Origin: Sphingopyxis sp. LC81
GTDB lineage: Bacteria; Pseudomonadota; Alphaproteobacteria; Sphingomonadales; Sphingomonadaceae
NCBI RefSeq assembly: GCF_000756375.1
Contig: NZ_JNFD01000001.1
Coordinates: 124,001-188,000 of the forward strand
DNA length: 64,000 nt
Direction of reading: 5' to 3'
The position numbers and the translations under genes were made by a program. Positions 1-64,000 of this stretch are shown here, one piece after another. The number at the start of each line of letters is the position of its first letter. Within the stretch, counting starts at the first letter, position 1. A model generated the notes under the pieces. The model saw nothing but the letters and a program-made list of their open reading frames with translations, did not search any database and had not been told where the DNA came from.

Positions 1-1360
1 GCTTGACGATCATCCCCCACACCTTGTCGCCGTTCGCGCCGGCGAACTGGACGCGGTCGAGCTCGACCGGATCGAACTCGGCGAGGCGTGCGGCGTTGAC
101 CGCGGTGAGCTGCTTCACCTTGCCCTTGGCGTCGCGGACATAAAGATCGGTCGGCGCGAGCGCGCTGTTGCGCGAATAGAGGAGCGCCCCGCCGGGCAGC
201 GGGGTGACATCGCCGATATTGCCGTCGAAGGCTTCGGCCGAGGCTTTCAGCTTCTCGACCTTGCCCGTCGCGGCGTCGACGCGGAACACCGGATGCTCGA
301 GCGTGTCCTGCGCGGTGACATAAAGCGACTTGCCGTCGGGCGCCCAGACGATCGAGCCGACCGAGCGGTCCCAGGCATCGGTGAGCTTCTTCGTCTCGCC
401 GCTTTCGAGGTTCCGCAGCATCAACACCTGCCGGTCGGCCTCATACCCCGGCCGCGCCATCGCGGCATAGGCGAGCCATTTGCCGTCGGGCGAGGGGGTG
501 GGCAGGGTGTCGGTCGCCTGATTGTCCTGCGTCAGGTTCTTCGGCATCATCCGGCTGTCGACAAGCCAGCTATAGATATCGAGATTGGTCGACATCGGCT
601 CGTTCCGGTCGGCCTTGCGCAGCGTGAAGAAGACCGTGCGGCTGTCGGCGCCCCACGCGAGTTCCTCACCGCCGCCGAAGGGCTTCGACGGGCTGTCGCC
701 GATCAGGCCGGCGTCGACCGGGCGCGCGGCGCTCGCCTTGCCGCCTGCGAGGTTGAAGACGAACGGGCGGCTATACGTGCCCGGCGTTTCCCACTGGTCC
801 CAGTGGCGGACGAAGCCCGCGCCATCCTTGTACAGACGGCCGGTGCCCGGGCCGGGAAGCGCGCCCTTGTCCTTGGCGTCGCAGCCGAAGTCTGTGCATT
901 CTTTCGCAATGTCGCCCCACGCGAGCAGCTTCGCGCCGTCGGGCGAAATCTTGAAGCCCGAAACATCGGCCTTCGTATCGGTGACCTGCGTCGCCGCGGC
1001 GCCAGCTTTCGGATCGATGCGCCACACCTGATCCTTGCCCGAGGCGTTCGAGAGGAAATAGAGGATGCCGTCCTTGTCGAAGGCGGGGGCAGTCTCATTC
1101 TTCCCCGCGGTATCGGCGATCGCGACCGGCTTGGTATCCTTCGCATTACGGTCGACGAGCCACAGGCCGGTCGAACGCCTGTACGTCGCACCCTCGGTCT
1201 CGGTCATCTGGAACACGACCCAACGCCCGTCGGGTGAGGCGGTCGGCGCCGCGACGCGCTTCAAGGTCGCAAGGTCGACCTCGGTCATCGGCCGGGCGAA
1301 AGCGGGGGTGGAGAGAGCGGCGGCGAGCGCGATCGCGCTGGACAGGATGTGGTTTCGCAT
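1..1360 (-). CDS. S9 family peptidase (prolyl oligopeptidase type), N-terminal part
   Basis: The gene reads leftward out of the window, so only about 453 N-terminal residues are present. The ATG at 1360 is followed by a Sec signal peptide ending near residue 22 (...STPAFA). The visible part is a beta-propeller built of repeated SPDG/APDG blades (ASPDGRWVVF, SPDGAKLL, SPDGKWLAYA, APDGKSLYV), as in acylaminoacyl- and dipeptidyl-peptidases of family S9. The last visible residues (QFAGANGDKVWGMIVK) look like the linker into the alpha/beta-hydrolase domain, which would lie beyond the edge. The likely role is periplasmic peptide degradation. The catalytic Ser-Asp-His triad cannot be checked here. 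Confidence 0.9.
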   Translation of the reverse strand, partial: MRNHILSSAIALAAALSTPAFARPMTEVDLATLKRVAAPTASPDGRWVVFQMTETEGATYRRSTGLWLVDRNAKDTKPVAIADTAGKNETAPAFDKDGILYFLSNASGKDQVWRIDPKAGAAATQVTDTKADVSGFKISPDGAKLLAWGDIAKECTDFGCDAKDKGALPGPGTGRLYKDGAGFVRHWDQWETPGTYSRPFVFNLAGGKASAARPVDAGLIGDSPSKPFGGGEELAWGADSRTVFFTLRKADRNEPMSTNLDIYSWLVDSRMMPKNLTQDNQATDTLPTPSPDGKWLAYAAMARPGYEADRQVLMLRNLESGETKKLTDAWDRSVGSIVWAPDGKSLYVTAQDTLEHPVFRVDAATGKVEKLKASAEAFDGNIGDVTPLPGGALLYSRNSALAPTDLYVRDAKGKVKQLTAVNAARLAEFDPVELDRVQFAGANGDKVWGMIVK

Positions 1361-1522
1361 GAAAGCGGTTTAGCGATGCGCCGCGCGGGTTCAAGGACGA
1401 AGCGACCGCGCTCGCCTCGATTCCCCGCCGCCGCTGAAAATCGGGGCTTGGCGATAATAAATCAAACCTCTCTGGCGCCGCGGCGCCCGATGCGCCATCG
1501 GGCCGCCTGCAAGGAGATATCT

Positions 1523-2284
1523 GTGGCGAAGCCGGATTCGAATCGGATTTTTATACCGCTGCTGGCGGGCGCGAGCCTGCGCGACCGGGTGGTTGCCAGC
1601 GTGGGGGCGCTCGTCGGCATCAGCCTCGCCGGCCTGATCTGCGCCGCGATGTTCCCGGCCACGATGCCGTGGATCATCGCACCGATCGGCGCGTCGGCGG
1701 TGCTGCTGTTCGCGGTGCCCGCGAGCCCGCTTGCGCAGCCCTGGTCGATCGTCGGCGGCAACGTCATTTCCGGCATTTTCGGCGTGGTCGTGGCACAGGC
1801 GATCGGCGAGCCCGCCTTCGCGGCCGCGCTGGCCGTCTCGACCGCCATATTGGTGATGTCGCTCGCGCGCTGCCTGCATCCTCCGGGCGGCGCGGTCGCG
1901 CTCAGCGCGGTGCTCGGCTGGCAGAGCTTTTCGGGGCATGTCGCCGATTTCCTCGTGCCCGTGCTCATCAATTCGCTGATCCTCGTGGGTGTCGGCATGT
2001 TGTTCCACCGCTTTTCGGGGCACAGCTATCCGCACCGCGCACGGCCCGTCGACGGGAAGGCGGTTCCGCAAGAGCCGGTCGGGCTGTTGATGGACGACAT
2101 CGACGGGGCGCTTGCCGATCTGGGCGAGACATTCGATATCAGCCGCGAGGATCTCGCGCTGCTGCTTACGCGCGCCGAGGCGCATGCCGCGGAGCGCGTC
2201 GCCAAGGCGCAGCTTGCCCTGGCGGGCAGCAAGCTTGCGGCGGAAAAAACGAAAAAGAGGAAGCGCGAAAAGGTCGGTTCCTAA
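1523..2284 (+). CDS. HPP family integral membrane protein
   Basis: A 253-residue protein with several hydrophobic helices and the family signature CLHPPGG near residues 117-123, followed by a charged, coiled-coil-like C-terminal tail rich in Lys. HPP proteins are small membrane proteins; some have been linked to nitrite transport in plastids, but the bacterial role is unsettled. The frame is open further upstream, but GTG at 1523 has an ideal AAGGAG ribosome site six bases before it and starts the conserved part, so it is preferred over ATG at 1490. The gene is divergent from the S9 peptidase and convergent with the amidohydrolase that follows; the stops overlap by four bases. Confidence 0.85.
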   Translation: MAKPDSNRIFIPLLAGASLRDRVVASVGALVGISLAGLICAAMFPATMPWIIAPIGASAVLLFAVPASPLAQPWSIVGGNVISGIFGVVVAQAIGEPAFAAALAVSTAILVMSLARCLHPPGGAVALSAVLGWQSFSGHVADFLVPVLINSLILVGVGMLFHRFSGHSYPHRARPVDGKAVPQEPVGLLMDDIDGALADLGETFDISREDLALLLTRAEAHAAERVAKAQLALAGSKLAAEKTKKRKREKVGS

Positions 2285-3564
2285 CGGACGATCGCGCCGC
2301 CCTTCATCACATGGTCGATCTTTTCGAGCACGGTGATGTCGGCGAGCGGATCGGCCTTCACCGCGACGAAATCGGCATAGCGGCCGGGCAAAATCGCGCC
2401 GACGTCGCCGCGCCCCATTTCGATTGCGGCGCGCCCTGTGGCGGACTGGATCGCCTGCATCGGCGTCATTCCATATTTGACCATGTTCGCGAATTGCCGG
2501 GCGTTGAGCCCGTGTGGATAGACGCCGGCGTCGGTGGCGTAGCCAATGTTGACGCCCAGCTCGACCGCGCGGCGGAAGGCGGTGCGCTGCGCATCGGTCG
2601 TTTCGCGGTTCTTGCGCAGATATTCCTCCGGCCAGCCTTCCTTGGTGCCGACCTCGTCGATGTAAGTGCCGTTATAGATGTCCATCGCGAGCCAGGTGCC
2701 GTGCTTTTTCGCAAGCCGCAGCGTCGCCTCGTCGGCGAGGCTCGCATGCTCGATACTGTCGACCCCCGCGTTGATCGCGTTCTGGATGCCGATCGCACCA
2801 TGCGCGTGCGCGGTGACCTTCTTGCCGCGGGCATGCGCGACCTTCACGATCGCGCGCAGCTGGTCGACCGTCAGTTCGGGCGCACCCGGTTCGGTGCCGA
2901 TCGCGAGCACCGCGCCGGTCGCGATGGTCTTGATGAAGTCGGCGCCATGATCGAGCAGGTACGTCGTCTTCGCCGCGGCTTCCTCGGGCGTCGCCGCGAC
3001 GCCGAGGCGCATGTCGGGTGGTAGCTCTTCGTTCGGAACCACGCCGTTCAGCTCGCCGCCGCCTTTCGGAATGGTGAGATAGGCGCCCGCGACCCACATG
3101 CGCGGTCGCGGCACGTCGCCGCGCTCGATCGCATTGCGCAGCGTCACGTCGGTCAGGCCGCGATAGGTGCCGACGTCGCGCACGCTGGTGAAGCCCGCTT
3201 CGAGCGTCACGCGCGAATTGCGCGCGCCGACGAGCGCGGTTTCGGCGGGCGACGCCTTCATCGGCGCGGCAAGGTCGGCGCTCTGGCCGAGGTCGGCGAG
3301 GTGGGTGTGAAGGTCGATCAGGCCGGGAAGGACGGTGAAGCCCGACCAGTCGACGATCTTTGCGCCGTCGGGCGCCTTTCCGCACGCGGCGACGGCCTTG
3401 ATACGCTCGGCCTCGACGGTGATGCACTGGCGGGTACGGACCTCGTTCGTGACGCCGTCGATCAGCCGCCCCGTTTCGATATAAAGCGTTTCGGCCGAAG
3501 CGGGCGCCGCGGCGAGCGCCGCCGCCAGCGCTGCGATCAGCCGGCCGTGCCGAACGCGTCGCAC
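2281..3564 (-). CDS. Secreted metal-dependent amidohydrolase (imidazolonepropionase-like)
   Basis: A 427-residue member of the amidohydrolase superfamily, close to the Xaa-Pro dipeptidase/imidazolonepropionase-like group. The metal-site residues are all visible: HTH at 86-88, a candidate carboxylated Lys 212 (FIKTIATG), AHAHG near 252-256, EH at 272-273 and TDAG with Asp 345. GTG at 3564 is chosen because it yields a clean signal peptide (LIAALAAALAAAPASA) and follows a GGGGGA purine run. It overlaps the end of the upstream metalloprotease gene by 28 bases, so the two are probably co-transcribed. The likely substrate is a small cyclic or dipeptide compound in the periplasm; the exact substrate cannot be read from sequence. 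Confidence 0.87.
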   Translation of the reverse strand: MRRVRHGRLIAALAAALAAAPASAETLYIETGRLIDGVTNEVRTRQCITVEAERIKAVAACGKAPDGAKIVDWSGFTVLPGLIDLHTHLADLGQSADLAAPMKASPAETALVGARNSRVTLEAGFTSVRDVGTYRGLTDVTLRNAIERGDVPRPRMWVAGAYLTIPKGGGELNGVVPNEELPPDMRLGVAATPEEAAAKTTYLLDHGADFIKTIATGAVLAIGTEPGAPELTVDQLRAIVKVAHARGKKVTAHAHGAIGIQNAINAGVDSIEHASLADEATLRLAKKHGTWLAMDIYNGTYIDEVGTKEGWPEEYLRKNRETTDAQRTAFRRAVELGVNIGYATDAGVYPHGLNARQFANMVKYGMTPMQAIQSATGRAAIEMGRGDVGAILPGRYADFVAVKADPLADITVLEKIDHVMKGGAIVR

Positions 3565-4445
3565 TGGCGCGGGTCCCCCGATTGCAGCCCGCGGCGCAGC
3601 CAGCTCATGCGCTGCTCGCTGGTGCCATGGGTAAAGCTTTCGGGCACCGGCCGCTGCCCCGCCGAGCGCATCAGCGTGTCGTCGCCGATGGCGTTGGCGG
3701 CGCGCATCGCCTCTTCCATATCGCCCGGCTCCATCACCGGCTGGCCGGCGCTGGTCTTCGCGCGGGCGGCCCAGACGCCGGCGTAGCAATCGGCCTGCAA
3801 CTCCATGCGGACTTGCAGCGCATTGCCCTCGGCCTGCGAGGCGCGCTGTTGCGCGCGGCGGACCTGATCCGAAATGCCGCTGATCGTCTGGATATGATGG
3901 CCGACCTCGTGCGCGATCACATAGGCTTGTGCCGCGTCGCCCGCCGCACCGAACTTCTGTTCGAGCTCGCGGAAGAAGCTGGTGTCGAGATAAACGCCCT
4001 GATCGGCAGGGCAGTAGAAGGGTCCCATCGCCGATTGGGCGGCGCCGCAGCCCGACCGATTGGATTCGGTGAAGAAATTGAGCGTCGGTTTGCGATAGCC
4101 GCTGATCAGCCCCTCCCACACCGTGTGCGTCGACCCGAACACGTTGCAGGCGAAGCGTTCGCTTTGCGTATCGCAGGCGACATTGGCGCCGCCACGGCTG
4201 TCCACGGCCGGATCGGCGGTGCCGCCGCCGCCGCTGAGCATATTGGCGCCGGGGCCGAGCAGGAAAAAGGCGGCCGCACCGATCAGCAGGATCGTGCCGC
4301 AACCCATCTTGCGCCCCAGCAGCATCGGAAGAAATCCGATGAGAAGCCCGCCGAGACCGCCGCCTCCGCCCCCGCCGAAACCGCCGCCGCTGCCTCGGCC
4401 AAGATCGCGAATGTCGTCGCCGGGATCATAGTCGTCGAGGCGCAT
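3537..4445 (-). CDS. Neutral zinc metallopeptidase (YpfJ/KPN_02809 family)
   Basis: A 302-residue protein. The N-terminus is Asp-rich and then very Gly-rich (residues 18-33), followed by a single transmembrane helix around residues 50-68 and a soluble domain carrying HEVGH at 179-183, the zinc-binding and catalytic motif of this family. ATG at 4445 is preceded by GGTGGAG, an adequate ribosome site, and begins the conserved MRLDDYDPGDD-type start, so longer upstream starts in the frame were discarded. The enzyme is presumably anchored in the inner membrane with the protease domain outside. It is followed directly by an overlapping amidohydrolase gene. The substrate is unknown. Confidence 0.9.
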   Translation of the reverse strand: MRLDDYDPGDDIRDLGRGSGGGFGGGGGGGLGGLLIGFLPMLLGRKMGCGTILLIGAAAFFLLGPGANMLSGGGGTADPAVDSRGGANVACDTQSERFACNVFGSTHTVWEGLISGYRKPTLNFFTESNRSGCGAAQSAMGPFYCPADQGVYLDTSFFRELEQKFGAAGDAAQAYVIAHEVGHHIQTISGISDQVRRAQQRASQAEGNALQVRMELQADCYAGVWAARAKTSAGQPVMEPGDMEEAMRAANAIGDDTLMRSAGQRPVPESFTHGTSEQRMSWLRRGLQSGDPRQCDAFGTAG

Positions 4446-4596
4446 GGGGCTTCTCCACCGGTAAATGGTCGTCTCGGCGCAAGTGTTACAGCAGCGTCGG
4501 GCAATTGGAAGGGGCTTCGCATATAATCGAGCCATTGCAATAGGCTGTGTTGCGGTGCACAAATCTCGCGCCCGCCAAACAAGGATCCCCGAGTCC

Positions 4597-5754
4597 ATGC
4601 CACGCCGTGCCGCCTGCGCCGCGCTTCCGCTTCCCGACCTCGTCGTGCTCGTTCTGCAGGGCGGCGGTGCGCTCGGCGCGTTTCAGGCGGGGGTGTATGA
4701 GGCGCTGATCGAACTTGGCATCGAACTCGACTGGGTGGCGGGGATTTCGATCGGTGCGGTCAATGCCGCGATCATCGCCGGAAACGAACGCGATCAGGCC
4801 GTCGGCAAGATGCGCGAATTCTGGGAAGGCGTGTCGTCGGCGCTGCCCTCGCTACCGACGGTCGACAACGACTGGGCGCGCGAGTGGACGCATATGGCGG
4901 CGGCGGGGCCGGCGGCGGCGGTCGGCGGCCCCGGCTTCTTTACTCCGCGCTTCCCGCCGCCCGCCTTTGCCGCGCGGCAGACGCCCGAAGCTGTCAGTTT
5001 CTACGATACCGCCCCGCTGGTCGCCACGCTCGACCGGCTGGTCGACTGGGACCGGGTGAACAATGGTAAGGTCCGGCTCTCGGTCGGCGCGGTTGCGGTC
5101 GAGACGGGCAATTTCCGCTATTTCGATACGAAAGTCGAAACGCTCGATGCGCGGCATATCCTCGCCTCGGGCGCGCTGCCGCCCGGCCTGCCGCCGGTCG
5201 AGATCGACGGAACATGGTATTGGGACGGCGGACTCGTGTCGAACACGCCGCTCGAACATGTCGTCGAGGCGGCGAACGAGGACATGCTGGTGTTCCAGGT
5301 CGACCTGTTCCCCGCGCGCGGCGATCGCCCGCACGACATGGAGGAAGCCTGGTCGCGCGAAAAGGACATCCGCTTTTCCAGCCGCACGCGCCGCATTTCG
5401 GACGGGCTTGTCCGTCGGCGCAAGGAACACCGGCTGATCGATCGGATGCTGCAGAAACTGCCGCCCGAGTTCGCCGACCTGTCGGAGGTCAAGGCGGTCC
5501 GCAAGATGGTCGACTGCAAGGCGCTCAACGTCGTCCAGCTGATCCACGAACCGCCGTCATGGCAGACCGGCGCGCGCGACTTTGAATTTTCGCGCTCGAC
5601 GATGGAGGTCAATTGGGCGCTCGGCCGCGATGCCGTCGAGGCCGCGATGAAGGACGGCCATCTGCTCGCCGACAGCATCGCCGAAGGGCGGTCGGACAGT
5701 TTCGCGGTGCAATCGAACGCATTGCGACCAAAGGCCGAGCCCGACGTTTCTTAG
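4597..5754 (+). CDS. Patatin-like phospholipase with DUF3734 tail
   Basis: A 385-residue protein. It has the oxyanion loop GGGALG (22-27), the nucleophile elbow GISIG (Ser 51) and the DGG of the catalytic dyad (Asp 210). The C-terminal part after about residue 270 fits the DUF3734 extension found on many bacterial patatins. ATG at 4597 follows AAGGA at a somewhat long spacing. The next gene, 39 bases downstream, is 3-hydroxybutyrate dehydrogenase. That adjacency suggests a role in mobilising polyhydroxybutyrate or membrane lipid, but this is inference. The upstream 151-base gap to the divergent metalloprotease gene must hold both promoters. Confidence 0.9.
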   Translation: MPRRAACAALPLPDLVVLVLQGGGALGAFQAGVYEALIELGIELDWVAGISIGAVNAAIIAGNERDQAVGKMREFWEGVSSALPSLPTVDNDWAREWTHMAAAGPAAAVGGPGFFTPRFPPPAFAARQTPEAVSFYDTAPLVATLDRLVDWDRVNNGKVRLSVGAVAVETGNFRYFDTKVETLDARHILASGALPPGLPPVEIDGTWYWDGGLVSNTPLEHVVEAANEDMLVFQVDLFPARGDRPHDMEEAWSREKDIRFSSRTRRISDGLVRRRKEHRLIDRMLQKLPPEFADLSEVKAVRKMVDCKALNVVQLIHEPPSWQTGARDFEFSRSTMEVNWALGRDAVEAAMKDGHLLADSIAEGRSDSFAVQSNALRPKAEPDVS

Positions 5755-5793
5755 GGTTCGGGCCCTTACTCTCTCCACCGAAAGGACTATCTT

Positions 5794-6579
5794 ATGCGCC
5801 TCACAGGAAAGACCGCCCTCGTCACCGGATCGACGTCCGGGATCGGACTCGGGATTGCGAAGGCATTCGCAGCCGAAGGCGCGAACATCATCATCAACGG
5901 CTTTGGCGATGCCGACGCGGTCGAAACCGAACGCAAAGGGCTGGAAGCGATCAGCGGCGGGAAGGCCGCCTATGACGGTGCCGACCTGACGAAGCCCGAG
6001 CAGATCGAGGCGATGTTCCAGCGTGCCGAAAAGGATTTCGGCGGCGTCGATATTCTCGTCAACAATGCCGGCATGCAGTTCGTCGCGCCGGTCGAGGATT
6101 TTCCGGTCGAGAAATGGGACATGATCATCGCGCTCAATCTGACCGCGGCCTTCCACACGATCCGCCACGCCGTACCCGGCATGCGCAAGAAAAAATGGGG
6201 ACGCATCATCGCCACGGCATCGGCGCACTCGCTCGTCGCCTCGCCATTCAAATCGGCCTATGTCACGGCCAAGCACGGGCTTGCGGGCCTCACCAAGACG
6301 GTCGCGCTCGAAGTCGCCGACGCGGGCATCACCGTAAATTGCATCAGCCCCGGCTATGTCTGGACTCCGCTCGTCGAAAACCAGATTCCCGACACGATGA
6401 AGGCGCGCGGCATGACGCGCGAACAGGTGATCAACGACGTGCTGCTGGCGGGCCAGCCGACCAAGCAGTTCGTCACCGTCGAGCAGGTCGCGGCGATCGC
6501 ATCCTTCCTGACCCGCGACGAGGCGGCCAACATCACCGGCGCGAACCTCAGCGTCGATGGCGGCTGGACGGCGGCCTGA
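5794..6579 (+). CDS. bdhA: 3-hydroxybutyrate dehydrogenase
   Basis: A 261-residue short-chain dehydrogenase of classical type. The nucleotide-binding motif TGSTSGIG is at 11-18, NNAG at 90-93, and the catalytic Ser 143, Tyr 156 and Lys 160 (YVTAK) are in place. Length and overall sequence agree with NAD-dependent D-3-hydroxybutyrate dehydrogenases, which interconvert 3-hydroxybutyrate and acetoacetate in ketone-body and PHB metabolism. It follows the patatin gene in the same direction with a purine-rich site (GAAAGGAC) before the ATG, so both are likely in one transcript. Confidence 0.92.
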   Translation: MRLTGKTALVTGSTSGIGLGIAKAFAAEGANIIINGFGDADAVETERKGLEAISGGKAAYDGADLTKPEQIEAMFQRAEKDFGGVDILVNNAGMQFVAPVEDFPVEKWDMIIALNLTAAFHTIRHAVPGMRKKKWGRIIATASAHSLVASPFKSAYVTAKHGLAGLTKTVALEVADAGITVNCISPGYVWTPLVENQIPDTMKARGMTREQVINDVLLAGQPTKQFVTVEQVAAIASFLTRDEAANITGANLSVDGGWTAA

Positions 6580-6650
6580 TCGGCTGCACCCTTGAGCTAT
6601 TTCCTTCGCCCTCCTAAGGTTAACGCAACCGGACCGGGGAGTGACGGAGA

Positions 6651-7295
6651 ATGAGGGGTCGTACCAATTTGATTTTAGCCCTGATGATGGGCTTGACTGT
6701 CAGCGCCTGTCGAACGGTGCCGCCAGTGCCGCCGTCCGCCGCCGATGCTCCGGCGGAGACGGGCACGTGGCGCGGCACCGCGACAACCCAGGACAAGGAA
6801 CGCATTCGCGGCTGGTACAGCAGCTGGCAGGCGGCACTGGCCGACGCCCGCGCGAAAGGCTTTGGCGCCGACATCGACCGCGAAGGCGTTCTGCTGCAAC
6901 CGATGGCGGCCTTGCCCAACCCGCATCTGCCCGCGGGCGATTACCGGTGCCGGACGGTCAAGGTCGGGGCGCAGGGGCGCCGCGATCTCGCCTATATCGG
7001 CTATGGCTGGTTCCGGTGCCGCGTCGCGCCCGAACAAGGATTGTCGAGCCTGACCAAGATTTCGGGGTCGCAGCGGCCCGTCGGCCTGATCTTTCCCGAC
7101 AATCTGAAGCGCCAGATTTTTCTCGGCACGCTCGAACTCGGCGACGAGAAGATGGCGGTCAATTACGGCAGCGACCGGATGCGCGACATGGCGGGACTGA
7201 TCGAGCGGATCGGCGACAATCGCTGGCGGCTCGTGCTGCCCGCACCGGCCTATGAATCCTTGCTCGACGTGATCGAACTGGTCCCGGCGGGCTGA
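6651..7295 (+). CDS. DUF4893 family lipoprotein
   Basis: A 214-residue protein with a lipoprotein signal peptide and lipobox (LTVSAC, Cys near 20), so it is expected at a membrane face of the periplasm. The rest resembles DUF4893, a family largely confined to sphingomonads whose function is not known. Pairs of Cys residues (YRCRT and FRCRV) in the middle could form a disulphide. It starts at ATG 6651 after GGGGAG. It is followed by an M20D peptidase gene 22 bases downstream on the same strand. Confidence 0.8.
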   Translation: MRGRTNLILALMMGLTVSACRTVPPVPPSAADAPAETGTWRGTATTQDKERIRGWYSSWQAALADARAKGFGADIDREGVLLQPMAALPNPHLPAGDYRCRTVKVGAQGRRDLAYIGYGWFRCRVAPEQGLSSLTKISGSQRPVGLIFPDNLKRQIFLGTLELGDEKMAVNYGSDRMRDMAGLIERIGDNRWRLVLPAPAYESLLDVIELVPAG

Positions 7296-7317
7296 TAAGA
7301 ACAACAAGGGAATTAGC

Positions 7318-8631
7318 ATGCGAATTTTGTGGATGAGCGCCGCGGCGCTGGCTTTGGCTGCGCCCGCGACGGCGCAGACGCTCGGCGGCGAGGTCGAAAA
7401 GCAAATGCCGTCGTTGATGGCGATCTACAAGGATTTGCACGCCAACCCCGAACTCAGCTTCATGGAAGTCCGCTCGGCGGGCATTCTCGCCGCCGAGGCA
7501 CGCAAGCTGGGCTTCAAGGTCACCGAAAAGGTCGGCGGCACCGGCATCGTCGCGGTGATGGAAAATGGCCCGGGGCCGGTCGTGCTGGTGCGCGCCGACA
7601 TGGACGGCCTGCCGGTCACCGAACAGACGGGGCTGCCCGGCGCGTCGAAGATACGCGTGACCACGAAGGAAGGCGTCGAAACCGGCGTGATGCACGCGTG
7701 CGGCCACGATACGCATATGACCGCGTGGGTCGGCGTCGCGCGGCTGATGGCGGCGAACAAGGCGAAATGGTCGGGCACGCTGGTGATGATCGGCCAGCCC
7801 GCCGAGGAACGCGGCGCGGGCGCGCGGATGATGCTCGCCGACGGGCTCTACACGCGCTTTCCCAAGCCGCAATATGCACTGGCGTTTCACGACGCGGCGC
7901 AGTTTCCGGCGGGCAAGATCGGTTATACGCCGGGCTATGCGCTCGCCAATGTCGACAGTGTCGACATCACGGTGAAGGGCGTTGGCGGTCACGGCGCCTA
8001 TCCGCAGACGACCAAGGATCCGATCGTGCTCGCGAGCCGTATCGTCGGCGCTTTGCAGACGCTGGTCTCGCGCGAGATCAGCCCGCTCGACAGCGCGGTG
8101 GTGACCGTCGGCAGTTTCCATGCCGGGGCGAAGCATAATATCATTTCGGACGAGGCGAAGCTGCAGCTTACCGTTCGCAGCTATAGCGACGAAGTGCGCG
8201 ATCACCTGCTCGACGGCATCGCGCGCATCGCGAAGGGCGAAGCGATCGCCGCAGGCATGCCCGACGACAAGATGCCGGTCGTGAGCGTCGACAAGAATGA
8301 ATATACGCCCTCGACCTATAACACCCCCGAATTCACCGAGGAGATGGCGGCGTATCTGAAGACCAGCTTCGGAAGCGATCGTGTCGTGCAGATGCCGCCG
8401 GTGATGGGCGGCGAGGATTTCAGCCGCTTCTGGCGCGAGGACAAGAGCATCAAGAGCCTGATCGTCTGGGTCGGCGGGGTGCCGCAGGCCGAATATGACG
8501 CGGCGAAGAAGGAAGGGCGGACCTTGCCCAGCCTGCACTCGCCGTTCTGGGCGCCCGACGCCCCCGCGGTCATCTCGACCGCGACCGAGGCGCTGACCGC
8601 GATGACGATGAAGCTGATGGCGAAGAAGTAG
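7318..8631 (+). CDS. Secreted M20D family amidohydrolase/peptidase
   Basis: A 437-residue zinc enzyme of the M20D group (hippurate hydrolase, N-acyl amino acid deacylases). A signal peptide ends after ...APATAQ (residue 20). Metal and catalytic residues are visible: HACGHDTH at 126-133, the EE pair at 163-164, His 191, and GGEDFS near the C-terminal end. The dimerisation domain lies between roughly residues 200 and 320. The product probably removes acyl groups from amino acids or peptides in the periplasm. It is the last gene of a short same-strand run with the DUF4893 gene. Confidence 0.92.
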   Translation: MRILWMSAAALALAAPATAQTLGGEVEKQMPSLMAIYKDLHANPELSFMEVRSAGILAAEARKLGFKVTEKVGGTGIVAVMENGPGPVVLVRADMDGLPVTEQTGLPGASKIRVTTKEGVETGVMHACGHDTHMTAWVGVARLMAANKAKWSGTLVMIGQPAEERGAGARMMLADGLYTRFPKPQYALAFHDAAQFPAGKIGYTPGYALANVDSVDITVKGVGGHGAYPQTTKDPIVLASRIVGALQTLVSREISPLDSAVVTVGSFHAGAKHNIISDEAKLQLTVRSYSDEVRDHLLDGIARIAKGEAIAAGMPDDKMPVVSVDKNEYTPSTYNTPEFTEEMAAYLKTSFGSDRVVQMPPVMGGEDFSRFWREDKSIKSLIVWVGGVPQAEYDAAKKEGRTLPSLHSPFWAPDAPAVISTATEALTAMTMKLMAKK

Positions 8632-8741
8632 GAGGCGCGGAACCCGGCGGGAGGCACCAACCCCGCATCCACTTGGCCGCGCCGCCGTTCTCCAAATAAA
8701 TTGGGATGGACCTGCTCGCGAGGCTGTGGTGAGCAAAGGAC

Positions 8742-9566
8742 ATGTCGTTCAATGAACCTGCTCCCGGCTTGTCCGCATGCCTCACTGACCGGGAAATGGA
8801 AATTCTGCGCCTGTTGGTCGCCGGACATACGGTAAAGACCATCGCAGCGCGTCTGGGCCGTTCGGAAACGTCGATTAACGAGCGTTTGCGCTCTGCCCGC
8901 CGTAAGACGGGGGTCGGCAGCAGCCGCGAATTGGCGCGCCTTCTGGACCTCCAAAAAACTTGTGACGAAAATATCGATCTTTCGAGACAGCGCTCCGCCG
9001 TGGAGGATTTGGGGCACGCCGCAACCGTCGGGGTTCGCGGTTCGAAAGGAATGATCGTCATGCTCATTGCAATACCCATGGCTGCCGTTGGATTAATGGT
9101 CGCAGCCGCCCCCTCGGCCGATCAGGCCGGGACACCGGACGCCGTTTACAGCGCCGCACCCAAGCAGCTGCCGCTGGTCGGAAGCTGGTCGCTGGACGCA
9201 TCGCAGATGCCGGAAAAGGAACGCCCGCAACGGGTCACGATGACGTTCCAACCATCGCACGACGGCAAATGGACGACGCGTGTGGAAGTCGTCGCGCCGG
9301 ACGGCTCCAGCCGGCATTCAGAATCGACCGCCGCTCTTGACGGCGTTCCCGTACCGATCACCGGCAATATGGATTTCATCGACAGCGTTGCCCTGCGTCA
9401 GCCGGCGCCGGACACATTGGTGATGACACTGGGAAAGGCCGGCACGCGGGTATCGACGCGCGTCTATACCGTTGCCAAGGATCTGAAATCCATGACCGAA
9501 ACGATTGTTTGGTCCAGCGACAACCGGCAAAAATTGGAAACGACGCTTTTCAACCGCATTGATTGA
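8742..9566 (+). CDS. LuxR-type HTH protein with a transmembrane segment and periplasmic domain
   Basis: A 274-residue protein. Residues 13-70 form a LuxR/GerE-type helix-turn-helix (LTDREMEILRLL...SETSINERL), residues 103-124 form one hydrophobic membrane helix, and the remaining 150 residues would lie in the periplasm. This ToxR-like layout suggests a one-component sensor that binds DNA from the membrane. The periplasmic part is Pro/Asp rich and resembles no enzyme I recognise; it looks like an all-beta domain. The region before it (8632-8741) holds no gene. The target genes are unknown. Confidence 0.75.
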   Translation: MSFNEPAPGLSACLTDREMEILRLLVAGHTVKTIAARLGRSETSINERLRSARRKTGVGSSRELARLLDLQKTCDENIDLSRQRSAVEDLGHAATVGVRGSKGMIVMLIAIPMAAVGLMVAAAPSADQAGTPDAVYSAAPKQLPLVGSWSLDASQMPEKERPQRVTMTFQPSHDGKWTTRVEVVAPDGSSRHSESTAALDGVPVPITGNMDFIDSVALRQPAPDTLVMTLGKAGTRVSTRVYTVAKDLKSMTETIVWSSDNRQKLETTLFNRID

Positions 9567-9777
9567 TCGCGGCTTGGCTTCCACCGCCGGCGCCCCGCGG
9601 CGCTAGCAAGTGAAACCGTCCGAGGTCAGGTTTGCCCGGGTCATGCCTGTGGTGGCCACGAGACCCCGGCGCCGTACGCGCACCAGCAACGCCCCTCCCA
9701 ACCTTCGGCCCCTGGACTTGCCGCCGGGGGCCGCCTTGTCTTTTTCGCGACGTTGGAACGAACCGCTGCGACCATCA
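9567..9777. other. Gene-free stretch between convergent genes
   Basis: About 210 bases separate the HTH gene from the crotonase gene, which converge. The stretch is GC-rich with several short self-complementary runs. No coding sequence with a ribosome site, no RNA gene and no clear T-tailed terminator was recognised. Confidence 0.5.
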
Positions 9778-10542
9778 TCATTCCTTGAAGGTGGTGAAGC
9801 TGCCGCCGCGACCGGCGCCTTCGGTAAAGCGTGTCGCGCCCGCCGCAGCACCTTCGCGGAGCGGAGCAACCCCGGCGTGCGCTTCGTGCGCAAGCGCGCC
9901 TTCGATGTCGAAATCCCATTGGTGATACGCACTCATCCGGTCGCTGTTCATGCAGATCTGCGGGAAGGCGGCGATCTGTTTCGCAAGTTCGATCGCGGTA
10001 ACGAGAGCCTCGCCATCGGCAACTACGCGATCGGCAAGGCCGATGCGCTGCGCTTCGGCGGCGGCGACAGGGCGCCCGGTCAGGATCATGTCGAGCGCGC
10101 GCCCCTGGCCGACGATGCGTGGCAGGCGAACGGTGCCGCCGTCGATCAGTGGCACGCCCCAGCGGCGGCAATAGACGCCGAATATCGCGCTGGCGGCGGC
10201 GACGCGCAGGTCGCACCAGAGCGCGAGTTCCAGCCCGCCGGCGACGGCGTGGCCTTCGACCGCGGCGATCACCGGCTTTTCGAGCAGCATGCGTGTCGGC
10301 CCCATCGGGCCGGGGCCGTCGGGGTCGTAGCGCGACGTCCCGACCGCATTGAGGTCGAAGCCCGCGCAGAAATGCCCCTCGCTGCCCGTGAGGATCGCAA
10401 CCCGCGCGTCATTGTCGGCGGCGAAGGCCGAAAAGGCATTGCGCAGGGCAATCGCCGTATCGGGATCGACCGCGTTGCGGCGCGCGGGACGGTCGATGGT
10501 GACGATCGTGACGGGGCCATCCTTATCGACAAGCACGCTCAT
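9778..10542 (-). CDS. Enoyl-CoA hydratase/isomerase family protein (crotonase)
   Basis: A 254-residue crotonase-fold protein. The CoA-binding and oxyanion-hole segments are clear: GHFCAGFDLNAVG near residues 56-68 and the AVEGHAVAGGLELALWCDLRVA block near 93-114. Family members hydrate or isomerise enoyl-CoA esters in fatty-acid or aromatic-acid degradation. The specific reaction cannot be assigned because no other beta-oxidation gene lies nearby. The C-terminus ends in a short Gly-rich tail. ATG at 10542 is preceded on its strand by AGGAGG. Confidence 0.85.
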   Translation of the reverse strand: MSVLVDKDGPVTIVTIDRPARRNAVDPDTAIALRNAFSAFAADNDARVAILTGSEGHFCAGFDLNAVGTSRYDPDGPGPMGPTRMLLEKPVIAAVEGHAVAGGLELALWCDLRVAAASAIFGVYCRRWGVPLIDGGTVRLPRIVGQGRALDMILTGRPVAAAEAQRIGLADRVVADGEALVTAIELAKQIAAFPQICMNSDRMSAYHQWDFDIEGALAHEAHAGVAPLREGAAAGATRFTEGAGRGGSFTTFKE

Positions 10543-10591
10543 TCGAACCCTCCTCCTGCGTTGCTAGCAGCGTGGCGGGCGGCGAGGGGAC

Positions 10592-10620
10592 TTGCAAGCG
10601 GCGTAGCGGCACCCTAAATG
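10592..10620 (+). promoter_or_regulatory. Candidate sigma-70-type promoter for the ydcH-terC leader
   Basis: TTGCAA at 10592-10597 and TAAATG at 10615-10620 are separated by 17 bases, close to the vegetative consensus. Transcription would begin near 10627, giving a leader of about 155 nucleotides before the DUF465 start. This is a pattern match only. Confidence 0.4.
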
Positions 10621-10626
10621 AAGGAA

Positions 10627-10782
10627 ATGCGGGCCGGGCCCCTCTGGCGTCGGCGGGATATTTCCCGCCACGTGATGTCGGACCGCATCGGGTGACTCCG
10701 ATGCTTTGGCCCTATCTCCCCCCTGTTTCCGGGGTCCCGGCATCGGCGTCACCTGCTTGATTTCTCAATCAGGAGGCCCTGT
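10627..10782 (+). promoter_or_regulatory. Structured 5' leader with mutually exclusive hairpins
   Basis: The leader holds a stem GGCGGG/CCCGCC (10652-10669) and a 7-bp stem GCATCGG/CCGATGC (10685-10704). The segment 10691-10704 can instead pair with 10740-10753, matching 13 of 14 bases. A small TGATT/AATCA hairpin (10758-10771) abuts the AGGAGG ribosome site. The two alternative pairings exclude each other, as in riboswitches or thermosensors. It does not match any leader class I could recognise, including the yybP-ykoY manganese type. Confidence 0.45.
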
Positions 10783-10977
10783 ATGACTTTGAATCCCAAT
10801 CTTTATCGCCTGACCGTGCTGCATCGCCAGCTCGACGATGCCGAACGCCGCGAGGTGCGCCGGCGCGGCGCCGATCCGTTCCGCCTGCTGCGCCTGAAAA
10901 CGCTCAAGCTCGCGGTAAAGAAGCGGCTTGCAGCTTTGACGCAGCATCCGGCGCTACGCCCGGCGTTCGCCCACTAA
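10783..10977 (+). CDS. DUF465 (YdcH) family small protein
   Basis: A 64-residue protein with the family layout: an N-terminal helix (LYRLTVLHRQLDDAE) and a C-terminal basic helix (LRLKTLKLAVKKRLAAL), which probably form a helical hairpin. The function of YdcH proteins is unknown. ATG at 10783 follows a strong AGGAGG. The gene sits 68 bases before terC on the same strand, so the two share the structured leader. Confidence 0.8.
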   Translation: MTLNPNLYRLTVLHRQLDDAERREVRRRGADPFRLLRLKTLKLAVKKRLAALTQHPALRPAFAH

Positions 10978-11045
10978 CCCACCATAATTGACGATCGAGC
11001 ACGCTGCCGAAAGGCGGCGCGCTCGGCATATCCAGGGAAAATACC

Positions 11046-12032
11046 ATGGAATTTCTGTTTGCCGACTGGCTGGGCACTCCGGCCTGGTTCTGGCTGTCCT
11101 TCATCGCGCTCGTCATCGCGCTCACCGCCTTCGACCTTGGCATCCTCAACAAGGAAAACAAGGAGATGGGGATTGGTGAGAGCCTGAAGCTCTCGGCGCT
11201 CTACATTGGCATCGCGACCGCGTTCGGCGCGTGGGTGTGGGCCGCGAAGGGCGGCGAGGCCGGCCTGCAATATTACACCGGCTTCTTCATCGAGAAGGCG
11301 TTGTCGATCGACAATATCTTCGTCATCTCGCTGATCTTCACGACCTTCGCGATCCCGCCGCGCTACCAGTATCGCGCGCTCCTTTGGGGCATCGTCGCGG
11401 TGATCGTGCTGCGCGGCATCATGATCGCGGGCGGCGCGGCGCTGGTCACCGAATATGGCTGGCTGCTCTATATCTTCGCCGCGTTCCTGGTGTTCACGGG
11501 CGTGAAGATGCTGTTCGCGAGCGAAAAGCCGATGGATGTGAAGGGCAATCCGGTCGTCAAATGGCTGTCGCGCCGGATGCCGATCACCGACGAACTGCAC
11601 GGCGAGAAATTCTTCGTGCGCGTTCCCGATACGAAGACCGGCAAGATCGTGCTCGCCGCGACGCCGCTCTTCCTCGCGCTCGTGGTGATCAACCTCGCCG
11701 ACCTCGTGTTCGCGGTCGACAGCGTGCCGGCGATCTTCGCGATCACCACCGACACCTTCATCGTCTACACATCGAACATCATGGCGATTCTGGGCCTGCG
11801 CGCGCTCTATTTCGCGCTGTCGGCGATGGTGCACCGTTTCCATTACCTCAAATATGCGCTGGCACTGGTGCTCATCTTCATCGGATCGAAGATCTTCGTC
11901 GCCGATTTCGTGCTGGACGGCGCGAAGTTCCCGCCGCTGATCAGCCTGGGCGTGACCGTCGCATTGATCGCGGGCGGCATAATCTGGTCGCTGGTCAAAA
12001 CGCGCGAGGAAGAAGCGGCGCTGCCGCAATAA
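11046..12032 (+). CDS. TerC family membrane protein (Alx-like)
   Basis: A 328-residue integral membrane protein with about nine hydrophobic helices. Acidic residues typical of TerC/Alx lie inside helices (AFDLGILNKENKE, LSIDNIFVIS, DLVFAVDSVPAIFAIT). E. coli Alx and Bacillus TerC-type proteins export Mn2+, and a metal-export role is likely here by family, not proven. It follows the small DUF465 gene with a weak AGGGAA site. The structured leader upstream of the pair would fit metal- or pH-dependent control. A cluster of hairpins follows the stop. Confidence 0.88.
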   Translation: MEFLFADWLGTPAWFWLSFIALVIALTAFDLGILNKENKEMGIGESLKLSALYIGIATAFGAWVWAAKGGEAGLQYYTGFFIEKALSIDNIFVISLIFTTFAIPPRYQYRALLWGIVAVIVLRGIMIAGGAALVTEYGWLLYIFAAFLVFTGVKMLFASEKPMDVKGNPVVKWLSRRMPITDELHGEKFFVRVPDTKTGKIVLAATPLFLALVVINLADLVFAVDSVPAIFAITTDTFIVYTSNIMAILGLRALYFALSAMVHRFHYLKYALALVLIFIGSKIFVADFVLDGAKFPPLISLGVTVALIAGGIIWSLVKTREEEAALPQ

Positions 12033-12036
12033 AAAT

Positions 12037-12164
12037 GTCCGCCGGAAGCGCAAGGGCTTCCGACGGACAGGCTTTCCTCCCCAGGAAAGCTCGGTAGGCG
12101 CGGGGCGGGTCGCTGGCCCCGCGCCAAGATGGGCGACGCGGGGGTTGCAACGGGCCCCCGCGTC
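12037..12164. terminator. Cluster of four hairpins between convergent terC and aceA
   Basis: Four perfect or near-perfect stems follow each other: 12037-12068 (GTCCGcCGGAAG/CTTCCGaCGGAC), 12071-12090 (GCTTTCCT/AGGAAAGC with CCCC loop), 12097-12125 (10-bp GGCGCGGGGC/GCCCCGCGCC) and 12135-12164 (10-bp GACGCGGGGG/CCCCCGCGTC). None has a strong T-run, so they are taken as bidirectional terminators or RNA 3'-end protectors for both transcripts. Confidence 0.6.
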
Positions 12165-12172
12165 TAACTCGT

Positions 12173-13765
12173 TTACGCGGCGAACTGGTTCATCGTGTTG
12201 TCCTTGCCCGCGGCTTTGAGGGCCGCTTCGCCGGCGAAATATTCCTTGTGGTCGTCGCCGATGTCGCTTCCGCTCATATTCTGATGCTTCACGCAGGCGA
12301 TGCCCTGGCGGATCTCGGCGCGCTGGACGCCCTTGACGTAACCCAGCATCGCTTCCTCGCCGAAATATTCCTTGGCGAGATTGTCGGTCGACAGCGCCGC
12401 GGTGTGATAGGTCGGCAGCGTGATCAGGTGGTGGAAGATGCCCGCCCGCTTCGCCGAATCGCGCTGGAAGGTGCGGATGCGGTTGTCGGCTTCGTCGCCG
12501 AGCGGGGTGCCGTCATAATCGACGCTCATCAGCTTGGCGCGGTCATAGGCGCTGACGTCCTTGCCGTCCTTTTCCCACGCGTCGAACACCTGCTGGCGGA
12601 AGTTCAGCGTCCAGTTGAAGCTCGGCGAATTATTGTACGCAAGCTTCGCGTTGGGGACGACTTCGCGGATGCGGTCGACCATGCCGGCGATCTGTTCGAT
12701 GTGCGGCTTTTCGGTTTCGATCCACAGCAGGTCGGCGCCGTTCTGCAGGCTCGCGATGCAATCCATCACGCAGCGGTCCTCGCCGGTTCCCGAGCGGAAC
12801 TGATAGAGATTCGAGGGCAGGCGCTTCGGGCGCACCAGCTTGCCGTCGCGGTTGATCAGGACGTCGCCGGGGTTGCCCGCGCCTTCGACCTCTTCGCAAT
12901 CGAGGAAGCTGTTATACTGATCGCCGAGGTCGCCGGGTTCCTTCGTGAAGGCGATCTGCTTGGTGAGGCCCGCGCCGAGGCTGTCGGTGCGCGTGACGAT
13001 GATACCATCCTCGACACCGAGTTCCATGAAAGCGTAACGGCAGGCGCGGATCTTCGCGATAAAATCCTCGTGCGGCACGGTGACCTTGCCGTCCTGGTGG
13101 CCGCACTGCTTTTCGTCCGAGACCTGATTTTCGATCTGGAGCGCGCAGGCGCCGGCTTCGATCATCTTCTTGGCGAGCAAGTACGTCGCCTCGGCGTTGC
13201 CGAAGCCCGCGTCGATGTCGGCGATGATCGGCACGACGTGCGTTTCATGGTTGTCGATCGCCGCCTGGACCTGCTTGGCCTTCAATTCGTCGCCCTCGGC
13301 GCGTGCAGCGTCGAGTTCGCGGAACAGGCCGCCGAGTTCACGGGCGTCGGCCTGGCGGAGGAAGGTGTAGATTTCCTCGATCAGCGCCGGGACGCTGGTC
13401 TTTTCGTGCATCGACTGGTCGGGCAGCGGACCGAATTCGCTGCGCAGCGCCGCGATCATCCAGCCCGAGAGATAGATGTAGCGGCCCTTGACGGTGCCGA
13501 AATGCTTCTTGATCGAGATCATCTTCTGCTGCGCGATGAACCCGTGCCAGCAGCCCAAGGACTGGGTGTAGTTCGCAGGATCGGCGTCATAGGCGGCCAT
13601 GTCGGCGCGCATGATGCGCGCGGTATAGCGGGCGACGTCGAGGCCGGTCTTGAACTTGTTCTGGGCGCGCATGCGGGCGATGCTTTCGCCGCTGATGCCG
13701 TCCCACGTGCCGTCGTAGTCGCGGATGAGGCGGCCTGCCTGCGCCATGTCTTCCTGATAACCCAT
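12173..13765 (-). CDS. aceA: Isocitrate lyase
   Basis: A 530-residue isocitrate lyase, the first enzyme of the glyoxylate bypass, which splits isocitrate to succinate and glyoxylate. The catalytic Cys motif is KQCGH at 219-223 followed by QDGKVTVP, the form used by the long ~530-residue group rather than the KKCGH of the E. coli type. The metal-site segment DIDAGFGN is at 183-190. ATG at 13765 gives the family length; the frame is open further upstream but with no better site. It is divergent from an ScfR-type regulator, which probably controls it. Malate synthase is not in this window. Confidence 0.96.
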   Translation of the reverse strand: MGYQEDMAQAGRLIRDYDGTWDGISGESIARMRAQNKFKTGLDVARYTARIMRADMAAYDADPANYTQSLGCWHGFIAQQKMISIKKHFGTVKGRYIYLSGWMIAALRSEFGPLPDQSMHEKTSVPALIEEIYTFLRQADARELGGLFRELDAARAEGDELKAKQVQAAIDNHETHVVPIIADIDAGFGNAEATYLLAKKMIEAGACALQIENQVSDEKQCGHQDGKVTVPHEDFIAKIRACRYAFMELGVEDGIIVTRTDSLGAGLTKQIAFTKEPGDLGDQYNSFLDCEEVEGAGNPGDVLINRDGKLVRPKRLPSNLYQFRSGTGEDRCVMDCIASLQNGADLLWIETEKPHIEQIAGMVDRIREVVPNAKLAYNNSPSFNWTLNFRQQVFDAWEKDGKDVSAYDRAKLMSVDYDGTPLGDEADNRIRTFQRDSAKRAGIFHHLITLPTYHTAALSTDNLAKEYFGEEAMLGYVKGVQRAEIRQGIACVKHQNMSGSDIGDDHKEYFAGEAALKAAGKDNTMNQFAA

Positions 13766-13904
13766 CGTCTTATCCTTGTGTGGAGGTGATGGGTGGAAGG
13801 TGGCGAAACTGCCGCCGAAAGTGAAAAGCTTTGTCAATAATATTTGTGAAATATGGCTGATAGGTGTAAATTAGCATGTAAATTAGTAAAGAAAGTTACA
13901 GGCG
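13766..13904. promoter_or_regulatory. Divergent aceA / regulator control region with 12-bp-spaced direct repeats
   Basis: This 139-base AT-rich gap holds TGTAAATTAG twice, at 13865-13874 and 13877-13886, spaced by 12 bases, plus TTTGTCAA (13830-13837) and TTTGTGAAA (13843-13851). The last two resemble the TTTGCAAA-like boxes bound by RamB-type regulators. They are candidate operators for the neighbouring regulator acting on both genes. On the minus strand TTGACA (13837-13832) could be a -35 for aceA. Confidence 0.45.
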
Positions 13905-15293
13905 ATGGCAGAGCGGCGGGTGTTTGCGGGACCGGCGGTGCGCAAGGTGCGGCGCGAGGCGGCGATGACGCAGGCGGCGATGGCGGAGGCGCTCGATATT
14001 TCGCCAAGCTACCTCAACCTGATAGAGCATGGCCAGCGCCCGCTGAGCGCCACGGTCATCGTCAAGCTCGCCGAACGCTTCGGTTTCGACGCCGCGAAGC
14101 TCGGCGCGGAGGATTTGCCGGGCGGACTGGCGGGCCTGCGGCGGCGGCTCGCCGACCCGCGCTTCGCCGATCTCGGGATTGGGACGCATGAGGTCGAGGA
14201 GTGGCTTCAGACCGCGCCCGCCACCGCAGCTGCCTTTGCGCGATTGTTCGATGCGGCACCCGAAGCGCGCGGAGAAGCACAGGAAGAGGCACCCGAAGTC
14301 GCCGCGGTGCGCCGCGCGATCGAGAAATGGCGCAACCATTTCCCCGATCTCGACGCGCGCGCCGAGGAACTGGCCGACGAGTTGCGGCTCGCGGGCGGCG
14401 ATCTGTACGGGACGATTTCCGAGCGTTTGCGCACGCGGCACCAGCTAGGTATTCGCATCTTGCCGAGCGACGTGATGCCCGACCGGCTGCGCTGGCTCGA
14501 CTGGCACGCGCGGCAATTGATGCTGAACGAGCTGCTGCGCCCCGCGTCGCGCACCTTCCAGGCGGCAGCGACGCTGGCGCAGATCGAGGCGAAGGCCGAG
14601 ATCGATGCGCTCGTCGCGGGCGCGGAGTTTGCCGAGAGTGCGGCGGCGCGACTGTTCGAACGTCACCTGATCCACTATTTCGCCGCGGCGCTGATGATGC
14701 CCTACAGCCGTTTCCTGCGCGCGTGCGACGCGACGGGCTATGATCTGTTGCTGCTCCAGCGGCGCTTTGGTGCGGGCTATGAGCAGGTCGCGCACCGGCT
14801 GACGACGCTCCAGCGCGTCGGTGCGCGCGGGCTGCCCTTCTTCATGCTGCGCATCGACCGCGCGGGGCAGGGGAGCAAGCGCTATGCCGGGGCGAGTCAA
14901 TCACCGCTGGTCGACGGCGACGCGCGCTGCCCCTTGTGGGGCATACACGAAGCCTTCGCGCGGCCGGGCGAGGTGGTTGCCGATCTGGTCGAACTCGAAG
15001 ACGGCTCGCGCTGGTTCACCCAATCGCGTTCGGTCGCCGCGCCCGGCGCGACCGGAAGCGGCACGCCGGCGCGTTTCGCCGTCTGCGTCGGGGTCGATGC
15101 CAAGGTCGCGGCACCGCTGATCGCGGCGCGCGGGATCGACTTGATGCGTGAGCGAGCGACGCCGATCGGGCTCGGCTGCCGCCGCTGCACGCGCACCGGC
15201 TGCGTCCAGCGGTCGATGCCGCCGCTCGGTCGCCCCTTGCGCTTTCGCGAAGGCGAACGCGGGGTAAGCGCGTTCGATTTCGCGGGCGATTGA
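13905..15293 (+). CDS. Short-chain fatty acyl regulator (ScfR/RamB type; XRE + DUF955 + DUF2083)
   Basis: A 462-residue regulator. An XRE-type helix-turn-helix occupies about residues 8-65 (TQAAMAEALDISPSYLNLIEHG). A DUF955-like middle follows in which no intact HExxH is seen. The C-terminal DUF2083 block carries the Cys cluster CRRCTRTGC. Proteins of this layout control acetate, propionate and glyoxylate-cycle genes (RamB in corynebacteria, ScfR in alphaproteobacteria). Its divergent position 139 bases from aceA supports the same role. The ligand is presumably a short-chain acyl-CoA, by family. Confidence 0.88.
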   Translation: MAERRVFAGPAVRKVRREAAMTQAAMAEALDISPSYLNLIEHGQRPLSATVIVKLAERFGFDAAKLGAEDLPGGLAGLRRRLADPRFADLGIGTHEVEEWLQTAPATAAAFARLFDAAPEARGEAQEEAPEVAAVRRAIEKWRNHFPDLDARAEELADELRLAGGDLYGTISERLRTRHQLGIRILPSDVMPDRLRWLDWHARQLMLNELLRPASRTFQAAATLAQIEAKAEIDALVAGAEFAESAAARLFERHLIHYFAAALMMPYSRFLRACDATGYDLLLLQRRFGAGYEQVAHRLTTLQRVGARGLPFFMLRIDRAGQGSKRYAGASQSPLVDGDARCPLWGIHEAFARPGEVVADLVELEDGSRWFTQSRSVAAPGATGSGTPARFAVCVGVDAKVAAPLIAARGIDLMRERATPIGLGCRRCTRTGCVQRSMPPLGRPLRFREGERGVSAFDFAGD

Positions 15294-15382
15294 CCGCAAA
15301 TCGCCGATGCGCGGCTTAAATTGACACGCGCCGTGCCGTATTGGGAACGTGGCGCGGCGATCGGCCGCGACGGGACCAAAAA

Positions 15383-16732
15383 ATGCTTGTTCGAATAAGA
15401 CCAGAAGACGTCGAGATCGGCATGTTCATCCATGCCTTTGAAGGGTCGTGGTTCGATCACCCGTTCTGGCGCCGCTATTTTCAGGTCGAGACCCAAGACC
15501 AGCTGCAGCGAATCCGCCATTCAGGCATCGATGGCATCGTCATCGACGAGGGGCGCGGCCTTGGCGCGCCCGAAGATCTGCAAGAGACCGAAGCCGTAGA
15601 AAAGCCGCAGGGCAAGCGTCCATCGGCATCCGAACGATCGGGCGACGAGGCCATTTCGCTCCGGCCAGCCGCCACTTTTGCGCCGCCGCCGTCGCCAGCG
15701 CGCGACACGCCCCGCCGCCGCCGCGGCTATGCGGGCGAGTGCCGCCGCGCCAAGCGGGCGATCGAGCGGACGCGCGACGCGGTCGCGGACATGTTCGACG
15801 CTGCGCGGCTGGGCCGGGCGGTCGAGGTTCGCCGGATGGTCAAGCTCGCCAGCGCGATCGGCGCCTCGATCGAACGCGATTCCAAGGCGCTGATCAACCT
15901 CGTGCGGCTGAAGGAGAAGGACGAATATACCTATCTTCATTCGGTCGCGGTCTGCGCGCTGATGATCAACTTCGCCCGCCACATGGGGCTCGAACCGCAG
16001 GAGGTCGAGGATCTGGGTGTCGCGGGATTACTGCATGACGTTGGCAAGGTCGCGGTGTCCGACGCGATACTGAACAAGCCCGGCGCACTGTCGGAAATCG
16101 AAATGCGGTCGGTGCGGAGCCATCCGGTCGCCGGTCATCGCCTGCTCGCAAGCTCGCCTGGCGCCCCCGACCTGGCGCTCGAACTCTGCCTGCGACACCA
16201 TGAAAAGATCGACGGGACGGGTTATCCGGGCGGGCTGAAGGGCGATGAGTTGTCGCTCGCTGCGCGCATGGGGGCGATTTGCGATGTCTATGACGCGGTG
16301 ACGTCGAACCGCCCGTACAAGGACGCATGGACGCCGTGCGAGGCGCTGACCAGGATGCAGAAATGGGCGGGGCATTTCGATCCCGTGCTGCTCGACCGCT
16401 TCGCCGACAGCTTGGGCATATTTCCGGTTGGGACATTGGTCCGGCTGTCGACCGGTGAACTCGGGGTTGTCGTCGGAAGCGGCGGCGATGCGGACGAAGA
16501 TGTCGTCGTGCGCGTCTTTTTCGACTGCGAGACGCTGTCCGAGATCGAACCCATCGACCGCGCGATCGCGCCGGCCGCCGAACACCCGCGGATCATCAGC
16601 CGTGACAGCTCGAGCTTCTGGCGCTTTCAGGATTGGGATGTGCTGCGCGTTCGCATCCTTGCATCGAGCACGGCGTCGGCGGCCGTGCCGGATCCCGACC
16701 ATCCGATCGGCCCGCGTGGCGCCGCGCGGTAA
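15383..16732 (+). CDS. HD-GYP domain protein, probable cyclic-di-GMP phosphodiesterase
   Basis: A 449-residue cytoplasmic protein. Residues 1-60 fit the DUF3391 domain, a low-complexity Pro/Arg-rich linker covers about 70-125, and the HD-GYP domain spans about 180-380. The metal-binding HD is at 218-219 (LLHDVGK) and the HHEKIDGTGYP signature at 272-282, so all expected catalytic residues are present. It should hydrolyse c-di-GMP, favouring motility over biofilm. ATG at 15383 begins the conserved domain; a TTG at 15341 in frame is less likely. Confidence 0.9.
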   Translation: MLVRIRPEDVEIGMFIHAFEGSWFDHPFWRRYFQVETQDQLQRIRHSGIDGIVIDEGRGLGAPEDLQETEAVEKPQGKRPSASERSGDEAISLRPAATFAPPPSPARDTPRRRRGYAGECRRAKRAIERTRDAVADMFDAARLGRAVEVRRMVKLASAIGASIERDSKALINLVRLKEKDEYTYLHSVAVCALMINFARHMGLEPQEVEDLGVAGLLHDVGKVAVSDAILNKPGALSEIEMRSVRSHPVAGHRLLASSPGAPDLALELCLRHHEKIDGTGYPGGLKGDELSLAARMGAICDVYDAVTSNRPYKDAWTPCEALTRMQKWAGHFDPVLLDRFADSLGIFPVGTLVRLSTGELGVVVGSGGDADEDVVVRVFFDCETLSEIEPIDRAIAPAAEHPRIISRDSSSFWRFQDWDVLRVRILASSTASAAVPDPDHPIGPRGAAR

Positions 16733-16831
16733 GCACGTCCAACTGCCTCATCCGCGGCCGCCCGCCCGCTGCGCGCGCATCCTTTCGGGGGGAGGATCGT
16801 TGATCCTGCTCCTAGCCAAAAGGACCAGCGC

Positions 16832-17899
16832 TTGAAACTTTCCCCGTTTTTGCCGTGCCTCCTCCTGATCGCCGGTTGCAACGCCGCCCCGGACGATAGC
16901 GCCAAAAAACCGACATCATCGACGGCCGCGGCCGATCCGGCTTCGCTGGATTTCAAGGATGCCCCTCCCGCCGCGGTTTCGTTCAACGAACCGCCCGCGC
17001 TGCGCGCGCAAGTCCTGCTAGATCATCTGGGCTTTTCCCCCGGGGTGATCGATGGAAAGGAAGGGCAGTCCTATAGCGCGGCGCTCCGTGGTTTCCAGGA
17101 AGCGCGCGATCTGGAGGAAAGCGGCAAGCTCGACGCGGCGACGCTGCGGGCGCTGCAGCAATGGCAGCAGGTTCCCGCGACCCGGCTGGTGATCATTCCC
17201 GCCGGCTTTGCTGCGGGGCCGTTCGTTCCGGCGTTTCCGAAAGACGCGGCCGACCAGGCCAAATTGCCCGCGCTGGGCTATCGCAATCTGACCGAAGCGC
17301 TCGCCGAACGCTTTCACACCACGCCCGAGACGCTGGTCGCGCTGAACAGCCCCTCGACGCTGGTCGGCGCCGGGCACCCGTTCCGCGTCCCCAATATCCC
17401 CGATATCGACCGCGCGACATTGGGCGAGGACGCGCGCGGCTGGAACGGCACGCTCGAACGCCTGGGCGTCGCGCCGACACAGGTCGCAGCCGCAAAGCTG
17501 GTGGTCGACAAATCAGAGGGTGTGCTGAAAGTTTATGACGAGGGGGACAAGCTGGTCGCCCAATTCCCGGCGACGATGGGCAGCAGCCGCGACCCGTTGC
17601 CTATCGGCAACTGGAAGATTCAGGGCGTGAGCCGCAATCCCGACTTTCATTATAATCCGAAACTGTTCTGGGACGTCAGCGACAGCAAGGATGCGGTGTT
17701 GCTGCAACCCGGGCCGAACAGCCCGGTCGGCGTCGTGTGGCTCGACCTCAACAAGCCGCATTATGGCATTCACGGGACGAGCGAGCCGCATACGATCGGG
17801 CGCGCCGAGAGCCACGGCTGCGTTAGGCTGACCAATTGGGACGCGGCGCGTCTGGCGCAGATGGTCAAGTTCGGAACCCCGGCGATCTTCCAGAATTAG
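16832..17899 (+). CDS. L,D-transpeptidase lipoprotein (peptidoglycan-binding + LysM-like + YkuD)
   Basis: A 355-residue protein with a lipobox (LLLIAGC) near residue 15. It has a peptidoglycan-binding repeat at about 55-115 and a LysM-like stretch at about 145-190. A YkuD catalytic domain follows, with the HGT...SHGCVRL motif carrying the active Cys near residue 335. It makes 3-3 peptidoglycan cross-links or attaches proteins to the wall. TTG at 16832 is the start because AAGGA lies eight bases upstream and the signal peptide follows at once. A T-tailed hairpin ends the transcript. Confidence 0.9.
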   Translation: MKLSPFLPCLLLIAGCNAAPDDSAKKPTSSTAAADPASLDFKDAPPAAVSFNEPPALRAQVLLDHLGFSPGVIDGKEGQSYSAALRGFQEARDLEESGKLDAATLRALQQWQQVPATRLVIIPAGFAAGPFVPAFPKDAADQAKLPALGYRNLTEALAERFHTTPETLVALNSPSTLVGAGHPFRVPNIPDIDRATLGEDARGWNGTLERLGVAPTQVAAAKLVVDKSEGVLKVYDEGDKLVAQFPATMGSSRDPLPIGNWKIQGVSRNPDFHYNPKLFWDVSDSKDAVLLQPGPNSPVGVVWLDLNKPHYGIHGTSEPHTIGRAESHGCVRLTNWDAARLAQMVKFGTPAIFQN

Positions 17900-17920
17900 C
17901 TGCCTTCGGGGCCGCGATGG

Positions 17921-17953
17921 CCCTTCGCCCGTCGCTGACAGGCGAAGGGTTTT
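17921..17953 (+). terminator. Rho-independent terminator after the L,D-transpeptidase gene
   Basis: A 9-bp perfect stem, CCCTTCGCC (17921-17929) with GGCGAAGGG (17941-17949), is followed by TTTT. It ends 22 bases after the stop of the transpeptidase gene and also sits at the 3' end of the convergent DUF885 gene. Confidence 0.75.
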
Positions 17954-17963
17954 CATGTGTGGC

Positions 17964-19787
17964 TCAGGCCTTTTGCGCCGCCGTCCAGCGGTCGATCACC
18001 GATTCGAGTACCGAGATCGGCATCGCGCCCGCCGACAAAGCGGTGTCGTGGAAACCGCGGATGTCGAACTTGTCGCCGAGCGCGGCCTTGGCCTTCTCGC
18101 GGATCGCGACCCAGCGCGTTTGGCCGACCATATAGCTCGTCGCCTGTCCCGGCCACACGCAATAGCGTTCGATCTCGGTGACGTTCGACCCCTCGGGGGT
18201 GCCGAGCGAGTCGTCGTAATAGGCGATCGCCTTCTCGCGGCTCCAGCGGAAGTGATGAAGGCCGGTGTCGACGACGAGGCGCGCGGCGCGGAACATATAG
18301 CTTTGCAGATAGCCGAGCTGGCCCCACGGGTCGTTTTCATACACGCCCATTTCGTCGGCGAGCTGCTCGGCATAAAGTCCCCAGCCTTCGGTATAGACCG
18401 AATAGACGGGGAGGCGGCGGAGGCGCGGGATGCCCTCGGCCTCCTGCGCAAGCGCGATCTGGTGGTGATGGCCGGGAGTCGCCTCGTGATAGGTCAGCGT
18501 CGGCAGCGTCCACGACGGGTTTTCGGCGGTATCGCGCAGGTTGATATAATAGGCACCGGGGCGCGAGCCATCGAGCGCAGGGATCTGGTAATAGCCGCCG
18601 GGCGCGCCGGCCTCGATCTCGGGCGGCACGCGGCGGATGTCGCATTTCGCCTTGGGTAGGCGGCCGAAAGCTTCGGGCAGGCGGCGCTGCATTTCCTGGA
18701 TCTGCTCGTTCAATTTGGCGATCAGGTCGGCCTTGCCCTTGTCGGTGTTGGGATAGAGGAACCGCGGATCCTTGCCGAGTTCGCGCATCCGCTGCGCGAC
18801 CGTCCCCTTCGTCATGCCTTGCTTTTTGAAGATCGCGTCGGCGCGCGCGGTCAGCGCCGCCATGCGATCGAGCCCGAGCTTGTGGACCTCCTCGGCCGAC
18901 ATGCCCGTCGTGGTCGCATAGCGGAGCGCATAGGCGTAATATTCGTCGCCCTTGGGCAGGCGCCACACGCCGGCGTCGTGCGTCGCACGCGGGCGCACGG
19001 CGGTGAGTTCGGCCGCCTGACGCCGCATCGCGGGATAGATTTTGCCTTCGACGATGGCGGCGCAGCGCTTTGCCCAGTCGCCCGGAATCTTGGCGGTCTT
19101 GGTCTTGAGGTTGGTGGTCAGGATATTGGCGTCGGGCGCGGGCGCCATGATGCTTTGGAAGAGGGTCAGCGTGCGGTCGATGACGAAATCGGGCGGGATG
19201 ACGCCGGCGGCGTGATCGGCCTTGATGCGCCCCGTCTCATTATCCATCTGCACCGCGAAATCGGCGCAGCGCGAAAGATAGGCCTCGGCATCGGCGGCGT
19301 TCGCGATGCTGTGCTGGTTGACGAGGAAATCGGGGATCGAACGATAGGAGCCGCTCAATTGCGTGACCGGATGCGGTTCAGGCCAGCTGTGAAGTCCGTA
19401 TGAGAAAGTGTCGTAAGCCTTGACATAATCTTCCCACGGGCCGTGGAACGTCTCGTAATTGACGAGGTCCATGCCCGAGAGTTTTTTCGGGTCGATTGTC
19501 TTCAATTCCTTGAGGCCGGTGCGATAAAGGTCGTGGTTCCGCTTGATGCCCGCGGGCGAGCGATCGGCGAGCTTGCCCTTGGCGGCGGCACGGTCGCCCT
19601 TGTCGGCGCCGAGCGACGTCGCGAATTCGGGGTCCTGATCGAGCAGCATGTCATAGATGCGTTCGTAGATTGCGGTCAGCCGCGCGCCTTCGCTATCGGG
19701 CGTCGCGGCGAAGGCCCCGCGCGGGCGGACGCCGGCAAGCATCGAGGAAGCCGCGGCGGCGGCGAGCAGGGTACGACGGTCGAACAT
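17964..19787 (-). CDS. DUF885 family secreted protein, putative metallo-carboxypeptidase fold
   Basis: A 607-residue protein with a Tat-like signal (DRRTLLAAAAASSMLAG). The DUF885 domain fills most of the rest and carries the HExxxGH-like segment YHEATPGHHHQ near residue 440, plus a downstream YTEGWGLYAEQ motif with a candidate third zinc ligand. These features resemble M32-like gluzincin peptidases, so a periplasmic peptidase is likely, although few members have been assayed. ATG at 19787 follows GGAGA. The gene converges on the L,D-transpeptidase gene. Confidence 0.85.
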   Translation of the reverse strand: MFDRRTLLAAAAASSMLAGVRPRGAFAATPDSEGARLTAIYERIYDMLLDQDPEFATSLGADKGDRAAAKGKLADRSPAGIKRNHDLYRTGLKELKTIDPKKLSGMDLVNYETFHGPWEDYVKAYDTFSYGLHSWPEPHPVTQLSGSYRSIPDFLVNQHSIANAADAEAYLSRCADFAVQMDNETGRIKADHAAGVIPPDFVIDRTLTLFQSIMAPAPDANILTTNLKTKTAKIPGDWAKRCAAIVEGKIYPAMRRQAAELTAVRPRATHDAGVWRLPKGDEYYAYALRYATTTGMSAEEVHKLGLDRMAALTARADAIFKKQGMTKGTVAQRMRELGKDPRFLYPNTDKGKADLIAKLNEQIQEMQRRLPEAFGRLPKAKCDIRRVPPEIEAGAPGGYYQIPALDGSRPGAYYINLRDTAENPSWTLPTLTYHEATPGHHHQIALAQEAEGIPRLRRLPVYSVYTEGWGLYAEQLADEMGVYENDPWGQLGYLQSYMFRAARLVVDTGLHHFRWSREKAIAYYDDSLGTPEGSNVTEIERYCVWPGQATSYMVGQTRWVAIREKAKAALGDKFDIRGFHDTALSAGAMPISVLESVIDRWTAAQKA

Positions 19788-19891
19788 GGGGCGATCTCCA
19801 GAACAGCTATGGCGCGCTCCTGTGGATGCGCCTCATGGGTGTACTGGTATAGCAAGTCACCGCAGGTGCAAGTGCCTGATGCGGCTCGGCT

Positions 19892-20926
19892 CTATTCGCG
19901 CGCCTTGGCCGCCGCGCGCACCTCTTGCGATCGTTCGAGCGGGATCACCAATATGTCGTCGCCGTCGACGATCACCGCGATATTGTCCATGCCGAGGATC
20001 GAGACGCGCTTATCGCCCGCGCGGACCAGATTGCCGTGGCTTTCGTGAAGAAAGGCGTCGCCGGTGACGGCATTGTCGGCGTCGTCCTTGTCGGCGAGCG
20101 CGTGGATCGTGTGCCAGCTTCCGAGATCGGACCAGCCCATCGCGACGGGGACGACCGCGACGCGATCATCCTTTTCCATCACCGCATAATCGATCGAATC
20201 GGAGGGCGCTTTGGCGAACTCGATCGCGTCGGCATAAAGCGCGTCGCCGTCGCGCATTCCCGCCGCGACGGCCTTGTCCGCCGCCTCGAAGATCACGCGG
20301 CAATGCGTCAGCATCGCGTCGCGCATCCGCGCGGCGCGGAACAGGAAGATGCCGGCGTTCCAGCTGTATCCGCCGGCGGCGAGCATCGCCTCGGCATCGG
20401 CGAGCGGGGGTTTTTCGACGAAGCGGTCCACGGCAAAGCCGTCTTCGCCCAGCGCTGCGCCGGCGGCGATGTAGCCGAAACCCGTTTCGGGGCTGTTGGG
20501 CGTGATGCCGAAAGTGACGAGCCAATCCTGCTGCGCGAGGCGCACCCCCTTGGCGATCGCGGCGTGGAAGGCGGGAACGTCGGCGATCACATGATCGCTC
20601 GGCATCACGAGTAGCAGCGTGTCGGCATCGGCTTGCGCGACCGCGAGTGCGATCGCGGCGGCGGTGTTGCGCGGCATCGGTTCGACGAGCAGCGCCTCCT
20701 CGCGGTCGTTCATCTGTTCGCGGACCATCGCGACATGGCCGTCACCGCAGAGGACGATCGGAGGGAGAAAATCGGGACCGGCGGGTGTGCGCTCGACCGT
20801 CTGTCGGAACAGGCTGCGCTGGCCGTGGAGCAACAGGAACTGCTTCGCGCGGGTGCCGCGCGATTCGGGCCACAGGCGGGTGCCCGCGCCGCCGCAGAGG
20901 ATAACAGGCTGGATCATCAGCGTCAT
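19892..20926 (-). CDS. manC: Mannose-1-phosphate guanylyltransferase
   Basis: A 344-residue nucleotidyltransferase with ILCGGAGTRLWPESR and KQFL at the N-terminus, PMPRNTAAAI and a PSDHVI segment, the signatures of GDP-mannose synthesis. It lacks the C-terminal phosphomannose isomerase (cupin) domain of bifunctional enzymes. GDP-mannose feeds exopolysaccharide and lipopolysaccharide synthesis. The gene is divergent from an EPS sugar-transferase operon, which fits supply of precursor to that pathway. ATG at 20926 or 20917 may be used; neither has a strong ribosome site. Confidence 0.9.
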   Translation of the reverse strand: MTLMIQPVILCGGAGTRLWPESRGTRAKQFLLLHGQRSLFRQTVERTPAGPDFLPPIVLCGDGHVAMVREQMNDREEALLVEPMPRNTAAAIALAVAQADADTLLLVMPSDHVIADVPAFHAAIAKGVRLAQQDWLVTFGITPNSPETGFGYIAAGAALGEDGFAVDRFVEKPPLADAEAMLAAGGYSWNAGIFLFRAARMRDAMLTHCRVIFEAADKAVAAGMRDGDALYADAIEFAKAPSDSIDYAVMEKDDRVAVVPVAMGWSDLGSWHTIHALADKDDADNAVTGDAFLHESHGNLVRAGDKRVSILGMDNIAVIVDGDDILVIPLERSQEVRAAAKARE

Positions 20927-20991
20927 AACGTCCGGTCTATCGCTTTCGGTGCGGCGGGTCACCCTGTCATGGCGATATAACGAGTGTAAAA

Positions 20992-21006
20992 TTAACCGAC
21001 AGTTGA
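20992..21006. promoter_or_regulatory. Candidate CtrA-type box between manC and the EPS operon
   Basis: TTAA-N7-TTGA (TTAACCGACAGTTGA) differs by one base from the TTAA-N7-TTAA site bound by the cell-cycle regulator CtrA in alphaproteobacteria. It lies in the 128-base gap between the divergent manC and sugar-transferase starts. This is a pattern match only. Confidence 0.3.
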
Positions 21007-21054
21007 CGCCTCACCTGTAGTATCGGGCGAGCGAAAGGGTCCGGCTAATTTCCT

Positions 21055-22443
21055 ATGTTTCGGCTGTTTAAACATTATGTTCCGCACGCCGTCGTTTGGC
21101 TGGCGCTGATCGAATTTTTCGCGCTGCTCGGCTCGGCCGAGGGGGCGTGGCATCTTTATGCGCAGCAGGCAGGGTTCGATGCCGGGCCGCTCGTCGGCCG
21201 CTGGCTGCCGCTGCTGACCTTCGGCCTTGCCAATTCGCTCGCGATGATGGCGACCGGAATGTACGGGAACGAGGGGCTGCGCTCGATGCGTTTCGCCACC
21301 GCCCGCCTCCTCGCGGCGATTTCGCTCGGCGTGATTTTCCTTTCGGTACTCGGCTTCCTGTTGCCGACCGCGACGCTGTGGCGCGCCAACAGCCTGTACG
21401 CGATGATCTTTGCCATCGCGGTGCTGTTCGTCATCCGCCTCGCGCTGACGCAGTCGGGAGGGGCCGAAGCGTTCCGGCGCCGCATCCTCGTGCTGGGCGC
21501 CGGGCCGCGCGCCGCGCGATTGGCCGCCCTGGCCGAAACGCCGGGGAGCGGGCTCGAGATGGTCGGTTTCGTCGCGATGAGTGCGACCGAAAAGACCGTG
21601 CCGGGCGCTGTGCCGCGCGAAGCCCTCGACAATCTGTCGGACCATGTCGTGATGCTGCGCGCCGGCGAGGTCGTGCTCGCGCTGGAGGAACGGCGCAACG
21701 CGCTGCCGCTGAACGACCTGCTGCGCGTCAAGACGACGGGCGTGCATGTCAACGACATCGCGAGTTTCATCGAGCGCGAGACGGGGCGTGTCGACCTGGC
21801 GACGACCAATCCCAGCGGCCTCATCTTTTCCGACGGATTCTCGGCCGGGCAGCGGATTTCGAAGGTCGGTAAGCGCCTGTTCGACATCCTCGCCAGCCTG
21901 CTTGTGCTGATCGTCGGCCTGCCGCTGATCATCGTCGCGGGTATTGCGGTGATGCTCGACAGTCGCGGGCCGGTCTTTTACCGCCAGCCGCGCGTCGGCC
22001 TGTTCGGCGAGCCCTATGACATCTTCAAGATCCGTTCGATGCGCACCGATGCCGAGGCATCGGGCAAGGCGGTGTGGGCGAGCGAAAACGACCCGCGCGT
22101 CACGCGCGTCGGCCGCATCATCCGCAAACTGCGCATCGACGAACTGCCGCAGACCTGGTGCGTGCTGAAGGGCGACATGAGCTTTGTCGGGCCGCGTCCC
22201 GAACGCCCGAGCTTCGTCGAGGAACTCGAAAAGAAGCTGCCCTATTATGCCGAGCGCCACATGGTGAAGCCCGGCCTGACCGGCTGGGCGCAGATCAACT
22301 ATCCTTATGGCGCCTCGGTCGAGGACGCGCGCGTGAAGCTGGAATATGACCTCTATTACGCCAAGAATTATTCGCCCTTCCTCGACCTTTTGATCCTGCT
22401 CCAGACGGTGCGTGTCGTGCTGTGGCCGGACGGCGCGCGATAG
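21055..22443 (+). CDS. XrtA/PEP-CTERM system sugar transferase (TIGR03013 type)
   Basis: A 462-residue polyprenyl glycosylphosphotransferase. Four or so N-terminal membrane helices are followed by a nucleotide-binding-like middle (RRILVLGAGPRAARL). The C-terminal bacterial sugar transferase domain starts after about residue 270 (KRLFDI...), with the typical KIRSMRTDAE, RIDELPQ and GPRPERP motifs. It transfers the first sugar phosphate to undecaprenyl phosphate to start EPS repeat synthesis. The next three genes are the PrsK, PrsR and TPR partners of the exosortase-linked EPS system, which is why the TIGR03013 subgroup is chosen. Confidence 0.9.
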   Translation: MFRLFKHYVPHAVVWLALIEFFALLGSAEGAWHLYAQQAGFDAGPLVGRWLPLLTFGLANSLAMMATGMYGNEGLRSMRFATARLLAAISLGVIFLSVLGFLLPTATLWRANSLYAMIFAIAVLFVIRLALTQSGGAEAFRRRILVLGAGPRAARLAALAETPGSGLEMVGFVAMSATEKTVPGAVPREALDNLSDHVVMLRAGEVVLALEERRNALPLNDLLRVKTTGVHVNDIASFIERETGRVDLATTNPSGLIFSDGFSAGQRISKVGKRLFDILASLLVLIVGLPLIIVAGIAVMLDSRGPVFYRQPRVGLFGEPYDIFKIRSMRTDAEASGKAVWASENDPRVTRVGRIIRKLRIDELPQTWCVLKGDMSFVGPRPERPSFVEELEKKLPYYAERHMVKPGLTGWAQINYPYGASVEDARVKLEYDLYYAKNYSPFLDLLILLQTVRVVLWPDGAR

Positions 22444-22445
22444 CC

Positions 22446-24554
22446 ATGGGCGCGCTGACCGGCCTGTCCCAGATCCTGTCGAGCCTTGCGCTGGCGGGCT
22501 TTACCGGCGTCACTTTATGGCTGCTGATGCGGCCGCGCGCGCGGATGGCGGCGTTGATGCCGGCGCCGCGATTGCTCGCCGCGACCGCCGCCGCCACCGC
22601 GCTGTGGTGCGCGGCCTTGACCGCCTATGGCCCCGGATCGTCGCAATCTTTGGTCGTGCAGACGGTGCGCGACCTCGCCATGCTCCTTTGGTTGGGGGCG
22701 ACCTTCTGGTCGCCGCGTGCGCCGATGTCGCGGCCGCTGCGCCTGATCGCGCGCATGCTCGCGACGATCTGCCTGTTGACGCTGCTGCTCGGCGCGGCGG
22801 CGCATTTGCGCGCCGGAGCGGCAGCCGAGTCGTGGATGACGCCGACGATGGGCTTCGCCGCAACGGTCGTGGCGATCGGGGGGCTGCTGATGATCGATGC
22901 CGGGGTTCGCCACGCGAGCGCGGGGCAGCGCATGCCGGTGATGGCGGTCGCGGGCGGGTTCGCGATGCTGTGGGCCTATGAACTCAACGTCCAGCTGATC
23001 GGCGCGCTGACCGGCAAAATCGCATCGATGCTGATCGCGTTGCTTCCCGCGATCGCGCTGCTCACGCTGCCGGTCTATGTCGTCGCCGCGATGGACATCG
23101 GGCGCGAGCGGATGCGTTTGTCGCGCACCGCCGCGACGCGCACGCTGATCCTGCTGGGCGCCGCCGCCTATCTGATCGTGATTGCGCTGACGGGTGCCGT
23201 CGCGCGCGTCGCCGGCGGCGATTATGCCGAACTGGCGCAGGCGATCTCGTTGCTCGTCGCGCTCGGCACCGGCGGCCTGATGCTTGCCTCGGCGCGATCG
23301 CGGGCGTGGCTGTCGGTGATGATTTCCAAGCATTTCTTCGAACATCGCTATGACTATCGCGCCGAATGGATGCGTTTCACCGCGACGCTGGGGCAGGGAG
23401 GGGGCGAGGACGACCGCAATCTGCATCGCCGCGTCGCCAAGGCGCTCGCCGAACTGACCGGAAGCCCCGGCGCGCTGCTGATGCTGCCCGGCGCATCGGG
23501 CGGTTTTCGTATCGCCGAGCATTGGCATTGGCCCGACGGCGCGAGCGAGGACGCGACGCTGTCGTTACGCTCGGCCTTCATGCTGCAGGAAACGCATCAT
23601 ATCGTCGACCTCGACGCCGAGCGCCGGGGGCATCCCGGTGAGGATCTGGCGATCCCCGAATGGTTGATCGCCGATCCGCGCGCGTGGGTCGTCGTGCCGG
23701 TGCTGCATTTCCAGCGGATGATCGCGATCGTCGTGCTGCACCGGCCCGCTGTGTCGCGCGCGCTCGACTGGGAAGATCTCGACGTGCTGCGCATCGCTGG
23801 GCAGCAGGCGGCGAGCTATCTGGCGGAATCGCAGAGCCAGCAAGCTTTGTCCGAAGCGCGGCGGTTCGACGAGTTCAACCGGCGTTTTGCCTTCATCATG
23901 CACGACATCAAGAATCTGGCGAGCCAGATCGGCCTGCTCGCGCGCAACGCCGAGCGTCACGCCGACAAGCCCGATTTCCGCGCCGATATGATCGAGACGC
24001 TGAAGATTTCGGCGGGGCGCCTCAGCGACCTCCTCGTCCGCCTGTCGCCGCGCGAGCGCGGTCCGGCGGCGGAAGCGGGGCGGATGCTGGTCGAGCCGGT
24101 GCTGAACGAGATCGCGGCCGAGATGCGCCCGCGCCGTGCGCTGTTCGTCGGCTGTCAGGCTGGTCTGTCGGCGTGGGGCGATGCGGGGGCGATCCGGCAG
24201 ATTGTCCAGCATCTTGTCGCCAACGCGATCGACGCGTCGGCGCCCGACACGCCGGTGCAGGTCGTTGCGGTGGCCGAACAGGGGCGCGTGCGGATCGACG
24301 TGATTGACCAGGGGTGCGGCATGACGCGCGACTTCATCCGCGACGAGCTGTTCAAACCCTTTGTGTCGACGAAGGAATCGGGTTTTGGGCTGGGGGCGTT
24401 CGAAGCGCTGCAGATCGCGCAGGCGATGGGCGGGGCGATCGAAGTGGCGAGCGAGCCGGGCAAAGGGAGCAGTTTCACACTGTGGCTGCCGCTCGCCGAT
24501 ACGCGGGACGACGCGGGCGTCGATGCGCGTGTGATGAAAGTGGGACATAAATGA
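22446..24554 (+). CDS. prsK: PEP-CTERM/XrtA system sensor histidine kinase PrsK
   Basis: A 702-residue kinase. It has about eight N-terminal membrane helices (residues 5-290), a GAF-like domain around 310-460, an H-box FIMHDIKN with the phospho-accepting His 486, and a C-terminal HATPase domain ending near residue 690 with the GFGLGAF lid. This architecture is that of PrsK, the sensor that partners PrsR in species with the XrtA protein-sorting system. ATG at 22446 begins three bases after the stop of the sugar-transferase gene, and the stop overlaps prsR by four bases, so the genes are translationally coupled. Confidence 0.92.
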   Translation: MGALTGLSQILSSLALAGFTGVTLWLLMRPRARMAALMPAPRLLAATAAATALWCAALTAYGPGSSQSLVVQTVRDLAMLLWLGATFWSPRAPMSRPLRLIARMLATICLLTLLLGAAAHLRAGAAAESWMTPTMGFAATVVAIGGLLMIDAGVRHASAGQRMPVMAVAGGFAMLWAYELNVQLIGALTGKIASMLIALLPAIALLTLPVYVVAAMDIGRERMRLSRTAATRTLILLGAAAYLIVIALTGAVARVAGGDYAELAQAISLLVALGTGGLMLASARSRAWLSVMISKHFFEHRYDYRAEWMRFTATLGQGGGEDDRNLHRRVAKALAELTGSPGALLMLPGASGGFRIAEHWHWPDGASEDATLSLRSAFMLQETHHIVDLDAERRGHPGEDLAIPEWLIADPRAWVVVPVLHFQRMIAIVVLHRPAVSRALDWEDLDVLRIAGQQAASYLAESQSQQALSEARRFDEFNRRFAFIMHDIKNLASQIGLLARNAERHADKPDFRADMIETLKISAGRLSDLLVRLSPRERGPAAEAGRMLVEPVLNEIAAEMRPRRALFVGCQAGLSAWGDAGAIRQIVQHLVANAIDASAPDTPVQVVAVAEQGRVRIDVIDQGCGMTRDFIRDELFKPFVSTKESGFGLGAFEALQIAQAMGGAIEVASEPGKGSSFTLWLPLADTRDDAGVDARVMKVGHK

Positions 24555-25927
24555 ACGAAAGCGGGGCCAAACTGCGCAAGTTGCTGGTGGTCGAGGACGA
24601 CCCGGGGCTGCAGACGCAGCTCAAATGGGCGTACGAGGATTATCAGGTGCTCGTCGCGGGCGACCATGACGCCGCGATCGAACTGCTGCGCGCCGAGGAG
24701 CCCGATGTGGTGACGCTCGACCTGGGTCTGCCGCCCGATCCCGACGGGACGCGCGAGGGGTTCCGGACGCTGAAGGCGATCCTCGAGGCCAAACCCGACA
24801 CCAAGGTTATCGTCGTGTCGGGGCATGGCGAACGTGCGAGCGCGCTGGCCGCGATCGCAAGCGGGGCGTGGGATTTTTATCAAAAGCCGATCGACATCGA
24901 CGAGCTGGGGCTGATCGTTGCCCGTGCCTTTCATGTGCGCGAGCTCGAGGTCGAGAATGCGCGGCTGGCAAGCGAGGGCGCGAGCGACAATCGCGTGCTC
25001 GGCGGGATGATCACCGGCGCGCCCGAAATGCAGAAGGTCGCGCGCACGATCGAGCGCGTCGCGAACCTCGACGTCTCTGTGATGCTGCTCGGCGCGAGCG
25101 GCACCGGCAAGGAATTGCTCGCGCGCGGGCTGCACGAGGCGAGCGGGCGGCGCGACGGGGCGTTCGTCGCGATCAATTGCGCCGCGATCCCCGAGAATCT
25201 GCTCGAAAGCGAGCTGTTCGGGCATGAAAAGGGCGCCTTCACGGGCGCGGTCAAGACGACCGAGGGCAAGATCGAACTCGCGCATGGCGGGACCTTGTTC
25301 CTCGACGAAGTCGGCGACATTCCGCTGCCGCTCCAGGTCAAGCTGCTGCGCTTTTTGCAGGAGCGGACGATCGAGCGGATCGGCGGCCGCAAGGCGATCG
25401 CGGTCGATACGCGGATCGTCTGCGCAACGCACCGCGACCTCGATGCGATGATCGCCGAGCAGAGCTTCCGCGACGATCTCTATTACCGGCTCGCCGAGAT
25501 GGTGGTAAAGATTCCGTCGCTCGCCGAGCGGCCCGGCGACGCGGTGCTGCTCGCGCGGCATTTCCTCCACCAATATGCGCCCGAGATGAACCCCGGGGTG
25601 CGCGGCTTCGCGCCGGACGCGCTGCAGGCGATCGACGAGGGACGCTGGCCGGGCAATGTCCGCGAGCTGGAAAACCGCATCAAGCGCGCCGTGATCATGG
25701 CCGACGGCAAGTTGGTGATGCGCGAGGATCTCGACATGGCGGGCGGCGAGGCGGAAGGCGAGGAGGCGTGGCTCAACCTGCGCAGCGCGCGCGAAGCCGC
25801 CGACCGCGTCGCGATCCGCCGCGCGATGACGCAGAGCGAGGGCAATATCTCGGCCGCCGCCAAGCTGCTCGGGATCAGCCGCCCGACGCTCTACGACCTA
25901 CTCAAGCAATATCGGATGCACGCCTGA
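24551..25927 (+). CDS. prsR: PEP-CTERM-box sigma-54 response regulator PrsR
   Basis: A 458-residue NtrC-class regulator. The receiver domain has Asp 57 as phospho-acceptor and Lys 112. The AAA+ domain has Walker A GASGTGKE at 181-188, an intact GAFTGA at 228-233 and the Walker B LDE at 251-253, so it should activate sigma-54 promoters. A Fis-type helix-turn-helix closes the protein. Partner of PrsK in the preceding gene (ATGA overlap). Its targets are expected to be PEP-CTERM/EPS genes elsewhere; no PEP-CTERM protein or exosortase gene is seen in this window. Confidence 0.93.
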   Translation: MNESGAKLRKLLVVEDDPGLQTQLKWAYEDYQVLVAGDHDAAIELLRAEEPDVVTLDLGLPPDPDGTREGFRTLKAILEAKPDTKVIVVSGHGERASALAAIASGAWDFYQKPIDIDELGLIVARAFHVRELEVENARLASEGASDNRVLGGMITGAPEMQKVARTIERVANLDVSVMLLGASGTGKELLARGLHEASGRRDGAFVAINCAAIPENLLESELFGHEKGAFTGAVKTTEGKIELAHGGTLFLDEVGDIPLPLQVKLLRFLQERTIERIGGRKAIAVDTRIVCATHRDLDAMIAEQSFRDDLYYRLAEMVVKIPSLAERPGDAVLLARHFLHQYAPEMNPGVRGFAPDALQAIDEGRWPGNVRELENRIKRAVIMADGKLVMREDLDMAGGEAEGEEAWLNLRSAREAADRVAIRRAMTQSEGNISAAAKLLGISRPTLYDLLKQYRMHA

Positions 25928-27775
25928 ATGGATTTGTGCCGCTTCTGGACAAAAGCGCTGCTGCTGGCGGCGCTGCTGCTGGGAGCGTGCGGCGACGGGG
26001 CGTCGCCCGCGCCGCGCAAGGCGCTCGCGGAGCGCCGTGCCGTCCTCGAGAACACCATCGCGAGCAATCCCAAGGTCATTGCCGAACGCGTCGAACTGGC
26101 GCGCGTCGCGATCAAGCTGGGCGATGGGGTCGGGGCCGAGGCGGCGGTCAAGGGCGCGATCGGCGCGGGCGCCAAGGATGCGGCGCTGCGCCCGCTCTTG
26201 GCGCGCGCCTATGCGATGCAGGATGAGGGGAGCCGTGCGCTCCAGACGCTCGACGACGGCCCGATCATTCCCGAGATGATCGGGGAGGCGGCGTGGGTCG
26301 CGGGCGATGTTCACCTCGGCAATGGCGATCTGGCCGCCGCGCGCGAGGCCTATGATCGCGCGGTGCATGAACTGCCGCGCTCGTCGGCGCTTTGGGTCGA
26401 TGTTGCGCGTTTTCGCGATGCCAATGCCGACACGCTCGGCGCGCGCGACGCGGTCGATTATGCGATCGAACTCGACAAGGCGAACAGCGCGGCGCTGGCG
26501 TTCAAGGCCAACCTCGTGCGGACCCAGGATGGGCTGAAGGCGTCGCTCGCCTGGTACGAAGACGCGCTTGCCGCCGATCCCGGCAATGAAGATGCGCTGA
26601 TCGATCAGGCTGCGACGCTCGGCGATCTCGGTCGTTACCGCGACATGCTGACCTCGCTGCGCCGCGCCGCGACGATCGTGCCGCGCGATCCGCGGCTCTT
26701 CTATCTGCAGGCGGTGCTCGCGGCGCGCGCCGACAATTACCGGCTCGCGCGCAGCCTGCTCCAGCGCACGCGCGGCGAACTCGACGCGCAGCCGTCGTTC
26801 ATGCTGCTGAGCGCGATCGTCGAACTCGAACTCGGCGGCGAGGCGGTCGCCGCGACCTGGGCCGACCGGCTGCTGGCCGAGCAGCCGGAGAATTTTACCG
26901 CACGCCGCATCCTCGCGGCGGCCGAATGGAGCGATGGCGACGCCGACGCGGCCCTTGCCGCCTTGCTGCCGCTGGTCCAGCGCCCCGACGCCGACAGCTG
27001 GTCGCTGCTGCTCGCATCGCGCGCGGCGGCGGAACTCGGCCGGCGCATCGAATCGGCGGACTATCTGGGGCGCGCGGCGGCGCTGGCGCCCGGCGAAGCA
27101 TTGCCCTTTGCCGCCGACAATGACTATGGCCTGCTGACGTTGGCGGCCGATGCCGAGCCGCTTGATCCGGCTAAGGCGATTCCCGCTATTTCGGCCGATT
27201 TGACGAGTGGCAATGGCGCGCGAGCGATCGCGCGCGCCACGCGGCTCCGCGATGCGAACCGCGGCGTTGCCGACGCGCATATCCTGCTGGGCGACGCGGC
27301 GCTGGCGGCCGGACGTACCGAGCTGGCGGTGCAGGCGTATCGCGCCGCGCGCGATCTCGATGCGAGCGAGCGCACGACATTGCGGCTCGCCAATGCGCTG
27401 TTCCGCGCGGGGGATGCCGCGGGTTCGGGCGCCGCGATCCTCGCGCTGCAGCGCAGCCAGCCGTCGAGCATCGCCGCCGACCGACTATCCGGGCACCTCG
27501 CGATGGACATCGAGCATTGGGATCAGGCGATCGCGCATTTCGAACGCGTGCGCCGCCGGATCGGCAATCGCGACGTCGTGCTGTTACGCGAACTTGCGCG
27601 GGCGTGGGCAGCGAAGGGCGACGATGCGCGCGCGCTGCCGCTGATTGACCGCGCTTATCGGTTGCAGCCGCTCAATGCCGGGATCATGGAATTTTACGCC
27701 GATCTGCTCGAACGGCGCGGCAAAAGCCGGGCGGCGGCGGACCTGCGCGACAAGGCGGCGCAGGTTGGGCGGTAG
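25928..27775 (+). CDS. TPR-repeat lipoprotein of the PEP-CTERM/EPS system (PrsT-like)
   Basis: A 615-residue protein with a lipobox (LLLGAC, Cys near residue 20) followed by many tetratricopeptide repeats up to the C-terminus. The start codon abuts the prsR stop with no gap, so it belongs to the same transcript. PrsT, the usual third partner of PrsK-PrsR, is a longer TPR lipoprotein of about 900 residues. The shorter length here means this may be a reduced PrsT or a sphingomonad variant. The likely role is a periplasmic scaffold in polymer export. Confidence 0.75.
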   Translation: MDLCRFWTKALLLAALLLGACGDGASPAPRKALAERRAVLENTIASNPKVIAERVELARVAIKLGDGVGAEAAVKGAIGAGAKDAALRPLLARAYAMQDEGSRALQTLDDGPIIPEMIGEAAWVAGDVHLGNGDLAAAREAYDRAVHELPRSSALWVDVARFRDANADTLGARDAVDYAIELDKANSAALAFKANLVRTQDGLKASLAWYEDALAADPGNEDALIDQAATLGDLGRYRDMLTSLRRAATIVPRDPRLFYLQAVLAARADNYRLARSLLQRTRGELDAQPSFMLLSAIVELELGGEAVAATWADRLLAEQPENFTARRILAAAEWSDGDADAALAALLPLVQRPDADSWSLLLASRAAAELGRRIESADYLGRAAALAPGEALPFAADNDYGLLTLAADAEPLDPAKAIPAISADLTSGNGARAIARATRLRDANRGVADAHILLGDAALAAGRTELAVQAYRAARDLDASERTTLRLANALFRAGDAAGSGAAILALQRSQPSSIAADRLSGHLAMDIEHWDQAIAHFERVRRRIGNRDVVLLRELARAWAAKGDDARALPLIDRAYRLQPLNAGIMEFYADLLERRGKSRAAADLRDKAAQVGR

Positions 27776-27837
27776 ACCGGGATGACGAAGAGAAGGGAAG
27801 CAACGGCAGTTTCCCACCCCAAAGTGGAAAGTAGGCG

Positions 27838-28185
27838 TTAAGCCTCGGTCAAATCGAGTAAGGTGCGCGCGTCGAGGCCGATGCGGCGCATCTGCTGCGC
27901 GACCGGCGGCCATACATTGGCGAGGAAATCGGCGCGCATCAGGTTGCGGAGGCGCTCGGTCGCGCCTTCGGCGACGAACATGCCGACGCCGCGTTTCACC
28001 GTGACCAGTCCTTCGTCCTGAAACGTCTGATACGCTTTCGCCACCGTCAGCGGATTGGCGCCTTCTTCGGCGGCAAGCGATCGGACCGACGGCAACATGT
28101 CGCCATCGCGAAACTGGCCGTCGAGGATGGCGTTGGCAATGACATCGCGCAGACGCTGGTACACGGGTTTGGACTGATCGAGCAT
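27838..28185 (-). CDS. GntR family regulator, YtrA subfamily
   Basis: A 115-residue protein: a winged helix-turn-helix over residues 8-75 (YQRLRDVIANAIL...LPSVRSLAAEEGANPLTVAKAY) followed by a short helical tail for dimerisation. There is no large ligand domain, which places it in the short YtrA group. Members often repress an adjacent ABC transporter operon, but none is next to this gene. A 15-bp palindrome 42 bases upstream (28227-28241) is a candidate operator. Confidence 0.85.
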   Translation of the reverse strand: MLDQSKPVYQRLRDVIANAILDGQFRDGDMLPSVRSLAAEEGANPLTVAKAYQTFQDEGLVTVKRGVGMFVAEGATERLRNLMRADFLANVWPPVAQQMRRIGLDARTLLDLTEA

Positions 28186-28226
28186 GCCGCCTTAATGCCA
28201 TAAGACAGCAGCACAGTCAAATGCCA

Positions 28227-28241
28227 CTAATTACAAATTAG
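28227..28241. promoter_or_regulatory. Palindrome CTAATT-ACA-AATTAG, candidate GntR operator
   Basis: A perfect 6-3-6 inverted repeat in the 71-base AT-rich gap between the nitroreductase stop and the gntR start. Its position before gntR suits autoregulation, though no binding consensus could be checked. Confidence 0.4.
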
Positions 28242-28256
28242 GTTCAGAAAGTGAAA

Positions 28257-28838
28257 CTAAATTTCCCAAGTCCGGACGACATCGTCATATTCGGGGCGGG
28301 GGCGTTCGTCGAGCTCGCGCGCCGGCGTTCCCAGGAAGAAATAGCCAACGACCGTATCGCCTTCGCCGGCGCCGAACGCGGCGGCGACCTCAGTGCTGTA
28401 GGCCGCCCAGCCGGTGAGCCAGCTGGCGACAAAACCGTGCGCGTGCGCGGCGTGGAGCAGGTTCATGCCGACCGCGCCCGCCGACATCTGTTGCTCCCAC
28501 ACGGGAATCTTGCTGCCCGCCACCGGTGTCGAGACAAGCACCAGCAAGCTCGGCGCCTGATGCGCGAACTGGTCGAGCGCCGACAGGTCCATGCCCGCCG
28601 CGCCGGGATTCTCGGCAACCCATGCCTTCTTGAGCAGCGCCGCGAAGGCCTCGCGCTGATCGCCGGCGACGGTGACGATGCGCCAGGGCGCCAATTTGCC
28701 ATGGTCGGGCGTGCGCAGCGCGAGCGCGATAATGTCGTGCAGCGTGGCGGCGTCGGGGCCGGGGGCGATCATGTCGCGCGCCTTGCCCGAACGGCGGGTG
28801 GCGAGATGGGCGAGGAGCGAGGAGCTGTCATTGAACAT
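28257..28838 (-). CDS. Nitroreductase family FMN enzyme (YdjA-like)
   Basis: A 193-residue flavin-dependent oxidoreductase of the nitroreductase fold, with the N-terminal RRS motif (ATRRSGKARDM), a TPDHGKLAPWRIV segment that resembles the FMN-binding region of the short YdjA group, and GYFFLGTP near the end. Members reduce nitro compounds or quinones with NAD(P)H. ATG at 28838 starts the conserved region; a longer in-frame start at 28973 would add a basic, poorly conserved 45 residues. The small gntR gene follows on the same strand. Confidence 0.85.
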   Translation of the reverse strand: MFNDSSSLLAHLATRRSGKARDMIAPGPDAATLHDIIALALRTPDHGKLAPWRIVTVAGDQREAFAALLKKAWVAENPGAAGMDLSALDQFAHQAPSLLVLVSTPVAGSKIPVWEQQMSAGAVGMNLLHAAHAHGFVASWLTGWAAYSTEVAAAFGAGEGDTVVGYFFLGTPARELDERPRPEYDDVVRTWEI

Positions 28839-29022
28839 GGTGCGCCATGTGGCCTTTCGCGTGCGCTGGCGCAAGTGTTGCGAACGGTTCGCAGTAATAT
28901 TTGGCCCGATCGAGACGGTTTCACGCGCAATTAGATTCTTCCAATACGCAATTTTCGCGCTAGGTTGCCGCATTCGCGCGGCGGGAGGCCGCGCCTGACA
29001 ATCCTAAAAGGGACGCAACATA

Positions 29023-30858
29023 ATGAAAAATATGGGCTCGTGGGACGAGGGGGACTGGATTGCGGTAATCGCACTTCTGGTTCTCGGCGTCTTCCTCAGC
29101 ATCGGTGCGCTGATCGCCGGCAGCAAGAAACCCGAATTCGCCGGACACCCCAAGGGCCTCTACATGCTCTTCTTCGCCGAAATGTGGGAGCGTTTCTCCT
29201 ATTACGGCATGCGTGCGATCCTGATTTTCTACCTGACCCAGCACTGGCTGTTCTCCGACAGCAAGTCGAACCTGATCTACGGCGCCTACACCAGCCTCGT
29301 CTACATCACACCGGTGCTCGGCGGCTATCTCGCCGACCGCTACCTCGGCCAGCGCAAGGCGGTGCTGTTCGGCGGCCTGTTGCTCGCTGCGGGACACAGT
29401 TTGATGGCGGTCGAAGGCGTCGGCGGACAGAATGATCCGACGATCAACGTCTTCTGGGCCGCGCTCGCCTTCATCATCGTCGGCTCGGGCTTCCTCAAGG
29501 CGAATATCTCGGTGATGGTCGGCCAGCTGTACCGGCTCACCGACATTCGCCGCGACGGCGCCTATACGATCTTCTATATGGGCATCAACGTCGGCGCCGC
29601 GCTCGGCACGATCCTCGTCGGTTATCTCGGCCAGCGGATCGGCTGGGGCTATGGCTTCGGTCTCGCCGGCATCGGCATGCTCGCCGGCCTTGTCGTCTTC
29701 GTTCTCGGCAAGAGCGCGCTCAAGGGCGCGGGCGAAGCACCTGCACCGCTTTCGCGGTCGAGCGAGTGGACGCTCTACGCCGTCGGTTTGGGCGCGGTCG
29801 CGGTGATCTGGGCGCTCGTCCAGTATCAGGACGTCATCCAGAACCTGCTGCTCGTTTCGGGCATCCTCCTGCTCGGCTATGTCGTCCTCGTGGCGACGTT
29901 CCAGCTGCCATATGGATCGATCGGCGCCGGTCCGCGGAGCCGCGTCAACGTCGCGCTCGCGGGCCTCGCACTGATGCTGTTCCTGCCGCTTGCGCTGATC
30001 CTTGGCCTCGGCATCGCCAGCGGACCCGTCGCGCTCGGGCTCGCGCCCGCGGCGTGGGTCGCGCTGTTCGGTTTCCTCCTCCTCCTCGGCGTGATGGTGG
30101 TCGAGAAGATGAACCGCGAAGACCATGCGCGCGACCGGATGTTCGCGATCCTGTTCCTGATCGCGCTGAACCCGCTGTTCTGGGGCCTGTTCGAGCAGGC
30201 GGGCGGATCGATGAACCTGTTCACCGACCGCTATGTCGATCGCGGTGCGGTGCCGGCTTCGATCTTCCAGTCGATCAACCCGATCTACATCATCCTGCTC
30301 GCGCCGCTGTTCGCCGCGCTGTGGCAATGGCTCGGCAAGCGCGGCAAGGAACCGTCGGCCCCGGCCAAGTTCGGGCTGGCGCTGGCGCAGATGGGGCTTG
30401 CGAACCTCATCCTCGTCTGGGGCGCGCAGGCGTTCGGCATCGCGGCGATGACCCCGGTCATCTTCGTCTTCCTCTATTACCTCCTCGCCACCACCGGCGA
30501 GTTGTGCCTCAGCCCCGTCGGCCTCTCCGCGATGAACCGGCTGGCGCCGACCTTCGTCGCGTCGCTGATCATGGGGGCGTGGTTCTATATGACCGCGGTC
30601 GGCAATTTCGTCGCCGGCAAGATCGGTGAAGCGACCGGCGGGCATGGCGGCGAGATGAGCAAGGCCAAGCTGCTCGAGATTTACGAGATGTTCGGCTGGA
30701 TCGCGATCGGTGCCGCGGTGGCGGTGCTGCTGGTCAGCCCGATCGTGAAGCGCTGGATGCACCTCGACACGCTGCGCGACCGCGACGACGGGCTGGCGGG
30801 CATCGGCGAGGCCGAGCCGCAGGCGGCTGGCGTTCATCCCGAACCCAAGGGGGCGTAA
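29023..30858 (+). CDS. Proton-dependent oligopeptide transporter (POT/PTR2 family)
   Basis: A 611-residue major facilitator protein with 12-14 predicted membrane helices. The PTR2 signature EMWERFSYYGMRA is near residues 52-64, and the second family block (FYMGINVGA) near 185. It should import di- and tripeptides with protons. ATG at 29023 follows AAAAGGGA. Two amidohydrolase genes follow immediately with tiny gaps, suggesting one operon for uptake and hydrolysis of a peptide or cyclic amide. Confidence 0.92.
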   Translation: MKNMGSWDEGDWIAVIALLVLGVFLSIGALIAGSKKPEFAGHPKGLYMLFFAEMWERFSYYGMRAILIFYLTQHWLFSDSKSNLIYGAYTSLVYITPVLGGYLADRYLGQRKAVLFGGLLLAAGHSLMAVEGVGGQNDPTINVFWAALAFIIVGSGFLKANISVMVGQLYRLTDIRRDGAYTIFYMGINVGAALGTILVGYLGQRIGWGYGFGLAGIGMLAGLVVFVLGKSALKGAGEAPAPLSRSSEWTLYAVGLGAVAVIWALVQYQDVIQNLLLVSGILLLGYVVLVATFQLPYGSIGAGPRSRVNVALAGLALMLFLPLALILGLGIASGPVALGLAPAAWVALFGFLLLLGVMVVEKMNREDHARDRMFAILFLIALNPLFWGLFEQAGGSMNLFTDRYVDRGAVPASIFQSINPIYIILLAPLFAALWQWLGKRGKEPSAPAKFGLALAQMGLANLILVWGAQAFGIAAMTPVIFVFLYYLLATTGELCLSPVGLSAMNRLAPTFVASLIMGAWFYMTAVGNFVAGKIGEATGGHGGEMSKAKLLEIYEMFGWIAIGAAVAVLLVSPIVKRWMHLDTLRDRDDGLAGIGEAEPQAAGVHPEPKGA

Positions 30859-30861
30859 TCG

Positions 30862-32265
30862 ATGATCCGCGGTGTGAAGGGCAGCCTGCTGGCTGCGGTG
30901 TCGCTGGCGCTCGTCGGTTGCGCGGCGAGCAATGGAGAGACGGCCTCGGCGGGCGACAAGCCCGCCGAGAAGCCGGTGAAGTTCAACAAGGACCCGTATC
31001 CGTCGACGTACAAGGCTTATCCCGGACAGGTCACGGCGGTCCGTAACGTCACGATCTTCGACGGTGAGGGCGGGCGGATCGACAATGGCACCGTGCTGCT
31101 GGCGAACGGCAAGGTCGAGGCCGTCGGCGGCCCCGATACGCCGATCCCGGCGGACATCGCGGTCTATGACGGCACCGGCAAGTTCCTGACCCCCGGTATC
31201 ATCGACATCCACAGCCACCTTGGCGACTATCCCTCGCCCAGCGTCGAGGCGCATTCGGACGGCAACGAAATGACCTCGCCGACGACGCCCGAAGTCTGGT
31301 CCGAACATAGCGTCTGGCCGCAGGACCCGGGGTTCAGCCGCGCGCTCGCCAATGGCGGCGTGACGAGCTTGCAGATCCTGCCGGGCAGCGCGAACCTGAT
31401 GGGCGGGCGCTCGATCACGCTCAAGAATGTGCCCTCGCGCACGGTGCAGGGGATGAAATTCCCCGGCGCGCCCTATGGCCTCAAAATGGCGTGCGGCGAG
31501 AATCCGAAGCGCGTCTATGGCGGCAAGGGCCGCGCGCCCTCGACCCGCATGGGCAATTATGCGGTCAATCGCGCGACCTGGGCGAAGGCAGCGGCCTACA
31601 AGAAGAAGATGGACGACGGGAAGGCGGTCGACCGCGACCTGGCGATGGAAACGCTTGTCGGCGTACTGTCGGGCGAAATCCTCGTCCACAATCATTGCTA
31701 TCGCGCCGACGAAATGGCGCTCGTCATCGATATGTCGAAGGAATTCGGCTACAAGGTGTCGACCTTCCACCACGCGGTCGAAAGCTACAAGATCGCGGAC
31801 ATTCTTGCGAAGGAAGGCACCTGCTCGGCGATGTGGGCCGACTGGTGGGGCTTCAAGATGGAAGCCTATGACAGCGTCAACGAGAATATCCCGCTCGTCT
31901 ACAAGGCCGGGGCCTGCACGATCGTTCACTCGGATGATGCGAACCAGATCCAGCGGCTCAACCAGGAAGCCGCGAAAGCGCGCGCTGCGGGCCGCCGTAT
32001 CGGTATCGACGTCAGCGACGAACTGGCGTGGACCTGGCTGTCGTATAACCCCGCCAAGGCGCTGGGCATCGGTGACAAGACGGGCAGCCTGAAGCCGGGC
32101 AAGATGGCCGACGTCGTGCTGTGGAACGGCAATCCCTTCAGCGCCTATACCCGCCCTGAAAAGGTGTGGATCGACGGCGCGTTGATGTTCGACGCGAACG
32201 ACCCGAAACGGCGTCCGGTGAGCGATTTCGAGCTGGGTCAGCCGGGCGAAGGAGACGTGAAATGA
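30862..32265 (+). CDS. Amidohydrolase family lipoprotein, catalytically intact paralogue
   Basis: A 467-residue protein with lipobox ALVGC near residue 20. The amidohydrolase core shows TPGIIDIHSHLG (HxH metal ligands), a VHNHC segment, STFHHAV and VHSDDAN, so a binuclear or mononuclear metal site looks complete. It starts three bases after the transporter stop, and its own stop overlaps the start of a second amidohydrolase gene. The likely job is cleaving an amide or peptide on the periplasmic side, linked to the transporter. The substrate is unknown. Confidence 0.87.
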   Translation: MIRGVKGSLLAAVSLALVGCAASNGETASAGDKPAEKPVKFNKDPYPSTYKAYPGQVTAVRNVTIFDGEGGRIDNGTVLLANGKVEAVGGPDTPIPADIAVYDGTGKFLTPGIIDIHSHLGDYPSPSVEAHSDGNEMTSPTTPEVWSEHSVWPQDPGFSRALANGGVTSLQILPGSANLMGGRSITLKNVPSRTVQGMKFPGAPYGLKMACGENPKRVYGGKGRAPSTRMGNYAVNRATWAKAAAYKKKMDDGKAVDRDLAMETLVGVLSGEILVHNHCYRADEMALVIDMSKEFGYKVSTFHHAVESYKIADILAKEGTCSAMWADWWGFKMEAYDSVNENIPLVYKAGACTIVHSDDANQIQRLNQEAAKARAAGRRIGIDVSDELAWTWLSYNPAKALGIGDKTGSLKPGKMADVVLWNGNPFSAYTRPEKVWIDGALMFDANDPKRRPVSDFELGQPGEGDVK

Positions 32266-33563
32266 TCCGCGCCCTTCTTCTTTCCGCCGCAGCAATCGTT
32301 GCGGCGCCCGCCGCGGCGCAGGACGTCGCGATCGTCAATGCCAAGCTCGTCATCGGCGACGGCAGCGCGCCGGTCGAGGGCGGCACCGTCGTCGTGCGCG
32401 GCGGCAAGGTGGTCGCGGCGGGTGCCGGCGTTGCCGTGCCCGCGGGCGTCGAGCGCGTCGATGCGCAGGGCCGCTATGTCACGCCGGGCATCGTCGCGGC
32501 GTTCAGCCGCGTCGGGCTGACCGAAGTCGATGCCGTCACCGGCACCAACGACCGCTCGGCACCGCGGACGCGTTTCTCCGCGGGGCTCGACATCGCGCCC
32601 GCATTGAACCCGATGGGCTCGCCTGTCGCGGTCAACCGCGCCTCGGGCGTGACACGCGCGATCGTCGCGCCGAGCGGCAGCAGCAATCTGTTCGCAGGGC
32701 AGGGCGCGGTCGTCGACCTCGCCGACGATATGGACATGGTGACGCGCCCGCGCGCGCTGCAATATGTCGCGTTCGGCGAGGATGGCTCGGCAAAGGCGGG
32801 GGGCAGCCGCGCGGCAACCTTCCTCTTGTTCCGCGAGCAATTGCTCGCTGCGCGCAGCTATGCCCGCAACCCCGCGACGCTCGCCGAATGGGGCAATGAC
32901 GCGATGATCCAGCGCGCCGACGCCGACGCGCTGGTGCGCGTCATCGACGGCACGACGCCCTTGTTCGTGCGCGTCGACCGCGCCGCCGACATCGTCAACG
33001 TCATCAAGCTGAAGGGCGAGTTTCCCGCGCTGAAGCTCGTGCTCGTCGGGGTGACCGAAGGCTGGCTCGTCGCCCGCGACATCGCGGCGGCAAAGGTGCC
33101 GGTGCTCGTCTCGCCGCTCACCGACCTGCCGTCGAGCTTCGAACAGCTCGGCGCGACGCAGTCGAACGCGGGCCGGCTCAAGGCCGCGGGCGTCGATGTG
33201 TCGGTCGGCGTGTTCGACGACGATGACGCGCACAAGATGGGCTATGCGACGCAATATGCGGGCAATCTCGTTGGCCTCGCGCGTGTGCCCGGCGCCAGCG
33301 GCATGACGTGGGATCAGGCGTTCGCGTCGATCAGCAGCGTTCCTGCGCGTGCGGTCGGCATGGAGGGCAGCATCGGTTCGCTGCGTCCGGGCCGCGCCGG
33401 CGACGTCGTGATCTGGGACAATGACCCGCTCGAACTCGGCAGCCGCCCGACCGCGATCTGGATCGATGGCAAGGCGCAGTCGCTGACGACGCGGCAGGAC
33501 CGTTTGCGTGATCGCTATGCGACGCCGCAGGAAGGGGCATTGCCCAAGGCATACGACCGATAG
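32262..33563 (+). CDS. Amidohydrolase-like protein lacking the metal ligands
   Basis: A 433-residue secreted protein (signal peptide ending ...AAPAAAQ). It has the same fold signatures as the preceding gene: the N-terminal beta-sandwich (GTVVVRGGKVVAAG) and the C-terminal GSLRPGRAGDVVIWDNDP. Where the partner has TPGIIDIHSHLG this protein reads TPGIVAAFSRVGL, and the later His positions are also not seen. It therefore looks like a pseudo-enzyme. ATG at 32262 follows GAAGGAGA and overlaps the previous stop (ATGA), so the two are made together and may form a heteromeric complex. Confidence 0.85.
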   Translation: MIRALLLSAAAIVAAPAAAQDVAIVNAKLVIGDGSAPVEGGTVVVRGGKVVAAGAGVAVPAGVERVDAQGRYVTPGIVAAFSRVGLTEVDAVTGTNDRSAPRTRFSAGLDIAPALNPMGSPVAVNRASGVTRAIVAPSGSSNLFAGQGAVVDLADDMDMVTRPRALQYVAFGEDGSAKAGGSRAATFLLFREQLLAARSYARNPATLAEWGNDAMIQRADADALVRVIDGTTPLFVRVDRAADIVNVIKLKGEFPALKLVLVGVTEGWLVARDIAAAKVPVLVSPLTDLPSSFEQLGATQSNAGRLKAAGVDVSVGVFDDDDAHKMGYATQYAGNLVGLARVPGASGMTWDQAFASISSVPARAVGMEGSIGSLRPGRAGDVVIWDNDPLELGSRPTAIWIDGKAQSLTTRQDRLRDRYATPQEGALPKAYDR

Positions 33564-33567
33564 GGCA

Positions 33568-33591
33568 GGGCAGGCGTTTCACCGCCTGCCC
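33568..33591 (+). terminator. Hairpin after the peptide-transport/amidohydrolase operon
   Basis: A 9-bp perfect stem, GGGCAGGCG with CGCCTGCCC around a TTTCAC loop, begins five bases after the stop. There is no T-run behind it, so it may end RNA with Rho or simply stabilise the 3' end. Confidence 0.55.
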
Positions 33592-33720
33592 CATCCCTTG
33601 TTCTCCATGTTGACACTGTTACCTTTGTCGCACAACTATCGTCGCTGAGCCCATCGCGAGTCGCGCATCGCGGCCGCCTGGGCGATAGATGATGAGACAT
33701 TGTTGGAGGAGGGATTGGTC

Positions 33721-34422
33721 ATGCAGCCGGTGTCGCTTTTGATCACGACCTGCGTGTTGTTTGTCGGGTCACACCTCGCGCTGTCGCATCCGCTTCGTGA
33801 CGGGCTCGCGGCGCGGCTCGGCGAGCGCGGGTTCCAGATCACCTATTCGATCGTCGCGATCGCGACGTTCATCATGGTGGTGCAGGCGTGGCGTGGGATG
33901 CCGCCCGAGCCGCCCTTGTGGGTGGTCGACGATCCGCTGTGGATCCTCGCGTCGCTGATCGTACTTTTCGCCAGCATCCTCTTCATCGGATCGCTGATCG
34001 GCAATCCGGCGCTGCCCGCACCGCACGCCGCGCGCGATGCGGCGGCGACGCCGCGCGGCGTGTTCGCAATCACGCGGCACCCGATGATGTGGGGCTTTAC
34101 GCTGTGGGCCTTCGCGCATGTGCTGGTGATGCCGACCACGGCGCAGATCATCCTGTCCGCGACGATCATCTTCCTCGCGCTCGTCGGTTCGGCGGGGCAG
34201 GATGTGAAAAAGGCGCGGCTGATGGGCGACGCGTGGCGCCAGTGGGCCGCGCGGACGAGTTTTGTGCCCTATGCGCGGCAGGTCGGCGGGGCGGCACCAT
34301 GGGCCGACACGATTCCGCGCCCGCACGCGCTGCTGGGCGGGATTATGCTATGGCTTGTCGCGACCTGGGCGCATGGCGCGCTTGGTTATATGGTCGCCGG
34401 GATCTGGCGTTGGGTAGGATAG
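33721..34422 (+). CDS. NnrU family membrane protein
   Basis: A 233-residue integral membrane protein with about six helices. It matches the NnrU family, which is related to isoprenylcysteine methyltransferase-like membrane proteins; the ITRHPMMWGFTLWA segment carries the typical RHP. NnrU was named from denitrification clusters, but here no denitrification gene is nearby, so the role is open. ATG at 33721 follows GGAGGAGG. The DUF1003 gene starts seven bases after its stop. Confidence 0.85.
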   Translation: MQPVSLLITTCVLFVGSHLALSHPLRDGLAARLGERGFQITYSIVAIATFIMVVQAWRGMPPEPPLWVVDDPLWILASLIVLFASILFIGSLIGNPALPAPHAARDAAATPRGVFAITRHPMMWGFTLWAFAHVLVMPTTAQIILSATIIFLALVGSAGQDVKKARLMGDAWRQWAARTSFVPYARQVGGAAPWADTIPRPHALLGGIMLWLVATWAHGALGYMVAGIWRWVG

Positions 34423-34429
34423 GAGCCGA

Positions 34430-34966
34430 ATGAACGCGGACACGCATCTCAACGACCTGTCGCTGCGGCTGCTCGGCCGTGCGTTCGACGAGCTCGATCC
34501 CGAGGAATCGCGCGTGGTCGCGTCGATCGCAAAGCGTGCGCCCAGCAGCCGCGACGCCGCCGATATCGAGGATGCGCAGGCGAGCACTGGCGACCGGCTG
34601 GCCGACCGCGTCGCGGCGGTCGGCGGCTCATGGGGCTTCATCATCGTTTTTGCGCTGATCCTGTTCGGCTGGATGCTGCTCAATTCGGAAGTGCTCCAGC
34701 GTTTCGGCCTCGCGTTCGACCCCTATCCCTACATTTTCCTGAACTTGATGCTCTCGACGCTCGCGGCGATCCAGGCGCCGATCATCATGATGAGCCAGAA
34801 TCGGCAGGCGGCGAAGGACAGGCTGACCGCGAGTGTCGATTACGAGATCAACCTGCGCGCCGAGCTGGAGATCATGCGGCTGCACGAAAAGATCGACCAG
34901 ATGCGGATCGCCGAGCTGGCGGAAAAGGTCGACGCGCTGTGTGTACGGCTGGACGGGAAGAGATAG
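34430..34966 (+). CDS. DUF1003 family membrane protein
   Basis: A 178-residue protein with two central membrane helices (about 67-88 and 98-122), cytoplasmic ends and a C-terminal helix rich in charged residues (LRAELEIMRLHEKIDQMR) that is probably a coiled coil. The SWGF...LN...DPYPYIFLNLMLS pattern is the DUF1003 signature. The function is unknown; homologues are often near cyclic-nucleotide or ion-transport genes. It follows the NnrU gene on the same strand. Confidence 0.85.
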   Translation: MNADTHLNDLSLRLLGRAFDELDPEESRVVASIAKRAPSSRDAADIEDAQASTGDRLADRVAAVGGSWGFIIVFALILFGWMLLNSEVLQRFGLAFDPYPYIFLNLMLSTLAAIQAPIIMMSQNRQAAKDRLTASVDYEINLRAELEIMRLHEKIDQMRIAELAEKVDALCVRLDGKR

Positions 34967-35011
34967 CGAAGTGCGGTCTGCTTAGGGGGGGAGAGCGGAC
35001 GTTTCCGGCTT

Positions 35012-35100
35012 CGTCATCCCGGGCTTGACCCGGGACCCGCCTTCCTTCTTTCCAACATCGCCGACGACAAGGCAGGCCCCGGATCAAGTCCGGGGTGACG
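35012..35100. repeat. REP-like inverted pair between convergent genes
   Basis: CGTCATCCCGGGCTTGACCCGGGA (35012-35035) recurs as a near inverted copy at 35077-35100 (CCCCGGATCAAG..GGGTGACG). Each copy is itself a hairpin (CCCGGG/CCCGGG and CCCCGGA/TCCGGGG). Elements of this sort are common intergenic repeats in alphaproteobacterial genomes from my recollection. Here they probably terminate both the DUF1003 and aldo/keto reductase transcripts. Confidence 0.65.
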
Positions 35101-35139
35101 ATGAAAGAGGGTCAGCTTCCGGTCGAAAGCAGTCGGTGC

Positions 35140-36135
35140 CTACAGCCGCACCATCCGCATCCCCATTTCACCATAGCGCGGCCCGCTCGTCCCACCCTTC
35201 GGCGCCGCCGCGTCGATTGCGGCGAGGTCGTCGGCGGTCAGCGTGACATCGGCGGCGCCAACGCTGTCCTCCATCGTCGCGCGGCGCTTGGTGCCGGGGA
35301 TCGGGACGATATCGTCGCCCTGCGCGAGCAGCCAGGCGAGCGCGACCTGCGCCTTCGACACGCCATGCCGGCCCGCCACCGCGCCGATCGCATCGACGAT
35401 CGCGAGGTTCGCGGGCAGATTCTCCTCCGAATAACGCGGGTCGTTGCGACGCCAGTCATTTTCGGGAAGTTCGTCGCGGCTGCGCACCGCGCCCGCGAGG
35501 AAGCCGCGGCCGAGCGGCGAATAGGGGACGAAGCCGATGCCGTTCTCGCGGCACGCGCCGAGGATTTCGTCTTCGATTTCGCGCTCCCAGATCGAATATT
35601 CGCTCTGCAATGCGGTGATCGGCGCGGCCTTCGCGGCGCGGCGGATCGTCTCGGGGCCGGCCTCGGACAGCGCGATGTGACGGACCTTGCCCTCCTGCAC
35701 CAGCTCCATCATCCCGCCGACGGTTTCCTCGATCGGCACCGACGGGTCGACGCGGTGCTGGTAGAAGAGGTCGATCGTGTCGACGCCGAGCCGCTGGAGC
35801 GAGCCTTCGCACGCGGCGCGCGCGTTGGCGGGCGAGCCATCGACCCCGGTGATCTGCTTGCCCTCGAACTTGAAACCGAACTTCGTCGCGATGACGAGCC
35901 CGTCGCGCTTGCCCTTGATCGCGTCGCCGAGCAGCTCCTCGTTGCTGAACGGACCATAGATTTGCGCGGTGTCGAAAAAGGTGACGCCAAGGTCGATCGC
36001 GCGGTGGATCGTGCGCGTCGATTCATCGAGGTCGGCGGCTTCGCCGTACAGGATATTGCCGCCCTTGATCATCGGCATGCAGCCGATGCCGATCGCGGAC
36101 ACTTCGAGGCCGTGGCCGAGCTTGCGATATTTCAT
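35140..36135 (-). CDS. Aldo/keto reductase (AKR13-like)
   Basis: A 331-residue TIM-barrel oxidoreductase. The catalytic tetrad is recognisable: Asp and Tyr in FFDTAQIYGPFSNEELLG, Lys in VIATKFGF, and His in YQHRVD. The N-terminus (YRKLGHGLEVSAIGIGCM) is typical for NADPH-dependent AKRs acting on aldehydes. ATG at 36135 overlaps the stop of the upstream symporter gene (ATGA), so the two are co-translated. The natural substrate is unknown. Confidence 0.92.
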   Translation of the reverse strand: MKYRKLGHGLEVSAIGIGCMPMIKGGNILYGEAADLDESTRTIHRAIDLGVTFFDTAQIYGPFSNEELLGDAIKGKRDGLVIATKFGFKFEGKQITGVDGSPANARAACEGSLQRLGVDTIDLFYQHRVDPSVPIEETVGGMMELVQEGKVRHIALSEAGPETIRRAAKAAPITALQSEYSIWEREIEDEILGACRENGIGFVPYSPLGRGFLAGAVRSRDELPENDWRRNDPRYSEENLPANLAIVDAIGAVAGRHGVSKAQVALAWLLAQGDDIVPIPGTKRRATMEDSVGAADVTLTADDLAAIDAAAPKGGTSGPRYGEMGMRMVRL

Positions 36136-37379
36136 GGCATTTCTCCTGCTGCTTCCTTCTCGACACCGTCGGCGGCATATTTGGTCGCGGCGACATCGCC
36201 GATGACATTACCTAGGGTTCGGAAGATGTCGGGAAAAGTCTCGACCGCGACGAGCAGCCCGAGCGGCGCGACGGGGACGCCCATCGACACCGCGATCGGC
36301 GCGATCGAGGTCACGAAGCTGATCGAGCCGGGCAGGCTGACCGAGGAGAGCGCGGCGGCGATCGCGACCGCGAGGCCGACCGCCATTTCCCACGGGGTCA
36401 GCTCGACACCGAACAGCCACGCGACATAGACGACAACCGCGAGGTTCATCGCCGGGCTGGTGAAGCGGAACAGGGCGACCGCGAGCGGCAGCACGACGTC
36501 GGCTTTTTTGGGATCGACGCCAAGCTCCTCCGACGACTTCAGCATTGCGGGCAGGCTGGCGAGCGAGCTTTGCGTGCTGATCGCGACCGCGAGCGTCGGG
36601 ACCATCGCGCGGATGAAGCGCGGCAGCGGGATGCCGACGACGAGCCAAGCGAGCAACAGGCCGAGAAGAAGGCAGCTTACGCCGATTGCCGACAGAATCA
36701 GCACATAATGGATGAGTCCGCCGAACGCCGCGACCCCCGCCTTGACCGCGAGCGCATAACCCAGCGCGAAGACGCCGATCGGCGCGAGCGCGAGCACCCA
36801 GCCGATGACAATCAGCATCGCGTCGCCAAGCGCCTTGAACAGCCCCGACAGCGTCGCGCGCTGCACGGGCTCGAGCTTCGTGATCGCGAAGGCGAAAATC
36901 GTCGTGAAGACGATCAGCGGCAGGATCGCGGTTTCGGCGGCCGCGGCGATCGGGTTGGTCGGGATCAGCGAGAGCAGGAAATCGCCGAAGGTCGGCGACG
37001 GTCCTGTCTGCGTCGTGCCACCAAGGCCGTGGCGCAGCGCTTCGGCGGCGCCGGGGGACAGCGGAAAGAGCCGGAGGAGGAGCGGCGCCAGCAGCAACGT
37101 CATCAAGCCCGAAAGCGTGATCGCGCCGAGGAAGATCATCACCGCGCGAAAGGCGAGTTTGCCCGCGCGCGCGGCATCGGCGGTCGCGGTGATTCCGGTG
37201 ATGAGCAGCGCGACGACGAGCGGGACGATCGTCATCTTCAAGGCGTTGAGCCAGAGCAGCCCGATCGGTTCGACAAAGGGAAGCGAGGCGGTTCCGGCAT
37301 CGGGCGACACCAGTTCGACGGCGATTCCCAAAAGCATGCCGGCGACGAGCGCCGAAAGGATGAACCAAGCGGATTTCAA
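36132..37379 (-). CDS. Dicarboxylate/amino acid:cation symporter (DAACS family)
   Basis: A 415-residue membrane transporter with eight helices plus the re-entrant loops of the family. The first hairpin loop reads AISTQSSLASLP, the position of the Ser-rich signature, and the NLAVVVYVAWLFG helix follows. Such proteins import dicarboxylates, glutamate or serine/threonine with Na+ or H+. TTG at 37379 is preferred because GGGAGAA lies just upstream and the first helix follows. A longer start at 37418 (also TTG) is possible. The aldo/keto reductase gene follows with a four-base overlap. Confidence 0.88.
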   Translation of the reverse strand: MKSAWFILSALVAGMLLGIAVELVSPDAGTASLPFVEPIGLLWLNALKMTIVPLVVALLITGITATADAARAGKLAFRAVMIFLGAITLSGLMTLLLAPLLLRLFPLSPGAAEALRHGLGGTTQTGPSPTFGDFLLSLIPTNPIAAAAETAILPLIVFTTIFAFAITKLEPVQRATLSGLFKALGDAMLIVIGWVLALAPIGVFALGYALAVKAGVAAFGGLIHYVLILSAIGVSCLLLGLLLAWLVVGIPLPRFIRAMVPTLAVAISTQSSLASLPAMLKSSEELGVDPKKADVVLPLAVALFRFTSPAMNLAVVVYVAWLFGVELTPWEMAVGLAVAIAAALSSVSLPGSISFVTSIAPIAVSMGVPVAPLGLLVAVETFPDIFRTLGNVIGDVAATKYAADGVEKEAAGEMP

Positions 37380-37435
37380 GATGGATTCTCCCGGCGTTTT
37401 TTCTGGCCTGCTTGCCAAGCAAAAGAGGGTGACTT

Positions 37436-37486
37436 AGAGCACCTCCCGAAAGAAACGGGAACCGGTTTTTGGGCCGGGAAATGCTC
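37436..37486. repeat. Interspersed inverted repeat (AGAGCA...TGCTC type)
   Basis: AGAGCACCTCCCG at the left pairs with CGGGAAATGCTC at the right, with an inner CCCG/CGGG arm. It lies in the 175-base gap between the symporter and glmM, which are divergent. The element looks like a mobile or dispersed intergenic repeat; copies elsewhere cannot be counted from this window. Confidence 0.5.
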
Positions 37487-37554
37487 CGCGGGGGCCATCC
37501 CGTGGGAAGCCGGGGCAGGCATTTGCCGGGCGATGGTTAGGTAGCTGAGGGAAC

Positions 37555-38892
37555 ATGCGCAAGTTTTTCGGAACCGACGGGATTCGCGGCCTGACCAACC
37601 AGGTCCCGATGACCGCGGAAGTCGCGATGCGCGTCGGCATGGCGGCGGGGGCGCACTTCCTGCGCGGCGATCACAAGCACCGCGTCGTGATCGGCAAGGA
37701 CACGCGCCTGTCGGGCTATATGCTCGAAAATGCGCTCGTCGCGGGGTTCACCAGCGTCGGCATGGACGTGGTGCAGGTCGGGCCGATGCCGACCCCGGCG
37801 ATCGCGATGCTCACGCGCTCGATGCGCGCCGACCTCGGCGTGATGATTTCGGCGAGCCACAATCCCTATCGCGATAACGGGATCAAGCTGTTCGGTCCCG
37901 ACGGGTACAAGCTGTCCGACGAGGACGAGGCGCAGATCGAACACTTGCTGGGGCAGGAGCCGAAGCTCGCCGAACCGAGCCACATCGGACGCGCCAAGCG
38001 TATCGACGATGCGCGTGGCCGCTATATCCACGCGGTGAAACAGAGCCTGCCCGAATCGGTCCGTCTCGACGGGCTGCGCATCGTGCTCGATTGCGCCAAT
38101 GGCGCGGCGTATAACAGCGCGCCGACGGTATTCTGGGAACTCGGCGCCGACGTGGTGGCGATCGGCGTCGATCCCAACGGCACCAACATCAACGACAAAT
38201 GCGGATCGACCGCGCCCGCGCTGCTGCAGGAAACGGTGGTCGCGAGCGGCGCCGACATCGGCATCGCGCTCGACGGCGACGCTGACCGGCTGATCGTCGT
38301 CGATGAACAGGGCCGGATCGTCGACGGCGACCAGATCATGGGGCTGATCGGCGCGAGCTGGGCGCGGCAGGGGCGGCTGAAAGGCGGCGGCGTCGTCGCG
38401 ACGGTGATGTCGAACCTCGGCCTCGAACGCTTCCTCGAAGGCGAAGGCCTCCGGCTCGAGCGTACAAAGGTCGGCGACCGCCATGTCCTCGAACGGATGC
38501 GCGAAGGCGGCTTCAACGTCGGCGGCGAGCAGTCGGGGCATATGATCCTGTCCGATCATGCGACAACCGGCGACGGCACGCTCGCGGCGCTGCAGGTGCT
38601 TGCCGAGCTCATCGCGTCGGGCAAGCCCGCGAGCGAATTGCTGCACCAGTTCGACCCCGTGCCGCAGCTTTTGAAGAATGTCCGCTTCGCCGGCGGCAAG
38701 CCGCTCGAAGACAAGCAGGTCATCGCGGCGATCGCCGAGGGCGAAGCGACGCTCAACGGCCGCGGCCGCCTCGTCATCCGCCCGTCGGGCACCGAACCAC
38801 TGATCCGCGTGATGGCCGAGGGCGATGACGCCGGGCAGGTCGAGCAGGTCGTCGACATGATCTGCGACGCCGTGCGCGCGGCGACAGCATAA
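37555..38892 (+). CDS. glmM: Phosphoglucosamine mutase
   Basis: A 445-residue alpha-D-phosphohexomutase. FGTDGIRG at the N-terminus is typical for GlmM. The active-site loop [20 protein letters not shown] has the phospho-Ser near residue 100. The metal loop DGDADR is near 242-247, and the sugar-phosphate site [12 protein letters not shown] is near the C-terminus. It converts glucosamine-6-phosphate to glucosamine-1-phosphate, the substrate of GlmU, whose gene lies 24 kb further right. ATG at 37555 begins directly at the conserved [12 protein letters not shown]. Confidence 0.97.
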
Positions 38893-38926
38893 CCATTTGA
38901 TTTTCTAGAACCGAAAGAGACCTACC

Positions 38927-39151
38927 ATGCTTGAAATGCGACCCGATTGCGAAAAATGCGGACGCGATCTGCCCGCCAACCTTCACGGCGCCTTCATCTG
39001 CTCGTTCGAATGCACCTTCTGCGCGAACTGCGCCGACAAGCTCGACGAGATTTGCCCCAATTGCGGCGGCGACCTGCTCGACCGCCCGCTGCGCGAGGGC
39101 GCGGCGCTGGCGAAATTCCCGGCATCGACGGAGCGAAAGCATAAGGGGTGA
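38927..39151 (+). CDS. DUF1272 family small zinc-ribbon-like protein
   Basis: A 74-residue protein with Cys pairs CEKC, C-x3-C (ICSFEC), CANC and CPNC, which would bind one or two zinc ions. It matches DUF1272, of unknown function. It lies 34 bases after glmM and its TGA stop overlaps the GTG start of the next gene (GTGA), so it is coupled to the ThiD-VOC gene. Confidence 0.88.
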   Translation: MLEMRPDCEKCGRDLPANLHGAFICSFECTFCANCADKLDEICPNCGGDLLDRPLREGAALAKFPASTERKHKG

Positions 39152-40290
39152 CCGCGCGCGTCCTGATTATCGCCGGATCGGATAGCGGCGGTGGTGCGGG
39201 CATCCAGGCCGACATCAAAGCGGTCACGATGCTCGGCGGCCACGCGCTGACCGCGATCACCGCGATCACCGCGCAGAATACGCTGGGCGTGCAGGGCGTC
39301 CATCCGGTCCCGACCGCGATGGTCTTGCAACAGATCGACAGCGTCGCGTCGGACATCGGCGTCGATGCGGTCAAGATCGGCATGATCGGCAGCGCCGAAA
39401 CCGCCGCGGCGGTTGCGGAGCGATTGTCGCGGCCCGATCTCGCGCAGGCCGCGCTCGTGTTCGATCCGGTGATGATCGCGACGAGCGGATCGGTGCTCGC
39501 CGACACGGCGACGATCGACGCGTTTCGCGCGCTGCTCGATCGCGCGATGGTTGCGACGCCGAACCTGCCCGAGCTGGAAGCCTTGGGGGGCGAGGAGGCG
39601 GTGCTCGCGCACGGCTGTTCTTTGCTCGTCAAAGGCGGACACGCCGAGGGCGAGACGGTGATCGACCGTTTGCTCGAAACGGGCGAGGGCGAGGTCGCGC
39701 GCTGGGAAGCGCCGCGGATCGACACACCCCACAGCCACGGCACCGGATGCACGCTGGCCAGCGCGATCGCGACGGGGCTGGCGCAGGGCATGCCGCTCGA
39801 ACCCGCGATCGCTCGCGCGCGCGATTTCGTGCGGCTGTCGTTGCACGATGCGCCGGGGCTGGGGCAGGGGCATGGCCCGATGGGGCAGCAATATGTGCGC
39901 AACGACGGGCTGTTCACCGGCCCGGCGCTCAATCAGATCACGCTGCCCGCGAACGACTATGCGGTGTCGGTCGCTTTCTACAAACAGATGGGGCTGACAC
40001 AGATCGTCGATAGCCCCGACAATGGTTATGCGCGCTTCGAAGCCGCCAATGGCGTGACGCTATCGATCCACGTCGGCGACGGCGTGGCGGGCGGGGCGAC
40101 CGCTTATCTGGAGAGCGGCGCGCTCGATGCGTGGGTGGCCTACCTCGCGCGGCGCGGGGTGCGGTTCGAACAAATGCCGAAGGACGAGGAATGGGGCTGG
40201 CGCGAGGCGCGGCTGGCCGATCCCGCCGGCAATCGGCTGTGTCTCTATCAGGCGGCCGAATATCGGCGTTACCCACCGTGGCGCATATGA
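39148..40290 (+). CDS. thiD: Hydroxymethylpyrimidine kinase fused to a C-terminal VOC/glyoxalase-like domain
   Basis: A 380-residue protein, much longer than the usual ~265 of ThiD. Residues 1-255 are a complete Thi[17 protein letters not shown] at the start, [16 protein letters not shown], and [13 protein letters not shown] near 195. ThiD phosphorylates HMP and HMP-phosphate in thiamine synthesis. Residues about 260-375 are a vicinal-oxygen-chelate domain ([15 protein letters not shown]...[14 protein letters not shown]). GTG at 39148 overlaps the DUF1272 stop, and the stop overlaps the RNase HII start. No other thiamine gene is nearby. Confidence 0.88.
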
Positions 40291-40841
40291 TCGTCGGCGT
40301 CGACGAGGCCGGGCGCGGGCCGCTCGCCGGGCCCGTCGTCGCGGCGGCGGTGCTGCTCTGCGAAGGCGGCATCCCCGGCCTCGATGACAGCAAGAAACTC
40401 ACGGCAAAACGCCGCGCCGAACTCGAAGCGCAGATCAAGGCGCGCTGCCGCTGGGGCGTCGGCGAGGCGAGCGTCGCGGAGATCGACCGCATCAACATCC
40501 TTCAGGCGACCTTTCTCGCGATGACGCGCGCGGTCGAGGCGCTGGGGTTCGAGCCCGCCGAGATACTCGTCGACGGCAACCGTCTGCCGCGCTGGCGCTA
40601 CACCGCGACCGCGATCATCGGCGGCGACGCGCTGCATCCGTGCATTTCGGCGGCGAGCATCATCGCGAAGGAGCATCGCGACCGCTTCATGGTCGCCGCG
40701 GCGCGCGATTTCCCCGGCTTTGGCTGGGAAACCAACATGGGCTATGGTACGGCGCAGCATCTCGCGGCGCTGCGCCAGCATGGCCCGACGCCGCATCATC
40801 GGACCAGTTTTGCCCCGGTCGCACAAATGCAGCTGGTCTGA
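40287..40841 (+). CDS. rnhB: Ribonuclease HII
   Basis: A 184-residue RNase [20 protein letters not shown] begins at residue 6, with the catalytic Asp 6 and Glu 7; LDDSKKL, ILVDGN and [10 protein letters not shown] are the other family blocks. It removes ribonucleotides and RNA primers from DNA. ATG at 40287 overlaps the preceding stop by four bases. The length matches the minimal form of the family. Confidence 0.95.
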
Positions 40842-40869
40842 AGCCCAAACGCCAAAAAGGGGGAAGAGG

Positions 40870-41766
40870 ATGAGCAGGGGATTTACGGCCGACGATGTGT
40901 CGGTCCAGACCGGCCGCACCTTCCTTGTCACCGGTGCCAATGCCGGAATCGGGTATGAAACCGCTAAAATCCTCGCGGCGCGCGGCGCGCATGTCATCCT
41001 CGCGTGCCGCGACGAGGACAAGGCCGAGGTGGCGATGAACCGCATCTGGGTCGACGTGCCAAAGGCCGAACTGTCGTTTCAGCCGCTCGATCTCGCCGAC
41101 CTCGACCAGATCCGCGATGCGGCGAAGGCGGTGCTCGCGGGGCCGCGGATCGACGTGCTGATCAACAATGCGGGGGTGATGATCCCGCCCCGGACGCTGA
41201 CCAAGCAGGGTTTCGAACTGCAATTCGGGGTCAACCACCTCGGCACCTTCGCCTTGACCGGGCTGCTCCACCCCCATGTCGACGACCGCATCGTCATCAC
41301 CGGCAGCATCGCGCACAGGAACGGCGCGATGGATTACAGCGACCTGTCGGCGTCGCGCAGCTATCATAATTGGGCGCGCTATCAGATGAGCAAGCTCGCG
41401 AACCTGCTCCATATGTTCGAACTCGACCGGCGGCTGAGCGCTGCCGGGCGCGCGACGCAGGCGATCGGATGCCATCCGGGGGTCGCGCTCACCGAACTGA
41501 CGCGCCACCTGCCGCTGCCGCTGCGCACGATGACCCCGCTCGCCGGTCCCTTCTTCAACAGCGCGGCGCAAGGCGCGTGGCCGACCTTGCAGGCGGCGAC
41601 GGGCGCGCGGGTTCAGGGCGGCGACTATCTGGGGCCGCAGGGGCTCGGCGAGGTGTCGGGCCGCTCGGGCCCGGCACGCGCGACGCGCGATGCGCGCGAT
41701 CCGAAGCTCGCGCGTGAGCTGTGGCAGCGTTCGATCGACCTGACCGGCGTCGATCCGGCGATCTAA
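40870..41766 (+). CDS. Short-chain dehydrogenase/reductase (retinol-dehydrogenase-like)
   Basis: A 298-residue SDR with TGANAGIGYETAK (cofactor loop), NNAGVM, and a catalytic Tyr-Lys given by YQMSKLANLLH. This resembles the retinol dehydrogenase/WW-domain oxidoreductase-like group. The preceding Arg pattern (CRDEDKA) suggests NADP preference. ATG at 40870 follows a long purine run (GGGGGAAGAGG). The substrate is unknown. It sits between rnhB and a DUF2804 gene on the same strand. Confidence 0.85.
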   Translation: MSRGFTADDVSVQTGRTFLVTGANAGIGYETAKILAARGAHVILACRDEDKAEVAMNRIWVDVPKAELSFQPLDLADLDQIRDAAKAVLAGPRIDVLINNAGVMIPPRTLTKQGFELQFGVNHLGTFALTGLLHPHVDDRIVITGSIAHRNGAMDYSDLSASRSYHNWARYQMSKLANLLHMFELDRRLSAAGRATQAIGCHPGVALTELTRHLPLPLRTMTPLAGPFFNSAAQGAWPTLQAATGARVQGGDYLGPQGLGEVSGRSGPARATRDARDPKLARELWQRSIDLTGVDPAI

Positions 41767-41794
41767 ACAACAATCGACACTGGGGAGCGGGGTG

Positions 41795-42817
41795 ATGACA
41801 CAGCATCTGATGCACGATGGCGCACTGCACGATGGCGCGGGGCATCTGATCGACCCCGGTTATGCGACCCGCGAGGTCCGCCGCTATGACCGCGCGGCGA
41901 TCGGCGCGGAGCCGGTGCGCATCAAGGAGTGGGATTATTATTGCGTGCTCGATGCCGATTTCGGGCTGGCGCTGACCGTCGCGGACAATGGCTATGCCGG
42001 GTTTCTCGGCGTGTCGTGGATGGATTTGCGCGGGAAGAGCTTCGTCAATCACGGCGTGCTGATCCCCGAACCGATGGGCGCCATGGCGCTTCCGCCCAGC
42101 GCCGACAGCGGCGACATCGTCCAGGCGCGCGATGGCCTCGAACTGGCGTTTCGGCACGAGCCGGGCGGGCGGCGGCTCACGGTCCACGCGCCGGGCTTCG
42201 ACGATGGGCGCGGATTGTCGGGGGAAATCTGGCTCGACCAGCCCGCCATGGACCGGATGGTGATCGCGACGCCCTTCGCCGACGATCTCCACGCCTTTTA
42301 CTATAACCAGAAGATCAACTGCATGCCGGCGCGGGGACATATAAAGATCGGCAATGAAGGCTATGATTTTACGCCTGAAAGCGCTTTCGCGGTGCTCGAC
42401 TGGGGCCGCGGTGTCTGGACCTATGACAATGTCTGGTATTGGGGCTCGGCATCGGGGCTGGTCGATGGTCGCCCGTTCGGTTTCAACATCGGCTACGGCT
42501 TTGGCGACACATCGGCGGCGAGCGAGAATATGCTGTTCGTCGACGGCCGCGCGCACAAGCTGGACCAAGTGGTCTTCCACATGCCCGATGGCGCGCCCGA
42601 CAGCGCACCGTGGCGTTTCACCAGCAACGACGGCCGGTTCGAACTGGAATTCACGCCCGCGGTCAATCGCTGGGCAAAGGTCGATGCCGGGATGGTCAAG
42701 ACCGAGCAGGATCAGCTGTTCGGCTGGTTTTCGGGCACGGTCGTCCTCGACGACGGCACGCCGATGACGGTGCGCGACTTGCCCGGATTTGCCGAGAAGG
42801 TGTGGAACCGCTGGTAA
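41795..42817 (+). CDS. DUF2804 family protein
   Basis: A 340-residue soluble protein with no signal peptide or membrane segment. It shows the DUF2804 pattern of aromatic-rich beta strands (WDYYCVLD, FYYNQKIN, WDWGRGVW-like LDWGRGVWTYDNVWYWGS). The fold is probably a lipocalin-like double beta barrel; the function is unknown. ATG at 41795 follows GGGGAG at seven bases, favoured over the GTG three bases earlier. It is followed by a 241-base gap that belongs to the ccrM promoter. Confidence 0.8.
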   Translation: MTQHLMHDGALHDGAGHLIDPGYATREVRRYDRAAIGAEPVRIKEWDYYCVLDADFGLALTVADNGYAGFLGVSWMDLRGKSFVNHGVLIPEPMGAMALPPSADSGDIVQARDGLELAFRHEPGGRRLTVHAPGFDDGRGLSGEIWLDQPAMDRMVIATPFADDLHAFYYNQKINCMPARGHIKIGNEGYDFTPESAFAVLDWGRGVWTYDNVWYWGSASGLVDGRPFGFNIGYGFGDTSAASENMLFVDGRAHKLDQVVFHMPDGAPDSAPWRFTSNDGRFELEFTPAVNRWAKVDAGMVKTEQDQLFGWFSGTVVLDDGTPMTVRDLPGFAEKVWNRW

Positions 42818-42869
42818 GCACCCGGCGCGACGCGGCCGCGCGCACGAAAGTGAAATTTTTTTCGCCGGT

Positions 42870-43021
42870 GAGTCTTCATCGCCACACCACCAGTGGTTGA
42901 GTCTCCGAGTCGTGGCCGACTCCATATGGTGTGTCAGACTCGTTTCGTTCTCATCACGTTAACCAGTTAGAGAGGCGGAATCCTTAGACTCCTGCGCTTG
43001 ACGGCGGACTCCGCTGGACTC
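42870..43021 (+). promoter_or_regulatory. ccrM promoter region with nine GANTC methylation sites
   Basis: Nine GANTC sites lie within 152 bases, at 42870, 42899, 42907, 42918, 42937, 42978, 42987, 43007 and 43017 (first base). About one in 280 bases would be expected at this composition. Two of them form a hairpin GAGTCG-TGGC-CGACTC (42907-42922). A CtrA-like half-site TTAACC is at 42959. The downstream gene encodes the methyltransferase that modifies GANTC, so direct feedback or cell-cycle control by methylation is likely. Confidence 0.75.
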
Positions 43022-43055
43022 ATCAGGGCCTTCTTACGAGCAAGGAACGGGGTGA

Positions 43056-44197
<1,142 letters not shown>

Positions 44198-44198
<1 letters not shown>

Positions 44199-45328
44199 TG
44201 TTTCAGCCGCTGACCAAGCCCGACTTCGGCGCCGCGTCGGCGGATGCGCAAATCTATTGCCGCCCGACCTGCTTCGTCGACCGCCCGCACGAACTCGACG
44301 ACGATTGCCTGCGGATTGCCGACTCTATGGTCTGGTTCGCCGCGTGGCATGTCAGCCTGCGCGACGGTCTGACCGTCAAATCGGCGATCGTTCCGGTTCC
44401 CGAATGGGATGGCTGGATTGCGGCCATGCCCGACGCATTGGCGCAAGCGGCAAATGCGCAGCGCGCGGGCGTCGCGCGGCCGCGCGGTGTGCTGCAACTC
44501 GGTGAGCGGAAGATCCGGCTGAACGAGCCGCAGCTCATGGGCATATTGAACGTCACGCCCGACAGTTTCTCGGACGGCGGCAAGCATGTCGATGCCGTCG
44601 CCGCGGCGGAGGCCGGCTTCGCGATGGGCGCTGCGGGGGCGGCGATCATCGATGTCGGCGGCGAATCGACGCGTCCCGGCGCACCGCTCGTCTGGGAAGG
44701 CGACGAGATCAAGCGCATCGAAGGCGTGGTGTCAGCGCTCGCGCGGGGCGGTGTCGCGGTGTCGATCGATACGCGCAAGGCCGCGGTGATGGAGGCGGCG
44801 CTCGCCGCCGGCGCCCGGATCGTCAACGATATTTCGGCGCTGCGCTACGACGATCGCGCGATGGAAGTCGTCGTGCACGCGGGCTGCCCGGTCGTGCTGA
44901 TGCACGCGCCCTCGGCGAAGAGCGACCCGCACGAGGGCGGCGATTACGCGCATATCCTGTTCGACGTCTACGACATGCTCGCCGAGCGCGTCGCGGCGTG
45001 CGTCGCCGCCGGGGTCGACCCGGCGAAGATCATCGTCGATCCGGGGCTCGGCTTCGGCAAGGGGGTCGGGGACAATCTGGCGCTCATCAATGGGCTCGCG
45101 CTATTCCACACCTTGGGCTGCCCGATCCTGTTCGGTGCGAGCCGTAAGCGGATGATCGGCGCGCTCGACAACGAGGCGCCCGCAGATCAGCGGCTCGGCG
45201 GCACGGTGGCGCTGCATTATCAGGCGGCGACGCAGGGCGCGCAGTTGCTCCGCGTCCACGACATTGCGGAAAACCGGCAGGCGCTCCGCGTGTGGCGCGG
45301 GCTGCGCGACGCGGCGCTGACCGTTTAA
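44198..45328 (+). CDS. folP: Dihydropteroate synthase with an N-terminal extension
   Basis: A 376-residue protein. The DHPS core begins near residue 113 with LMGILNVTPDSFSDGG and continues with the second signature GGESTRPGA, giving the pterin- and pABA-binding site of folate synthesis. The first ~110 residues are an extension with no recognised motif, containing CRPTCF. ATG at 44198 overlaps the ccrM stop by one base, so folP is translationally coupled to ccrM. Its stop overlaps the stop of the convergent SDR gene by four bases. Confidence 0.93.
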
Positions 45329-46041
45329 AGCGAATAGCCTCCGTCGGCGGCGAGCACCGCGCCAGTGATATTCGCCGCGTCATCCGACAACAGGAAGGTG
45401 ATCTGCCGCGCGACCTCCCCGGCGCTCGCCCAGCGGCCGAGCGGCGTCGCCGCTTTTGCCATCGCGTCGATGGCCGCTTCGCGGCTGCCATATTCGGCCA
45501 CCATCGCAGGGAAAAAGTCGAGATCGTCCCAAATCGGCGTATCGACGCCGCCCGGAGCGATCGCGTTGACGCGAATGCCGTGCGGTGCGCCTTCCTTCGC
45601 CGCGACACGCGCCAGCTGGATGACGCCGGCCTTCGACGCGCCATAGGCGCCAACCCCGGGCTCGGCCTTGATACCCGAGATCGAAGCGGTGACGACGATC
45701 GCGCCGCCGCGTCCGTGCGCGATCATCGCACGCATCGCCGCGCGCAGGGTCAGCATCGCGCCGTCGAGGTTGACCGACAGGGTGCGGCGCCAACTTGCGA
45801 AATCCATTTCGGCAATCGCGCCCGCGCTGGAAATGCCGGCGTTGACGACCGCAAGGTCGATATCCGTGAGATCGCCGGCCAGCGCCTCCCACATTTCGGG
45901 GCTCGTGACGTCGCGTCCTTGCGAGACGTCCACGCCGATTACGCGTGCGCCGCTTTTGGCGAGCAGCGCGGCGGCCGCCCCGCCGATGCCGGAGCAATGG
46001 CCCGTGACGAGCGCCGTTCGTCCGGTGAATGATCGGGTCAT
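45325..46041 (-). CDS. Short-chain dehydrogenase/reductase
   Basis: A 238-residue classical SDR. TGHCSGIG forms the cofactor loop with the expected spacing. VVNAG replaces the NNAG motif, and the catalytic Ser (TASISG) and Tyr-Lys (YGASK) are present. The loop has His-Cys in place of the usual Gly/Ala-Ser, which is mildly unusual but common in the family. The substrate is unknown. It is convergent with folP, sharing four bases at the stops. Confidence 0.87.
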   Translation of the reverse strand: MTRSFTGRTALVTGHCSGIGGAAAALLAKSGARVIGVDVSQGRDVTSPEMWEALAGDLTDIDLAVVNAGISSAGAIAEMDFASWRRTLSVNLDGAMLTLRAAMRAMIAHGRGGAIVVTASISGIKAEPGVGAYGASKAGVIQLARVAAKEGAPHGIRVNAIAPGGVDTPIWDDLDFFPAMVAEYGSREAAIDAMAKAATPLGRWASAGEVARQITFLLSDDAANITGAVLAADGGYSL

Positions 46042-46104
46042 GGCGCCAGCCTAACGCGGCCCGTCGGACAAGTCGACTGGCCCGGCGAATTCACTATCCT
46101 GCCG

Positions 46105-47538
46105 TTATGCTGCGGTATCGATCCCGAGATCGCTCAATTTGCGATAGAGCGTCGAGCGGCCGATGCCGAGGCGGCGGGCGACCTCGCTCATGCGGCCGCG
46201 ATAATGGCCGATCGCGAGGCGGATGACGTCAGCCTCGATTTCCTCGAGCGGACGCAGGTTGCCGTCGGGCAGATACAATGTGACGCCGATCGCCTCGCCG
46301 TTGATCGCGATCTCGCCTTCGCCGCTCGGGCTGCCGCCGCCGAGCGTCGCCTCGATCGCGCGGAAATCGGCGCTGGTGAGGACGTCGGTGGTGCTGTTCA
46401 CCGCGGCGCGGAACAACACATCTTGCAGCTGGCGGACATTGCCCGGCCAGGCGTAAGCGGCGAGCAGGCGCAGCGCGTCGTCGGTGACCCCGATCGGGCC
46501 CATGCCCGGCAGGCCGCCGATGCGCGCCAGCAAATGGCGTGCGAGCGGCCCGACGTCGCCGCGGCGCTCCGAAAGCGAGGGCAGGGTGAATTGCGCGCTC
46601 GACAGCGCGTAGAACAGGTCTTCGCGGAAGTGTCCGGCCTCGATCAGCTTGTCGAGCGGGCTCGTGCTCGTCGCGATGATGCGCACGTCGACGCTCTGGC
46701 GGATCGATCCGCCGATCATCTGCACTTCGCCGCTGTTCAGGAATTCGATGAGCTTCGCCTGCGTTTCGAGCGGGATGCATTCGACATGGTCGATGATGAT
46801 GCTGCCGCCGTCGGCCTGGACGAGCCGCCCGACCTGGCGGTCGAACGCGCCAGCGAAAGCGCCGCGTTCGTGACCGAACAGTCCCGATCCGATCAGCCCC
46901 GGCGACACCGCCGAACAATCTACCATGACAAGCTGACCGCGCGCGCGCGGGCTCGCGCTGTGGATCGCGCGGGCAAAGACTTCCTTGCCGGTGCCGGGCT
47001 TGCCGTTGATCATCACCGGGACGCGCGCGCGCGCGGCCTTGGCGGCGATCGCGAGCGCGCTGCGGAAATTGGGGCTCGACCCGATGATTTCCTCGAACGC
47101 CAAGGGCGCGCGCAGCTTTTCAGTCAGCGGGCGCAGTTCGCCCTGCGGGCCGCTGGTCGACACGACGCGGTCGAGGGCTTCGAGCAGGCGGTCGGGGGCG
47201 ATCGGTTTCTGGACGAAGTCGCTCGCGCCGGCGCGCATTGCGCCCACAGCGACCTCGACCCCGTTGCGCATCGTGATCACGACGAGCGGCAAGGCGGGAC
47301 GCCAGCGGCGGAGTTCGCCGACGAATTCGGAAATATCCATGCCCGGCGCGCCCTGGTCGACGAGCACCGCGTCGAGCGCCATGCCTTCCTGCGTGCCGAG
47401 CTTGGCCAGGGCGGTATCGGTGTCGGCGGCGATGACGCTACGCCAGCCGCCACGTGATACAAGGGCCGCCAGGAAGCGCTGCTGGGCAGGCTCGCTGTCG
47501 ACGATCATCACCATTCGCGTGTCGCGCGTGTTCGTCAT
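46105..47538 (-). CDS. NtrC-like response regulator with degenerate sigma-54 loop and Walker B
   Basis: A 477-residue regulator. The receiver domain keeps the phospho-Asp 61 and Lys 111. The AAA+ domain has Walker A GKPGTGKE (179-186), but the sigma-54 contact loop reads GAFAGA (226-231) instead of GAFTGA. Walker B reads IIIDH (247-251) where DE is usual. A Fis-type helix-turn-helix forms the C-terminus. It therefore probably acts without sigma-54, as a direct activator or repressor. No histidine kinase gene is beside it. ATG at 47538 is chosen; a longer start at 47598 exists. Confidence 0.87.
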   Translation of the reverse strand: MTNTRDTRMVMIVDSEPAQQRFLAALVSRGGWRSVIAADTDTALAKLGTQEGMALDAVLVDQGAPGMDISEFVGELRRWRPALPLVVITMRNGVEVAVGAMRAGASDFVQKPIAPDRLLEALDRVVSTSGPQGELRPLTEKLRAPLAFEEIIGSSPNFRSALAIAAKAARARVPVMINGKPGTGKEVFARAIHSASPRARGQLVMVDCSAVSPGLIGSGLFGHERGAFAGAFDRQVGRLVQADGGSIIIDHVECIPLETQAKLIEFLNSGEVQMIGGSIRQSVDVRIIATSTSPLDKLIEAGHFREDLFYALSSAQFTLPSLSERRGDVGPLARHLLARIGGLPGMGPIGVTDDALRLLAAYAWPGNVRQLQDVLFRAAVNSTTDVLTSADFRAIEATLGGGSPSGEGEIAINGEAIGVTLYLPDGNLRPLEEIEADVIRLAIGHYRGRMSEVARRLGIGRSTLYRKLSDLGIDTAA

Positions 47539-47780
47539 CGTTCCGAATCTGCCCCCTGAACCGACATTGCTATGGGTTTGTTCTGCTGAGGGCTGCATGT
47601 GTATCCGATAGGGGTAAAAGGGCGATTAAGGGCATTCGTCTTTTCCCACAGTTAAGTCCAGCGGCCAAACCCGCACTTGAGCATCGCGGGACGCGTGGCT
47701 AAGACCGGCGCGATAACCGATTCTGGGGCCGCGGCGCTGTGCGTTCGCGCACAGGAAACGGCCATTAAAGGGGAAAAGCG
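47539..47780. promoter_or_regulatory. Divergent control region before the oxidase subunit IV / pntA genes
   Basis: A 242-base gap between divergent genes. It holds a 7-bp stem with a stable TTCG tetraloop (CTGTGCG/CGCACAG, 47737-47754) about 27 bases before the oxidase subunit IV start, which could be a leader structure. No other gene was seen here. Confidence 0.4.
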
Positions 47781-47903
47781 ATGGCACAGCAGGAAATGAA
47801 GGCAGCCGAAGAAACCTATGCGGGTTTCATCAGCCTGTTCAAGATCGGCTCGATCATCACCGCGGTCGTGACCGTCGGCGTCGTCCTTCTCATCGCCTCC
47901 TGA
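47781..47903 (+). CDS. aa3-type cytochrome c oxidase subunit IV
   Basis: A 40-residue protein: a short polar N-terminus with AEETYAGFISLFKIGS followed by one membrane helix (IITAVVTVGVVLLIAS). This is the pattern of the small bacterial aa3 oxidase subunit IV (COX4_pro_2 family), an accessory single-helix subunit. ATG at 47781 follows AAAGGGGAAAAG. It lies 13 bases before pntAA, an arrangement common in sphingomonads as I recall. The other oxidase subunits are not in this window. Confidence 0.82.
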   Translation: MAQQEMKAAEETYAGFISLFKIGSIITAVVTVGVVLLIAS

Positions 47904-47916
47904 CCGGGCTTCGCGC

Positions 47917-49038
47917 ATGCGCATCGCTGTCCTGAAGGAGCTCGCCGAAGGCGAGACCCGCGTCGCTGCCACCCCGGAAACCGTGAAGAAATTCATTGGT
48001 CTGGGCGCTGAAGTTGCCATTGAATCGGGGGCGGGTGAACAAGCCTCGATCGCCGATGCCGATTATAGCGCCGCGGGCGCGAAGGTCGGCAGCCGCGCCG
48101 ATGTGCTGAAGGGCGCGAATATCATTCTCGCGATCCAGGGTCCCGATCCCAAGGGCCTCGCTGGCTTCGCCGACGGCGCCTGGCTCGCCGCCGGCCTCAA
48201 CCCGTTCGGCGAACGCGCGCGCATCGACGACTATGCGAAGCTCGGACTCGAAGCGCTGGCGATGGAATTCATGCCGCGCATCACGCGCGCGCAGTCGATG
48301 GACATCTTGTCGAGCCAGGCGAACCTCGCGGGCTACAAGGCGGTGTTGATGGCGGCGAACGCCTATGGCCGCGCCTTTCCGATGATGATGACCGCCGCGG
48401 GCACCGTCAGCGCCGCGAAGGCGTTCGTGATGGGCGTCGGCGTCGCCGGGCTTCAGGCGATCGCGACCGCGCGCCGCCTCGGCGCACAGGTCAGCGCGAC
48501 CGACGTGCGCGCCGCGACCAAGGAACAGATCCTATCGCTCGGCGCCAAGCCGATCTTCGTCGAAACGGTGGCGGGGATCGAGGGCGAGGGCGCGGGCGGT
48601 TATGCCACCGAAATGTCCGACGAGTATAAGGCGGCGCAGGCCGAGCTCGTGTCGTCGCATATCGCCAAGCAGGACATCGTCATCACCACCGCGCTGATCC
48701 CGGGGCGCCCCGCGCCGCGGCTGATTTCGGACGCGCAGCTCGCGACGATGCGCTCGGGCAGCGTGATCGTCGACATGGCGGCCGAAAGCGGCGGCAATGT
48801 AGAAGGATCGGTCTCGGGCGAGGCGAAGAAGATCCACGGCGTCACCGTGATCGGCGCGAAGAATATCGCCGCGCTGATGCCCGCCGACACCAGCGCGCTG
48901 TTCAGCCGCAACCTGTTCAACTTCCTCTCGGCCTTCTGGGACAAGGAAGCGGGCAAGCCCGTGCTCGACGAGGAAATCGGTAATGCCGTGCGCCTGACGC
49001 AGGGCGGCAAGGTCGTGAACGAGCGGCTGCTGGGCTAA
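47917..49038 (+). CDS. pntAA: NAD(P) transhydrogenase alpha subunit, part 1
   Basis: A 373-residue soluble NAD(H)-binding subunit. The N-terminal VLKELAEGETRVAATPETV and the Rossmann segment FVMGVGVAGLQAIATARRLGA are typical, and the membrane part of the alpha subunit is absent, as in the three-gene form. With PntAB and PntB it couples the proton gradient to reduction of NADP+ by NADH. Unusually, the other two subunits are encoded 1.9 kb downstream after three unrelated genes. Confidence 0.95.
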   Translation: MRIAVLKELAEGETRVAATPETVKKFIGLGAEVAIESGAGEQASIADADYSAAGAKVGSRADVLKGANIILAIQGPDPKGLAGFADGAWLAAGLNPFGERARIDDYAKLGLEALAMEFMPRITRAQSMDILSSQANLAGYKAVLMAANAYGRAFPMMMTAAGTVSAAKAFVMGVGVAGLQAIATARRLGAQVSATDVRAATKEQILSLGAKPIFVETVAGIEGEGAGGYATEMSDEYKAAQAELVSSHIAKQDIVITTALIPGRPAPRLISDAQLATMRSGSVIVDMAAESGGNVEGSVSGEAKKIHGVTVIGAKNIAALMPADTSALFSRNLFNFLSAFWDKEAGKPVLDEEIGNAVRLTQGGKVVNERLLG

Positions 49039-49041
49039 GCA

Positions 49042-49407
49042 ATGGGCCTGTTCAGCGCCGGGGATATCGACATCGCCGGCGCGCAGGCCGAGTTTCAGGC
49101 GTGGCTGATCGAGGGCGAGCGCGTGCTCGCGGCGTTCCGGACGATCCGCGATACCGTGCTGCTGACGAACCTGCGCTTCATCTTCGTCGATGTGCAGGGG
49201 CTGACGGGATCGAAGAAGGATTTCCAGAGCATTCCCTGGCGTTCGGTCACGCGTTTCTCGTTCGAAACCGCCGGCACCTTTGACCTCGATGCCGACATGA
49301 AGGTATGGGTTTCGGGCGCCGCGACGCCGCTCGAGGTCAAGATTTCGCGCAAGAGCGATCCGCAGAAAATCCAGCAGCTTATGGCGCAATTGATCGTCGG
49401 TCGCTGA
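49042..49407 (+). CDS. Bacterial PH-domain protein (YvbH/DUF1696-like)
   Basis: A 121-residue single-domain protein. The strand pattern (RVLAAFRTIRDTVLLTNLRFIFVDVQGLTGSKKDFQSIPWRSVTRFSFETAG) matches bacterial pleckstrin-homology domains of the bPH_1 type. The function is unknown; such proteins form ring oligomers. It starts three bases after pntAA, so it is likely co-transcribed. A small T-tailed hairpin follows. Confidence 0.82.
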   Translation: MGLFSAGDIDIAGAQAEFQAWLIEGERVLAAFRTIRDTVLLTNLRFIFVDVQGLTGSKKDFQSIPWRSVTRFSFETAGTFDLDADMKVWVSGAATPLEVKISRKSDPQKIQQLMAQLIVGR

Positions 49408-49416
49408 CCCAATCGG

Positions 49417-49441
49417 AAAAAATGGCCGTTTTCGGCCTTTT
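49417..49441 (+). terminator. Short terminator after the PH-domain gene
   Basis: An A-run leads into GGCCG (49424-49428), a TTTT loop, CGGCC (49433-49437) and TTTT. The A- and T-runs can extend the stem, and the shape suits termination of the pntAA-PH transcript. Confidence 0.6.
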
Positions 49442-49514
49442 CATGAAACCTCCTTTGGTTACTATGCGTTCAGGGTTCCCCAACCCTGAGTTTCAACCAA
49501 CTGGAGAATGATTG

Positions 49515-50120
49515 ATGTCGTCTGCGAAGCTTTTCGCCACTCCCCTCCTTGTGCTTGCTACCCTGTCGCCCGTTTACGCACAGGAAACCGCCGCGCCGGC
49601 CGAAGCCGCTGAAGTGGCCGTCGACGCCGCCGCTCCCGCTGAAGCCGCGGCTCCTGCCGCACCCGCGCAGCCCACCGGCATCGCGCTCGAAATCGCCGCC
49701 AAGCCCGACCACAAGACGCTGGCCACCGCGCTGACCGCGGCGGGCGTGTCGGACAAGCTCGCCGGCCAGCCGTTCACGATCTTCGCGCCGACCGACCAGG
49801 CCTTTGCCGCGGTGCCGCAGCCGATGACCGACTGGCTGATGAACCCGAACAACACCGAATCGCTCGCGAAGGTGCTGACCTATCACGTCGTTCCGGGCCG
49901 CGTGACCGCCGAGGATCTTTACGCGAAGATCAAGGCCGGCGGCGGCAAGGCGACGCTCGCGACCGTCGAGGGCGAAACGCTGACCTTCACCGAGGTGCAG
50001 GGCAACATCAAGGTCGACGGCACGCAGGGCAGCAGCGGCTTCATCACGCAGCCCGACGTCGAACAGTCGAACGGTAATATCCACGTCATCAACGGCGTGT
50101 TGATGCCCAGCCTCGGCTGA
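49515..50120 (+). CDS. Secreted fasciclin-domain protein 1
   Basis: A 201-residue protein with a signal peptide ending ...SPVYAQ and an Ala/Pro/Glu-rich spacer to about residue 55. One fasciclin (FAS1) domain follows with the FTIFAPTDQAFAAVP and LTYHVVPGRVT blocks. FAS1 proteins mediate adhesion or bind the cell surface. ATG at 49515 follows GGAGAA. A perfect 8-bp hairpin (TCAGGGTT/AACCCTGA, 49470-49489) lies in its leader. A second fasciclin gene of equal length follows. Confidence 0.87.
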   Translation: MSSAKLFATPLLVLATLSPVYAQETAAPAEAAEVAVDAAAPAEAAAPAAPAQPTGIALEIAAKPDHKTLATALTAAGVSDKLAGQPFTIFAPTDQAFAAVPQPMTDWLMNPNNTESLAKVLTYHVVPGRVTAEDLYAKIKAGGGKATLATVEGETLTFTEVQGNIKVDGTQGSSGFITQPDVEQSNGNIHVINGVLMPSLG

Positions 50121-50161
50121 TGATTCGCGCCGCTGCGTCCGGCTTTCGAAAGGATAAGGAT

Positions 50162-50767
50162 ATGAAAACCCATCTGATCTTGACGGCCGCAGCGGCCGCG
50201 CTCGCGCTGTCGGGCTGCGGCGACAAGAAGGAAACGCCGACCGAGACGACGACCGTCGCGGGCGGCGAAACGGCGGTGCCCGCGACGCCCGCCGCCAGCC
50301 CGTCGGCGATGATCGCGAGCAGTTCGATCGCCGCGAATCTTGCGGCCTCGCCCGACCACAAATCGCTGGCCGCGGCGGTGACGCAGGCTGGTCTTGTCCA
50401 GACGCTGTCGGATGTGGGGCCGTTCACGGTCTTTGCACCGAACGACGCCGCCTTTGTACAGGTGCCGCCGGTGACGCGCGACGGCTGGATGCGCCCGGCG
50501 CAGAAGGATGTGCTCGCGGGCGTGCTCAAATATCATGTCGTTCCGGGCAAGCTGGCCGCGGCGGACCTTAGCGCGAAGATCGCCGAAGGCGGCGGCAAGG
50601 CCGTGCTCAAGACCGCCGACGGGCAGGATCTGACCGCAACCAAGAGCGGCGACGCCATATTGTTGACCAGCGCCAGCGGCAACAAGGCGACGGTGACGCA
50701 GGCCGATGTCGGCCAGGCGAACGGTGTCGTCCATGTCATCGACGCGGTGCTCGTCCCGAAAATGTAA
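50162..50767 (+). CDS. Fasciclin-domain lipoprotein 2
   Basis: A 201-residue protein with a lipobox (LALSGC, Cys near 19), a Thr-rich spacer and one FAS1 domain (FTVFAPNDAAFVQVP, LKYHVVPGKLA). It is a tandem paralogue of the preceding gene, with the same length and order, but membrane-anchored instead of freely secreted. ATG at 50162 follows AAAGGATAAGGAT. A strong T-tailed terminator ends the unit. Confidence 0.87.
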   Translation: MKTHLILTAAAAALALSGCGDKKETPTETTTVAGGETAVPATPAASPSAMIASSSIAANLAASPDHKSLAAAVTQAGLVQTLSDVGPFTVFAPNDAAFVQVPPVTRDGWMRPAQKDVLAGVLKYHVVPGKLAAADLSAKIAEGGGKAVLKTADGQDLTATKSGDAILLTSASGNKATVTQADVGQANGVVHVIDAVLVPKM

Positions 50768-50812
50768 AAAACATCGCCGGCTTGCCCGGCAAAGCGATAT
50801 TTTATGTCGCAA

Positions 50813-50856
50813 AGCGCCCGCATTTCTCTTGGCCAGGAATGCGGGCGCTTCTTTTT
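50813..50856 (+). terminator. Strong rho-independent terminator after the fasciclin pair
   Basis: An 11-bp stem, GCGCCCGCATT with AATGCGGGCGC, is followed by TTCTTTTT. This is the clearest intrinsic terminator in the window and separates the fasciclin genes from pntAB. Confidence 0.85.
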
Positions 50857-50932
50857 GGGAGCTTTGGAGTCGACAGATTCGGCGGCGCGCGGCAAGAGGT
50901 GCGCGAAACGGAATCAGCAGGGGAGCGAGCCC

Positions 50933-51214
50933 GTGGATTTTATCGCGATTTTTTCAATTTTCGTACTGGCGTGCTTTGTTGGCTATTTCGTCGTCTGGTC
51001 GGTGACACCGGCGCTGCACACGCCGCTGATGAGCGTCACCAACGCCATTTCGTCGGTGATCATCGTCGGCGCGCTGATCGCCAGCGCCGCCGCGGGTTCG
51101 GCCTCGTCCAAATGGCTCGGCCTCGCCGCAGTCGTGATGGCGAGCGTCAATATCTTCGGCGGCTTCGCCGTCACCGCGCGCATGCTGGCGATGTACAAGA
51201 AGAAGGAGCGCTGA
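50933..51214 (+). CDS. pntAB: NAD(P) transhydrogenase alpha subunit, part 2 (membrane)
   Basis: A 93-residue membrane protein with three hydrophobic helices (IFSIFVLACFVGYFVVWSV, ISSVIIVGALIASAAA, AAVVMASVNIFGGFAV), as in PntAB. GTG at 50933 follows GGGGAG and starts the conserved DFIAI-type N-terminus; an upstream ATG in frame lies inside the terminator and is unlikely. pntB starts one base after its stop. Because a terminator precedes it, this gene needs its own promoter, somewhere within 50857-50932. Confidence 0.9.
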   Translation: MDFIAIFSIFVLACFVGYFVVWSVTPALHTPLMSVTNAISSVIIVGALIASAAAGSASSKWLGLAAVVMASVNIFGGFAVTARMLAMYKKKER

Positions 51215-51215
51215 G

Positions 51216-52700
51216 ATGGAGTTTCAGTCGATCCTTTCCGCCGCAGCCGGCGGCCACGGCGCCGTGAATCCCTGGGCGGCGGTCGCCTATCTCGTTTCGG
51301 GCATCCTGTTCATTCTCGCGCTGCGCGGGCTGTCGAGCCCGGCGACGGCGCAGGCAGGCAACCGCTTCGGCATGGCGGGCATGCTGATCGCCGTCGTGAC
51401 CACGCTGCTCACGCATGCGCCGGCCACCGCCGACGGCCTGCTCGATACGGTCGGGCTGGTCGAAATCCTCGTCGCGATCGGCATCGGGGCCGTGATCGGC
51501 ATCGTGATGGCGCGCAAGATCGCGATGACCGCGATGCCGCAGCTCGTCGCCGCGTTCCACAGCCTCGTCGGTCTTGCCGCGGTCGCGGTGGCGGCGGCGG
51601 CCTATCTCAATCCGCAAGCGTTCGGCATCGCCGATGCGGCGGGCGAGATCTTCACCGTCAGCCGCATCGAAATGGGGCTCGGCATCGCGATCGGCGCGAT
51701 CACCTTCTCGGGGTCGGTGATCGCCTTCCTCAAACTCAACGGCAATATGTCGGGCGCGCCGATCATGCTGCCCGGACGGCACGTCATCAACCTCGGCACG
51801 CTCGCGGCGATCATCGGGCTGGTTGCCTATTTCACCTTCGATCAGTCGCCTTGGGTGTTCTGGACCGTCACCGGCCTTAGCTTCGCCATCGGCTTCCTGC
51901 TGATCATCCCGATCGGCGGCGCCGACATGCCGGTCGTCGTGTCGATGCTCAACAGCTATTCGGGCTGGGCCGCGGCGGCGATGGGCTTTACGCTCGGCAA
52001 CACCGCGATGATCATCACCGGCGCGCTCGTCGGCTCGTCGGGTGCGATCCTGTCGTACATCATGTGCCGCGCGATGAACCGCAGCTTCATCAGCGTGATC
52101 GCAGGTGGCTTCGGCGGCGACGATGCGGCAGCGGGCGCGGGCGGTTCGAAGGAACAGCGCCCGTGGAAGCCGGGGAGCGCCGAAGATGCAGCCTTCCTGA
52201 TGAGCCAGGCCGAGAATGTCATCATCGTCCCCGGATACGGCATGGCGGTCGCGCAGGCGCAGCACGCGCTCCGCGAAATGGGCGACCAGCTGAAGAAGGA
52301 AGGCGTCAACGTCAAATATGCGATCCACCCGGTCGCAGGCCGCATGCCCGGCCATATGAACGTGCTGCTCGCCGAGGCGAATGTGCCCTATGACGAGGTG
52401 TTCGAGCTTGAGGACATCAACGGCGAGTTCGCGCAGTGCGACGTCGCTTTCGTCATCGGCGCGAACGACGTGACCAACCCGGCGGCGAAGACCGACAAGA
52501 CCTCGCCGATTTACGGCATGCCCGTGCTCGACGTCGAAAAGGCGAAGACCGTGCTGTTCGTGAAGCGTTCAATGGGCGGGGTCGGCTATGCCGGCGTCGA
52601 CAACGACGTCTTCTACATGGACCAGACGATGATGCTGCTCGGCGATGCCAAGAAGATGGCCGACGACATCGTCAAGGCGCTGAGCGGCAGCGGGCACTAG
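51216..52700 (+). CDS. pntB: NAD(P) transhydrogenase beta subunit
   Basis: A 494-residue protein: about nine membrane helices in the first 300 residues, then the soluble NADP(H)-binding domain with VIIVPGYGMAVAQAQHALREM, HPVAGRMPGHMNVLLAEA and GANDVTNPA, all diagnostic of PntB. It forms the proton channel and the NADP site of the transhydrogenase. It starts immediately after pntAB. A long inverted repeat with a T-run follows. Confidence 0.97.
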   Translation: MEFQSILSAAAGGHGAVNPWAAVAYLVSGILFILALRGLSSPATAQAGNRFGMAGMLIAVVTTLLTHAPATADGLLDTVGLVEILVAIGIGAVIGIVMARKIAMTAMPQLVAAFHSLVGLAAVAVAAAAYLNPQAFGIADAAGEIFTVSRIEMGLGIAIGAITFSGSVIAFLKLNGNMSGAPIMLPGRHVINLGTLAAIIGLVAYFTFDQSPWVFWTVTGLSFAIGFLLIIPIGGADMPVVVSMLNSYSGWAAAAMGFTLGNTAMIITGALVGSSGAILSYIMCRAMNRSFISVIAGGFGGDDAAAGAGGSKEQRPWKPGSAEDAAFLMSQAENVIIVPGYGMAVAQAQHALREMGDQLKKEGVNVKYAIHPVAGRMPGHMNVLLAEANVPYDEVFELEDINGEFAQCDVAFVIGANDVTNPAAKTDKTSPIYGMPVLDVEKAKTVLFVKRSMGGVGYAGVDNDVFYMDQTMMLLGDAKKMADDIVKALSGSGH

Positions 52701-52708
52701 ACAAGAAT

Positions 52709-52792
52709 CGTCGCCCCTGCGAAGCAGGGGCCGCTATCAAGGTGGCGCAAAGCTGCCAGCGGCCCCTGTCTTCGCAGGGGCGACGTGTTTTT
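52709..52792 (+). terminator. Long REP-like inverted repeat and terminator after pntB
   Basis: The arms 52709-52735 and 52758-52785 are near-perfect inverted copies of about 27 bases (CGTCGCCCCTGCGAAG...), differing by one inserted base, and TGTTTTT follows. The sequence looks like a dispersed intergenic repeat that now serves as the terminator of pntB. Confidence 0.75.
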
Positions 52793-52803
52793 AAAGGGGC
52801 AAT

Positions 52804-53499
52804 ATGCGCAAAATCGGCCTGATCGGGGGGATGAGCTGGGCGTCGACCGAGCTTTATTACCGCCATCTCAACAAGGGCGTGCAAAAGCGCCTCGGCACCG
52901 CCTGTTCGGCGCCGATCCTGATGGAGAGCCTGAACTATTGCGAGCTCTCGCGCATTACGACCCCCGAAGGGTGGGCGCATGCGAAAGAGGTGCTGATCGC
53001 ATCGGCGCAGCGGCTTGAGGCCGCCGGGGCGACCGCGCTGATGATCGCCGCCAATTCGATGCATAAGGTCGCCGAGGATGTCGCCGCGGCGATCTCGATC
53101 CCGATCCTCCACATCGTCGACGAAACCGGCCAGAAGATGAAGGCCGACGGGGTCAAGTCGGCGGCGGTGATCGGCACGCGCAATGTGACGACCGAACCCT
53201 GGTTCCGTCAGCGGCTGGTGCGCCACGGGCTGACGCTCGCGCCCTATGACACGAGCCGCGTCGACGAGATCGACCGCATCATTTACGAAGAGCTGATGCT
53301 CGGCAAGGCGAACGAAAGTTCGCGCCGCACGATGAAAACCTTCATCACCGATATCGCCAAGCAGGATATCCAGGCGATCGTGCTCGCCTGCACCGAACTG
53401 GTGATGCTGGTCGACACCGACGCCAACCTGCTGCCGATCTATGACACCACGCGGATACACGTCGCCGAGGGCGTCAACTGGATTTTGGGCGAAGGTTGA
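52804..53499 (+). CDS. Aspartate/glutamate racemase family protein lacking the first catalytic Cys
   Basis: A 231-residue protein of the Asp/Glu racemase fold (KIGLIGGMSWASTELYY). The second active Cys is present (LACTEL, Cys 196), but the first site reads ANSMH at 83-87 where CNTxH is usual. In the E. coli relative a non-Cys residue here goes with one-directional racemisation, as I recall. The product may thus be a one-way racemase or a different isomerase or lyase. ATG at 52804 follows AAAGGGG. Confidence 0.87.
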   Translation: MRKIGLIGGMSWASTELYYRHLNKGVQKRLGTACSAPILMESLNYCELSRITTPEGWAHAKEVLIASAQRLEAAGATALMIAANSMHKVAEDVAAAISIPILHIVDETGQKMKADGVKSAAVIGTRNVTTEPWFRQRLVRHGLTLAPYDTSRVDEIDRIIYEELMLGKANESSRRTMKTFITDIAKQDIQAIVLACTELVMLVDTDANLLPIYDTTRIHVAEGVNWILGEG

Positions 53500-53506
53500 T
53501 CCTTCT

Positions 53507-53622
53507 CCCCTCCCGCTTGCGGGAGGGGTTGGGGGTGGGCAGCACCGTTTCAGATGCCCACCCCGCTGCGACTAGCGAGCCAGGCTCGCAAGTCTCGCTG
53601 CCCCTCCCGCACGCGGGAGGGG
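53507..53622. repeat. Three-hairpin REP-like element between convergent genes
   Basis: CCCCTCCCGC/GCGGGAGGGG occurs at 53507-53528 and again at 53601-53622, flanking a 10-bp stem GGGGTGGGCA/TGCCCACCCC (53532-53564). The symmetric layout and position between stops fit a dispersed repeat acting as a bidirectional terminator. Confidence 0.65.
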
Positions 53623-53627
53623 AGGAC

Positions 53628-54041
53628 TCACATCATCTTCGTCCATGTCACCGTGCGACAGAACAGGCTGACGCAGCCCTTCATCGTCATCTTGCCGCCG
53701 TTCACGCGCAAATGCGCTTTGTAATATCGGCCGTCCTCGGGGCTATAGCCTTCGCCTTTCCAGCCGTCGCCATGCGGCACGAGATCCCAGTAAATCTGCA
53801 GTCCGGTGACCTTGCGGCCGCGCTTCGCCTTGTCGGGATTGCGCTCGTCGAGCTGGCCCCCCGTGGGCTGTTTGATCAGCAGGCGCTCGACACGCCCGCA
53901 CATCTTGTTGCCGCATGCGGCCATGACGACGACCGCCTTGCCATCGTCCGTTTTCCAGCGCCCGGCAATCGGCGCGGGCGCCGCGGCCATCGACGGCACG
54001 GCAATCAAGGCGACAAGCGCCAAACCTAATCTGTGAATCAA
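53628..54041 (-). CDS. DUF2147 family secreted protein
   Basis: A 137-residue protein with a signal peptide (LGLALVALIAVPSMAAA) and a DUF2147 domain: IAGRWKTDDGKAVVVMAACGNKMCGRV, GLQIYWDLVPHGDGWKGEGYSPEDGRYYKAHL. The likely fold is a lipocalin-like barrel; the function is unknown. TTG at 54041 follows GGGGAGAGG and begins the signal peptide, so it is preferred to the longer start at 54092. Four Cys could form disulphides. Confidence 0.82.
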   Translation of the reverse strand: MIHRLGLALVALIAVPSMAAAPAPIAGRWKTDDGKAVVVMAACGNKMCGRVERLLIKQPTGGQLDERNPDKAKRGRKVTGLQIYWDLVPHGDGWKGEGYSPEDGRYYKAHLRVNGGKMTMKGCVSLFCRTVTWTKMM

Positions 54042-54138
54042 AGCGACCTCTCCCCGGTTAGCTACACATATGTCAGCAACATCGCTTGGCATCCGTCAAG
54101 TCTTGCACCATGCTCCCCGAAAATAAGGGGAGAGACAT

Positions 54139-55353
54139 ATGCGATTCCATGGCCTGCGCCACGCGGCGACGCTCTGCATCGTGGCGGCCTTTGCCGCCAA
54201 TCCGGCGGCGGCGAAAGTGATCAGCGTCAATGCGACAACGCCCAACGCTAACGAAAAGCTGCAAGAAGCGCTGATCCTCGCGCAGCCGGGCGACACGGTG
54301 CAATTGGGCGCGGGCGTGTGGAAGCTGACCGATGGCCTGTCGCTCGACGTCGCGAACGTCACGATACGCGGCGCCGGGGCGGGCGAGGGCGGGTCGATCC
54401 TCGACTTTGCGGGGCAGCAGGGCGCGGGCGAGGGGCTGCTCGTCACCTCCGACGATGTCTTCCTGACCCAATTTGCGGTGCTCAACACCAAGGGCGACGG
54501 CATCAAGTCGAAGGGCGCCGACCGCATCGTCTATCACAAGCTGCGCGTCGAATGGACCGCGGGGCCGAAGGAAACCAACGGCGCCTACGGCATCTATCCC
54601 GTAGAAAGCACCGACGTGCTGATCGACAGCGTCTATGTGCGCGGCGCGTCGGACGCGGGCATCTATGTCGGCCAGTCGAAGAATATCGTCGTCCGCGATT
54701 CGATCGCGACCGAGAATGTCGCGGGGATCGAGATCGAGAACAGCTACGACGCCGACGTCCACGACAATATCGCGACGAAGAACACCGGCGGCATCCTGGT
54801 GTTCGACCTGCCGAGCCTGCCGATGCAGGGCGGTCACAATGTCCGCGTCTTCGAAAATATCGTGAACGACAACAGCACGCCGAACTTCGCGCCCAAGGGT
54901 AATATCGTAGCGAGCGTTCCGACGGGCACCGGCGTGCTGATCATGGCGAACCGCAATGTCGAGATTTTTGGCAATGTGTTCGACCAGAATGGCACCGCGA
55001 ACGTGATGATCGTCGGTTATCGCTACGAGCATAAGGATCCGAAATATCAGCCGCTGCCCCGCGCGATCGTCGTGCGCGGCAACCAGCATGGCAAGGCGGG
55101 TTATGCGCCGAAGTTTGCGGGCGGCGACATGATCGCGGCGGCGATGGGCGGCAGCATTCCGCCGGTGCTGTGGGATGGTGCGGGCGATGCGGTCGTGCTC
55201 GACAAGGTCGGCGTGCTGTCGCTGAACCTGCCCGACGTGAAGACGCCGCAGAGCGAGGCGAAGCCGTCGCCCGCCGACCTGTCGAAGGGCACGCCGCCCG
55301 CGGCGCTGCCCGTGATCAAGCTGCCCGACGCGATGGAGGCGAAGGTCAAGTGA
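54139..55353 (+). CDS. Secreted parallel beta-helix repeat protein (TIGR03805-like)
   Basis: A 404-residue protein with a signal peptide ending near ...ANPAAA and a right-handed beta-helix made of NosD-like turns (VTIRGAGAGEGGSILDF, IEIENSYDADVHDNIATKNTGGILVF, NRNVEIFGNVFDQN). It matches the beta-helix proteins that are encoded next to an SO2930-type diheme cytochrome in many proteobacteria. Here too the cytochrome gene follows with a GTGA overlap. The joint function of this pair has not been described to my knowledge. Confidence 0.85.
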   Translation: MRFHGLRHAATLCIVAAFAANPAAAKVISVNATTPNANEKLQEALILAQPGDTVQLGAGVWKLTDGLSLDVANVTIRGAGAGEGGSILDFAGQQGAGEGLLVTSDDVFLTQFAVLNTKGDGIKSKGADRIVYHKLRVEWTAGPKETNGAYGIYPVESTDVLIDSVYVRGASDAGIYVGQSKNIVVRDSIATENVAGIEIENSYDADVHDNIATKNTGGILVFDLPSLPMQGGHNVRVFENIVNDNSTPNFAPKGNIVASVPTGTGVLIMANRNVEIFGNVFDQNGTANVMIVGYRYEHKDPKYQPLPRAIVVRGNQHGKAGYAPKFAGGDMIAAAMGGSIPPVLWDGAGDAVVLDKVGVLSLNLPDVKTPQSEAKPSPADLSKGTPPAALPVIKLPDAMEAKVK

Positions 55354-56378
55354 GACGCGTTTTCGCCGCAGTTGGAGCGGCGCTGCTATGTGCGAGCGGC
55401 GGAGCGGCATCGCCGCCGCCCGCGGTCGATCAGGCGGTGGTCGAAAGCGATGCGATGCCGGCAAAGCTGTCGGCGTTCGGGCTGTTCCGCGGCAATGATC
55501 CGAAAACACCATCGACCGGCATCGGCTACACGCTGCGCGCGCCGCTGTTCAGCGACTATACCGACAAGCACCGCTTCATCTCGATCCCGGCGGGAAAGAA
55601 GGCGAAGGTCGCGGCCGACGGCGTCATCGAATTCCCGGTCGGAACCGTGCTCGTCAAAAGCTTCGGCTGGAGCGACGTCAACGGCGGCCGCCCGGTCGAA
55701 ACGCGCCTGCTGATCCGCCGCGCCGCCGGCTGGACCGCGCTGCCCTATATCTGGGACGCCGACGGCAAGGATGCGACGCTGGCCTTGGGTGGCCGCCGCG
55801 TGCCGGTGACCTTCAAGAGCCCCGACGGCGAGACGCACAGCATCCGCTACGCGGTGCCGAACAAGAACCAGTGCAAGGAATGCCACAGCCTCGGCGGCGA
55901 GATTGTGCCGATCGGGCCCAAGCTACGGAACTTCATCCTCGACCCCGCCGCGTCCGAAAAGCTGCGCAGCGTCTATTTCGAGAACCCCGCCGCGCTGAAG
56001 CCGACGATGCCGCAGTGGGACGATCCCAAAAGCGGCAGCGTCGCGACGCGCGCGCGCGCCTATCTCGACGTCAATTGCGCGCATTGCCACAACCCGGCTG
56101 GCAGCGCGTCGAACAGCGGGCTTTTCCTGCGCTGGACCGACGATCCGGCAGGGGTGAACTACGGGATCGGCAAGCGGCCGACCGCGGCGGGGCGGGGCAG
56201 CGGGGGCATGGAGTTCGCCATCGCGCCCGGCGATCCCGCGCATAGTTTCCTGATCTATCGCCTCGAAAGCACCGACCCCGGAATCGCCATGCCCGAAGTC
56301 GGGCGCTCGACGGTACACAAGGAAGGCGCGATGCTGCTCAGGCAATGGATTGCGGAGATGCCGAAAGCATCGCATTAG
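55350..56378 (+). CDS. SO2930-type diheme c-type cytochrome
   Basis: A 342-residue periplasmic protein with a signal peptide and two heme-c sites: CKECH at 175-179 and CAHCH at 243-247. The N-terminal part (SAFGLFRG...TLRAPLFSDYTDKHRFISIPAGKK) is the conserved non-heme region of the TIGR03806 family. GTG at 55350 overlaps the stop of the beta-helix gene, so the two are translationally coupled. The electron partners are unknown. Confidence 0.9.
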   Translation: MRRVFAAVGAALLCASGGAASPPPAVDQAVVESDAMPAKLSAFGLFRGNDPKTPSTGIGYTLRAPLFSDYTDKHRFISIPAGKKAKVAADGVIEFPVGTVLVKSFGWSDVNGGRPVETRLLIRRAAGWTALPYIWDADGKDATLALGGRRVPVTFKSPDGETHSIRYAVPNKNQCKECHSLGGEIVPIGPKLRNFILDPAASEKLRSVYFENPAALKPTMPQWDDPKSGSVATRARAYLDVNCAHCHNPAGSASNSGLFLRWTDDPAGVNYGIGKRPTAAGRGSGGMEFAIAPGDPAHSFLIYRLESTDPGIAMPEVGRSTVHKEGAMLLRQWIAEMPKASH

Positions 56379-56386
56379 ACGACGCC

Positions 56387-57019
56387 ATGACCCAGCTTGT
56401 TCTCCACGACTATTTCCGCTCCTCGGCCAGCTTTCGCGTCCGCATCGCGCTGAACCTGAAAGGGCTCGATTATGAGCGCGTCGAGATCAGCCTGATCGCG
56501 GGCGAGCAGCGCAGCGACGCCTATCTCGAACTCAACGCGCAGGGCTTCGTCCCGATGCTCGTCGTCGATGGCGAGCCGATCATCCAGAGCATGGCGATCA
56601 TCGACTGGCTCGATCGTGCTTTTCCCGAACCGCGGCTGATCCCCGAAGAGGCGATGCCGCGCGCGGTGGCGCTGGCACGCGCGCAGGTGATCGCGAGCGA
56701 CATCCACCCGCTCAACAATCTGCGCGTACTCAAATATCTGAAGCGCGACTTGGGGCTGAACGAACAGACCAAGGACCGCTGGATCGCGACATGGATCACG
56801 CAGGGGTTCGAGGCGCTCGAGGCGATGGCGGGCGACGGGCGCTATCTCGGCGGCGACACGCCGGGGATCGCCGACTGCTGCCTCGTCCCGCAAATCTATA
56901 ATGCGCGCCGCTTCGAGGTGCCGCTCGATGCCTTCCCGCGGCTGATCGAAATCGACGCGGCGTGCATGCAACTCGACGCGTTTCAGAAGGCGCACCCCGA
57001 CGCGGTCAAGCCGGCGTGA
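56387..57019 (+). CDS. maiA: Maleylacetoacetate isomerase / zeta-class glutathione S-transferase
   Basis: A 210-residue GST. The zeta-class signature near the N-terminus reads SSASFRVRIALN, where the common form is SSCSWRVRIAL, so the non-catalytic Cys is Ala here while the first Ser pair remains. DIHPLNNLRVLKYL in the helical domain is also typical. It isomerises maleylacetoacetate to fumarylacetoacetate in tyrosine breakdown, but no other tyrosine-pathway gene lies nearby. It starts eight bases after the cytochrome stop, and its stop overlaps the TonB receptor start. Confidence 0.85.
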   Translation: MTQLVLHDYFRSSASFRVRIALNLKGLDYERVEISLIAGEQRSDAYLELNAQGFVPMLVVDGEPIIQSMAIIDWLDRAFPEPRLIPEEAMPRAVALARAQVIASDIHPLNNLRVLKYLKRDLGLNEQTKDRWIATWITQGFEALEAMAGDGRYLGGDTPGIADCCLVPQIYNARRFEVPLDAFPRLIEIDAACMQLDAFQKAHPDAVKPA

Positions 57020-59082
57020 TTCGTCTCCTGGCGGGTGTGGCCGCGCTGATGTTGCCGGTGGCGGCGATGGCGCAGGAACAAGCAACGGCACCCGACGAAG
57101 GTGTGGACGACGGCTTTTGCTATCTTCCTGCCCTGTCGCCGCGTCCCAAAGACCAGATTGTCGTGACGGCCGGCGGGCTGCTGCGTCCGGTCGATAGTGA
57201 CCTTGTCGGATCGCGTAACCTGATCGCGGACGTCGCGCCGGGGCTTGGTAATCGAGTCGAAAGCCGCCTCCGGGATGAAGCCGGCATCGTCCAGTTCCGC
57301 CGTTCGGACGGGCGCTCGGCGCACCCGACGAGCCAGGGCATCACGTTGCGCGGCCTTGGCGGAAACGCGTCGGCGCGCGCGCTGATCACGCTCGACGGCG
57401 TGCCGCAGGCCGACCCCTTTGGCGGCTGGGTCGCGTGGAGCGCTTATGATGCGATCAACCTCGGCGGCATCATCGTCGCGCGCGGCGGCGGCAGCGGGGT
57501 CGATGGTCCAGGCGCACTCGCTGGTACGGTTGGTCTCTATTCGGAAATGACCGACGGCGTCGAAGCGAGCCTCGCCTACGGCAGCCGCGACAGCTGGGAT
57601 GCTTCGGCGTCGGTTGGCGGCGAAGTTGGTAACGGGCACATCGCGGTCGACGGCCGTTACAGCCGCGGCGATGGCTTCGCGCCGGTTGCGAAGGGGCAAC
57701 GCGGCTCGGTCGATCGCGCCGCGCCCTATGAACAGGGCGGACTTGGCCTGCGTCTTCGTTTCGACGCCGGTGACGACAGCCGGATCGAGGCCGCGCTGCG
57801 CGGCTTTTCGGACCGGCGCGACCGCGGGACCGATTTCACGGCCAGCAAGGTCGACGGGATCGACGCCAGCCTGCGCTTCGTCCACGATCCCTTTGGCGAG
57901 ACGCAATGGCTCGCGCTCGGTTATGTTCAGCTCCGCGATTTCGAGAGCGGCTTCGCGAGCGTCGCGGCCGGGCGGAACAGTATCGCCCCCGCATTGTTCC
58001 AGCGCGTGCCCGCCACCGGCCTCGGCGCGCGCTTCGAGTTGCGCCCGGCGATCGACGAGGCCAATCCGCTGCGGGTTGGCGCCGACTGGCGGCGCACGAC
58101 GGGGCGAACCGAGGAGGATTTCTTCTTCAGCGGTATGGTCCCCGGCCGCCACCGCATCGCGGGCGGTAGCAGCGATACCGTCGGCGCCTTTGCCGAATGG
58201 ACATCGGGCGACGCCAATGACGGCTTGCTATGGACGCTGAGCGGCCGCATCGATCGCTGGTGGCTGGGTGAGGGCTATCGGCTCGAACGCAACATCGCCG
58301 GCCCCGTCATCACCGACCTGCGCTTCGCCGCGCGGCAGGGCTGGGAAGGCAGCGGCCGCGCCGGCGTGCGCTGGACATCAAACGCTTTCGCGCTGCGCGC
58401 CGCCGCCTATCGCGGCTGGCGCCTGCCGACACTCAACGAGCTTTATCGCCCGTTCCGTGTCGGTGCCGAGGTGACGACCGCGAATGCCGCGCTGAAACCC
58501 GAACGCCTGTGGGGCGGCGAGGTTGGCGCCGATTGGGACAATGGCGACACCAAGCTGTCGGCGACGCTGTTCATGAACCATCTGACAAACGCGATCGCCA
58601 ATGTGACGCTCGCGCCGAACCTCAACCAGCGGCAGAATCTCGACGCGATTGACAGCAAGGGCGTCGAAGTCAGCGCCGAGCAGCGGATCGGTCCGGCAAC
58701 GCTGCGAGCGACCTATGCCTTCACCGATGCAAAGGTCGACGCCTCGGGCGCGGCGCTGGCGCTCGACGGCCGCCGCCCGGCACAAATCGCCAAGCATGGC
58801 GGCAGCGTCTCGCTCCGCAGCAACGCGAGCGGCCCGTTCGGCGGCTTTGCGACGTTGCGTTACATCGGCAAGCAGAATGAGGATGACGTCGGGCTGCTCG
58901 CCCTCGACGACGCGCTGACGCTCGACGCCGGGCTGTCGTGGCGCTTTTCGGACGCGGTCAGCATCGAGGCGCGCGGCGAGAATCTCTTCGACGAACTGGT
59001 GCCCGCCGCGATCTCGTCGTCGGGCATCGTCGAACGCGCGACCCCGCGGACCTTATGGGTCGGCGCGCGCGTGTCTTTCTGA
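57016..59082 (+). CDS. TonB-dependent outer-membrane receptor
   Basis: A 688-residue receptor. The signal peptide ends ...VAAMAQ, a TonB-box-like DQIVVTA follows near residue 46, then a plug domain (TLRGLGGNASARALITLDGVPQADPFGGWVAW) and a 22-strand barrel ending in the C-terminal aromatic residue of GARVSF. GTG at 57016 overlaps the maiA stop, which is an unusual partner for a receptor and may be accidental. The substrate cannot be inferred; no periplasmic-binding or ABC gene is adjacent. Confidence 0.92.
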   Translation: MIRLLAGVAALMLPVAAMAQEQATAPDEGVDDGFCYLPALSPRPKDQIVVTAGGLLRPVDSDLVGSRNLIADVAPGLGNRVESRLRDEAGIVQFRRSDGRSAHPTSQGITLRGLGGNASARALITLDGVPQADPFGGWVAWSAYDAINLGGIIVARGGGSGVDGPGALAGTVGLYSEMTDGVEASLAYGSRDSWDASASVGGEVGNGHIAVDGRYSRGDGFAPVAKGQRGSVDRAAPYEQGGLGLRLRFDAGDDSRIEAALRGFSDRRDRGTDFTASKVDGIDASLRFVHDPFGETQWLALGYVQLRDFESGFASVAAGRNSIAPALFQRVPATGLGARFELRPAIDEANPLRVGADWRRTTGRTEEDFFFSGMVPGRHRIAGGSSDTVGAFAEWTSGDANDGLLWTLSGRIDRWWLGEGYRLERNIAGPVITDLRFAARQGWEGSGRAGVRWTSNAFALRAAAYRGWRLPTLNELYRPFRVGAEVTTANAALKPERLWGGEVGADWDNGDTKLSATLFMNHLTNAIANVTLAPNLNQRQNLDAIDSKGVEVSAEQRIGPATLRATYAFTDAKVDASGAALALDGRRPAQIAKHGGSVSLRSNASGPFGGFATLRYIGKQNEDDVGLLALDDALTLDAGLSWRFSDAVSIEARGENLFDELVPAAISSSGIVERATPRTLWVGARVSF

Positions 59083-59171
59083 CTTTCGCGTCATTCCGCC
59101 CTTCACAGGGTGGAAACAGGCGATAGGATGGGCGCGCCGGGATTTTTTGAGCGTGTGGGGGTGACCAATTC

Positions 59172-59618
59172 ATGGCCGCGAAGAAGCTGAATCTCGATAA
59201 TTTCCTGCCCTATCGCCTGTCCATCGCCTCCAACGCCCTGTCGAGCCGGATCGCCGCCGAATATGAGAATCGCTTTGGGCTGAAGATCCCCGAATGGCGG
59301 TTGATGGCCGTGCTCGGTGAGGGGCAGCCGAAGACGCAGCGCGAGCTGGTTGAGGCGACGCGCATGGACAAGGTGACGGTGAACCGCGCGGCCAAGGCAC
59401 TCGCCGACCGCCAGCTGATCGCGCGCCAGGCGCACGAGGCCGACGGGCGTTCGCACCATCTCGAACTCACCGAGACGGGCCGTTCACTCTATAACGCGAT
59501 CGTCCCCGCGGCGCTGGCCAGCGAGGCGCAACTCGAATCGAACATCAGCGCCAGCGAACGCGCGACGCTGATGGCCATCCTTGCGAAACTGACCGCCGCC
59601 GCCGAAGATTATGGCTGA
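59172..59618 (+). CDS. MarR family transcriptional regulator
   Basis: A 148-residue winged helix-turn-helix protein. The recognition region is TQRELVEATRMDKVTVNRAAKAL followed by the wing DGRSHHLELTETG. The end overlaps the start of the PqqD-like gene by eight bases, so it is the first gene of the operon that carries the HprK-like kinase, and may control it. No clear palindromic operator was found in the 89-base gap upstream. Confidence 0.9.
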   Translation: MAAKKLNLDNFLPYRLSIASNALSSRIAAEYENRFGLKIPEWRLMAVLGEGQPKTQRELVEATRMDKVTVNRAAKALADRQLIARQAHEADGRSHHLELTETGRSLYNAIVPAALASEAQLESNISASERATLMAILAKLTAAAEDYG

Positions 59619-59892
59619 TCGCACCTATCGCGCCGCACCGGCCGATGCATTGCGCGTCGAGCCGCTGGGCGAGCTGACCGCGATTTTCGACCGGCGGTCG
59701 ATGCAAACGCATCTCGTCGTATCGCCGATGCCCGAGATATTGGGCGCGATGGGCGCCGATGCCTGCAATGCCGCCGATCTCGCCACGCGCCTCGCCGCCG
59801 CGTTCGATCTCGACGGCGACGATGATGTACAGCCGATCCTTGCCGAGCGGCTCGGCGAGCTCGCCGCAATGGGGCTGGTGGAGCGCGCGTGA
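59611..59892 (+). CDS. PqqD-like peptide chaperone of the HPr-rel-A system
   Basis: A 93-residue protein with the PqqD-like (RRE) layout: an N-terminal beta hairpin (LRVEPLGELTAIFDRRSMQTHLV) and a helical C-terminal half (ILAERLGELAAMGLVERA). Such domains bind the leader of a ribosomal peptide and hand it to a modifying enzyme. It overlaps both neighbours, the MarR gene and the kinase gene (GTGA). It fits the family always found beside HprK-related kinase A, as I recall. No precursor peptide gene is visible. Confidence 0.78.
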   Translation: MADRTYRAAPADALRVEPLGELTAIFDRRSMQTHLVVSPMPEILGAMGADACNAADLATRLAAAFDLDGDDDVQPILAERLGELAAMGLVERA

Positions 59893-60755
59893 GGCATAGG
59901 CTGCGCATTGCCGTCGGCCCGGTGCAGTTCCGGATTGGCAGCGACTGGGCCGAGCCGGTCGCGGCGCTTGCGCGGCTGTACGCCGGCTATCCGCAGGACG
60001 ATGCGCGCCCCGCCGAGGCGACGGTGCGCCTGTTCGCGGCGCGGCCGTGGCGGCGCTGGCTGCGGCCGTCAGTGCATATCGGCGGCGATTTCGTCGTGCC
60101 TGACGCGCTGCCGCTGCCGCTCTCGATGGGGCTGCTCGCCGCCGAGATGGGGATGAATTTGCAGGTCGCGCTCGGCTGGCGGCGGCACATGTTGCTGCAT
60201 GCGAGCGCGGTCGCGAAGAATGGCCGCGCGCTGATCATGTCGGGTGAATCGGGGTCGGGTAAATCGACGCTCGCCGCTCTGCTCGGCGAAGGCGATTGGC
60301 GGCTGATGGGCGACGAGTTCACGCTGATCGATCCCGCCGGCGGTGACGCCTTCGCGTTCCCGCGCGCGGTCAGCCTGAAGAATGAGGCGATCGCCGAGAT
60401 CGCCGCCCGCGTCGACCCGTCGCGGCTCGGTCCATTGCTCGCCGCAACGCCGAAGGGCGATATTCGTCACCTGATCCCACGTACCGATGCGGTCGCGGCG
60501 ATGCACGAGCCCGCGCACCCCGCGCTGCTGCTGTTCCCGCGCTTCGGCGGGGAAACCGCGATCGAACCGATGGGCGAGGGCGAGGCTTTTGTTCGGCTGA
60601 CCGAGGCGTCGACCAACTATGTCGCGCTCGGCGAGGCGGGTTTCGCCGCACTGACGCGGCTCGTTCGCGAAACCCCGGCCTTCGGCATTTCCTATCCCGA
60701 CAGCGCCGCCGGTATGGCACTGGTCGAGCAGCTCTGGGCGGAAGCGGCGAAGTGA
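59889..60755 (+). CDS. HprK-related kinase A
   Basis: A 288-residue kinase related to the C-terminal domain of HPr kinase/phosphorylase. His 104 (LHASAV), Walker A GESGSGKST at 119-127 and GDE at 141-143 are in the HprK order; the N-terminal ~100 residues are specific to this family. HprK phosphorylates a Ser on HPr; lasso-peptide relatives phosphorylate a peptide Ser. GTG at 59889 overlaps the PqqD-like gene, and the next gene (GTG at 60752) overlaps this one by four bases. Confidence 0.82.
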   Translation: MRHRLRIAVGPVQFRIGSDWAEPVAALARLYAGYPQDDARPAEATVRLFAARPWRRWLRPSVHIGGDFVVPDALPLPLSMGLLAAEMGMNLQVALGWRRHMLLHASAVAKNGRALIMSGESGSGKSTLAALLGEGDWRLMGDEFTLIDPAGGDAFAFPRAVSLKNEAIAEIAARVDPSRLGPLLAATPKGDIRHLIPRTDAVAAMHEPAHPALLLFPRFGGETAIEPMGEGEAFVRLTEASTNYVALGEAGFAALTRLVRETPAFGISYPDSAAGMALVEQLWAEAAK

Positions 60756-61765
60756 GCGCGGTGCGAACCTTCGTCGACCTGCTCGGCGGCCGCCGCGACC
60801 CCGCCGCGCTGGCTCCGCGCGACTGGGACGGCGTGATCGGGGTCGCGCGCAGCGAGGCGATGCTCGCGACGCTCGCGCACCGCCTCGCCGAGGCGGACCT
60901 GCCGCCGGCGGTCGCCGCGCTCTTCGCCGACCAGCGCGCCGCCGCCAAGGTCGCGCAGCGCCAAGCTTTGTGGGAGGCCGAGATGGCGCGGCGCGCGCTC
61001 GCGCCCGCGGGGATCGAATTCGTGTTGCTGAAGGGCGCGGCCTATGCCGCCGCCGATATGTCGTGCGCCGCGGGACGCCAGATCGGCGACCTCGACATAT
61101 TGGTCCTCGCGCACGACATCCGCCGCACCGAAAATCTGCTGCTCAAGGCGGGTTGGGAATGGGTGAAGTCCGACCCCTATGACGACGCCTATTACCGCCA
61201 GCATATGCACGAGCTGCCGCCGATGATCCACAAGGCGCGCGACCGGATGATCGACGTCCACCACACCATCCTGCCGCGCACCCACCGGATCACGCCCGAC
61301 GCGCTGGCGCTGGTCGGCGATGCGGTGACGAGCAGCGCGGGTTTCGCGGTGCTGAACCCTGCCGACATGGCGTGCCACTGCGCCGCGCATATGCTCGCCG
61401 ACGGCGATTTGCAGGGGGGGCTGCGCAATCTGTGGGATTTCCACACGATGACGCGCGATTTCGCCGCCGCCGATCCGGGCTATTGGGGGCAGCTGGACGG
61501 GCGGGCGGCGCTGCACGGGTTGCAGGGCGCAGTTCACCGCGCCGCACGGCTATCGCGCGATCTTTATGGGACGGCGCTGCCGAGCGGGTGGGATCGGCAG
61601 GAGCCGTCCGATGTCTGGTTCCGCCGCCGCCTCTTCGCGCGTGACGATTGGGGGCGGGTGACGGAACCGCTGCTCGAACAGGCTTTCTACATCCGCTCGC
61701 ACTGGCTGCGCATGCCGCCGGCGATGCTTGCGAAGCATCTCTGGACGAAGTGGCGGAAGCGCTAA
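60752..61765 (+). CDS. Nucleotidyltransferase family protein of the HPr-rel-A system
   Basis: A 337-residue protein with the polymerase-beta-like nucleotidyltransferase pattern of the NTP_transf_5 group: LKGAAY at 93-98 and RQIGDLDIL at 109-117 carrying the metal-binding Asp pair. Helical segments follow. Members lie in operons with HprK-like kinases and PqqD-like proteins, where they are thought to modify peptides or sugars with a nucleotide or phosphate; this is not shown for this group. Its TAA stop overlaps the convergent HAD gene's stop. Confidence 0.82.
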   Translation: MSAVRTFVDLLGGRRDPAALAPRDWDGVIGVARSEAMLATLAHRLAEADLPPAVAALFADQRAAAKVAQRQALWEAEMARRALAPAGIEFVLLKGAAYAAADMSCAAGRQIGDLDILVLAHDIRRTENLLLKAGWEWVKSDPYDDAYYRQHMHELPPMIHKARDRMIDVHHTILPRTHRITPDALALVGDAVTSSAGFAVLNPADMACHCAAHMLADGDLQGGLRNLWDFHTMTRDFAAADPGYWGQLDGRAALHGLQGAVHRAARLSRDLYGTALPSGWDRQEPSDVWFRRRLFARDDWGRVTEPLLEQAFYIRSHWLRMPPAMLAKHLWTKWRKR

Positions 61766-62424
61766 AGCGTTTCGAGCAGCGGCACCAATTCGTCAAAATG
61801 ATCGATCACATGATCTGCCCCGAGTTCGTCGGCGGGCCGGTCGAGGAAGCCGAAGCTGACCGCGATGCTGGGCACGCTCGCATTCCTCGCCGCCATCACA
61901 TCGTAAATGCTGTCGCCGACGAAGGCCGCGCGCCCGCCGCCGCATCGCTGGATCATGGCATGGATCGGTTCGGGCGACGGCTTGCGGACACCCAGCGTGT
62001 CGCCGCCGATGATCGTCGCCATCCGATCGGCAAGATCATATTCGCCGAGCAGGAGGCGCGCCAGATGCTCGGCCTTGTTGGTGACGACCGCGGTGCGCAC
62101 GCCCAGCGCGTCGAGCCGGTCGAGCGCGGCGATCACACCCGGAAAGGGGCGGCTGTGGACCGCGATATGCGCTTCGTAGAAATCGAGCAATTCGGGATAG
62201 AGCCGCTCGACCGCGCCATCGGGTACGCCGCCCGACGCGCGCAACCCTTCCTCCAGCATATGCTTCGCGCCGCGCCCGATCATCGGCCGCACCGCGTCCT
62301 CGGCCAGCGGGGCGCGGTCCATCAGCGCCAGCGTATGATTGACCGCCGCCGCGAGGTCGCCGAGCGTATCGAGAAGCGTGCCGTCGAGGTCGAAGCCGAC
62401 GATCGCGAAAGGAAATCCGTTCAT
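61762..62424 (-). CDS. HAD-family phosphatase, phosphoglycolate-phosphatase-like
   Basis: A 220-residue HAD hydrolase. The four motifs are visible: FDLDGTLLDT (nucleophile Asp), VVTNKA, the Lys in RKPSPEP, and FVGDSIYDV. The cap helices match the Gph group, which removes phosphate from 2-phosphoglycolate formed by DNA repair or photorespiration-like reactions. ATG at 62424 is chosen; GTG at 62430 is equally possible. It is divergent from glmU. Confidence 0.87.
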   Translation of the reverse strand: MNGFPFAIVGFDLDGTLLDTLGDLAAAVNHTLALMDRAPLAEDAVRPMIGRGAKHMLEEGLRASGGVPDGAVERLYPELLDFYEAHIAVHSRPFPGVIAALDRLDALGVRTAVVTNKAEHLARLLLGEYDLADRMATIIGGDTLGVRKPSPEPIHAMIQRCGGGRAAFVGDSIYDVMAARNASVPSIAVSFGFLDRPADELGADHVIDHFDELVPLLETL

Positions 62425-62483
62425 CGGCACCGCATGGCGCGATGCTCTGGAAACCGCAATGATTTGCTGGCATGGCAGCGCGC

Positions 62484-63836
62484 ATGAGCAACAAGATCGC
62501 CGCTATCGTCCTTGCCGCGGGCAAGGGCACCCGCATGAAGTCCGACTTGCACAAGGTGCTCCACCCGATCGCGGGCCGGCCGATGCTGCTGCACCTGATG
62601 GCGAGCGTCGACGAACTCGGCCCCGCGAAGAAGGTCGTGGTCGTCGGCGACAAGGCCGACCAGCTCGAAGCCGCGCTGGCGGGCAGCGCGGAGCTTGCGG
62701 TGCAGGACCCGCAACTCGGCACCGGGCACGCGGTGCGGCAGGGCGAGGCGGCGCTGGCCGGTTTCGACGGCGATGTGCTGATCCTCTACGGCGATGTGCC
62801 CTTCGTCCCCGCGGCGACGATGCGCGCGATGATCGACCGGCTTAACGCGGCCGATGCGCCCGCCGTCGTCGTGCTCGCGTTCGAGCCGGCCGATGCGTTG
62901 CAATATGGCCGCGTGATCACCGAAGGCGACCGCGTTGTGAAAATGGTCGAGCATAAGGACGCGTCCGACGCCGAGCGCGCGGTAAAGCTGTGCAATTCGG
63001 GGCTGATGGCGGCGAAGTCGGCCGACCTCTTCGCGCTGCTCGCGCGCGTCACCGACGATAATGCCGCGAAGGAATATTATCTCGTCGACATCGTCAATAT
63101 CGCGAACGCCGACGGGCGGTCCTGCGCGGTCGTGAAGACCGATCCGGCCGATGTCGCCGGGATCAACAGCCGCGCCGAACTCGCGACGGCCGAGGCGCAA
63201 TGGCAGGCGTTCAAGCGCGAGGAAACGATGGCGGAGGGCGCGTCGCTTCGCGCTCCCGACACCGTCTGGTTTTCATGGGATACCGAACTGGGCCGCGACG
63301 TGACGATCGAGCCCAATGTCTTCTTCGGCCCCGGCGTGAAGATCGCGGACAATGTGAAGATCCGCGCGAACTGCCATATCGAGGGGGCCATAGTCGGCGC
63401 TGGCTGCGAAGTCGGTCCGTTCGCGCGGCTGCGCCCCGGCACGGTTCTTGGCGAAAAGGCTAAGATCGGCAATTTTGTCGAGACGAAGAAAGCCGTGCTC
63501 GGCAACGGCGCGAAGGCGAACCACCTCACTTATCTGGGCGACGTCACTGTGGGCGCCGGCGCAAACATCGGCGCGGGCACGATCACCTGCAATTATGACG
63601 GCTATTTCAAATATAAGACCGAGATCGGCGAGAACGCTTTCATCGGATCGAACAGCGCGCTGATCGCGCCGGTCAGGATCGGCCGCGACGCGATAGTTGC
63701 CGCGGGCAGCGCCGTGACGCTTGACGTCGCCGACGGCGAGCTTCGCCTCGTTCGCGCCGAGCAGCTGGTCAAGCCCGGCTGGGCCGACCGTTTCCACGAT
63801 GCGATGCGCAAGAAAAAAGCGGCGGAAAAGAAATAG
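62484..63836 (+). CDS. glmU: Bifunctional UDP-GlcNAc pyrophosphorylase / glucosamine-1-phosphate acetyltransferase
   Basis: A 450-residue enzyme. The N-terminal uridylyltransferase has LAAGKGTRMKS near the start and the LYGDVPF block. The C-terminal left-handed beta-helix begins about residue 250 and holds the acetyltransferase site (RPGTVLG, KANHLTYLGD, NIGAGTITCNYDG). It makes UDP-N-acetylglucosamine for peptidoglycan and lipopolysaccharide. ATG at 62484 starts closest to the conserved loop; ATG at 62472 would add four residues. The gene follows glmM's pathway but is 24 kb away from it. Confidence 0.95.
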   Translation: MSNKIAAIVLAAGKGTRMKSDLHKVLHPIAGRPMLLHLMASVDELGPAKKVVVVGDKADQLEAALAGSAELAVQDPQLGTGHAVRQGEAALAGFDGDVLILYGDVPFVPAATMRAMIDRLNAADAPAVVVLAFEPADALQYGRVITEGDRVVKMVEHKDASDAERAVKLCNSGLMAAKSADLFALLARVTDDNAAKEYYLVDIVNIANADGRSCAVVKTDPADVAGINSRAELATAEAQWQAFKREETMAEGASLRAPDTVWFSWDTELGRDVTIEPNVFFGPGVKIADNVKIRANCHIEGAIVGAGCEVGPFARLRPGTVLGEKAKIGNFVETKKAVLGNGAKANHLTYLGDVTVGAGANIGAGTITCNYDGYFKYKTEIGENAFIGSNSALIAPVRIGRDAIVAAGSAVTLDVADGELRLVRAEQLVKPGWADRFHDAMRKKKAAEKK

Positions 63837-63840
63837 CCCG

Positions 63841-64000
63841 ATGCCCGCGCCGACGCTGACGACCGCGCGCCTCGTGCTGCGCCAGCTGCGCGACGACGAT
63901 GCCGCCGCGCTGTTTCCGGTGCTGTCCGATCCCGAGGTGATGACATGGTGGTCGAGCGGGCCGCACGCATCACCCGCCGAGACCGAGGCATATGTCAAAG
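63841..64000 (+). CDS. GNAT family N-acetyltransferase, N-terminal fragment
   Basis: Only the first 53 residues are inside the window (TTARLVLRQLRDDDAAALFPVLSDPEVM...). The TxRLxLRxLxxxDA pattern and the SDPEVMxW segment are characteristic of the RimJ/RimL-like GNAT group. It starts four bases after the glmU stop, so it is probably co-transcribed. The rest of the gene lies beyond the right edge. Confidence 0.8.
   Translation, partial: MPAPTLTTARLVLRQLRDDDAAALFPVLSDPEVMTWWSSGPHASPAETEAYVK

Follow-up and report, generated by a model that had tools for sequence, protein, structure and literature searches.

Nine GANTC sites in front of ccrM in Sphingopyxis suggest a methylation-responsive promoter of the methyltransferase gene

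In Sphingopyxis sp. LC81, the gene encoding the GANTC adenine methyltransferase CcrM is preceded by nine of the enzyme's own target sites within 152 bp. The sites are conserved in the genus, follow a fixed geometry at their promoter-proximal end and form a cluster without equal in the sampled part of the genome. The array is probably a methylation-responsive, autoregulatory promoter dependent on sigma70 and, as we infer, on GcrA. Methylation-dependent autoregulation of ccrM, as proposed in an earlier note on this DNA, is still the reading that the sequence comparisons suggest as the best, now with two sites in the core promoter and an upstream block containing a dyad.

The array and its conservation

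The window, that is, the whole 64-kb stretch of DNA that was analysed, contains an open reading frame whose assignment as ccrM is borne out by a nearly full-length match to PDB 6pbd, "Modification methylase CcrMI", covering residues 27-371 including the C-terminal domain (E 7.5e-153). Against the NCBIfam CcrM model the protein scores 606 bits, below the model's cut-off of 830; in the eight best named relatives, all of them Sphingopyxis, it is 89-98% identical. The nine GANTC sites claimed for the 152 bp upstream were all found (Table 1). About 0.21 sites would be expected there at the genome's own density of 1.40 GANTC per kb (397 sites in 284 kb, made up of the window and a further 220 kb). 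The earlier note had put the excess at 16 times the expected density; the excess stands, but the figure is too low, as the array exceeds the genome's own density about 42-fold. The 64-kb window as a whole is poor in GANTC, with 89 sites found compared to 338 expected from dinucleotide shuffles, in agreement with the under-representation of GANTC described for Alphaproteobacteria (PMC3973325). The densest other 152-bp stretch in the 284-kb sample holds four sites (L172:15720).

Table 1. Features upstream of ccrM in the window, with their conservation in Sphingopyxis and other Sphingomonadales
Feature	Coordinates (strand)	Sequence	Position from ATG	Context and conservation
Upstream conserved block	42867..42954 (+)			sites 1-5, CCACACCACCA, dyad with free 14-nt center, TTTCGTTC; alignment A1
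Site 1	42870..42874 (+)	GAGTC	-189	within 2 nt in 73/79 Sphingopyxis
Site 2	42899..42903 (+)	GAGTC	-160	left arm of dyad (TTGAGTC); 74/79 Sphingopyxis
Site 3	42907..42911 (+)	GAGTC	-152	genus-level site; 60/79 Sphingopyxis
Site 4	42918..42922 (+)	GACTC	-141	right arm of dyad; 73/79 Sphingopyxis
Site 5	42937..42941 (+)	GACTC	-122	70/79 Sphingopyxis; weaker across the order
CtrA-like half-site	42959..42963 (+)	TTAAC		71/79 Sphingopyxis within 3 nt; 30/72 in the order, anywhere in -130 to -70
Site 6	42978..42982 (+)	GAATC	-81	20 nt upstream of TTGAC; 69/79 Sphingopyxis
Site 7	42987..42991 (+)	GACTC	-72	11 nt upstream of TTGAC; 64/79 Sphingopyxis
-35 element	42998..43002 (+)	TTGAC		invariant in 72 other Sphingomonadales and 79 Sphingopyxis
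Site 8	43007..43011 (+)	GACTC	-52	-35/-10 spacer, +9 from TTGAC; 61/79 Sphingopyxis within 2 nt
Site 9	43017..43021 (+)	GACTC	-42	+19 from TTGAC; overlaps first base of predicted -10; 74/79 Sphingopyxis within 2 nt
Predicted -10 hexamer	43021..43026 (+)	CATCAG		17-nt spacer; deduced from the +19 geometry; lacks the final T
ccrM	43059..44198 (+)			379 aa, GANTC adenine methyltransferase (beta-class)

GANTC counts before ccrM in related genomes had been named both as a check on the proposal and as what might refute it. The sites proved to be strongly conserved, each occurring in 60-74 of 79 Sphingopyxis promoters. Within 200 bp, 39 of these promoters hold nine GANTC, 30 hold eight and 10 hold four to seven. 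The genus set comprised 80 genomes, including that of the window, of which 79 had a ccrM upstream region; G036 gave only a weak match. The start codon was estimated in two of the 79 promoters (L158, L159), L006 and L031, lying on contigs of equal length, were treated as the same, as were L028 and L032 on like grounds, and sites were counted with a positional tolerance of 2 nt. Site 1 does not vary across the 64 rows of alignment A1, not even at its middle base, whereas site 3 is not conserved in the 72 other Sphingomonadales aligned. Fortuitous clustering, for which nothing but the shortness of the motif could be adduced, is ruled out by the Poisson probability of the array, about 2e-12 or 2.5e-8 at three times the genome density (both based on the average and not on the intergenic density of GANTC), and by the conservation in 79 genomes of the genus; we regard it as practically out of the question.

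Two further elements had been pointed out within the array. A hairpin was proposed at 42907-42922; the inverted repeat is present in this genome, but GAGTCG-N4-CGACTC is retained exactly in only 18 of the 79 Sphingopyxis promoters, and of 64 GANTC pairs with this spacing 40 are complementary. The hairpin was rejected as a functional element for its poor conservation and, to judge from these comparisons, is probably incidental. It is highly improbable that this repeat or the wider dyad acts as an RNA hairpin in the transcript: although inverted repeats are present and long complementary arms can be seen by eye in some single relatives, RNAalifold predicted no consensus pair in 64 sequences, a search of Rfam over 42000-44600 gave one sub-threshold match only, located elsewhere, and the conserved promoter is situated downstream of the block, quite apart from the low number of exact repeats. 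The CtrA-like half-site is present as reported and is kept in the genus (Table 1). A full CtrA site, counted as TTAA-N7-TTAA only, was found in none of the 79 Sphingopyxis and none of the 72 order promoters.

A core promoter with a fixed GANTC position

Alignment with 72 other Sphingomonadales loci (the order set, L039-L110) separates a core promoter, TTGAC-N4-GACTC-N5-GACTCA, from the upstream block. It was recognized by this comparison and not by a generic sigma70 consensus scan, which gave no promoter here. The first T of TTGAC is followed, at a distance of exactly 19 nt, by the start of a GANTC site in 79 of 79 Sphingopyxis, in 50 of 72 other Sphingomonadales and in 37 of 76 loci sampled across the class, where the geometry is represented in 32 of 68 families and is missing in 39 loci. 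Five control palindromes were never found at +19 in any of the three sets, except for a single TGNCA in the order set (1/72). Class loci with the +19 site have A at +24 in 37 of 37 cases and T at +28 in 36 of 36 complete cases; with a 17-nt spacer, the -10 hexamer thus reads C-A-N-N-N-T in all 36 complete class hexamers, its first base being the last C of GANTC. The final T is absent in Sphingopyxis and often absent in the order set. The GANTC in the spacer begins at +9 in 63 of 79 Sphingopyxis; among the 37 class loci with the +19 site, 31 have a spacer GANTC in the range from +7 to +11.

Within 379 kb of the window's genome, TTGAC-(13 to 15)-GANTC turns up at a single place, ccrM, compared to about 1.8 occurrences expected (0.6 per offset), which only shows that the geometry is not common. 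With a sequence model of the core promoter, ccrM was the sole hit in its own genome at E values up to 10 (150 of 633 candidates scored). The same model yielded five strong hits, all at ccrM, in twelve chosen genomes, five with and seven without the geometry, the remaining hits being weak (E 0.13 or more).

Of the 37 class loci that show the geometry, 18, from 14 families, have TTGAC at a distance of 35-37 nt from the ATG, and a leaderless ccrM mRNA is therefore predicted for them (L178-L180, L187, L191, L195, L197, L215, L221, L232, L235-L237, L240, L241, L250, L256, L263). In the window, the predicted transcription start is near 43033, which would leave a leader of about 26 nt. If this start is right, the predicted leader is free of GANTC, as there is none between 43022 and 43059.

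Evidence bearing on GcrA

GcrA binds m6A-modified GANTC and stimulates open-complex formation with sigma70 (PMC7403470, PMC3667746), and its binding to the m6A promoters of Caulobacter (ctrA P1, podJ P2 and mipZ) depends on methylation (PMC3667746). In Caulobacter, starts under cell-cycle control with a GANTC in the -35/-10 interval switch on 40-60 min into the cycle, the site being located at -28/-29 in ctrA P1 and at -24 in podJ P2 (PMC4287350). By the core geometry described above, the GANTC of the spacer would begin about 25-28 nt ahead of the predicted transcript start. The action of GcrA on m6A promoters, together with a spacer distance near that of ctrA P1 and podJ P2, led us to propose a GcrA-assisted promoter. 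Control of ccrM by GcrA has already been predicted in PMC7987155, where ccrM is listed as a core GcrA target in many of 13 alphaproteobacterial orders and as lost in Caulobacterales.

The genome encodes a GcrA homologue (G000:C21), a 231-aa open reading frame that scores 86.5 bits against PF07750 and matches the GcrA chains of PDB 7ye1 (E 9.8e-31) and 5yiu (E 2.1e-15). Two GACTC sites 20 nt apart are located about 155-180 nt upstream of this gcrA frame (L268:891-895 and 911-915). Across the class, the presence of gcrA, defined by PF07750, is not associated with the +19 geometry: 29 of 37 loci with and 33 of 39 without the geometry come from positive genomes, counts that may include profile misses. 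The eight gcrA-negative genomes with the geometry gave no match above the family cut-off even when E values up to 10 were admitted. The extended GcrA motif YGAKTCK is matched by four of the nine array sites and by neither core site (8, 9), compared to 24 of the 80 other GANTC sites of the window; for B. subvibrioides, no preference for the extended motif is reported (PMC7987155). The +19 geometry would stand even if a reader other than GcrA were at work.

The upstream block

The dyad formed by sites 2 and 4, TGAGTC-N14-GACTC, has a center that is free in sequence and nearly fixed in length in the 64 rows of alignment A1. Flanks outside GANTC, CCACAC and TTTCGTTC, are conserved in the same alignment; TTTCGTTC (42943-42950) follows site 5 in the genus, and the order keeps mainly its GTTC. 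In the 72 other Sphingomonadales the middle base is G in 71 at site 2 and C in 71 at site 4, and at site 2 it is kept more strictly than A (58/72) and T (55/72); in a minority of the order the conserved element is therefore not a CcrM site. No second good copy of the block was found in its own genome with either a sequence model or BLAST: the best other BLAST match is 18 nt long (E 0.72), and the model returned the locus itself on both strands, as the dyad would have it, and one weak match (E 0.6). Among 118 sampled order genomes the block was detected almost only in one family, the Sphingomonadaceae: of the 36 genomes possessing it, 35 belong to the window's family and a single one, with a weak match, to another; 82 genomes were without it at that threshold, 62 of which are not itemized, so that misses within the family are not countable. 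In L176 of the same family, one GANTC site only was counted because the block lies about 370 nt upstream of the match there.

Other motifs were noticed upstream of ccrM. A GTTC-N7-GTTA pattern seen by eye in the Sphingopyxis alignment brought LexA into consideration; it was set aside, as its spacing, judged by eye, varies among relatives. Of the 72 other Sphingomonadales, 33 have a perfect DnaA box (TTATCCACA or the complement of it) before ccrM, among them L039-L042, L051, L052, L057, L063 and L077, and in several of these 33 it sits in the dyad center; the box occurs in none of 79 Sphingopyxis and in six of 76 class loci. DnaA control of ccrM has been predicted mainly where CtrA sites are missing (PMC2877005).

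The block, from -192 to -105, may instead serve as operator for a conventional dimeric transcription factor with the half-site TGAGTC, methylation being a passenger there and only the core pair mattering for it. We consider this rather unlikely, although much in the block is compatible with it. The middle bases are fixed while N is mostly A or T elsewhere in the genome (298 of 397 GANTC sites of the 284-kb sample), the middle base of site 2 is stricter than the A and T that CcrM requires, and the free center of near-constant length, the conserved flanks, the single copy and the near restriction to one family are what such an operator would display. Arguing against it is the GANTC-rich DNA before ccrM outside the family, where the sites are arranged differently, so that density itself seems to be kept while the anatomy turns over. 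Moreover, CcrM should methylate the sites of the block in this genome unless they are shielded.

GANTC richness before ccrM across the class

In 76 class loci outside the family, the 300 bp before ccrM contain a mean of 3.76 GANTC compared to 0.51-1.08 for seven control palindromes of equal composition; because the start codons were set by rule, some of these stretches contain coding DNA. Six of the 76 loci have no GANTC in the 300 bp, and in 50 of 68 families the mean is at least three. From 315 class genomes with a match, 82 loci were taken, mostly one per family, from which L173-L176, belonging to the window's family, and L192 and L247, without a DPPYN frame, were excluded; the start codon was the ATG nearest to 30 codons before DPPYN. 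To judge from this excess across the class in other arrangements, the abundance of GANTC in front of ccrM is probably ancient, and the layout of the upstream part has changed over time. Among the GANTC sites before ccrM, the form TGANTCA accounts for 57 of 285 in the class (upstream regions L177-L267) and for 30 of 405 in the arrays of the order set, with a background of 6 of 388 in the window's genome.

High density at the gene's own promoter could also mean that CcrM itself is the regulator, dwelling on the array and blocking RNA polymerase until the sites are methylated, or being titrated by them. The array has the highest local target density in the sampled genome and its sites extend across the -35/-10 region, which speaks for this reading. 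However, it would not account for a GANTC placed exactly at +19, for N bases that are fixed or for the dyad, and re-methylation is described as distributive (PMC3667746); regulation by CcrM in this way is improbable.

Proposed mechanism

We favor, with modest confidence, a control region of ccrM that responds to methylation through a GcrA/sigma70 core and a methylation-sensitive operator and is shut off by full methylation. The core would be a sigma70 promoter with TTGAC, a 17-nt spacer holding one CcrM site, and a -10 of the type C-A-N-N-N-T. The second CcrM site shares its last C with the -10, which would therefore be weak by construction, and GcrA most likely makes the promoter fire when methyl groups are present on one or both strands. 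Upstream, four oriented GAGTC sites specific to the family, two of them in the dyad, would serve as the methylation-sensitive operator, to which a putative dimeric or oligomeric reader would bind according to the methylation state and shut the promoter once CcrM has methylated all sites. Replication would render the nine sites hemimethylated at once and thereby open a period of ccrM expression that CcrM itself would close. We chose shut-off at full methylation because it would yield a bounded pulse and is in keeping with the reported dependence of Caulobacter ccrM on hemimethylation (PMC2217572).

A wider view, which we put forward as a tentative possibility, is that much of the Alphaproteobacteria possesses a dedicated "self-reading" ccrM core (TTGAC-N14-GANTC-A-N3-T, often leaderless), to which the Sphingomonadaceae added the four-site dyad block as an m6A counter reset by replication. 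If this is true, ccrM would be a sensor of its own genome-wide work. Most of what is known about how CcrM is restricted to one stage of the cell cycle comes from Caulobacter, in which ccrM is driven by CtrA. Should many Alphaproteobacteria instead read methylation at a -10 that contains the target, feedback by methylation may be the older rule and control by CtrA an exception to it.

Comparison with known systems

Some methylases of restriction-modification systems, such as that of CfrBI, are controlled by methylation of their own promoters. The ccrM array resembles them in having the target site inside the methylase's own promoter and differs in the number of sites and the upstream dyad, and in that CcrM is a solitary cell-cycle methylase. 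The ccrM promoter and leader of Caulobacter carry two GANTC sites. There, CtrA is reported to activate ccrM from hemimethylated DNA, expression depends on the methylation state (PMC2217572), and the CtrA site is TTAA-N7-CTAA (PMC3751295). By contrast, the promoter described here has a TTAAC half-site in place of a full CtrA site, and its predicted leader contains no GANTC; its architecture therefore differs from that of Caulobacter. The earlier note had suggested an autoregulation tighter than in the model species; what the sequences show is another kind of promoter, and not merely a larger version of the Caulobacter one.

In a search of openly licensed papers, the array and the +19 rule were not found described, which is no proof of novelty. 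The pertinent part of PMC2877005 counts GANTC before cell-cycle genes and draws no conclusion there on control by methylation. For ctrA of Sphingomonadales, up to five GANTC in 300 bp upstream are reported (PMC8116508), a maximum exceeded by the nine in 152 bp before ccrM. The regulon of PMC7987155 likewise includes ccrM as a GcrA target, on the basis of extended GANTC motifs upstream; its probability of regulation ignores the location of the sites, and its regulon section does not describe the array, the overlap with the -10 or the spacing rule.

There is also a likeness to ctrA P1 and podJ P2 of Caulobacter, in which a GANTC occupies the -35/-10 spacer and is about as far from the transcript start as is predicted here (PMC4287350). 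Unlike the Caulobacter GcrA promoters, the one before ccrM has two core sites (at +7 to +11 and at +19), one of which shares a base with the -10, and a multi-site upstream block; the binding of GcrA is predicted here, and the gene controlled is that of the methylase itself.
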